From IMG/VR virus record IMGVR_UViG_3300029319_000291, positions 1 through 31,072 of that record: DNA of 31,072 nucleotides. One strand, 5' to 3'. Of this stretch, positions 1 to 31,072 are shown piece by piece. Source of the stretch: a virus. Below the pieces are notes generated by a model. It was not told where the DNA came from. It was given only the letters and a program-made list of their open reading frames with translations, and made no database searches. Both the position numbers and the translations under genes were made by a program. The stretch's first letter is position 1; each line of letters begins with the position of its first letter.

Positions 1-1
1 C

Positions 2-469
2 CTCGAGCTGTTCGCTAACCAGTTGAAAAACTTTCAGAAGCTTTGCGATAAACAAAACGTGCAAGCCGTGCATAGGCCTAACACAATATCGGATATTGAT
101 TGGGAGAAACACGGGATCCCTCAATTATTCCCGCGTATGTTCTTCTATGACTATACGAAACGCCCGTTTAGATTAACTCGAGTACCAAAAAATTATCGAT
201 TGATGTTTTCGTTTAGTGGCGTACCTGGCTATCAGAATCAAGTAAAGGCAGCGCTCAAAACCGACGCGCCGATCAGCGCTGTATTTAACGGACCATTTCC
301 GAAAGAGTTCTTAGGTAGGAAAGTAATTGATGGCGATCGATCGGACCTGATCAACCTGTACAAGGGAAAGAAAAAGATTATCGGATTGAAGGCGAAGGGC
401 GACGCGAAGAAAGACAAAACCGGATTCGTAATTCACACCAATAAAATAATGATGAAGGAGGTGGCATAA
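2..469 (+). CDS. 3' part of a phage protein resembling the GP88/DUF7227 type (partial)
   Basis: The frame is open from base 2, so the gene starts left of the window; the TTG at 23 is merely internal. The visible 156 residues contain YDYTKR, a VP-NYRLMFSFSG segment, an AVFNGPFP segment, VIDGDRSDL and GLKAKGDAKKDKTGF. That order (YDYTK, then a TFS-like strand, VIDGD-DL, then GLKAKG...GFV) is what I remember from phage proteins of the GP88/DUF7227 type. This is recall, not a search. The function of that family is unknown to me. The gene ends at TAA 467-469, directly on the ascending arm of a strong terminator, so it is the last gene of its transcript. Confidence 0.7.
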   Translation, partial: LELFANQLKNFQKLCDKQNVQAVHRPNTISDIDWEKHGIPQLFPRMFFYDYTKRPFRLTRVPKNYRLMFSFSGVPGYQNQVKAALKTDAPISAVFNGPFPKEFLGRKVIDGDRSDLINLYKGKKKIIGLKAKGDAKKDKTGFVIHTNKIMMKEVA

Positions 470-498
470 GAGGGAGGGCGCGAGCCCTCTTTTTTTTT
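470..498 (+). terminator. Rho-independent terminator with GNRA tetraloop
   Basis: A six-bp stem GAGGGC/GCCCTC (474-479 with 484-489, extendable by wobble pairs) closes a GCGA tetraloop at 480-483. It is followed by an uninterrupted run of nine T at 490-498. The hairpin begins right after the stop codon of the upstream gene. This is a textbook intrinsic terminator for rightward transcription, and it insulates the repeat region that follows. Confidence 0.92.
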
Positions 499-520
499 CG
501 GGCCCCAAAATGAGTAGTCA

Positions 521-655
521 TATAATCCAAACAGGCCGCAAGCAGTCGGGCCGCAAGGCCCGCCCTATAATCCACGCAGGCCGCAAGTTCGCAAAACCGC
601 AAGCACCCCATATAATCCCGTCGGGCCGCAAGCTCCTGGGCGGGGCGCACCCACC
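521..655 (+). repeat. 45-bp degenerate tandem repeat (TATAATCC + CCGCAAG)
   Basis: TATAATCC occurs at 521, 566 and 611, exactly 45 bp apart. Each is followed about 7-8 bp later by GGCCGCAAG, and the first two units carry a second CCGCAAG 15-16 bp further on. CCGCAAG is found in all at 536, 551, 581, 597, 626, 699, 707 and 737. The third unit decays after about 45 bp. Each TATAAT could serve as a -10 element; only the third has a passable -35 (TTCGCA at 588-593, spacer 17). No Shine-Dalgarno or convincing gene accompanies the array, so I read it as a regulatory or structural DNA/RNA element. Confidence 0.8.
547..562 (+). other. Perfect GCAA-tetraloop hairpin
   Basis: CGGGCC (547-552) pairs perfectly with GGCCCG (557-562) around a GCAA tetraloop. 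A close relative, CGGGC-CGCAA-GCCCG, lies at 733-747. Both are built on the CCGCAAG motif of the surrounding repeats, which suggests the repeats are maintained as RNA or cruciform hairpins. There is no T-run after either, so they are not terminators. Confidence 0.7.
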
Positions 656-748
656 TGGGCGGAGCAGCTCGCAAATAAAAAAAAATAATACTAATAAGCC
701 GCAAGCCCGCAAGCCGCGTATAAGGCGTGTGGCGGGCCGCAAGCCCGA

Positions 749-812
749 CCCCCTACCCTTGTACCCCCTGACCCCCAAATCCCCCTGTAAGGAGAGAGGG
801 GGAGGGGGTGGG
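749..812. other. G-quadruplex-forming tract (minus strand 749-785; plus strand 798-812)
   Basis: On the plus strand C-runs lie at 749-753, 756-758, 764-768, 772-776 and 781-785. The minus strand therefore has five G-runs (3-5 G) with loops of 2-5 nt, a canonical G-quadruplex pattern. Immediately after, the plus strand itself has G5-A-G5-T-G3 at 798-812. CCCCCT (781-786) can also pair with AGGGGG (797-802) as a simple hairpin, so the two folds compete. No gene covers this tract. Confidence 0.6.
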
Positions 813-866
813 CGCGATTAATCAGTACACCCTCAATCAGATAGGCGGGGTCTGGTTTAAATGCTT

Positions 867-903
867 ATCAAGCTGGCTTGATGATACGTCAATGTTGACA
901 TAT
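867..903. promoter_or_regulatory. Two palindromes overlapping the early promoter (putative operators)
   Basis: Site 1, ATCAAGC-TG-GCTTGAT (867-882), is a perfect 7-bp inverted repeat whose right arm overlaps the -35 element. Site 2, GTCAA-TG-TTGAC (888-899), is a perfect 5-bp inverted repeat inside the spacer, extendable to 884-903 with one mismatch. It runs into the -10. Both have TCAA/TTGA half-sites and a TG centre, and the centres are 19 bp apart. Occupancy would block the promoter. A candidate binder is the HTH protein encoded at 8610-8897, but this is a guess. Confidence 0.55.
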
Positions 904-906
904 AAT
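878..906 (+). promoter_or_regulatory. Sigma70-type promoter of the early operon
   Basis: The -35 TTGATG (878-883) and consensus -10 TATAAT (901-906) are separated by the optimal 17 bp. Transcription would start near 913, giving a leader of about 58 nt before the first gene at 971. A TTGACA directly abuts the -10 at 895-900; it is too close to act as a -35 and is better explained as the arm of a palindrome. Confidence 0.75.
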
Positions 907-970
907 CGGGGTTCTCTTTCAGGGCACAGGCACTGAAGGAGAGACAACTTAACTAATCGGAGAAACGAAA

Positions 971-1282
971 ATGGAAAACGAAGTAAAGATGAACAAAGAG
1001 TGCAGCAACATTTCGCTAGGCGAATTGGCTAACTGCTACGAAGGAGTCTCAAAGTATTTGTACGAAACAATTTTCAGAATTGTGGGAGAGGTTGAGCATG
1101 AGCAAAAGCAACTGGGAAATTATGTTTCCTCAATGTCAGAACGAGCTGCTGATTTTGCAGGGAGCCACGAGCTTAACGAGCACAACCAAATGATGATCTC
1201 TCAAAACTGGAATCGATTCACTCCCGGTGAGCAGATGGATATCAACGCAGCCATCGAAAAGGAAGAAGAGTTGTATGCGTAA
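971..1282 (+). CDS. Hypothetical early protein (103 aa)
   Basis: First gene after the early promoter. ATG at 971 is preceded by GGAGA at 959-963 with good spacing. The 103-residue product is acidic, has no membrane segment or signal peptide, and shows no motif I recognise. It ends in a Glu-rich tail. Position as the first gene of a strong-looking early operon suggests a host-interaction role; that is context only. A second in-frame ATG lies seven codons in but has no better ribosome site. Confidence 0.75.
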   Translation: MENEVKMNKECSNISLGELANCYEGVSKYLYETIFRIVGEVEHEQKQLGNYVSSMSERAADFAGSHELNEHNQMMISQNWNRFTPGEQMDINAAIEKEEELYA

Positions 1283-1300
1283 GGAAGTTCGACATCAAAC

Positions 1301-1326
1301 TGACTCACTCTCTCGGGGGTGGGTCA
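1301..1326 (+). other. Intercistronic hairpin
   Basis: TGACTCAC (1301-1308) can pair with GTGGGTCA (1319-1326) over eight positions with a single G-U wobble, closing a 10-nt loop. A-rich sequence follows instead of a T-run, so it is not an intrinsic terminator. It sits in the 111-bp gap between the first two early genes and could be an RNA-processing or stability element. Confidence 0.35.
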
Positions 1327-1393
1327 AAAAAGAAAAGAAGATTCGCGAAACAAAACAGCGAAGACTAAACAAAAACCTAACCAAGGAATACAA

Positions 1394-1690
1394 ATGAAAC
1401 TACAAGTCCAATTAGTAAAAACAATACTGGTCTACAAGACCTTCGAGATCGATACGACCAAGAGCGATATAAGATTTCAATGCAACCTAGACCATGATGA
1501 TGACATTGAAGATTCTTTAATCGATTACGTTGAGGATCATCGGATGATCGAGCTTTGCGATGAAGCTGACAGTGACTGGGAATCCTACTTCCCAGACAAT
1601 GGATCCGCTGGAGGATTTACCCTTGAACATGATGAAGTCAACTGCTCCGCAACCTATTGGGATGTGGAAAAAGTTTCGGAGGTGAAATAA
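1394..1690 (+). CDS. Hypothetical acidic protein (98 aa)
   Basis: I take ATG 1394 because AAGGA lies just upstream. A longer frame opening at GTG 1319 would add 25 Lys-rich residues unlike the rest and has no ribosome site. The product begins MKLQVQLVKTIL, looks beta-rich at the start, and becomes strongly acidic (HDDDIEDS, DEADSDWE). No family is recognised. Its stop shares bases with the next ATG (TAATG), so the two are translationally coupled. Small acidic early proteins often mimic DNA or bind host enzymes, which is only a possibility here. Confidence 0.72.
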   Translation: MKLQVQLVKTILVYKTFEIDTTKSDIRFQCNLDHDDDIEDSLIDYVEDHRMIELCDEADSDWESYFPDNGSAGGFTLEHDEVNCSATYWDVEKVSEVK

Positions 1691-1908
1691 TGACTAAGCC
1701 AAAAATAAAACCTGAAACTTGGGTAGAGCTTAACTCCGAATTGGCTGGAATGTTCTTGGAGTACAAAGCCATTGACCCGATCTGGGTTGAGGATGAGAAC
1801 GGTGACGAGCGATACACTGAAGATGCTCAAGACGAGTTCAACCACATAAGCGACATGGTCGAAGAGATCATGTGCCAGTTCTTTGAGAGAGGAATAACTA
1901 ATGACTAA
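1690..1908 (+). CDS. Hypothetical acidic protein (72 aa)
   Basis: ATG 1690 overlaps the previous stop and has GGAGGTG a few bases upstream, an excellent ribosome site. A frame starting at TTG 1657 exists but is not needed. The protein is acidic and probably helical (DEFNHISDMVEEIM), with no Cys motif or membrane segment. It overlaps the next gene by 8 bp. Function unknown. Confidence 0.75.
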   Translation: MTKPKIKPETWVELNSELAGMFLEYKAIDPIWVEDENGDERYTEDAQDEFNHISDMVEEIMCQFFERGITND

Positions 1909-2278
1909 ATTAAAAAAATGGGAAATCGAATACGATCCAAACTTGGTTTGTTCGGAGTGCAACAAAAATGAATTCATTCATTACAACTACACTTGCTTTC
2001 ACGGGGGAGAAGCTACGAGAGATGATGAATTTGAAAGCGTTGATCAACCCGGAGTCTGGTGTAGCTCTTGTACCATGGAGGTCGAGATGGTCGAACCAAA
2101 AAAATACACCCACATTTTTGATACCAATTTTTTCATTCACACACACGTTAAGGACGATGAAAAAATATCGCTCGAGGATTGGGCTGAATCAATTAGAACT
2201 CGGCTCGATGAACTAGCTGGTATGACCGATGAAAAATTACGGTTTGAGTTAAATCATGTTGGATCAGAAGAGATATAA
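1901..2278 (+). CDS. Hypothetical zinc-ribbon protein (125 aa)
   Basis: ATG 1901 follows GAGGAATAACTA, a leader nearly identical to those before 3927 and 4125. The N-terminal half carries CSECNK (Cys18, Cys21) and CSSC (Cys54, Cys57), two CxxC knuckles about 33 residues apart, a likely structural zinc site. The C-terminal half is acidic and helical. No catalytic motif is visible. It sits mid-operon with other small unknown genes. Confidence 0.72.
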   Translation: MTKLKKWEIEYDPNLVCSECNKNEFIHYNYTCFHGGEATRDDEFESVDQPGVWCSSCTMEVEMVEPKKYTHIFDTNFFIHTHVKDDEKISLEDWAESIRTRLDELAGMTDEKLRFELNHVGSEEI

Positions 2279-2280
2279 CC

Positions 2281-2532
2281 ATGCATGCCTTCAACCAACA
2301 AGAAAAGGTTCAGGCAATCGAGTTGGCTGAAGCGATCTTCTTCTCCATCGACAAAGTGTCGGAGGAGGCGAGGGTCGCTCGCTTCTACGAGTTCATCGAC
2401 ACCAGACTCGATGACATCAGCCGACAGGTATACCAGAACTTCAGATCAAGCAGGCAAGACCAGACAGAATGTATTCTCGAAGGTCTTCGCTACGTTCTAT
2501 CAACCTACAGATGGGGGTGGTGTAGCCAATGA
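2281..2532 (+). CDS. Hypothetical protein (83 aa)
   Basis: Begins 2 bp after the preceding stop, with AGAAGAG upstream. The product is probably all-helical and charged, with no recognised domain. Its stop overlaps the next start as ATGA at 2529-2532. An alternative frame of similar length overlaps it from 2285, but lacks coupling to the neighbours and has a low-complexity Ser/Arg composition, so I prefer this one. Confidence 0.7.
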   Translation: MHAFNQQEKVQAIELAEAIFFSIDKVSEEARVARFYEFIDTRLDDISRQVYQNFRSSRQDQTECILEGLRYVLSTYRWGWCSQ

Positions 2533-3068
2533 AAGCTGAACACAAGATGACATTGGCCAACCTAAATGGTGGACCCAAACATTCGACCAAGACTCACAAC
2601 TTCATTGCCACTGTGATGTGGGATGGCGAACGAGTATTCAAGGCAAGCAATCGAGGTGAGGGTGAACCCAATGAGTACTTCCCTTACCGAGGTCAATCGC
2701 AAATTTCCTTTGAAGAGATCTTCAAGCAAGTCGCAGATGAGTGCATCACCTACGTTAAGCTTTACGATCCAGACTTCTATGCAGCAGCCAGCAAGCAGGC
2801 AGGCTATGGAAATCTGTGTGTTGAATACACCATCAACCAATTAATGAATGACCATTTCATCAAGGAGTACATGAAGCAGAAGATGAACAACAACATCATT
2901 TTGCTTGATGAACACCATCGGATCTTTGAGATCAAGCTCAGGAACATTGATCAGAATAAGGACTTCATCAAGCGCAAGATCTTGAGAGGTGACTACCCTG
3001 ACTTTCAGATCCTCAATGACCTGGATGAAGAGGTGCAACTAAAAATCTGGAGATCAGCTAGTGACTGA
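2529..3068 (+). CDS. Hypothetical protein (179 aa)
   Basis: The largest product of the early operon, coupled to the preceding gene by ATGA. It is soluble, without Cys clusters or membrane segments, and has a mixed charged C-terminal helix region (FIKRKILRGDYPDF). No known fold is recognised. The next gene starts inside its last codons (GTG at 3061). Confidence 0.75.
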   Translation: MKAEHKMTLANLNGGPKHSTKTHNFIATVMWDGERVFKASNRGEGEPNEYFPYRGQSQISFEEIFKQVADECITYVKLYDPDFYAAASKQAGYGNLCVEYTINQLMNDHFIKEYMKQKMNNNIILLDEHHRIFEIKLRNIDQNKDFIKRKILRGDYPDFQILNDLDEEVQLKIWRSASD

Positions 3069-3318
3069 TCTACCAAAAATCATAAGGAACATAATGGAAG
3101 AAACCGCAAAAGAATTCACCAGCAAGAGATACAACTCAGTCATGAGTATTGGATTTACTGTTCACCATTCTTCAAAGAGCAGAGCCAGCAAGTCTGAGCA
3201 GATCTATGGATTACTAAAACGAGTAGTCGATATTCTGCTTAACGATGCTATCAAAGAAGCCACTGGCGATCTTCTCGAGGACACCTATGACAGCAAGGAG
3301 CAAGCTAGTGGCAAGTGA
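3061..3318 (+). CDS. Hypothetical protein (85 aa), GTG start
   Basis: GTG 3061 is preceded by GGAG eight bases upstream and overlaps the previous stop. ATG 3094 is a possible shorter start but has a poorer ribosome site. The product has a basic N-terminal half and a helical C-terminal half (YGLLKRVVDILLNDAIKEA). No family recognised. The following gene starts 11 bp before its stop. Confidence 0.66.
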   Translation: MTDLPKIIRNIMEETAKEFTSKRYNSVMSIGFTVHHSSKSRASKSEQIYGLLKRVVDILLNDAIKEATGDLLEDTYDSKEQASGK

Positions 3319-3589
3319 AATAGAACATACAGGGGCGGGAGGTTTACGAGAGAACTCCGCCAACCTGCACACATTCAAACGAGTACGCACCTTCACTTGT
3401 GACTGGTGTGGATCCGAGTTTGAAAGCATGCAGAAGAATGCAAGATTTTGTTCTGTTCAGCATCGAGTTCGAGGGAATCGAATTGATAATCGAGTTCGCA
3501 AGCGCCGAAGGCTGATGGACAAAGACCGATCGGGCCCGTGGGTTAGACCCATGAGTCAGATCAAAATCAACCAACCAGAAGAGGAATGA
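3308..3589 (+). CDS. Hypothetical zinc-finger basic protein (93 aa)
   Basis: I choose GTG 3308, preceded by AGGAG seven bases away. A frame opening at ATG 3245 would overlap the previous gene by over 70 bp with no ribosome site. CDWC followed by FCSVQHR gives a C-x2-C-x12-C-x3-H knuckle, and an Arg-rich stretch follows (RVRKRRR). Together these suggest a small nucleic-acid-binding protein. Similar short CxxC...FCS-xxHR modules occur in phage and host HNH-like or zinc-finger proteins, but no HNH catalytic residues are present. Confidence 0.65.
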   Translation: MASEIEHTGAGGLRENSANLHTFKRVRTFTCDWCGSEFESMQKNARFCSVQHRVRGNRIDNRVRKRRRLMDKDRSGPWVRPMSQIKINQPEEE

Positions 3590-3591
3590 AA

Positions 3592-3924
3592 ATGAAAACT
3601 AAATCATGGCCTAAGACAAAAGAATCTTTGTTTCTTCTATGCAAGGAGTTCTCTGAGACATACCAGATCGATGCGCTGGGTATGGGAATTGAAAGCATGA
3701 AGAAACGAATCAGTGCTGAAGATTGTATACGCCTGGAGAATGCAACGAATCAATCGTTACCCAGGCAATACAGGATCACGCTCTGCACAGAGATTGTTGC
3801 CAAGGATGATGCTGAAGCAGAAGACAAGACTGAAAAGATGGCCAAAAGTATTGTGGCTTTCTTTACTAACAACGATGACATCTTGCTCGATGTTGAATTC
3901 AAAGACATAACAGGAGGGGAATAA
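3592..3924 (+). CDS. Hypothetical protein (110 aa)
   Basis: ATG 3592 has AGAGGA at suitable spacing. ATG 3586, in the same frame, overlaps the previous stop as ATGA but is too close to the ribosome site; the difference is two residues. The middle of the protein (YRITLCTEIVAKDDAEAEDKTEKM) looks like a beta strand followed by an acidic helix. No recognised domain. GGAGGGG near its end serves the next gene. Confidence 0.68.
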   Translation: MKTKSWPKTKESLFLLCKEFSETYQIDALGMGIESMKKRISAEDCIRLENATNQSLPRQYRITLCTEIVAKDDAEAEDKTEKMAKSIVAFFTNNDDILLDVEFKDITGGE

Positions 3925-3926
3925 CT

Positions 3927-4112
3927 ATGGACTCAGAGAAAATAGAAGCTATTTTAAAAATTGGTAACTCATTATCAAACGAAGAGCTTGCGGAGTTAAT
4001 CACACAGCAAAGCCATAGGTTATGGGTTCATATAGCAGAAGAGGGTGGTGATCGTGTTCAGAATGCTGGTATGAATGGTGCGTGTATACAAATCAATGTA
4101 GTCAATTATTAA
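3927..4112 (+). CDS. Hypothetical protein (61 aa)
   Basis: ATG 3927 follows GGAGGGGAATAACT, two bases after the preceding stop. The short product has an acidic helical N-terminus and a C-terminal strand. No domain is recognised. The leader GGAATAACTATGGA is repeated exactly before the next gene. Confidence 0.6.
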   Translation: MDSEKIEAILKIGNSLSNEELAELITQQSHRLWVHIAEEGGDRVQNAGMNGACIQINVVNY

Positions 4113-4124
4113 TAAGGAATAACT

Positions 4125-4532
4125 ATGGATTGGTACAAGAAAACTGACGAGCAGTATGACAGCTACATAACTTTAATGATGGGTGGAGACAACGAAAACG
4201 AAATCCAATTAACTGAAGACAATTGGGCTGTTGTGATGTGCGCTTTATCAGATCTAATTGATTTGTTTACGGGCGATTTGCGTTTAAAAGAACTCAAAGA
4301 GAATTGGGAATATCAAGATGCGATTTCTGAGCTTTATAAAATTAAATCCAAAATAATAGGGATAGAAAAGTTTGATAACTCCCCAATCTATATTTCTGAG
4401 CTAGATCACCGCAGGTTACTGGCTGGAAAGGAATCTGTGATTGACTTTATTGAACGTCAAAGGGCATCAAAAGATTTAGAGAAACTAACAAAAGAAAAGC
4501 ACAACGCTCAGACAAAAGAACCAGGCAGCTAG
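4125..4532 (+). CDS. Hypothetical protein (135 aa), last early gene
   Basis: Good ribosome site AAGGA before ATG 4125. Soluble, acidic-to-neutral, likely alpha-helical protein with no known motif. It closes the rightward early operon, and its TAG (4530-4532) overlaps the TAG of the leftward small terminase gene in the palindrome CTAG. There is therefore no space for a terminator between the two convergent operons. Confidence 0.7.
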   Translation: MDWYKKTDEQYDSYITLMMGGDNENEIQLTEDNWAVVMCALSDLIDLFTGDLRLKELKENWEYQDAISELYKIKSKIIGIEKFDNSPIYISELDHRRLLAGKESVIDFIERQRASKDLEKLTKEKHNAQTKEPGS

Positions 4533-5146
4533 TCCTCGATCTCTTCCTCAACTTCTTCAATCTCATCAACCAACTCTTCATCTGACTCAACATCAGGTGA
4601 AGAGTTCTCGATCCTTGCCTCGAGAACAGGTGCAAGCTGATTCGATTCAATCAACTGCCTAAGCCTGGACTCGACCTCTGCCCGATCCATCTGATCGATA
4701 CTGCCATGCTTGATCTCTTTCCTCTCGACCATAAGGCCTGCAAGCTTTGCTCTACCGAGTTCTGCACTGACTGCTGCGCCATAGGATCCATCCTCGAGAG
4801 CAGCATCCCTGATCACCTTCAGATCTCTAGCCACCTTGTCAAAAGTAATCTCATACTTCTTCTGCTCACCCTCCTGAAGCTCTTGGATCTTGTCCTGGAC
4901 ATGCCTAAAGTCTGGATGGTGTAGCAGTTGACTCGCAACAACCTTTGGATGTTTATACCCTGCTCGAAATGCACACTCTGAATTAGTCAGATCCTGATAC
5001 ACAAACAACTGAACAAACTTCTGCTGCTTACTAGTGAGTGGTTGAACCTTCTGCTTGACCACATACTTATCAACATCAGCAATGATATCGTCCTCTCGAT
5101 CGATATCGACTCGAGCTTGTGCGACTGGCTGACTATGAGTATTCAT
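4529..5146 (-). CDS. terS: Terminase small subunit
   Basis: DNA-recognition subunit of the packaging motor. Residues about 37-72 (LTSKQQKFVQLFV..., NSECAFRAGYKHPKVVASQLL) match the Terminase_2 N-terminal helix-turn-helix pattern, in which 'LT-KQ--FV' precedes 'A-RAGY'. A helical oligomerisation region follows, and the tail is strikingly acidic (DEELVDEIEEVEEE). I use ATG 5146; GTG 5152 in the same frame adds two residues. It is read leftward, just downstream of the putative origin and far from any large terminase, which is not in this window. Large and small subunits are usually adjacent, so this separation is unusual. Confidence 0.85.
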   Translation of the reverse strand: MNTHSQPVAQARVDIDREDDIIADVDKYVVKQKVQPLTSKQQKFVQLFVYQDLTNSECAFRAGYKHPKVVASQLLHHPDFRHVQDKIQELQEGEQKKYEITFDKVARDLKVIRDAALEDGSYGAAVSAELGRAKLAGLMVERKEIKHGSIDQMDRAEVESRLRQLIESNQLAPVLEARIENSSPDVESDEELVDEIEEVEEEIED

Positions 5147-5156
5147 GCTCACGATT

Positions 5157-5396
5157 CTAATCGAAATCTTTTTCTTTCATCAACAATATTTTTTCTCGAT
5201 GAAACCCAGGCCTACTCTGTGAATGAGTAAACGAACCAAAGTTTTCTGACTTACCCGAGCTGACAACCAACCCATGAAACTTTGCATGATGAGCGCCAAC
5301 TCCAATCGGCACTTGTGTGATCTCACCACCACCCGCAACAAACTCATCCACCATCTCACTCAACTGCTGACTCAACTCTGCTTTTGTTTTACTCAT
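5157..5396 (-). CDS. Hypothetical small protein (79 aa)
   Basis: Preceded by AGGAG at ideal spacing. The N-terminus MSKTKAELSQQLSEMVDEF is helical, then GGGEITQVPIGVGA. A 'FL-x-GG-x-v-t-x-v-p' segment is common in short phage and proteobacterial proteins of unknown or regulatory role; I cannot assign it further. It is the first gene leftward from the iteron region and precedes terS by about 10 bp, so the two probably share a transcript. Confidence 0.7.
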   Translation of the reverse strand: MSKTKAELSQQLSEMVDEFVAGGGEITQVPIGVGAHHAKFHGLVVSSGKSENFGSFTHSQSRPGFHREKILLMKEKDFD

Positions 5397-5479
5397 ATAA
5401 TTCTCCTTTTAAATTTTTAGTTTTGTTAAAATTTTTTTTTCATTTTCCCCCTACCCAAATCCTCTAACTCAAAGAGGTA

Positions 5480-5710
5480 AAAGTAGAGGGTATATTTATA
5501 TATCTATATACCTCTCTTTAGAGAGTGACCCTACTGACCCTATGACCCACCCTTATAAATCAATAACTTAGCATACCGTAGGGTCAAGGGTCACGGTGGG
5601 TCAGTCTGACCCTACCCGACCCTACACTAAACCGCGCCAGAGTAGGGCTTTCAGCTAGGTAGGGTCAATCGACTCCGTTTTTTTGACCCTACCCTTTGAC
5701 CCTACCCGAG
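5480..5710. other. Probable replication origin: iterons plus AT-rich block
   Basis: Eleven copies of TGACCC(TAC) lie within about 180 bp on both strands. Plus-strand sites are at 5526, 5535, 5543, 5607, 5617 (one mismatch), 5684 and 5697. Minus-strand sites (seen as GGGTCA) are at 5581, 5588, 5598 and 5662. The best consensus is TGACCCTACC. An AT-only stretch containing GGTATAT...ATATACC arms (5489-5495 with 5506-5512) lies alongside and could be the unwinding element. Clustered direct and inverted iterons beside an AT-rich block, upstream of a primase-helicase gene, are typical of replication origins. Regulator-binding sites are the alternative. Confidence 0.7.
5658..5693. repeat. Perfect 11-bp inverted repeat within the iterons
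   Basis: GGTAGGGTCAA (5658-5668) and TTGACCCTACC (5683-5693) are exact reverse complements around a 14-nt loop that ends in a T-run. Each arm is a full iteron. The structure could be a cruciform or a paired site for a dimeric initiator. In the rightward direction it has no T-run after the stem, so it is not a terminator. Confidence 0.75.
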
Positions 5711-5857
5711 TCAGTCTATACCGACCTAGAATTTACTTTAACTTTCCCTCCTAAGTGTTCTTAACACCCATGTCATATTGCCTGTGTAATATGTGGTGAT
5801 TGAGGGGATTGGCAGCATGAAAAAGCCCTATCAGCAAAGGCTATGCGGAACTGCGCT

Positions 5858-5959
5858 TCATCCCCCCTTTCTCTTTACCCCCAATGCAATAGGGAAGGAA
5901 TCGTGCGAGGTCACCACCCCCCACACGTTTGGTCCGCAATACCTTTCTACCACATCCAT
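5858..5959 (-). CDS. Possible 33-aa protein coupled to the upstream gene
   Basis: The ATG (complement of 5957-5959) overlaps the stop of the 90-residue gene as TGATG, and AGGAT lies about nine bases upstream. The frame encodes a short product with one Cys, ending in GVKRKGG. The length is marginal; the only support is the exact translational coupling in a genome where nearly all neighbours are coupled this way. Function unknown. Confidence 0.38.
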   Translation of the reverse strand: MDVVERYCGPNVWGVVTSHDSFPIALGVKRKGG

Positions 5960-6231
5960 CAAAGATCTATCCTGTTAATGTTAATGTACTGCCGCTTAGG
6001 AGTTCTCCATCCCTTGTCCTTAGCCAGCTTATGTATCTGCGCCTCTGTTGCGCTCATCCCTCCAGGCATATGAAACTTATTCCTCTCCTTACTGTCCTGA
6101 AGAAAAACAAACCCACCCGTTGCCAGGTTGTACCGTTTAGTCCCGGACACACCATGCTTTATGCTCTTGTTAGACCGAGGAGTTAAATGCCTCGGCTCTC
6201 TTTTCTCTCTTGGATAACTATCCATGTTCAT
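5959..6231 (-). CDS. Hypothetical basic protein (90 aa)
   Basis: A Lys/Arg-rich product with a polar N-terminus (YPREKREPRHL) and a C-terminal helical segment (SATEAQIHKLAKDKGW). AAGAGG lies upstream of ATG 6231, and ATG 6225 is a near alternative. No known domain; the charge suggests nucleic-acid binding. It lies between the origin and the primase operon on the same strand. Confidence is limited because the codon usage does not stand out and the ribosome site is average. Confidence 0.5.
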   Translation of the reverse strand: MNMDSYPREKREPRHLTPRSNKSIKHGVSGTKRYNLATGGFVFLQDSKERNKFHMPGGMSATEAQIHKLAKDKGWRTPKRQYININRIDL

Positions 6232-6295
6232 CTCTGTACCTCTTGTGCTGTCCCGCCCCCAATGCTCGAGCCCTAGTATTTTTTAAAATTATCAT
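6218..6295 (-). CDS. Possible 25-aa leader peptide
   Basis: ATG (complement of 6293-6295) has AAGGCGG at good spacing. The 25-codon frame ends at TAG (6218-6220), just past the start of the 90-residue gene, a typical leader-peptide arrangement. TATAAT on the minus strand overlaps this start, so the site could equally be a -10 element. Evidence is weak. Confidence 0.22.
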   Translation of the reverse strand: MIILKNTRARALGAGQHKRYRDEHG

Positions 6296-6363
6296 TATAA
6301 TCCGCCTTGTTCGGATACTCCGATTTCTGGACACCCAAAAAAATTCCTTTTGCTTTGGGATTT

Positions 6364-6406
6364 CTCGGGCCAGTCAATTTAGACTCCTGGCTGGCCTGAG
6401 ATTTTT
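6364..6406 (+). terminator. Hairpin plus T-run, rightward orientation
   Basis: CTCGGGCCAG (6364-6373) pairs with CTGGCCTGAG (6391-6400) over ten positions with one G-U wobble. T5 follows at 6402-6406 on the plus strand. It looks like an intrinsic terminator for rightward transcription, yet flanking genes run leftward. It may stop antisense transcription entering the primase operon, or act as a 3' structure for the leftward transcript ending just before it. Confidence 0.5.
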
Positions 6407-6411
6407 AACCC

Positions 6412-6570
6412 TCACACCTCAAGCATCTCCTCAATCTTAGCTTTAAGGTCTTGCAACAAATCTATCCGAAGCACTCTGTCTTCATCATAGAAGTTTTCCT
6501 CCCATGCGATAAACCCCTCCTCTGCCATCCAATAAATCGTACCCATCTTCACCAAGTCTGGACTGCTCAT
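6412..6570 (-). CDS. Small acidic protein (52 aa)
   Basis: Found by reading the minus strand. ATG (complement of 6568-6570) lies 2 bp after the primase-helicase stop, with GGGAGG seven bases upstream. The 52-residue product contains two Trp (TIYWMAEEG, AWEENFYDED) and a C-terminal acidic helix. The strong ribosome site and tight coupling make it a credible gene. No family recognised. It may be a small accessory of the primase-helicase or simply a late member of the same transcript. Confidence 0.7.
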   Translation of the reverse strand: MSSPDLVKMGTIYWMAEEGFIAWEENFYDEDRVLRIDLLQDLKAKIEEMLEV

Positions 6571-6572
6571 CG

Positions 6573-8603
6573 TTAAACCTCCCACGGTTTCTGATTCGGA
6601 TTGTTCTCTAGGTAATGCCAGACCGCCTTGCCCGGATCCGCATATGTCTTGACCACATCACCCATGTACTTCTGCACAAAGCTCACCGCCCTCTGAGAAG
6701 CTTTGTTCCCATTAGGCATACGAGCCTTCTTCAGTGTCTCTCGAGCTAACATCTCCAGCTCGTTGCGCTTGTAGAATGTAGTCAGGTTCATAGCACCCGC
6801 CACAATCTGCGCGATCTTCACCTCATCCTCCTCAGTCTGCTTCGCCTGCTTAGGAATATTGTGCGAGGTAAACTCATTCATCTTCCACATGCCCTCATTG
6901 AAATCAAAGCGAGCTGTGTGCTCATCGGGCTCTTTCGCGTTACGCGCCTCGTAGAAGAACGATACATCGGGCCGCTCTCCCCCTAGCTTGATTCCGCTAT
7001 CGAACCACCCTGCGAAAGCTGAACCCCCTCTCGCAGACATGAAGGTTTTATCATCTGCCCTTTCCTTGCCTGTATGATGCGCGATCATGACGCTGACGTT
7101 GTTCAGTTCGATGAGAAGGTCCACACGATCGAGCAGCTTATGGATCTCAGAGTTGTTGTTCTCCTCACCATCGAAGAAGTTAATCACGGGATCGATCATG
7201 ACAATGTCAGGCTGATGAAATGCGATCTCATCCGAGATAGCCTGGATGTCTCCATCCCTCATGAGGTTCTTTCTCAATCGCCCAGTGATGATCAGATTGT
7301 TGTAACCCATGGGTATCAAGTCCTCACTGGCTGCAAATCGTCTGTAGTACAGCTCAATCCTCTGTTTGAGAAACTCTGCGATGATCTCTGCTTGCAGCCA
7401 CATCACCTTGAGCGGCCTGCTAAACGGCACATCCATAAAGTCAGTGCCTGTAGTTGCACCCGCTGCAAACCCACCAAGCCAGTTCGACTTACCGATCTTT
7501 GGCTTTCCAAGTAGTAATATCCTACTGTTCTCGAAGATAAACTTATCTCCCCAGAACAACTCAATCTCACTGTCATCGAGGTCCACCCATTCAGCAGCGG
7601 AGAAAGGTTTGAGCCCTAACGGTCCTTCAGTCTTCTCCTCCTCGACTATATCGATAGGATCCTCTTGAGACTGTATGTCCTTGAGATCCTGAGTGAGTCC
7701 AGCCTCCCACGTTGAGGTCTCCCACTTCATGATCCCTGAGTCCACGTCTTCAGGATGCCTCTTGATGTGACCCGATGTAATCGACACAACAGTTCGAGTG
7801 ACCTCCATGAGGTCCATTGGAGGGAAGCATGTCTGGTTCCAGTCCTGAGCCTTGATGAGCACTTCTCTCATGCCCCACCCTTCTTTCACCCACTTACCCA
7901 CTAGCCTCGCCAGTGTGTCATTACGAGTACCAGGTTCGACAGGATCCTCTGTCAGTTTCTCTCTGACCAGGTTCTCTACTGTCGCGCCTGTATTGAATTC
8001 ATGTATTGCTTTTAGATCGTTCTCTCCCAGAACAGGGAGATCCTCCATGCCATCCATGTGGTACGCAGTATCCATGTCCCATCGATAGCCTTCGCTAGGC
8101 ACGATCATGACATAACCACCATCGCCTCTGACATCCAACTTGTTCTTACCTGCGCTATTCCTGACCAGAGAATTACCCACCGCATACAGATAGTGAGATC
8201 CTCCTCGAGGCGTTGTCTGCTTGAGCGGAGTCCGACTGATAGCCCCACCATTCACCCACTCGACACTCTCATCACTGTCTGCATCGACCACCACAAAGTT
8301 AATACCAGTGATCGCTGCCCAGTTAGCCTGCGGATACTGTTTGTGCCAATGCTCAATCTCGTCATGAGAAGGCTGTATCTTTTGGTAGTGCTGCCACTTC
8401 ACCCGAGGAGTCTTGGCCCATCGAGCTTGTATTTCTTGCTCAGAATCGAAGGGATGGCGCGATCGAAAGTATTTCGGCGCAACCTCTGAAGGGGATCCGC
8501 ATGGGATCAAATGGAAGCCATGCTCCCATAAATAAAATAGTAACTCTTCCTTAGCTTCAGGCGATACTTCACTCTGATTATCAATCGGCAGATTAAACGA
8601 CAT
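6573..8603 (-). CDS. Bifunctional primase-polymerase / RepA-like helicase
   Basis: Predicted to start DNA synthesis and unwind the phage fork. Residues about 22-175 are a Prim-Pol (AEP) domain: acidic DAD at 107-109, GGSHY at 134-138 with the catalytic-type His137, and LDVRGDGGYVMIVPS at 156-170. A helical linker resembling the primase C-terminal module follows (about 220-285). The C-terminal half is a RecA-fold RepA/AAA_25 ATPase: Walker A GKPKIGKS (366-373), Walker B IVMID (467-471), and IAHHTGKE as the sensor strand. The 676-residue length fits such fusions. ATG 8603 has AAGGAT upstream and sits 6 bp after the HTH gene. The iterons at 5526-5702 are its likely target region. Confidence 0.9.
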   Translation of the reverse strand: MSFNLPIDNQSEVSPEAKEELLFYLWEHGFHLIPCGSPSEVAPKYFRSRHPFDSEQEIQARWAKTPRVKWQHYQKIQPSHDEIEHWHKQYPQANWAAITGINFVVVDADSDESVEWVNGGAISRTPLKQTTPRGGSHYLYAVGNSLVRNSAGKNKLDVRGDGGYVMIVPSEGYRWDMDTAYHMDGMEDLPVLGENDLKAIHEFNTGATVENLVREKLTEDPVEPGTRNDTLARLVGKWVKEGWGMREVLIKAQDWNQTCFPPMDLMEVTRTVVSITSGHIKRHPEDVDSGIMKWETSTWEAGLTQDLKDIQSQEDPIDIVEEEKTEGPLGLKPFSAAEWVDLDDSEIELFWGDKFIFENSRILLLGKPKIGKSNWLGGFAAGATTGTDFMDVPFSRPLKVMWLQAEIIAEFLKQRIELYYRRFAASEDLIPMGYNNLIITGRLRKNLMRDGDIQAISDEIAFHQPDIVMIDPVINFFDGEENNNSEIHKLLDRVDLLIELNNVSVMIAHHTGKERADDKTFMSARGGSAFAGWFDSGIKLGGERPDVSFFYEARNAKEPDEHTARFDFNEGMWKMNEFTSHNIPKQAKQTEEDEVKIAQIVAGAMNLTTFYKRNELEMLARETLKKARMPNGNKASQRAVSFVQKYMGDVVKTYADPGKAVWHYLENNPNQKPWEV

Positions 8604-8609
8604 AACTTG

Positions 8610-8897
8610 TTATCCTTTTGCTGGTACGCCTTTCCTTTTTTCTAATGGCCGACTCTTTGTCTTCGACCTGTCTTCTGGTATTGCAATGGTGCTATGGATC
8701 TCGCTGGCTGGCCCATAAATAGACTCCCAGTCCAACCGTCCATCAGACATATGCATAAACAGCTTCGCTAACTTTACAGATGGAGACCTGTTGAGTAAAC
8801 GATACTGACTAATAGATCCTCGAGGCTTGCCAGTTCTCCTGGCTACCTCCTCATCACCTAGCTCCCATATCCATTCTGCTAACGTCATCTTATTCAT
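8610..8897 (-). CDS. HTH DNA-binding protein (Cro/CI type)
   Basis: The 95-residue protein has a lambda-repressor-like helix-turn-helix at about 14-50 (GDEEVARRTGKPRGSISQYR), followed by a DGRLDWESIYG segment and a basic, disordered tail. AGGCGG precedes ATG 8897; ATG 8888 is a possible second start. It lies between the GIY-YIG nuclease and the primase-helicase on one transcript. It could be a transcriptional regulator, for example acting on the palindromes at 867-903 or 9616-9628, or an origin-binding initiator feeding the primase-helicase. With no integrase in view, calling it a lysogeny repressor is not justified. Confidence 0.78.
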   Translation of the reverse strand: MNKMTLAEWIWELGDEEVARRTGKPRGSISQYRLLNRSPSVKLAKLFMHMSDGRLDWESIYGPASEIHSTIAIPEDRSKTKSRPLEKRKGVPAKG

Positions 8898-8899
8898 CC

Positions 8900-9571
8900 T
8901 TATACCGCCTCACGATAATCATCAATCGAGGTGACTTTGTTTTCATTGTGCGTCTTGTTGAGCTTTGGAGAGTACTTCTTAATGAGTTTCTTCTCCCAGT
9001 AACTCATCCTGTGTTTGAGGCAAGGCAACAGCCTTACCGCATTGAAATGCTTATCCCGCTGGTGTGAGCTTAATCTCGAGTAAGGGCTCTTTGACTGACC
9101 GACATAGACGATCTCATCACCATCAAAGAGAATGTAGATACATGGTCTAAAGATCTTGCCTGTAGCCCACTTCTTTCTGTGTGGAGTTTGGTCTGGCTTA
9201 GGGTCGTAGGGTATAGCCTTGTTGACCTCGACCTCTACAATCTTTTCCTTGTAGATGGTGTATTGCTCTTCTTGAAGCTCCTTGATGCGAAAAACCGCTT
9301 CCTCAATGCTTTGAAGCTTTTCTAAACAAGCATCATCTCTTGCCTTCTTCGCGTCCTCAAAAAACTTATCGAGATCTGTGTCCATAGAGTTACCATAAGG
9401 ACCATAAGTATGAGAAGGGCCAACCCGAACTGAACTGTTACCTGTCGTTGTAGTTATAGCCGAGCTGAAGTTAAGGCTAGTACCCATAGCAGCGCCCGAA
9501 CTACTAACCCACAAGCCGCCGGTATTATCTCCAAAAAACCTCGTTCCTATTATCTTTAACTCACTAGACAT
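8900..9571 (-). CDS. GIY-YIG endonuclease-domain protein
   Basis: The C-terminal domain (about 143-210) has CIYILF, then VYVGQS 11 residues later, Arg166, Glu193 in YWEKKLIKKY and KLN, matching the GIY-YIG nuclease catalytic pattern. The middle (about 65-115) is a charged coiled coil. The first 60 residues are rich in Ser, Thr and Gly, unlike a nuclease. I use ATG 9571 because AAAGGA lies six bases upstream; ATG 9577 abuts that site. It is the first gene of the leftward replication transcript and starts 151 bp from the divergent operon. It could be a homing-type or structure-specific nuclease; the operon context argues for a DNA-processing role. Confidence 0.82.
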   Translation of the reverse strand: MSSELKIIGTRFFGDNTGGLWVSSSGAAMGTSLNFSSAITTTTGNSSVRVGPSHTYGPYGNSMDTDLDKFFEDAKKARDDACLEKLQSIEEAVFRIKELQEEQYTIYKEKIVEVEVNKAIPYDPKPDQTPHRKKWATGKIFRPCIYILFDGDEIVYVGQSKSPYSRLSSHQRDKHFNAVRLLPCLKHRMSYWEKKLIKKYSPKLNKTHNENKVTSIDDYREAV

Positions 9572-9615
9572 CAGCATTCCTTTTGCTTAACACTAAGAAG
9601 CCTATCATACACATT

Positions 9616-9628
9616 TTGTAACTTACAA
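9616..9628. promoter_or_regulatory. Palindrome in the divergent control region
   Basis: TTGTAA-C-TTACAA is a perfect 6-bp inverted repeat, and CTTAC here also pairs with GTAAG at 9637-9641 across a T8 run. It lies between the two divergent genes, next to a leftward TATGAT (complement of 9604-9609), which could be a -10. An operator controlling one or both directions is plausible; the binder is unknown. Confidence 0.45.
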
Positions 9629-9645
9629 TTTTTTTTCGTAAGGGG

Positions 9646-9673
9646 TTGCTAATTTATTTTTTATCTCTAGAAT
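9646..9673 (+). promoter_or_regulatory. Probable promoter of the recombination operon
   Basis: TTGCTA (9646-9651) and TAGAAT (9668-9673) with a 16-bp spacer make a moderate sigma70 promoter, giving a leader of about 45 nt before the gene at 9723. The upstream stretch is T-rich, which could help polymerase binding. Confidence 0.5.
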
Positions 9674-9722
9674 GCGTTATGTGGTTGGTTAGTAGATAGA
9701 TGGATAGTAAAAGGAGTCTAAT

Positions 9723-10136
9723 ATGAGCGAAATAAATTCGTTAGCAAAGCAGTTAGTTGCAGCGCAACGCAAAAAGAAAGAGATAGAAGAATGTATTAAA
9801 GATCTAAAGAAAAAGATTTTAGATACAGAAGAAGCTTCTCTTGCCTTAACCCCCTTGTCCAATGAGGGCGGTAGCGATACTCAAAACGGAATAACCTTTT
9901 CAATACCCAGAACTCACATATGGGATCAGGAAACTTTGGATGAAATTCTAGAGTTGATTCCTCGAGAGGAATGGCCTCCATTTGTAAAACAAATAACCGA
10001 GTATAAAGTTGATAACACCGTATGGAATAAGTGGGCCTTATCCAACCCAGGCATGGCATCGCAATTCCATAGGGCTCATTCGATCATGCTTGGTGATAAA
10101 TCAATTACAAAAATTAAGCTAAACGAGGAGGACTAA
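9723..10136 (+). CDS. Coiled-coil protein of the recombination operon (137 aa)
   Basis: AAGGAG lies seven bases before ATG 9723. Residues 1-40 form a Lys/Glu-rich coiled coil (AAQRKKKEIEECIKDLKKKI). The rest contains FSIPRTHIWDQETLDEILE, REEWPPFV and a Trp-rich C-terminal part. Similar 'R-x-x-x-W-D' proteins sit directly before Sak4-type ATPases in other phages; their function is unknown to me. The stop TAA abuts the next ATG, so the pair is coupled. Confidence 0.72.
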   Translation: MSEINSLAKQLVAAQRKKKEIEECIKDLKKKILDTEEASLALTPLSNEGGSDTQNGITFSIPRTHIWDQETLDEILELIPREEWPPFVKQITEYKVDNTVWNKWALSNPGMASQFHRAHSIMLGDKSITKIKLNEED

Positions 10137-10919
10137 ATGTCCCTATTGAATCAGGTTGAAAATCGGAATCAGAATTCTGTGCCTGTAGTAAGGATGAATA
10201 TTCAAGGAACTGATGGTGTGGGTAAGAGCACTTTCGGAGCCGGTGCTGAGTCACCAATATTCATCCAGGCTGAGGACGGGTTGTCATACATTGATGTCCC
10301 AAGATTCCCGCTATGCAACACATGGAATGAAATCCTAGATTGCGTAGAATCTGTGGCGAACGAACAGCACAGCTACAAGACGGTTGTTCTCGACACTACA
10401 GATAGAGCTTCCTCTCTCTGTCAGCAACACGCTTGCGAGCAGAACGGGTGGAAGAGCATTGAAACACCAGGGTTCGGCAAAGGTTTTACTGCTGAAAAAG
10501 AGTACTGGCAAAAGCTATTAGATGGATTTGATTTTTGTATACGCAAAGGGATTAACGTAATTCTTTTGTCTCATGTACAGGAGAAAACATTTAATGATCC
10601 CGAGAGGGAGCCATACGACAGGTGGACGATGCGATGTCCTAAAGGTGTCAATGCCTTGATCAAAGATTGGGTTGATTTCAACTTCTTTGCATCCTACGAA
10701 ACCAACACGGTTAAGGAAGGATCGAACAAGGCGAGAGCAGTCTCATTCGGCAATCGAGCGTTGTTCACCAAGTTTGCTGCCGCATACGATGCTAAATCTC
10801 GTATCGAGCTACCAGATAAAATTGATTTTAACTGGCAGTCTTTTTATACGCATTACACCCAGGCTCTCTCAGCCAAGGGTGCAACTCAAACGCAACAGGT
10901 TAAGGAGGCCACAGTATGA
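10137..10919 (+). CDS. Sak4-like RecA-fold ATPase (AAA_24)
   Basis: Probable single-strand annealing or recombination ATPase. Walker A GTDGVGKST is at 24-32, Walker B TVVLD at 82-86, and a NVILLSHVQEK strand near 145-155 serves as the sensor-type motif. The 260-residue length and the following DUF669 gene fit the phage Sak4 arrangement, in which the ATPase works with an SSB-like partner. GAGGAGG precedes the ATG, and the stop overlaps the next ATG (ATGA). Confidence 0.83.
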   Translation: MSLLNQVENRNQNSVPVVRMNIQGTDGVGKSTFGAGAESPIFIQAEDGLSYIDVPRFPLCNTWNEILDCVESVANEQHSYKTVVLDTTDRASSLCQQHACEQNGWKSIETPGFGKGFTAEKEYWQKLLDGFDFCIRKGINVILLSHVQEKTFNDPEREPYDRWTMRCPKGVNALIKDWVDFNFFASYETNTVKEGSNKARAVSFGNRALFTKFAAAYDAKSRIELPDKIDFNWQSFYTHYTQALSAKGATQTQQVKEATV

Positions 10920-11479
10920 GTTTTTTTGATCAACAAGTAAATCTCTCGCAGGTAGAGGAAACAAGCGGTGATTTTTCACCAATCCCACCGGGGGAATACA
11001 CCTTAGAAGCTACCGGATATAAAGAGAAGCTTTCTTCTAATAACAATCAAATGCTGGAATTAGAGTTCACGATTGTTGGACCTAGCTTCGGTGGTCGTAA
11101 GATATGGGACAACTTTGTTAAAGGTCAGCCTGTTGCTTACGGAAGACTCAAGTCTTGGATTGTTGCAACTGGATTATCTGGTGACCAGGATCTTAACCAG
11201 CCTCTAATTAACAGCGCCATGAATCGTAGATTTCAGGGTAATGTTTATATGCAAGCAGGGACCAATGGGTATGCGGATAAGCCTCAGATTAAGTCTTTTC
11301 TGAAGCCACAAGCAGCGCCGGCTCAACAGCCAGTGCAGCAAGAACAACCGCAGTTCCAACAGCCTCCTGTTCAACAAGCACCTGTGCAGCAGCAGCAACC
11401 TGTACAGCAACAGCCTGTTCAACAGCCAGAGCAACAACCTGCTGGAGCGGCGCAATTCAACGCGCAGTGGTCGAAGTAG
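10916..11479 (+). CDS. DUF669 ssDNA-binding-like protein with Gln/Pro tail
   Basis: Residues 1-130 match DUF669: N-terminal FSPIPPGEYTLEATGYKEK, then LELEFTIVGPSFGGRKIWDNF and a later GLKSW-like helix region. DUF669 proteins occur beside Sak4 ATPases and are thought to be OB-fold ssDNA-binding proteins. Residues about 135-180 are a low-complexity tail of PVQQ/QQP repeats, like the disordered tails of SSBs. The tail ends in FNAQWSK rather than the acidic DDDIPF-type tip used for partner binding in bacterial SSB. Confidence 0.8.
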   Translation: MSFFDQQVNLSQVEETSGDFSPIPPGEYTLEATGYKEKLSSNNNQMLELEFTIVGPSFGGRKIWDNFVKGQPVAYGRLKSWIVATGLSGDQDLNQPLINSAMNRRFQGNVYMQAGTNGYADKPQIKSFLKPQAAPAQQPVQQEQPQFQQPPVQQAPVQQQQPVQQQPVQQPEQQPAGAAQFNAQWSK

Positions 11480-11616
11480 TAGTTGTTTTCAGGATTGGCT
11501 CGAAGGAATTTCGGCAGAGTTTTTTCGATGCCAACCAGGATGTGGTCGATGATTTTATCGATCGCATCCAGCCTGAGAACATAGTAAAGATAATCGAGAA
11601 GAAACATGAATTATGA
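11467..11616 (+). CDS. Possible small protein (49 aa)
   Basis: A frame shifted relative to the upstream gene runs from GTG 11467 to TGA 11614. It encodes FRIGSKEFRQSFFD followed by an acidic-then-basic helix ending IIEKKHEL. It fills a gap that is otherwise unexplained, and its stop lies inside the start of the next small gene. The ribosome site is poor (GGAG is 19 bases from GTG), so the true start is uncertain. Confidence 0.42.
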   Translation: MVEVVVVFRIGSKEFRQSFFDANQDVVDDFIDRIQPENIVKIIEKKHEL

Positions 11617-11758
11617 AAGGAAGATGCAGGCCGTCCTGAAAGTTTTGGAAAGGCCCAGGCTAAGTATGTGGGCTCTAGATTACTGGCACGATGTTTACTT
11701 GCAGCTTGCTAAGGCACAGATAAATGAAACTGAGACAATACCAAGAACAATCCATTGA
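11606..11758 (+). CDS. Small protein (50 aa) before the helicase
   Basis: ATG 11606 opens a 50-codon frame that overlaps the previous stop by 11 bp and the helicase start by 35 bp. The product reads like a compact helical protein (MQAVLKVLERPRLSMWALDYW, shown here in part by its Trp and aromatic content) and keeps a sensible composition throughout. Such short genes between DUF669 and the helicase are common in phages. No function can be given. Confidence 0.52.
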   Translation: MNYERKMQAVLKVLERPRLSMWALDYWHDVYLQLAKAQINETETIPRTIH

Positions 11759-13397
11759 GGGTATAAAGAATTGGTTTGGCACACAAACCACACCCCCTTT
11801 GCTTGTTCTTCCTACTGGATCTGGAAAGACTGTAGTTTTTGCTACTCTCATACGGAACCTCTATCGGATTAATCCGAATAAAAGATTTTTAATTATCGCG
11901 CACAGACAAGAGTTGATTAGCCAAGCGCGAGATAAATTACTTAGCGTGTGGCCATGCGCTCCTTACAGCATTATGGCTGCGGGATTAAAAGAATTCGATG
12001 CAACCGCGCCTATTGTTATTGCTAGTAGGGACACATTGGCTTCAAAGAAACGACTACATGCATGCGAACCATTTGATTTGATTGTGGTTGATGAGGCCCA
12101 CCATGTAGGCCCAGATAAAAACAGCCGGTATAGAAAGATACTTAGCCACCTCGAGGAGATCGGGGATCCGTATGTAATGGGAGTGACAGCCACCCCATAT
12201 CGAATGGGCCAGGGCATGATCTATGGAATGGAAGATGATCATTACTTTGGTGGTGTGGCTCATCAGGTGACAATACCAGAACTCATAGAACAAGATTACT
12301 TATGCAGGCTTTCTGCTTTTGCAGTAGCGGATAGCGCAATCATCGATGCCTCCACTGCCAGGTTGAAGTTTAAAGGTGGTGACTATCGAGAGTCTGACCT
12401 CGAGGTGATCGCTATGGAGGATCACACCATTGTGCAGATCATCGATGACTGGATAGACAAGGCCTTTAGTAAAGGTAGGACCAGCACCGTTTTCTTCTGC
12501 GTCACTGTCGCTCATGCATACAAGATGTGTATATATTTAAAGAAGAGTGGCATTAAGGCCGCTGCCATTACAGCAGAGACTCCAGCCAAAGAAAGAGTGC
12601 AGATACTCGAGGATTTTGAGTCAGGAGAGATCAATGCTTTGTGTAATGTAGCCGTACTTACTGAAGGATGGGACGCTCCGCGCACAGATTGTATTGCCAT
12701 ATTGCGACCCACTAAGTCTTTAGGTCTTTATGTGCAGATCTGCGGTCGGGGCATGAGAACCTGGGGAGACAAGCAAGACTGTCTACTTCTGGATTACGGC
12801 GAGAACATGAAGCGCCATGGCTGTATCGATCGAGCCAAGCCAAAGAATAATAGAGATGAAACTGATGACAAGGTTTGGATCTGTGACTCTTGCCTGGGTG
12901 TTAACGACTGGGATGAGCAGTTTTGTTTTGAGTGCGGAGAGCCCAAGCCTAAGCCTGAGATTAAGATTGAAGAAGAGCCTGTACAGGGAGAGGGTATTGG
13001 TCCCGATCGAGATGTGGCGGCAGCTAACGAAGCGGCTGAGGGGTATGTTCTTTCAGATGAGATGCAAGAAGTTGGTGTTAAAGAAGAAACTAGGAAGGTA
13101 AGCAATGTTATAGCTGAAGCTACTGTATCGGCTAACGGTAACCTTTACTGCAAAGTTAAGTTCATGACTTATGACAGTTATTATCCTTACAGTTTGCCAT
13201 TGATGATTGGCATGCCTGGTAAAGCTGGGCTTGCTGCTCACAGAAAGTGGAGCACACTAACTAGAGAAAAAGGTTATGAGCCCGATACAGTTGATGAAGC
13301 TGTCATGCTAATTAATAGTGGGGTATTTGATAGTATCCGTGAAATAGTAGTCAGAAAAGAGGGGAAGTACTGGAATGTTGTCAACGCAAATTTTTGA
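11724..13397 (+). CDS. SF2 DEAD/DEAH-family helicase with zinc ribbon
   Basis: ATP-driven nucleic-acid unwinding or branch-migrating enzyme. An N-terminal Q-motif region (LRQYQEQSI) is followed by Walker A PTGSGKT (30-36), DEAH (123-126) and TATP (155-158). The second RecA domain has VLTEGWDAPRTD and the arginine-finger motif QICGRGMR (near 342). A four-Cys knuckle follows (CDSC...CFEC, about 385-407). The last about 100 residues form an extra domain often seen on phage helicases, starting near SNVIAEATVSANG. It resembles UvsW- or RadD-like phage helicases. Its 3' end overlaps the nuclease gene by 23 bp. Confidence 0.88.
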   Translation: MKLRQYQEQSIEGIKNWFGTQTTPPLLVLPTGSGKTVVFATLIRNLYRINPNKRFLIIAHRQELISQARDKLLSVWPCAPYSIMAAGLKEFDATAPIVIASRDTLASKKRLHACEPFDLIVVDEAHHVGPDKNSRYRKILSHLEEIGDPYVMGVTATPYRMGQGMIYGMEDDHYFGGVAHQVTIPELIEQDYLCRLSAFAVADSAIIDASTARLKFKGGDYRESDLEVIAMEDHTIVQIIDDWIDKAFSKGRTSTVFFCVTVAHAYKMCIYLKKSGIKAAAITAETPAKERVQILEDFESGEINALCNVAVLTEGWDAPRTDCIAILRPTKSLGLYVQICGRGMRTWGDKQDCLLLDYGENMKRHGCIDRAKPKNNRDETDDKVWICDSCLGVNDWDEQFCFECGEPKPKPEIKIEEEPVQGEGIGPDRDVAAANEAAEGYVLSDEMQEVGVKEETRKVSNVIAEATVSANGNLYCKVKFMTYDSYYPYSLPLMIGMPGKAGLAAHRKWSTLTREKGYEPDTVDEAVMLINSGVFDSIREIVVRKEGKYWNVVNANF

Positions 13398-14463
13398 ACA
13401 GATCGATGAAAAGATTGTTGAGCTCGAGACTCGATATCGCAATCACCTGGGCATGAGCGGCATAGGCGATGACGATGAGAGAAAGCTTTGGCTAGGGTTC
13501 AGACACTGCCTTAATTCTAGTTTTGAGGGGCGCATGCTTAGATTATTTAATCTAGGAAACCGCATCGAGGACCAGGTTGTAGATGACATCAGAAGAACTG
13601 GGATCATTGCGGTCGCTAGTGAAGACGAGAATGGTAAACAATTTAGCGCGTCACTTCTTGGTGGACACTTTGCTGGATCATGCGATGGAATACTTAAAGG
13701 TGTATTACCAGAGCCCGATGAAGAGACTATTGTTCTGTTAGAAGTAAAAAGTGCCAACGATAAGCGTTTTAGAGAACTCCAAAAAGAGAGAGATTACGGA
13801 AGTTGGAGTGAAACTTATCGTTGGCAAATCCATTGCTACATGGGTGCGATGAGTTTAACACATGCTTTAGTCGTTGTGGTAAATAAAAACAACAGTGAGA
13901 TCTACTCTGAGATCATCGAGTTTGATCCGAGCATTTGGGAGAAGGCCCAAGAAAAAGCCAGGAAGATAATATGCAGCGACTCCCCTCCTCCGCCCTCGAG
14001 GTCTGAAAGTGACTGGCGTATTAAGAACGAAAGCACTGTGTATCAGGACGTTTATTTCAAAAGACGCCTACCACAATCGGTTAACTGTCGCAATTGTAGA
14101 AATTCAAAGCCTGTTGTAGAAAGTAATGGAGCCACTTGGTTCTGCTCCAGAAGAAACAAGGCACTAACTTTTGAAGAGCAGAGAAGTGCATGCGATGACC
14201 ATTTGTGGATACCTGCATTGGTTAATGCTGATTACTTACCCGATGAAAGCACTGAGGATGAAGTTGCTTATCGAGTTGGTATCATGAAGATCTTTAATGT
14301 GATCTCGAGCAAGCGAGGAGAACATCGTTACACCAGTTGTGAAATGCGTGAACTATCCAAGACTGGTTTTGATTTAGAGATGATAGAGAGTATGGAGCCT
14401 ATTAGAAATGAATTTGATGGAACTTATGTTGAGGTGAAAGATGAGGGAACCGTTCCGTTTTAA
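13375..14463 (+). CDS. PD-(D/E)XK nuclease (RecB/Cas4-like) with Cys cluster
   Basis: Probable exonuclease producing ssDNA for the Sak4/DUF669 pair. The catalytic pattern is complete: Glu65 (GNRIEDQV), Asp104 (GSCDG), Glu123-x-Lys125 (LLEVK) and Gln151...Tyr155 (QIHCY). Cys238, Cys241, Cys257 and Cys273 in the C-terminal third could bind zinc or an iron-sulfur cluster, as in Cas4/AddB-type nucleases. AGGGGA precedes ATG 13375 inside the helicase gene. The stop TAA shares TTAA with the opposing gene's stop. Confidence 0.82.
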   Translation: MLSTQIFEQIDEKIVELETRYRNHLGMSGIGDDDERKLWLGFRHCLNSSFEGRMLRLFNLGNRIEDQVVDDIRRTGIIAVASEDENGKQFSASLLGGHFAGSCDGILKGVLPEPDEETIVLLEVKSANDKRFRELQKERDYGSWSETYRWQIHCYMGAMSLTHALVVVVNKNNSEIYSEIIEFDPSIWEKAQEKARKIICSDSPPPPSRSESDWRIKNESTVYQDVYFKRRLPQSVNCRNCRNSKPVVESNGATWFCSRRNKALTFEEQRSACDDHLWIPALVNADYLPDESTEDEVAYRVGIMKIFNVISSKRGEHRYTSCEMRELSKTGFDLEMIESMEPIRNEFDGTYVEVKDEGTVPF

Positions 14464-14822
14464 GCTGTCTTCTCTTGGACTACGTCTGCTCTTGGGTTTT
14501 TTACTATTACTATTACCGTTCCAGGGTACAGGGCTTCAACTAGTTTTTTCTTTAACTTAAACACTTGAGTGAGCACACCCTTGGTATCCTCTACCACTGT
14601 CTCGCCATTTACTTTATATCTAAAGTCAGCAATGTATTTACATATGTGTTTGCCTTCAACTTCACACTTGTAAGGGATCTGTACTTCTAGATCAGTAATG
14701 TGGCCACTGTTCTCTAATGCTTTGAGAATCTTGTATCGAGCGCCTTCTAGTTTGGAATCAAATACAATGCCATCGTACTCAACCTTGATCGCTTTGTATT
14801 TTGACTTTCTTCGGAGGGTCAC
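14460..14822 (-). CDS. DUF1064 PD-(D/E)XK resolvase-like nuclease
   Basis: The 120-residue protein has the DUF1064 layout: KYKAIKVEYDGIVFDSKLE near the start (with the catalytic-type Glu in SKLEGARY), then Y-IADFRY, VVEDTKG and a LKKKL helix. DUF1064 proteins are phage endonucleases related to T7 endonuclease I or Holliday-junction resolvases. The start is GTG 14822, overlapping the stop of the 1332-residue virion gene as GTGA. It is thus the last gene of the late leftward operon rather than part of the recombination operon it physically abuts. Confidence 0.83.
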   Translation of the reverse strand: MTLRRKSKYKAIKVEYDGIVFDSKLEGARYKILKALENSGHITDLEVQIPYKCEVEGKHICKYIADFRYKVNGETVVEDTKGVLTQVFKLKKKLVEALYPGTVIVIVKNPRADVVQEKTA

Positions 14823-17800
14823 CGCACACCCATCAGTTTATCTATCTCAACTTGTCTTAATACATCATCGGACTGTCGATTAAATAAAGATGATCGAGTC
14901 GGAAGTTTGATTGGTTCTGGCGGCTCAAACAAACTGGTGTCTGGTTGTGCTGAAATTGCTGGTAATCTATTCGGCGTAATGTCTGGCAAAGGCCTTCCAA
15001 AAACTTTAGTCGCTTCTGTCTGTATCATTGACATGTCAATCGGGTTTGCAGCTTTAGTTGCAGTCTCTTGCTGTGCCTGGACAATCGTTTCTTTTGATGG
15101 GAAGAAAGGCACAAACTGACCCCTCATAACCTTTTCATACTTGGGCGTCTTAGCTCGCTTCAATGGTTTTGCTATCTCTGAATCGGTCATACCAAGTGCT
15201 CTTGCATCTTCAATTGCTATTGATAAATCTCTCAACGCTTTGAATCGCTGCTCATTGCTCAAGACGTAGGCTTTGGTTATATCCTCTGCACTTTTGGGGC
15301 TACGACTTCGAGCAACTGAATTAAATATTCTAGCTGCTTGCCTAACATTATCTGATGCTTCAACGCCTCGATAATACAATGTGTTTTCTAACTGAGGTTT
15401 TAATATCTTTACACCACTCAAGGACTCAGCAAACGTACCTGCTGTGTTTAACCTTTCTCCTTTTCGATTCCTCATGGTGGCTGGATCCATTCCAAACGCC
15501 AGTCCAACTGATTTAGGGAAGTCTTTAAAGTTGAAGTCAATGTATTCAACTAAAGGAATACCAGTACCAGACAAAACTGTATCAGTACTAGCAGCGAACT
15601 CTCCAGGAGATATTCCGGGTGTTAAGGCCTCAGCAATGTGAGCAAATCTCTTGGCAAACTTTAGATTGAATGGATCTGCTTCGTTAACAATGGGACGATC
15701 GAACTGAGTTCTGTTCCTGACAATATCTAAAGTCTTTTCAGCAACCATGGCCTCGCCAAAGAACGGAGTGAAGAACTCTCCAGTAGATTCGGTGAGTGCG
15801 TTAAGAGTTATTTCTCCGAGCTCTTGCTCAGAAGTTATACCATTATTGACCGCATTCCAAAGACCACTGATTGGTCTCTTCAAATAGTCGTATGGGTTTG
15901 TGTATGAGAAGTTATAAAGCTCAGTTATGTTTCCGTCTTTATCTGATCCAACAGGGATCAATACACTATTCCTATCCCAAGGTGCAGCGAATGATCTCTT
16001 GTAGGCATTAACTTGTTCATTGTCTACACCAGTCAATGCGAGCCCCGCAGCATAAAGTCCTGTATTAAGACCGCCAGTAACAGCACTAAGACCAACAAGT
16101 CTTCTCATCCCAACCGATCGAACCGCTGCTGACTCACTAGCAAGCTCTTTAACTGATCGACCCAAGATATTAGATCCAGTACGCAAGATTTCAGCAGGGA
16201 ACGCGATAAAGTTTCCGACTACAGGAATGCGCCTGATGTTTTGAATAAGTAATGGTACTCGAGAATAGTTGGGGACCGTGTCCTTGACAATTGCTACAGC
16301 TTCTCGCTTGAGAAAAAGATCTCTAGCCTCATCACTAAGTTGTCGCACATCTACATCCAGACCAAACTCAGTGATGTTTCTTACATCAGTGGCTGGAATC
16401 TTTGCGTTAGGATCTGCTTTTAATATTCCTTCTAACCTACCCTTTTCCATTTTGTAGCTATAGATCTTCCAGATATCATCAGATCCTTGGTAAAGCTTGT
16501 TGGCGAATGTGCTTTTTCTACTCGATGCAACGTCAATTATTTTACGGTTAAATATTTTTGCATCGCCAAGGTAAGAGCTGCCGGCATCCTTAATAAGATC
16601 TTCCCACTCTCCTTTCCTAGCGCCGCTGTCTACTAGTCCTAACTCTATGTATTCATCAAACTCTTTATCTAAACCAGCCTTGTTTAAGCCACTGCTGGGA
16701 CCAGTTAGGTTTGCTTTTTCAGCTAATCGATATTTATCAAAGGTGTTGTTAAACACCAGTCGGGCAGAGTCCACAAGGTCTTGGCCTCTTCCAAAATTAC
16801 CATTGGCTAATGCAAAGAAAGAAGCTGTTGTTGCGTTTCTTATTTGAGTAATCGGGCTATAAACTGTCTTAGCCATCTGAGATATACCCTTCACACCTAA
16901 TAGAGTAGCGTAGAATTTATTTTGCGATAGGCTATCAAAGATTCCGGGTATGTCTTGAAAAGCTCTTACATGCTCTTCTCTTGCCCACTTGCCGTTTAAT
17001 TCTCCAAACTTTAATCGATCGCCTTTTGAGTCACTTCCTATCTGAGCCCAGTTAGCCAGGTCATCACCAATCTCATCTGCTTCTTTTAGGAACTTGGCAT
17101 TAGCTGGGAGTGCATTATTAAAATCATTGATGCGTTGAAAGTACCTGCCCTTGGTGATGATTTTTGACTGACCTTCTATGGTCTCTTGAACTTTAGTAAG
17201 CAGTCCTTCTTTTCTTTCTTGGAGTGGCCGATTGGTTGTGTAATAAGTTCCATCAGCTTTTTTGGCTCTTACTACTGCATCACCTGTATATTCACCAAGA
17301 AACTCTCGAATAGCGGGAAGGTTATCTAGCTTTCTTCCTTTGAGCGGTCCTTGAGCAGCAGCATAGAGAACGTCCTCATCAAACTGCATTCGAGTTTCCA
17401 TCTTGCTTGCCCCGAAGTTTTTACGAGAAAGCATGTTTCTGAGAATGGTGTTTATCTCTGCATTTAACTCTGCTCCAGGAGTCCTCCCCTCATTGAGCAG
17501 CAATGTTTTTAATTCATCTTTAGCTGCCTGAGTTTTTTCTGCGCTTGGAACATAGTCAGGATCTCTTAACGATCGATAAGCTCGAGTGCCGTAATACTCC
17601 ATCTGAGCATTAATGGTCTCTCTTAAATTTTGATAGAACTCATCATCACCTAATAGTTTTAATTTTGTTTGGTCTGTCAGCATGAGCGATTGTTCTTTGA
17701 TCTGCTTTTTAATATCGGTTGCAGCCTCGAACAAACTAACACGCTTGGTGTCTGTTCCTTTATATAAAGAACCAATCTTTTCATCTAGCTCTTTGAGAGC

Positions 17801-18817
17801 ATTCAATCCGTTCTCTCTAACAGCATCAGACTTACTAAAAAGACTATTGTTTAATGCCGTAATAGCTTCTTCTTCTAATGTATTATTTGTTGCTCCTGAC
17901 CTAGCTAGAATTTTAAAACCTCGATCCACTTGATCAAAACTTTTAGCCAGTCGATTGTCTACTAAATTAGCCTCGTAAAGTTGAGAGGCTTTAGCTTCTG
18001 CTACCGCCCTAGAAGGAAGCTCGCCCTGAAAAGTCATGTATTTGTTCCATAACTTTCTTATCTTTCCGGGCTCAACTAAGTCATCTGCTGTCTTTACTCC
18101 ACCCAATGGCGAGTTCATCTCTCTCAATCCTTTAAGCACATTAGATTGAGCAATGTTTTTAGCTAAATCAGTTCTGGCTAAAGCAGTCATTCCAGCTCCA
18201 CCTGCTGCTCCAGCCGCTCTTAACATAGGAGGCAGGCCCAATATTAAAGCAGCGCCTTCCCCAGCCACCTTTAATCGATTGCCTAGTTCAGCAGATACTC
18301 TTTCCATACCTTCTAAATCTTCAGTGTCGGTTGGTTTTAAAGGGGATATATCAAAGAAAGTGCTCGCCATCGATTCAATGTCATGAGTAGCTACAGCGAA
18401 GTCAGCGGCTGTTACCGCTGCTGCTTGACCTGCAAAACCAAGACCTCGAGCTTTAGCCATTTTTGCAGCAACGCTACCTGGAAGAGCAAACTGAGCAAGC
18501 ATCTCTGAAAACTTACCCATGCCAGTATTAATTTCTGGTGTTATTTTATCGTAGAATTTTCTAGTTCTATCGACTATTCCTGGATCACCAAGCATTGCCT
18601 CAAGAGGAGTGGCGGCTAAAGTAGCGAGTCCTTCTGTGGTTTTTACTAAACCAGCGGCTGGTCCTTTAAACAAAAACTCACCAAGAGAATCTAACCCAGT
18701 GGTTTCTGCTCCTTTTTTACCCCCACTTAAAGCTCTTTTATTAAGGCTATTAAGAAATTCTTCAGGATCTTGATCGCCAATATCAACAACACGACCTGAA
18801 GCTAAGGTAACCTGCAT
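14819..18817 (-). CDS. Very large virion/ejection-type protein (1332 aa)
   Basis: The biggest protein here. It is rich in Ala, helical and without enzyme motifs that I can find (no transglycosylase Glu-Ser signature). Hydrophobic Ala/Gly segments occur near 190-215 (RAAGAAGGAGMTALA) and about 905-935 (VGLSAVTGGLNTGLYAAGLAL). Size, composition and position at the end of the structural block fit internal virion or DNA-ejection proteins of podovirus-like phages. It starts 3 bp after the 635-residue gene with only a weak ribosome site, suggesting reinitiation. Family assignment is by analogy only. Confidence 0.7.
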   Translation of the reverse strand: MQVTLASGRVVDIGDQDPEEFLNSLNKRALSGGKKGAETTGLDSLGEFLFKGPAAGLVKTTEGLATLAATPLEAMLGDPGIVDRTRKFYDKITPEINTGMGKFSEMLAQFALPGSVAAKMAKARGLGFAGQAAAVTAADFAVATHDIESMASTFFDISPLKPTDTEDLEGMERVSAELGNRLKVAGEGAALILGLPPMLRAAGAAGGAGMTALARTDLAKNIAQSNVLKGLREMNSPLGGVKTADDLVEPGKIRKLWNKYMTFQGELPSRAVAEAKASQLYEANLVDNRLAKSFDQVDRGFKILARSGATNNTLEEEAITALNNSLFSKSDAVRENGLNALKELDEKIGSLYKGTDTKRVSLFEAATDIKKQIKEQSLMLTDQTKLKLLGDDEFYQNLRETINAQMEYYGTRAYRSLRDPDYVPSAEKTQAAKDELKTLLLNEGRTPGAELNAEINTILRNMLSRKNFGASKMETRMQFDEDVLYAAAQGPLKGRKLDNLPAIREFLGEYTGDAVVRAKKADGTYYTTNRPLQERKEGLLTKVQETIEGQSKIITKGRYFQRINDFNNALPANAKFLKEADEIGDDLANWAQIGSDSKGDRLKFGELNGKWAREEHVRAFQDIPGIFDSLSQNKFYATLLGVKGISQMAKTVYSPITQIRNATTASFFALANGNFGRGQDLVDSARLVFNNTFDKYRLAEKANLTGPSSGLNKAGLDKEFDEYIELGLVDSGARKGEWEDLIKDAGSSYLGDAKIFNRKIIDVASSRKSTFANKLYQGSDDIWKIYSYKMEKGRLEGILKADPNAKIPATDVRNITEFGLDVDVRQLSDEARDLFLKREAVAIVKDTVPNYSRVPLLIQNIRRIPVVGNFIAFPAEILRTGSNILGRSVKELASESAAVRSVGMRRLVGLSAVTGGLNTGLYAAGLALTGVDNEQVNAYKRSFAAPWDRNSVLIPVGSDKDGNITELYNFSYTNPYDYLKRPISGLWNAVNNGITSEQELGEITLNALTESTGEFFTPFFGEAMVAEKTLDIVRNRTQFDRPIVNEADPFNLKFAKRFAHIAEALTPGISPGEFAASTDTVLSGTGIPLVEYIDFNFKDFPKSVGLAFGMDPATMRNRKGERLNTAGTFAESLSGVKILKPQLENTLYYRGVEASDNVRQAARIFNSVARSRSPKSAEDITKAYVLSNEQRFKALRDLSIAIEDARALGMTDSEIAKPLKRAKTPKYEKVMRGQFVPFFPSKETIVQAQQETATKAANPIDMSMIQTEATKVFGRPLPDITPNRLPAISAQPDTSLFEPPEPIKLPTRSSLFNRQSDDVLRQVEIDKLMGVR

Positions 18818-18820
18818 TGG

Positions 18821-20728
18821 TTAGATTAATCCTTTTTTCTCAAGCTGACTTGCGCTTTGTACTATTAAATCATATTGACTTATTTTTTCAGAGTCATCGT
18901 CTTCTGGATCAATAGCTATTGTCTCTTCAAAAGGATTAATTCCAGGATTGTTTTCATAAAATAAAGACAACTGGTTTTTAACAAAGTCAGACTTACTTCT
19001 TCCCAAAGCCATCTTAATTAATTCTTGTTCTGACATTTCAGGATACGCTTCAGCAAGAGTTTCTTTGGTAAGATCGAATTCGCTCTTACGAGCCTCAATG
19101 GCATCCATCTCTCCATAGTAAGCATTAACCGCTTCATTTAAACTATTGAATGGAACATAACCTGCTCGAGGGGTAGTCATTGCTCTAAAAGCTGCGAGCA
19201 TTGCTCTTCGATAGGTAGGATCCTCCTTGATCCTTTCCATCGAGTTAACGATCGTGTCACGGAACTCTCCTGGCAATTCGCCAAGATTGCTAAAGATTTC
19301 TCTCCACTGTCTAGGCTCATCAACCTGTTCAGTAACAGTCATCTTTTCTTCTACAACTTCTTCTGCTGGCGCTTCTTCATCATCACCGGAAATAGCATCA
19401 TAAAGGCTATAAGCTCCAAGTCCTAACATGCCGGCACCAAGAGCTCCCCCAGCGGTCCTCAATTTATTTCTTCCCATTGCTGCTAGCATTCCTGGCTTTA
19501 CTTCTGGCTCTACAGGAGGAAGAGGCTCTTCTTGTTTTGCTTTCTTAGCCTCTGCTTTCTTTGCTTTAGCCTCTGCCTTATCTTTTTCTTTCTTTAGTTT
19601 GGCTGCTGCTTCTCTTTGTTTCTTGGTCGCCTTGCTTGATATGCCTAGTGTTTCAGCAGTTAGCTTAGGCATAGTTTTGGTTTGAGCATCACCAGTTAAG
19701 CCTTTAAGAACAGCCTTGAATCGATCAGAGTTTTCTCCAAACTGGTCAGCAACTTTCTTTAACATAGCGCCAATCTCAGGGCCATACTTGGAGGTAAGTC
19801 GAGCAATACCACCCGCAGCAAAGTTTTGTGGAGTAGCTAGTCCACCATCAGCAGCAAGCCAGCGCTCATCGTCACCAAGCTCCCTTATGCTTCTTAATAT
19901 TCTTTTGCCGGGGAACCATCCTGTTTTTCTGGATAGCCTGTCTTCATCTTCATCATCTTCATCATCAACTATTAAAGCTTGAATGCCTTCAGGTGATGGA
20001 CGAGGAAGCATTTCTATAATGCCTTCAGTCTCCTCATCGTCATATCTCATGAATGGTTGTGTTAGCTCTGGTACATCTCCTCCGGGAGTAAAAGTTATAT
20101 TCCCTTCTTCATCGATATCAATACCAAAATCACCATCTTCTGGTTTGTATGGGAGAGTTTGAATAATACCTTCTGGCAAATCTTTAATCTCTGGCAGACT
20201 AGAAATGCCGCCCTCATCTTCAGCAACAGCTTCAGGAATAATGGCATCGATTGCACTTTCACCAAGATCGCCAACAACTCTGCCGGTTTGGGATTGTACA
20301 TAGCCAGCGCCTTTTCCAGTTCCTTTGCCTAATAATGTAGGAACTTTCTTTTGAACATCAGCTACTTTTTCTAAGGCTTTAGTAACTTTAGCGCCTTTGT
20401 ACCCCATACGAGCAAGCCTTGCGGCTATAGCAGCGGGAGGAAATAACCACAAAGGAGCCATTGCAGCAGCAATTGCTACATCAGTCGGATCGTCAGGATC
20501 AGCAATTAAAAAATCAAACATATCTCTAGCTGTTATGCCTGATCCCTCTTCAGTTTTTTCTGTTGTAAAAAAATTGCTAGAAAACGGATTATATTCTTCA
20601 ACCATATCAGAAAGAGAATCAAGAAAGCCGCCTTCATCCATGTTGATTGGAGCAACTCCAGCCATTATTCCACTACCCTCTCTCATTTGAGGGGTCTGAA
20701 ACATAGGTCTATTCATATATTCATTCAT
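18821..20728 (-). CDS. Structural protein, probable internal/tail component (635 aa)
   Basis: The N-terminal part is Met/Gly-rich (MDEGGFLDSL) with an Ala-rich hydrophobic stretch at about 88-108 (AIAAAMAPLWLFPPAAIAARL). Then come acidic linkers (DDEDDEDEDR), a GGLATPQNFAAGGIARL segment, a Lys/Ala helix (about 375-405), and a predicted membrane-like helix (GALGAGMLGLGAYSLYDAI). The C-terminal third is helical and acidic. The mix resembles virion proteins that cross or contact membranes during ejection. M1 and M5 are both possible starts. Confidence 0.66.
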   Translation of the reverse strand: MNEYMNRPMFQTPQMREGSGIMAGVAPINMDEGGFLDSLSDMVEEYNPFSSNFFTTEKTEEGSGITARDMFDFLIADPDDPTDVAIAAAMAPLWLFPPAAIAARLARMGYKGAKVTKALEKVADVQKKVPTLLGKGTGKGAGYVQSQTGRVVGDLGESAIDAIIPEAVAEDEGGISSLPEIKDLPEGIIQTLPYKPEDGDFGIDIDEEGNITFTPGGDVPELTQPFMRYDDEETEGIIEMLPRPSPEGIQALIVDDEDDEDEDRLSRKTGWFPGKRILRSIRELGDDERWLAADGGLATPQNFAAGGIARLTSKYGPEIGAMLKKVADQFGENSDRFKAVLKGLTGDAQTKTMPKLTAETLGISSKATKKQREAAAKLKKEKDKAEAKAKKAEAKKAKQEEPLPPVEPEVKPGMLAAMGRNKLRTAGGALGAGMLGLGAYSLYDAISGDDEEAPAEEVVEEKMTVTEQVDEPRQWREIFSNLGELPGEFRDTIVNSMERIKEDPTYRRAMLAAFRAMTTPRAGYVPFNSLNEAVNAYYGEMDAIEARKSEFDLTKETLAEAYPEMSEQELIKMALGRSKSDFVKNQLSLFYENNPGINPFEETIAIDPEDDDSEKISQYDLIVQSASQLEKKGLI

Positions 20729-20730
20729 AT

Positions 20731-21963
20731 TTAATCTTTAAACATCGCCATAAGTTGACCAAGAGTTCCAAGAAATTTAGAGGCACTTGATGGATCTTGA
20801 TAAAAGTCTGCGGTTCCTTGCTGTGTTCCATATCCCTGTCTTATGCTTGCGCCATATGGGGCTATACCACCAAGCAACTGCATGCCTCTTTGCATTCTCA
20901 TCCATGGCTCATCAGCCATTTGAGTAGCAGCTCTGTATTGAGATTCAAATCCTCTATCTTGGATTCCTCTTCCTACCTGACCAAGACCTCCCATAGTTCC
21001 TATCTGAGAAGTTAGCATGTCAAATCCTTGTTGACCCAAGCCGGCAATGCCAGTAGCCCCAGCACGTTGTGCACCAGTTCCCATTTGATAAGCGTTTAAT
21101 GCTTGACCAAATGCATCTGAAGAGAGTCCTCCCATTCCAGATGCCGCTTGTTGCCTTCTTCTCATTGCGTCTTCAAAAGCAGACTGTCTTAGTTGTTGGC
21201 CTTGGCGACCATAAGAACCTATTCCTTGAGCAGCTCTAGCCATGGCATCGCGCTGTCTTCCAAACTCTCCCATAGCAGCCTGTTGAGCTTGCTGGTATCC
21301 CCTAGATCTAATACCTCCTACAGCCTCCATTAAACCTCTGTTAAGAGCTGTATCCGCTTCACTTTGTTGTAACCTGCCGCGAGAACCACCAAAAGCACCT
21401 TGGGCAACTTCAGAAGCTCTTCGGCCAATATCTGATCTAGCGCCACTTTCCCTAATGTCTTTCATAGTTTGCTGAACTACAGCATCTTCATATGGGTCCA
21501 TGTACTTTTTAGTAGATCTTGGATCAAATCCAGCAGCACTTTTTTGATACATTCTTCTTATAGAAGGATCATCAAAACCACCACCAAATTTTCTATAACT
21601 TGTCTGGAAAAGATTTCGAGCTCCTTGATCCATGTATGGACGCGCTTCATTAGGATTAAATTGTCTTGATCCTTGACGATACATTCGTTGCGCTTCATTA
21701 AGCTGGCCACTAAATCCGCCTAATCCACCCGCTAAATTACGAGCTTGTATCTCCATGGGAGAAAGACCAGCAATTTGCTGCATGGGTATTGGTATTGGTC
21801 TAGACATCATGCCAGCTTGAGTAGGCGTTCCAAAATAAGCACTACCCAAATTACGAGCCATGGCTTCTATCCATGGGGCTCGTGTTGCCATGTCATAAGA
21901 AGGCAATGGTACAGAAGCACCCGTTGTGTCTACTTTAACTGTATCACTTTCAAAAACTGTCAT
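20731..21963 (-). CDS. Gln/Gly/Arg-rich structural protein (410 aa)
   Basis: Long helical, low-hydrophobicity protein dominated by Gln, Arg, Ala and Gly. A segment PYEDAVVQQTMKDI is followed by AFGGSRGRLQQSEAD and RSRGYQQAQQAAM. This 'AFGGSR...RSQGYQQAQ' type is a frequent marine phage virion protein, often next to other internal/tail components; I recall it from memory only. Its ATG overlaps the preceding stop (TAATG). A role in DNA ejection or as a tail scaffold is plausible. Confidence 0.68.
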   Translation of the reverse strand: MTVFESDTVKVDTTGASVPLPSYDMATRAPWIEAMARNLGSAYFGTPTQAGMMSRPIPIPMQQIAGLSPMEIQARNLAGGLGGFSGQLNEAQRMYRQGSRQFNPNEARPYMDQGARNLFQTSYRKFGGGFDDPSIRRMYQKSAAGFDPRSTKKYMDPYEDAVVQQTMKDIRESGARSDIGRRASEVAQGAFGGSRGRLQQSEADTALNRGLMEAVGGIRSRGYQQAQQAAMGEFGRQRDAMARAAQGIGSYGRQGQQLRQSAFEDAMRRRQQAASGMGGLSSDAFGQALNAYQMGTGAQRAGATGIAGLGQQGFDMLTSQIGTMGGLGQVGRGIQDRGFESQYRAATQMADEPWMRMQRGMQLLGGIAPYGASIRQGYGTQQGTADFYQDPSSASKFLGTLGQLMAMFKD

Positions 21964-23726
21964 TACACAACTCCTGCGGCTTTCATGCCTTTTCTTTGAA
22001 GTTTGTACATTTCTCTTGCACCCAATCTGCGTTGCTCTGCTCTGTCATTTGCTGATGCGCCAGCCATACGACCAATACCTCTTAAAGCCGCAGCATTTGT
22101 TACAAATTCACCATCACTTAACATTGCAGGTATATCATCTGATTTTTCAGTACCTGGCCCAGAAATTTGTCCGTTCTTTCTAGGGAAGTTTTCAACTAAA
22201 TCACCCTTAGCAAATGCAGCCAATCCACCCTCAGCCATTGATCCTATTCTGGGGATTGAGCTAACTGAATTGTCTCCAGTTGGGAATGGGCCAAGTATTA
22301 CTGCTTGAGTTTTTTTATCAATTAAATATGAATTGCCTTGACCGTCATCCATCTGAACAAATGGAACATCTCTTGCTACAGCTTGTTCTATTTCTCTTTG
22401 AAATTTCTTTGGATCAAAACCCATAGAATCAATTAAATATTCTGCATAATCAGGAGATCCTGGAAGCGGTGCTTCTCCAGCAAATGGATTGCGCCCTCCA
22501 AATCCTTTGCCAGCTCTTGGTAGCATTCGACCTCTTATTCCACTTGTTCCACGCCTACCCCATTCAGCAGCAGAAGCTCCTCCAAACTTTCTATCTAGAT
22601 GAGGAGTAGAAACTTTCCAAGCAGAATCAGGAGCTCCTCTTGAGCCATATCTATAGCCACCAATACCTAGACCTTCAGCTTTTTGATTATATTCAATTGC
22701 ACGATCCATCTGTTCAGCTCTGTCAGCTAGCATATCTCGGTATTGAGCATCTCTTATTCGTTTAGGAACGACATCTATATCAATGTTTTCAAGTAATTCA
22801 TCAGCATCTACAGATGACTGATCAGTTGTTTTTTGGTTTTTATCTTTTTGCCTATTTATTGCTTGTTCTAAAAAAAGAGCTCTTTTTAAAATACCAGAAG
22901 GATCACTAAGATCTGATAGTTCAGGGTCAACCCCAGTAAAAAACGGGTCATTCATAATGTCAGGCGGCTGTTGATAACCGCCAGCATATCCACCCATATC
23001 TGTTTTAGTGTCGCTCATTTCAGGATAAATAGGAGAATAGTCGTCAGGCGCAGAAGTTTTTTGTTTTTTAACTAAATTACGAAGAGCAGAAATACCCCTT
23101 TCTCCTAAACGAACTAATCCGCTAATTATGGGTAAATCTGAAATATCGCTAGGGTCAACTTTTGTTAATGCTTTAATGCCAGCATCAGTACTTCCATACT
23201 TTTTTCTAAGCTTGGCAAGTTCTTCTCTAGCCTTATTTCCTATATTACCCCAATCAATAGGTTCTCCTTCTTTAAAGTCATAATCTAAAGCGCCTTCTCC
23301 ATAAAGAACGTAGGGAGAATAAAAATCTGCTGGATCTGATCCTCCTTGGGTTGGAGAAATACGAGTATCTACAGTAGTTTCTGGTAGGTTGATTACATCC
23401 AACTCAAAGTCTTCAGCATCAGGAGTGGAAGGATATCTATATACAGGAAGCGTGGAAATGCCACCATCTCCAGTACCACCACCTGTACCTCCACCTGTAC
23501 CTCCAATAGGCGCACCAGTAGTCGTTAAATAGTTGGCATAGGGTTGACCAGCTAGGAGCTGGTAATCTAAATTGTAATCAACATCAGGCCCATAAATAGG
23601 ATCAATTCCTGATGCCATATATATTCTTTCGAGGTCACTAACCCCCGGCTGAAACTTGCCTAAAGCCTCTAAAACCTTGGCTTCCGTGACTCTTCTTACT
23701 GGATCATCTTCTACTGCATCTGTCAT
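21963..23726 (-). CDS. Structural protein with C-terminal SDGEF motif (587 aa)
   Basis: An acidic N-terminal region is followed by a Gly/Thr linker at 72-90 (repeats of GGT), a long variable middle and a C-terminal module (about 505-587). That module contains GPGTEKSDDIPAMLSDGEF and ends in a helix with RRLGAREMYKL. The 'GPGT-x-x-SD-IPAMLSDGEFV' signature recurs in phage tail and virion proteins, including tape-measure proteins. The ATG lies 45 bp from the o-spanin stop with a weak GGGA site. It is the first of the four large proteins in the leftward direction. Confidence 0.68.
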   Translation of the reverse strand: MTDAVEDDPVRRVTEAKVLEALGKFQPGVSDLERIYMASGIDPIYGPDVDYNLDYQLLAGQPYANYLTTTGAPIGGTGGGTGGGTGDGGISTLPVYRYPSTPDAEDFELDVINLPETTVDTRISPTQGGSDPADFYSPYVLYGEGALDYDFKEGEPIDWGNIGNKAREELAKLRKKYGSTDAGIKALTKVDPSDISDLPIISGLVRLGERGISALRNLVKKQKTSAPDDYSPIYPEMSDTKTDMGGYAGGYQQPPDIMNDPFFTGVDPELSDLSDPSGILKRALFLEQAINRQKDKNQKTTDQSSVDADELLENIDIDVVPKRIRDAQYRDMLADRAEQMDRAIEYNQKAEGLGIGGYRYGSRGAPDSAWKVSTPHLDRKFGGASAAEWGRRGTSGIRGRMLPRAGKGFGGRNPFAGEAPLPGSPDYAEYLIDSMGFDPKKFQREIEQAVARDVPFVQMDDGQGNSYLIDKKTQAVILGPFPTGDNSVSSIPRIGSMAEGGLAAFAKGDLVENFPRKNGQISGPGTEKSDDIPAMLSDGEFVTNAAALRGIGRMAGASANDRAEQRRLGAREMYKLQRKGMKAAGVV

Positions 23727-23771
23727 TACAGTCCCAGCCCAACAAAAATAAAATCATCTAATAGCATATCA

Positions 23772-24155
23772 TTATTTCTCCTCTGTAGTCTCATTGGATT
23801 TCTTGTAATAATCCACTATTGACAAGACTTGTCGCAGGTATCTTTTGATGTCTGCCATGTTATTACTAAGGTTCTCATACCCCTTTGTGGTAAGGCTGTA
23901 GTACACATTCATAGGCGCATTACCCTCACCCAAATCATTTAAATACTCTTCCATAGTGGCTGGCGTTAACACCTTCCACTCTACTGGTAATGCATTGATA
24001 GCAGCAGGCAAAGGAGGGTGATACATGGGTGCTTCTTTAACTACAGTCACCACCTCCACAGGCTTTACTTCGGGGATGTCTCGTTTACCACCCCCAAGCA
24101 TTGAACATCCACTAAATAGAACTAACAGTCCTATTAGGATTAGTGATTTGTTCAA
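23772..24155 (-). CDS. o-spanin (outer-membrane lysis lipoprotein), Rz1-like
   Basis: TTG 24155 is the start, preceded by AGGAG with seven-base spacing. MNKSLILIGLLVLFSGC is a lipoprotein signal with lipobox LFSG-Cys17. The mature part is polar, has a Pro-rich segment (APMYHPPLP) and a C-terminal helix (YENLSNNMADIKRYL). The gene starts inside the i-spanin frame, overlapping by 44 bp, the classic Rz/Rz1 arrangement. At 127 residues it is long for Rz1. It should be anchored in the outer membrane and join the i-spanin to fuse membranes at lysis. Confidence 0.82.
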   Translation of the reverse strand: MNKSLILIGLLVLFSGCSMLGGGKRDIPEVKPVEVVTVVKEAPMYHPPLPAAINALPVEWKVLTPATMEEYLNDLGEGNAPMNVYYSLTTKGYENLSNNMADIKRYLRQVLSIVDYYKKSNETTEEK

Positions 24156-24528
24156 GTTCTTCTCCTACTTTTGCAGTACCTTTATTAATGATTTTCTCTA
24201 TTAACCCAGGCTTTTTCATAGATATTACATTTAAGTTGTGTTTCGACCACTTTTTTCTAATATCAATGACCTCTTCTTGAGCCTCTTGGCTTTCTTTAGT
24301 TAATCGCTCAACCTGAGCAACCATAAGTTTTTGATTCTCGATGGTTTCTTTTAGGTTGTCATTTTGCTTTTGAATGGTGCTTTCAAGAGTCTTTTGATTC
24401 TGAATGGATTGTTCTAACCTTATTTGAAACGACTCCAGTTCAGCTTGTGACTTATCGTAATACAGCTTAAATGCTCCTGATAAAGCAACCAAAGCGATCC
24501 CTAATCCTATGCTTAGTTTAAATCCCAT
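24112..24528 (-). CDS. i-spanin (inner-membrane lysis protein), Rz-like
   Basis: One N-terminal membrane helix (GFKLSIGLGIALVALSGAF) is followed by a long coiled coil (about 20-95) rich in Gln, Glu and Lys. The C-terminal segment contains KKPGLIEKIINKGT, a stretch I associate with marine phage i-spanins. ATG 24528 is preferred over an in-frame TTG at 24540, and either gives the same topology. Paired with the overlapping lipoprotein gene, it would span the periplasm and disrupt the outer membrane. Confidence 0.82.
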   Translation of the reverse strand: MGFKLSIGLGIALVALSGAFKLYYDKSQAELESFQIRLEQSIQNQKTLESTIQKQNDNLKETIENQKLMVAQVERLTKESQEAQEEVIDIRKKWSKHNLNVISMKKPGLIEKIINKGTAKVGEELEQITNPNRTVSSI

Positions 24529-24532
24529 GTCG

Positions 24533-24874
24533 TTAAGCAACCGTCCCTTTCTTCCATTTCTTCGAGGGTGACTTGGTTTTGCTTGGACTCCATTTAACTT
24601 TATCTGCCCAGTATGCTGCTGACAGTTTACCTTTGGCTATGTTTTTAGCATGGCGAGATTTAAATGCTTTTCGCTGGCCAACTGTTTGATTTGTCTTTAC
24701 ACCTTGCTCTCCAAACCGAATGGTCTTTATTTTATCGCCTTGTTTAGCTACAACAATATGAGATTTGGTAGGGTGCTTTGGAGTTCGTCTGGGCTGATTA
24801 AATCCACTAACGCCAGCTCTAGCTAGTCTTGGATCTTTTTTTGAATCTGGATCTGAGGCTGTTCTTCTTCTCAT
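24533..24874 (-). CDS. Lys-rich phage protein, DUF6321-like
   Basis: Contains SHIVVAKQGDKIKTIRFG, then FKSRHAKNIAKGKLSAAYW and a Lys/Ser tail. That pattern (RHAKNIAKGK-SAAYWA) is what I know as the DUF6321 phage family, function unknown. The protein is extremely basic, like the two genes before it, suggesting a DNA-associated virion or packaging role. It is coupled to its upstream neighbour by TAATG. Confidence 0.75.
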   Translation of the reverse strand: MRRRTASDPDSKKDPRLARAGVSGFNQPRRTPKHPTKSHIVVAKQGDKIKTIRFGEQGVKTNQTVGQRKAFKSRHAKNIAKGKLSAAYWADKVKWSPSKTKSPSKKWKKGTVA

Positions 24875-25134
24875 TATGCGGTCCTAGTTCTATGAGATCT
24901 GGTTTTTCTTGCAATTTTTCTAGGCTGAGAACTGTGCTGCTTTCCTTTCTTGGTATCTTCTTTTTTCTTTTTGCTGGTTGCCGCATACTCTTGAGGGGAC
25001 AAAGATTTTATTGCGCTTTCTGGTAAGTATCTTTCTCCAGATGCATTCGGACCTTGGGTTGAAGGTCTTCCTGATTTGGTTTTCCAGTTTTGTTTTCCCC
25101 AATTCTTCAAAGACATTTGGGTTTTTTTAAACAT
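24874..25134 (-). CDS. Small Lys/Arg-rich phage protein (86 aa)
   Basis: Begins MFKKTQMSLKNWGKQNWK and contains KSGRPSTQGPNASGERYLPE, a pattern I have seen in small phage proteins of unknown function (related in style to DUF5872). The C-terminal half is a disordered Lys/Arg/Ser tail. It overlaps the upstream gene by 8 bp. Basic charge suggests binding to DNA or a role in the virion. Confidence 0.68.
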   Translation of the reverse strand: MFKKTQMSLKNWGKQNWKTKSGRPSTQGPNASGERYLPESAIKSLSPQEYAATSKKKKEDTKKGKQHSSQPRKIARKTRSHRTRTA

Positions 25135-25342
25135 TTCTATAGCCTCCGCCTTTTGCTTTGTATTGTTTAGCTAACATCTGAGCTTTGCGAGCAGACCATT
25201 GGCCTGATGCGCCTCCCTTGTTTGATGCTTTTATCTGTTCAAATAGTTTTTCACGCATAGCTGGTTTAGTGTAGTTACCCGCTTCGTTAACTCTAGATTT
25301 GGTTTTTTTCTTTTTAGTTTGAGACTGAGTTTTTTTGTACAT
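25127..25342 (-). CDS. Small Lys-rich phage protein (71 aa)
   Basis: After a Lys-rich start comes KSRVNEAGNYTKP, and the end is QWSARKAQMLAKQYKAKGGG. This pair of motifs is common in small basic proteins from tailed phages, always without known function. It is the first of three consecutive very basic genes (25342 to 24533) and probably expressed with them. Confidence 0.7.
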   Translation of the reverse strand: MYKKTQSQTKKKKTKSRVNEAGNYTKPAMREKLFEQIKASNKGGASGQWSARKAQMLAKQYKAKGGGYRNV

Positions 25343-25344
25343 TC

Positions 25345-25551
25345 TTACACCAAAAAATTAATGTTATTAGGCGCTTTGTTACGTTGCATTTCTATTTTAC
25401 CATTTTTAGCAATATACAATGTAGTGTTTAACTGTTCTACTCTTTGTCTGCGCTCTTCACGCTGCGTAGATTCCATTAGTTTTTGGTAACGAAGCTCTGC
25501 TGCTTGTCGCCAAGAGATGTCATTTACTGGACTTGTTGCTCCTATATCCAT
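25345..25551 (-). CDS. Hypothetical protein (68 aa)
   Basis: ATG 25551 overlaps the stop of the upstream gene as TGATG, so I prefer it to a longer frame opening at 25632 inside that gene. The product is helical (RQAAELRYQKLMESTQREER), then a short strand (TTLYIAKNGKIEM). No family recognised. Confidence 0.62.
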   Translation of the reverse strand: MDIGATSPVNDISWRQAAELRYQKLMESTQREERRQRVEQLNTTLYIAKNGKIEMQRNKAPNNINFLV

Positions 25552-26015
25552 CACTTGAAAATCAGTATGATCCCTCCGATTAGTATAAACGCACAAAGTA
25601 ACCCTATGGCGGTCACTCCCATTATAATCCAAATCTGCCGAATCATTTTTTTTCTAGCTGCTGCTCTAGCTTTAATGGCTTCCATTTGCCTTTTATGATT
25701 GGCTTTCTGCCTCGCTTTAGCGTCTTCCCATCGTTGCAACAAAGCTGGGTCATGGATAACCAACATATCGTGGAGAGACTTTTCCCATTGATCCCTTCTA
25801 TGCTTGATTGATTCCAACTTTAAAAGCTCCTGTGAGCTGAGATTATTGATAACCGAGTCTTTCTTTTCACGCTCAAAAGAATCTAACGCATCAGAAAACC
25901 CTTGCATCAACTCAACTGCTTTCGCAGCCCCATCACCAACCTCATTCAATTTGTTTATGGCGGTGCTGATGGTGCTGAGGATCGCCCCTGCGGCTGCTAC
26001 ACTTTCAATTATCAC
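25551..26015 (-). CDS. Membrane protein with C-terminal TM, holin candidate or accessory (154 aa)
   Basis: GTG 26015 has AGGGG six bases upstream. A hydrophobic N-terminal stretch (SVAAAGAILSTISTAI) leads into a charged helical middle, then a basic region (KARAAARKKMIRQ) and one strong membrane helix at the end (IWIIMGVTAIGLLCAFILIGG). The topology suits a late membrane protein. It lies between the EF-hand membrane protein and the basic genes, inside the lysis neighbourhood. A holin or a virion-associated membrane protein are both possible. Confidence 0.65.
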   Translation of the reverse strand: MIIESVAAAGAILSTISTAINKLNEVGDGAAKAVELMQGFSDALDSFEREKKDSVINNLSSQELLKLESIKHRRDQWEKSLHDMLVIHDPALLQRWEDAKARQKANHKRQMEAIKARAAARKKMIRQIWIIMGVTAIGLLCAFILIGGIILIFK

Positions 26016-26024
26016 GTTAAACCC

Positions 26025-26345
26025 CTATGGTTTACGCGACATATAGGCCGTAGCGCCGAAATAAAGACCTATAATAGAAGCCTGACTAAGGAACAACATG
26101 TCGCTCAGAGAGGCTAAGGTTGATAAACGAGCTTCTGGAACGAAAGGCAAAAGGGGTAATAAGGAATAAAGAACCATAGAAGACATAGCAACCCAGGCTA
26201 TTCTGCGCTGTGAATCTTGCTTTTCTTCGCGCAGATCCAGTTCAATCATCTGAGTTGCGCGAGAGAGTTCCTCGTCGTCCACAACTCCATCCGAATCTAG
26301 ATCATATTTCGCCCAAATCGAATTTTCTTGTAACTTTTTAACCAT
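26025..26345 (-). CDS. EF-hand membrane protein, probable holin-type (106 aa)
   Basis: Residues 15-26 form a complete EF-hand loop (D15, D17, D19, G20, D23, E26). It is followed by a charged helix and two membrane segments (about 49-69 and 80-102), ending in ATAYMSRKP. ATG 26345 starts 2 bp after the upstream stop; a TTG at 26357 is less likely. Proteins of this EF-hand plus two-TM type are widespread in marine phages and are usually placed with lysis genes. A calcium-sensing holin is an attractive inference, not a demonstrated function. Confidence 0.72.
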   Translation of the reverse strand: MVKKLQENSIWAKYDLDSDGVVDDEELSRATQMIELDLREEKQDSQRRIAWVAMSSMVLYSLLPLLPFVPEARLSTLASLSDMLFLSQASIIGLYFGATAYMSRKP

Positions 26346-26347
26346 AA

Positions 26348-26575
26348 CTAATCCCAAAACTTTTGGTTAGATGCCGCCATTACTGGCTTACAATAAGCCG
26401 TTATGTTGTGTTGTTTGATGCCCCCTCTACAACGGACATCTCTGCAATTATGTTCAATCCAATACGCAAACTGTTGACATCGATGGATGTCTCGAAACAA
26501 CATTTGATCCGAACCTTGCGCCACATTGCCTTCTATGACTGTAACTAACATAAAGGCTAGTATTGTGCCTTTCAT
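26348..26575 (-). CDS. Small secreted Cys-containing protein (75 aa)
   Basis: The N-terminus MKGTILAFMLVTVIEGNVAQG looks like a short signal peptide with cleavage near residue 20. The mature part has four Cys (RCQQF, HNCRDVRC, AYCKP) that could form two disulfides in the periplasm. The start overlaps the endolysin stop (ATGA). Similar short exported Cys proteins occur in marine phage lysis regions; the role is unknown. Confidence 0.65.
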   Translation of the reverse strand: MKGTILAFMLVTVIEGNVAQGSDQMLFRDIHRCQQFAYWIEHNCRDVRCRGGIKQHNITAYCKPVMAASNQKFWD

Positions 26576-27027
26576 TCAAATGGCGTGTATTGCTTGCCAT
26601 GATAAACTAGAGCTTGGTTTCTATTTTCTCCCGCTGACACATAAGAAACATGAATCCAGCCACTGTTAGGATCTACTCCATCATAAAACTCAAGAATTAA
26701 CTGATCATAGTCTAGGTTGTCTATAACCCATCGAGCTACTTTATCGTTGTCTACTCCTGGTATTTCAAAGTCTATTGCCTGCCCTTTACAATGCTGGCTG
26801 TTAGAGCTTGATCCTATTGCAGCGTTTAATTCTTGGCATCGATACCCGCTATTAAGAGTGAACGGTATTCCGTAATGCACTCTAACTGGCTCTATCACAT
26901 TCTCTAAAACTCGCTTTAAATTCTCCAACTCTTCGCCAGTAGCTGTATTATCAATGCCTTGACGTTGTGCGGTTTCACTTCTACAGCATTCGTTTAAAGT
27001 AAAATGTTCACTTAACTTTTCACTCAT
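26572..27027 (-). CDS. Endolysin: M15-family peptidase
   Basis: Zinc-dependent D-Ala-D-Ala-type peptidase acting on cell-wall peptide stems. Zinc ligands are visible: His79 and Asp86 in SQHCKGQAIDFEI, and His126 in GWIHVSYV. The SGYRCQELN segment at 60-68 is the usual substrate-side motif of Peptidase_M15_3. The 151-residue length is typical, and there is no signal peptide, so a holin should release it. It sits directly upstream of the secreted Cys protein and the EF-hand membrane protein. Confidence 0.87.
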   Translation of the reverse strand: MSEKLSEHFTLNECCRSETAQRQGIDNTATGEELENLKRVLENVIEPVRVHYGIPFTLNSGYRCQELNAAIGSSSNSQHCKGQAIDFEIPGVDNDKVARWVIDNLDYDQLILEFYDGVDPNSGWIHVSYVSAGENRNQALVYHGKQYTPFE

Positions 27028-27365
27028 TAGCTAATCTCCACTGTAATGTTACCGCTTGCAATTACTTGTACTGTACCAAGAGTTGCAGTAGCACTTAAAC
27101 CAGAAGTTGACGGTGTAGAAAGATATTCCCAACGAGTACCTAGCCACACTTGAAGAACTTCTTGCGTTAAATTCCAGATTACTTCTCCTGTTGGAAACTG
27201 TAACTGATCTATTTCTTCATCGGTGTATTGAGGTGTTGCGTCAAAGTCAACCGCATCTAAGCTAAGTTCTAATATACGAACAAATCTATTGAACGTATTT
27301 ACATCAACAAACTGATTTGTGTACGGTGAAACTAAAGGCAAACGCCCTTGTAATATTTTGCTCAT
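27027..27365 (-). CDS. Tail-associated hypothetical protein (112 aa)
   Basis: Contains FNRFVRILELSLDA, then FDATPQYTDEEIDQLQF and EVLQVWLGTRWEYLS, a pattern common in small phage proteins next to tail or connector genes. The C-terminus is a beta-rich Ser/Thr segment. It is coupled at both ends (ATGA upstream, TAATG downstream). Likely a minor virion protein; function unknown. Confidence 0.65.
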   Translation of the reverse strand: MSKILQGRLPLVSPYTNQFVDVNTFNRFVRILELSLDAVDFDATPQYTDEEIDQLQFPTGEVIWNLTQEVLQVWLGTRWEYLSTPSTSGLSATATLGTVQVIASGNITVEIS

Positions 27366-29251
27366 CTTCTTCCGTTGGGACGAAGATCTAAACGAGTGCC
27401 ACCGATTCTAAAGCCTACTCCTAATTGTACACCTTCAGAGGCGTCATCATCTGATTCAAAACGCACAACAGCCTGTCTTGCCCTGGCTCGCATATCTATT
27501 TTAGTGGTGCTTGCTGTAAACGAGCTAGTACTATCAGTTGTTAATGAGTCAGCGGGATAGTTGCGAGTTTTTAATACCGTATTGATTTGCTGACCAGACC
27601 CACCCGTCCCTGTAAATTTAACGTCTGGTATCATACGGCGTATGAATTGAAACTCTTCTCCTTCTCCTATATCAAAGTCACCTGATTCGATATATACGTT
27701 GGTCATTGGAGAACCGTCTGCATCATTACCAGTTTCATGGTCATAAATATAGTAGTTGCTGCTTGCTGCTCCCGCAGCTCTAGGATTATTTTCTATTCCC
27801 TCATCAATCCACGCCGTTCTATCTAGTTCTCCTATAGACCAAACATTATCTACATAATTAAAGGTGGCATAACGATTAGGTAAGTTAGAATCGCTAGAAC
27901 TATAAAACCAACCTACCTCATTAAATTGACGATTTAAAAAAGCAAAAAACTGGAAATTTTGTTCTTCGTTAATATCATCAAAAACATAGCTATGTACTGA
28001 GCAAGGTACATTTTGAACAGAACCGTTATATACATAAAAACCTTTACGATCCATCCAGAAAACTCCAGCAGGCGAGTTAATGGCAGCATTTGGAGCAATA
28101 AGTCCAACCCCTTCGTTGATTAGATTTAATCCAAAAGTCAATGGAGCGCCTATAAATTGCAAGCTATATAACGAAGTATCTGTCCAGATGAGGACTTCTT
28201 GACGGGCTCTTAACCCACCTATTATCTGAGACCCTGAAGAAACTCTCAAAGACCCTGCTGTATTAGTGCTTTTAGGCTCCCATTCCAATATATTTTCTTG
28301 GTCACAAAAAGCAATAAGTAGTGGATCTACAACGCTTGTACGAGCCACTCCCGCTGAATCAATAGGATCTGCACCTAAAACAATAGCATGCCTATCTATG
28401 TCTGAAACAAGCACTTGAAGCCCTACGGTCGGGGGTAAATTAGCTCCAGAAAGATCTTCTAATGCTTTGGCTCTAGCTGAAACAGTATCTGAATTATCCC
28501 AATAAAAAATACCTCCAGCTCTTACGCAAGAAAGCATATCTTCACCAAAGTTATCAATTGACCACAACCGTAATTGGCTAGAAGCACTTAGCGCACTAAC
28601 AGATCCAAAAGTTCCACTACCCCAAGTACCAGAACCCCAACCAGAACCTTGGACATAAGTATCAAGGCCAATGTTAATTTGATATGCACCAACTACACTA
28701 CTTCCTCCATTGCCACTATCACTAGCATTAGCAGTGACCGTAGTTCCTGAAGTATCTTTCGCAGTAAACGTATAAGCGTTAGCTGAAGTAATCGCAAGAA
28801 CTTCATATTCTTGATTAAGAACAGCAGCGGTTACATTACCACCTAAACTTGAAGCTCCGCTAAATGTAACAAAATCTCCCGCTACTGCCCCGTGGTTCGT
28901 ATCTGTTGCTGTAATAGTAGAAGAACCATTACTGGCTGAAAAAGTAACATCTCCCGCGCTCGTGGTTAAACGAATAGGCGTTATATCGTAAAACGCATCG
29001 CCTTCTTGAAGGTACAATTTTAGGCGGGTGCCTATGCCTAAATATTTTGTGCCTTGCAAATTAACCCACGCATGAAGTTTACGCCCTGTTCCTAGATAAG
29101 TGTTAAGAGTGTTTTTAACCCAGCCACCTATTTTTTCTGGAAATCCCTTACGAAATCTAACAAGATTACCATCAAACCACTTGCCTTCAGCCGTATAAGC
29201 GGTTCCTTCTTTGTCGATACCTGGATTGAATAAAAACTTTTGTAATGGCAT
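27362..29251 (-). CDS. Structural protein resembling P22 gp10-type stabilisation/tail hub (629 aa)
   Basis: A beta-rich protein with repeated Trp/Tyr/Gly strands (WFDGNLVRFRKGFPEKIGGW at the start, YLGIGTRLKLY, VLIWTDTSLYSLQFIG, GVFWMDRKGFYVYNG) as expected for a propeller-like tail accessory. Residues about 97-190 are a Ser/Thr/Val insertion (VTFSGA, AVLNQEYEVLAI, AYTFTAKDTSG) resembling the FCCH-like beta domain often found inside phage structural proteins. The C-terminus RIGGTRLDLRPNGRR is a recurring end signature in such marine phage proteins. The gp10 analogy is moderate and recalled, not searched. Confidence 0.68.
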   Translation of the reverse strand: MPLQKFLFNPGIDKEGTAYTAEGKWFDGNLVRFRKGFPEKIGGWVKNTLNTYLGTGRKLHAWVNLQGTKYLGIGTRLKLYLQEGDAFYDITPIRLTTSAGDVTFSASNGSSTITATDTNHGAVAGDFVTFSGASSLGGNVTAAVLNQEYEVLAITSANAYTFTAKDTSGTTVTANASDSGNGGSSVVGAYQINIGLDTYVQGSGWGSGTWGSGTFGSVSALSASSQLRLWSIDNFGEDMLSCVRAGGIFYWDNSDTVSARAKALEDLSGANLPPTVGLQVLVSDIDRHAIVLGADPIDSAGVARTSVVDPLLIAFCDQENILEWEPKSTNTAGSLRVSSGSQIIGGLRARQEVLIWTDTSLYSLQFIGAPLTFGLNLINEGVGLIAPNAAINSPAGVFWMDRKGFYVYNGSVQNVPCSVHSYVFDDINEEQNFQFFAFLNRQFNEVGWFYSSSDSNLPNRYATFNYVDNVWSIGELDRTAWIDEGIENNPRAAGAASSNYYIYDHETGNDADGSPMTNVYIESGDFDIGEGEEFQFIRRMIPDVKFTGTGGSGQQINTVLKTRNYPADSLTTDSTSSFTASTTKIDMRARARQAVVRFESDDDASEGVQLGVGFRIGGTRLDLRPNGRR

Positions 29252-29254
29252 AAC

Positions 29255-29518
29255 TCACTTCAATATCATTGTTATCCAACCAGCTAAAGCAGTAGTGATA
29301 ACAGTTCCTATTACTAACCATGCTAACTTTTCCCAACGAGCAGCATGGGCGTTGCTTGCATTTTTTAGTTCTCTAAGTTCAATAGTACATTCTGCCCAAC
29401 GCTCACCACACTCTTTTTCATGATGGGCTATACGTTCTAACGCTTCTAAAGCCAATGCTGTAGGTGTGGTTGGCTTAACAGCTTTAGGTGTTTTTGTATG
29501 TCGTTTTTTCGCTGGCAT
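29255..29518 (-). CDS. Membrane-anchored coiled-coil protein, XhlA-like (87 aa)
   Basis: Basic N-terminus, then a charged helix (ALEALERIAHHEKECGERW, ELRELKNASNAHAAR) and a C-terminal membrane helix (LAWLVIGTVITTALAGWI). This layout matches the haemolysin XhlA-type phage proteins thought to assist holins. It overlaps the next upstream gene by 35 bp. Confidence 0.68.
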   Translation of the reverse strand: MPAKKRHTKTPKAVKPTTPTALALEALERIAHHEKECGERWAECTIELRELKNASNAHAARWEKLAWLVIGTVITTALAGWITMILK

Positions 29519-29714
29519 TTGCTGTCATCTTTACTGGCTTTACCTCTGCGCTGGATTGTTTTGCTTTGCCTATATTTAATGCTGCAATCTCCAGAATTTT
29601 ATAAAGTCTGCCAATCAATGCATCGTCTTTGGGAGTATCTGTCAAACTGCATACAATGCTTGCGATACACACAATAGACGTTACAACAGTAATAATATTT
29701 GTAATGGCTTCCAT
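29484..29714 (-). CDS. Small membrane protein (76 aa)
   Basis: ATG 29714 overlaps the previous stop as TAATG, so I prefer it to a TTG-type extension to 29759. One N-terminal membrane helix (AITNIITVVTSIVCIASIV) is followed by TDTPKDDALIGRLYKILE and a polar tail. The 'TPKDD--LG--YK-LE--A-NIGKAK' pattern is familiar from phage lysis regions. Candidate holin or accessory. Confidence 0.68.
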   Translation of the reverse strand: MEAITNIITVVTSIVCIASIVCSLTDTPKDDALIGRLYKILEIAALNIGKAKQSSAEVKPVKMTANASEKTTYKNT

Positions 29715-29965
29715 TATTCTTGCTCCGTTGTTGCAGCCTCTAACTGTAGAGAATACCAATTGAATGCTGCCATACGAGTATCTAATTCTTTCTGATTAGA
29801 ATTAATAACCTGGCTAATCTGAGCAACCTCTTCTCTTAAATCATTTAATCGAGCATTAAGTTGTTCAATATTCGGAGGAAGCTCAACAACCTCAGACTCT
29901 TCAACAATTTCTTCTTCTGGAGCCGTAACTGTAACTGTGTCAACTTCTTTAGTGCCTTGTTCCAT
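29714..29965 (-). CDS. Acidic coiled-coil protein (83 aa)
   Basis: A Glu/Val-rich N-terminus (EEEIVEESEVVEL) is followed by a heptad-like coiled coil (LNARLNDLREEVAQISQVI). No membrane segment. It overlaps the oxygenase stop by 17 bp and is coupled to the small membrane protein downstream. Possibly a tail-fibre-related or assembly chaperone; unknown. Confidence 0.62.
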   Translation of the reverse strand: MEQGTKEVDTVTVTAPEEEIVEESEVVELPPNIEQLNARLNDLREEVAQISQVINSNQKELDTRMAAFNWYSLQLEAATTEQE

Positions 29966-30653
29966 CTTCCTCTACCTTCCAAACATTTAAATTAGCAGCG
30001 ACAGTGCGCCGTTCACCTTCACCCTCAAAAGGGTAAACCATATGTGTCAGCCAACTAGGAAACATCAAGAACTTTCCGACTTCTGGCTTAATAACAAAAC
30101 TTTGCGGAGGAGCTAACCGCTCTGTATCTAATAAACTATTACGGCCATAACTAAAAGCAAGGCAACCATCTGCATTGCCAGAAGAGTTATATAAACTATA
30201 CTCTGCACTTCCCGCTGTAGGCTGGTCTAAGATTTGTTGCGGTACTTTTGTCCAGGTTGTGCAGGAGACTCCCATAATAGTTTTAGTACCATGATCATGT
30301 ATGGGATTATAATCGCCAGCGTAAGAATGAACAGACCAAAGCTCATCAGTTAATACCTCTCTTTTACCTTTTAATGGATTGCCAGAATGAGCGCAGAACT
30401 GCTTGACGTAATCCATTGCCAAGCCCTGAATCGTCCAGTTAAAGTCTTTCAGTTCTTCGCAATGATGATCCATAGTTAATTGCTGGCCGTGGGCTATCTG
30501 CCCCACTAACGTACCCGCATGACTTTTGCGTTTTTCATCTACCATCAGCTTGTCAAGGTAATCGTTAAGCGTACCTACCATGCTTTCAGATAACTGCGCT
30601 TCCAACATAAAAACTGATGGCAGCGTATGAAATGTAAAGTGTTGGGGTTCCAT
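29949..30653 (-). CDS. 2-oxoglutarate/Fe(II)-dependent oxygenase
   Basis: Double-stranded beta-helix oxygenase of the phage/cyanophage 2OG-FeII_Oxy type. Visible metal-site elements are NPIHDHG (His119, Asp120, His121) and His204 in WLTHMVYPF. Arg215/Arg216 in GEGERRTVAANL could bind the 2-oxoglutarate carboxylate. The 234-residue length is usual. Such enzymes lie near tail genes in many marine phages and could hydroxylate tail proteins or host substrates; the substrate is unknown. It is coupled to the upstream gene by TAATG. Confidence 0.85.
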   Translation of the reverse strand: MEPQHFTFHTLPSVFMLEAQLSESMVGTLNDYLDKLMVDEKRKSHAGTLVGQIAHGQQLTMDHHCEELKDFNWTIQGLAMDYVKQFCAHSGNPLKGKREVLTDELWSVHSYAGDYNPIHDHGTKTIMGVSCTTWTKVPQQILDQPTAGSAEYSLYNSSGNADGCLAFSYGRNSLLDTERLAPPQSFVIKPEVGKFLMFPSWLTHMVYPFEGEGERRTVAANLNVWKVEEDGTRH

Positions 30654-30991
30654 TAACTGGGTATAACAAAGTCGTGGTTAACCACAGGTTCTTTTTTCGG
30701 ATTAGTTATTACAGAGTCATATTGACTTTCAAATATTTTATCCCAATGTGCTATTGGGCAAAGATCTTCTAACTCTTTTCTAGTCCAGCTTTTTTCTGCT
30801 TTCGGGGTAAAATTGTTAACAGTAACCCCATCATCAGTCTCTGCGGCATCAATAGTAATGCTTCTGTCACTGGTATAGTAATCGGCCTCACCTTCTGTGC
30901 CTTGCTCGTATTTCATAACAAGACTCCAGCGCGTTACCTTCCCGCCTTCACTGAAGGGCTTAGCACTTGTTAAGGTTTTTTTCACTGCCAT
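30653..30991 (-). CDS. Hypothetical protein next to tail fibre (112 aa)
   Basis: AAGGAGG inside the preceding gene's last codons precedes ATG 30991. The product is mixed beta/alpha (RWSLVMKYEQGTEGE, SITIDAAETDDG) and ends with a Trp-containing helix (SWTRKELEDLCPIAHW). No known family. Position between the tail fibre and oxygenase suggests a tail or fibre accessory. Confidence 0.66.
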   Translation of the reverse strand: MAVKKTLTSAKPFSEGGKVTRWSLVMKYEQGTEGEADYYTSDRSITIDAAETDDGVTVNNFTPKAEKSWTRKELEDLCPIAHWDKIFESQYDSVITNPKKEPVVNHDFVIPS

Positions 30992-30993
30992 TT

Positions 30994-31072
30994 CTAGCCT
31001 CCTTTAAGTTTTTCGACTTCAGCCGAAAGTTCTTGAATTGCTTTAACTAAGATAGGAACAAATTTAGTATAT
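30994..31072 (-). CDS. C-terminal end of a tail fibre/spike with S74-type chaperone helix (partial)
   Basis: The minus strand at the right edge is open to TAG (30994-30996) and encodes a helix, FVPILVKAIQELSAEVEKL. This is the usual ending of phage tail fibres or spikes that carry a Peptidase_S74 intramolecular chaperone domain, with the motif P-L-x-KAIQELS followed by a coiled coil. The gene continues beyond base 31072. Only the end is seen, so the domain call is provisional. Confidence 0.62.
   Translation of the reverse strand, partial: YTKFVPILVKAIQELSAEVEKLKGG

Follow-up and report, generated by a model that had tools for sequence, protein, structure and literature searches.

Oriented CGCAAG repeat arrays beside GP88-superfamily genes in marine phages: candidate boundary modules of exchangeable early-gene cassettes

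The stretch of DNA analysed here (the window) spans a virus record of 31,072 bp, a linear contig whose left end cuts a GP88-superfamily gene. From left to right, the 3' part of this gene is followed by a terminator, a repeat region (approximately 511–760), a C-rich/G-rich hairpin, a promoter and small early ORFs. The truncated gene (2–469, + strand) is of type A (phrog_1617/PF17338), with E values of 7.9e-17 for Pfam GP88 and 4.2e-27 for phrog_1617; the full-length homologue in the closest relative, L002 (contig 3300025168_001813), encodes a protein 95% identical to that of the window and matches Pfam GP88 with an E value of 1.6e-28. The repeat region had been predicted to lie between a terminator and an early promoter, and both were found. 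The intrinsic terminator (474–498, +) combines a GAGGGC/GCCCTC stem and GCGA loop (474–489) with a T9 tract (490–498), and a fold of 464–500 gives −17.2 kcal/mol (z −3.7). On the other side of the repeats, a C-rich then G-rich hairpin (765–818, +; −29.2 kcal/mol, z −2.2) ends in GGGGGTGGGCGCGATTA, and similar G-rich ends with GCGA(C/T)T are seen 3' of the array in L002, L193, L157 and L239. The early promoter (878–906, +; TTGATG-17-TATAAT) is sigma-70-like with 10/12 matches and is shared with L002, the only contig returned by a scan with the promoter string. The first small early ORF 3' of the promoter (971–1282, +; 103 aa) had no match in a family search and found no relatives when used as a query. 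The early leader contains AAGGAGAGACAACTTAA (936–952), which is identical over 17 nt to phage T7 (L385) at approximately 404–420, possibly by chance; the T7 counterpart is the phiOL leader, 3' of the SRL array, and L002 retains AGAGACAACTTAA. Further along the window, a second non-coding short-repeat array (5526–5705; GACCCTA six times on the + strand and TAGGGTC twice, inverted) sits in the intergenic space upstream of a minus-strand terminase small subunit cluster.

Within the repeat region, TATAATCC occurs exactly at 521, 566 and 611, confirming the predicted three-copy repeat with its 45-bp step. CCGCAAG occurs exactly at 536, 551, 581, 597, 626, 699, 707 and 737, the eight copies claimed for 536–743, and all of them form an oriented array on the + strand (core CGCAAG at 537, 552, 582, 598, 627, 700, 708 and 738). 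This is far above chance: the array holds eight of the ten CCGCAAG copies in the 31 kb, where shuffles of the whole window gave a mean of 2.48 and at most 7, and the most frequent 7-mer of 501–760 occurs 8 times, where the top count in 500 dinucleotide shuffles averaged 2.1 and never exceeded 4. The steps between copies are 15, 30, 16, 29, 73, 8 and 30 bp; most come close to a multiple of 15 or of 7.5, and a single step is 8. Direct reading of the sequence also reveals an A+T-rich patch within the array (671–697, +). Three TATAAT boxes (521, 566 and 611; 521–632, +) each lie 16 bp 5' of a CGCAAG (537, 582 and 627), a distance that is exact for all three TATAA boxes both in the window and in L002.

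The original prediction had offered three ideas for this region, two of which (a multi-start promoter array and a structured small RNA) draw on these boxes and on local hairpins. Of the three TATAAT boxes, only that in 588–616 (a 10/12 promoter match) is preceded by a −35 element at 16–18 bp, and outside L002 the box is seldom kept, most other relatives having TATATA or CATATA patches between their CGCAAG sites. Both predicted hairpins are present (543–566, −13.0 kcal/mol, z −2.7; 729–751, −11.4 kcal/mol, z −1.6; RNA folds against shuffles), but 505–830 as a whole folds no more stably than shuffles (z −0.48), the arrays of three phages behave alike (−0.48, −0.93 and +0.14), and a search of Rfam gave no match for the array, returning two sub-threshold chance matches. 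A promoter array or a structured RNA is thus a very improbable account of the region. An ORF of 103 aa (510–821) does run across the array, but its frame is lost in relatives, where 19 of 75 indels (five groups) are multiples of three; the claim that no protein is encoded stands.

At the level of sequence, what is conserved is the CGCAAG core, as opposed to the hairpins or the repeat unit of 45 bp. L002 carries six CGCAAG sites at the same place, and of the 11 CGCAAG hexamers that can be aligned between it and the window, 10 are the same in both, against 6 of 307 other hexamers. Across the five groups of relatives, hexamer conservation is 0.89 for CGCAAG and 0.55 for the rest; these ratios are upper estimates because the alignments were partly anchored on the motif and may exaggerate its conservation. 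The relatives examined preserve neither the period of 45 bp nor the reading frame, and RNA structure is not conserved either. The expectation that related phages would carry the element therefore holds for its location, where a repeat recurs, and fails for the period and the hairpins. Comparison of the sequences makes an array of binding sites the best fit among the three original ideas, and the original interpretation as a whole is partly supported.

We scanned IMG/VR for three closely spaced CGCAAG sites. Among the matches listed are many marine phage arrays that lie between genes and have 5 to 10 sites, and one locus (L154) has the gene order of the window (GP88, array, small ORFs and an opposite-strand terminase small subunit). 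Taking a non-coding array as five sites or more within 300 bp and a GP88 neighbourhood as 2 kb, 34 of 44 non-coding arrays among the matches listed have a GP88/DUF7227-superfamily gene nearby, on the same strand in 34 of 34 cases; for arrays within long open frames the figure is 5 of 63 (all site counts summed, among the matches listed). The other ten of the 44 have no complete GP88 gene in the retrieved sequence; in L268 and L201 the gene is cut. The GP88-superfamily genes among the matches listed, 34 of them distinct, mostly have arrays on both sides (23), with four flanked upstream only, three downstream only and four on neither side, and the flanking sites number 254 on the strand of the gene and 7 on the opposite strand (likewise among the matches listed). 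Loci were chosen by the presence of an array, whereas gene type, strand and second flank were not selection criteria. An unbiased 6-mer search of both flanks returned CGCAAG, with low counts for reverse-strand controls, and in L003, which was selected without reference to the motif, the search found CCCGAA on both sides. L002 lacks the upstream array, HMO-2011 has GP88 and no array, and the window is unable to show an upstream array because the contig starts inside GP88.

Searches in other directions were less productive. The whole region found no match among phage isolates, and an exact IMG/VR search with TATAATCCNNNCNGGCCGCAAG gave a single unrelated match. A genome scan for the host returned 89 matches, mostly within long open frames of unrelated genomes, and one phage-like MAG contig (L313). 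CGCAAG-rich repeats were also seen on six contigs (L286, L287, L338, L342, L346 and L354) of the Bacteroidetes MAG HyVt-532. The flanked genes belong to the families PF17338 (GP88) and PF23872 (DUF7227), and in the openly licensed papers searched we found neither CGCAAG arrays nor a link between GP88 and repeats. Oriented CGCAAG arrays are apparently an undescribed class of repeat arrays.

Four types of gene are linked to the arrays: A and B, which both belong to PF17338, C1 (PF23872 DUF7227), and C2, whose match to DUF7227 is weak at best. Types A and B have little sequence similarity and the same CGCAAG motif; an A1/A2 profile comparison alone fails to join them, while Pfam joins both. An AlphaFold model of the L002 GP88 protein (pLDDT 87) gave eight best VIA matches that are all radical SAM enzymes (Z 5.2–6.2, all below Z 8), including QueE (Z 6.2), viperin, pyruvate formate-lyase activase, TYW1, RlmN and DesII, with unrelated barrels at 4.8 and below. 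The model aligns to 5th5 with an rmsd of 4.9 over 170, and C41, C49 and C53 are invariant in 37 homologues. A Foldseek search with the model gave no significant match (best E 0.055). The model nonetheless points to a probable radical-SAM-like fold for GP88. A fold assignment for type B was dropped since its predicted structure is too poor (pLDDT 67).

Some radical SAM enzymes act on RNA (RlmN, TYW1), and this resemblance, together with the strict strand agreement between arrays and GP88 genes, could be read to mean that transcribed CGCAAG units are bound or modified by GP88 as a decoy, autoregulator or guide. However, in the window and in L002 the hairpin precedes the array, which consequently lies outside the predicted GP88 transcript, and a DNA-level role is favoured. 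The array has no structured RNA signal, and types A and B share one motif despite being dissimilar, so that we consider an RNA-level partnership rather improbable. A broader proposal, in which the GP88 protein and a lineage-specific oriented array would form a two-part phage system, the protein binding or modifying the array (as DNA or RNA) in, for example, early counter-defence and the motif co-evolving with the host, seems to us likewise improbable.

Other motifs occupy comparable positions. In the Pelagibacter phage isolates HTVC120P and HTVC309P, AGGGGCGA arrays of five and four copies lie downstream of GP88, copy numbers that no 7-mer equalled in 200 shuffles, and in HTVC309P the motif is directly 5' of the next gene, a position that would also suit action on RNA. 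An IMG/VR scan with AGGGGCGA, run as a test of the GP88 linkage, gave 113 loci. For non-coding arrays of at least five sites, 13 of 22 have a GP88-type gene no more than 2 kb away, all 13 on the same strand, although the effective number is below 13 because many of these are probably related phages; within long open frames the proportion near such genes is 4 of 68. Plausibly the motif is set by the host, with Pelagibacter phages sharing one motif and CGCAAG phages another. Further repeats were observed at GP88 genes of another phage group (L008, L021, L025 and L037), where CAAAAACT/CAAAAATC arrays lie downstream of the gene, and in Mycobacterium phage DirtyDunning (L384, 1–1251), where CTTGACATCGC occurs five to six times upstream of GP88 at the right genome end and looks like repeated promoters. 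In phage DSL-LC04 (L283), a 700-bp intergenic region (14329–15029) 5' of the large terminase gene is full of CGTGGCC/CCCTGG repeats, with GTGGCC present eight times (above all shuffles) and a DUF7227-type gene approximately 1.4 kb away. Candidate arrays of other motifs in CRP-235 and Lo5R7ANS were weak by shuffles and were set aside.

Comparison of related contigs shows flanked genes replacing one another. In three groups, a type A gene is replaced by a type B gene between near-identical flanks: L259 or L154 (A) versus L216 or L224 (B), L236 (A) versus L193 (B) and L256 (A) versus L198 (B); the three contig groups possibly have a shared history. The DNA homology on the left reaches as far as the start codon. 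Homology on the right begins again within or beside the array downstream of the gene for two of the groups (L259/L216, L154/L224; L236/L193), earlier in L154/L216, and just 3' of the stop codon in the third (L256/L198). L154 and L259 also differ by the presence or absence of two small ORFs, with the junction inside the array. The usual anatomy of these loci is stop codon, hairpin, oriented array, promoter and early gene. Of 20 loci, 18 have a hairpin with six pairs or more ahead of the array (13% in shuffles), and 8 have a promoter that matches at 10/12 or above beyond it (2.9% in shuffles). The gap between array and promoter ranges widely, from a few bp to over 100 bp. In L254 and L270, CGCAAG clusters were seen between successive small genes, some ending no more than approximately 20 bp from a TTGACA-like promoter.

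Junctions inside or beside arrays are what would be expected of a recombination hotspot, i.e. Chi-like sites or sites of simple homology used by phage or host enzymes for exchange or deletion of early cassettes. The phage of the window encodes Sak4-like, helicase and Cas4-like exonuclease genes, the single orientation of the sites would reflect the reading direction of a nuclease-helicase, and CRP-125 contains CTGGTGG, which we take to resemble the E. coli Chi core. However, the left junctions fall at the start codon, outside the array, and CGCAAG elsewhere in the window is neither enriched nor strand-biased (five copies on + and eight on −). A pure homology site, moreover, needs no terminator and promoter on either side. 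We regard a hotspot as unlikely, if deserving of consideration.

The array also invites comparison with the SRL of T7, in which a 7-base motif (CCTAAAG, against CCGCAAG here) is repeated eight times without mismatch on one strand, just 5' of early promoters. SRL and SRR flank the T7 terminal repeat, and an analogous role in packaging or concatemer processing, or alternatively an iteron origin melting at the AT-rich patch, could be imagined for it; GP88 is among the first genes in many linear phage records. The T7 repeats have a near-constant step of approximately 13 bp, whereas steps in the window range from 8 to 73 bp, and the arrays described here flank GP88 genes. In none of the window, G042 and G047 does GC skew turn at the array, though skew follows gene direction; terminal repeats were not found in the two long contigs checked; and G047, L254 and L270 each have several separate arrays, unlike a single origin. 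A genome-end or replication element is, by our estimate, improbable.

The reading that we favour, tentatively and at somewhat less than even confidence, is that the region is a boundary module of transcription units in exchangeable early-gene cassettes, with the oriented array binding a putative factor. Since the arrays flank swappable GP88-family early genes, they probably mark and control the cassette borders. The array would be a cluster of asymmetric sites for a nucleic-acid-binding factor, probably host-supplied or common to many phages because one motif serves different GP88 types. Where two units meet, such a factor may act along the direction of transcription to insulate, to silence or to set early expression, and the repeated modules could in turn supply homology for cassette swapping. 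Several observations count against the boundary reading: the range of array-promoter distances, which would be unusual for a classical activator; the strong promoter matches at only 8 of the 20 loci; and the ten arrays of 44 with no complete GP88, the missing upstream array of L002 and the absence of an array from HMO-2011.

A model for oriented action at a unit border is provided by the stoperators of mycobacteriophage L5, which are asymmetric, lie in short intergenic spaces and follow the direction of transcription in their orientation (PMC9283540). The arrays share these properties, with 254 sites on the same strand and 7 opposite. They differ in that stoperators are 13-mers spread genome-wide and bound by a phage repressor, whereas here a 6–7 bp core forms eight sites within 210 bp and the motif is common to distinct phages. 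The PeSLs (promoter early stem-loops) of T4-type phages, as cited in PMC4503421, place a stem-loop and an early promoter between genes and are tied to gene shuffling. The window has a stem-loop (474–498) and early promoter (878–906) between genes in the same way, but with an oriented array between the two, and it may come from a different kind of phage: its tail/stabilization protein matches podovirus-like phages, and no T4-type gene was found among ten proteins scanned. The array has some defining features of each class, departs from SRL and from the stoperators in one tested feature or more, and is at most a candidate PeSL; we therefore assign it to none of the three.

Easily recognised by sequence, strand-specific and repeated with other motifs among phages whose hosts are cultured (Pelagibacter), the arrays lend themselves to tests of binding, expression and deletion. 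They offer a handle on the swapping of early genes in abundant marine phages and on the role of the widespread GP88/DUF7227 proteins, and a motif common to different phages may act as a host signature for uncultured phages.
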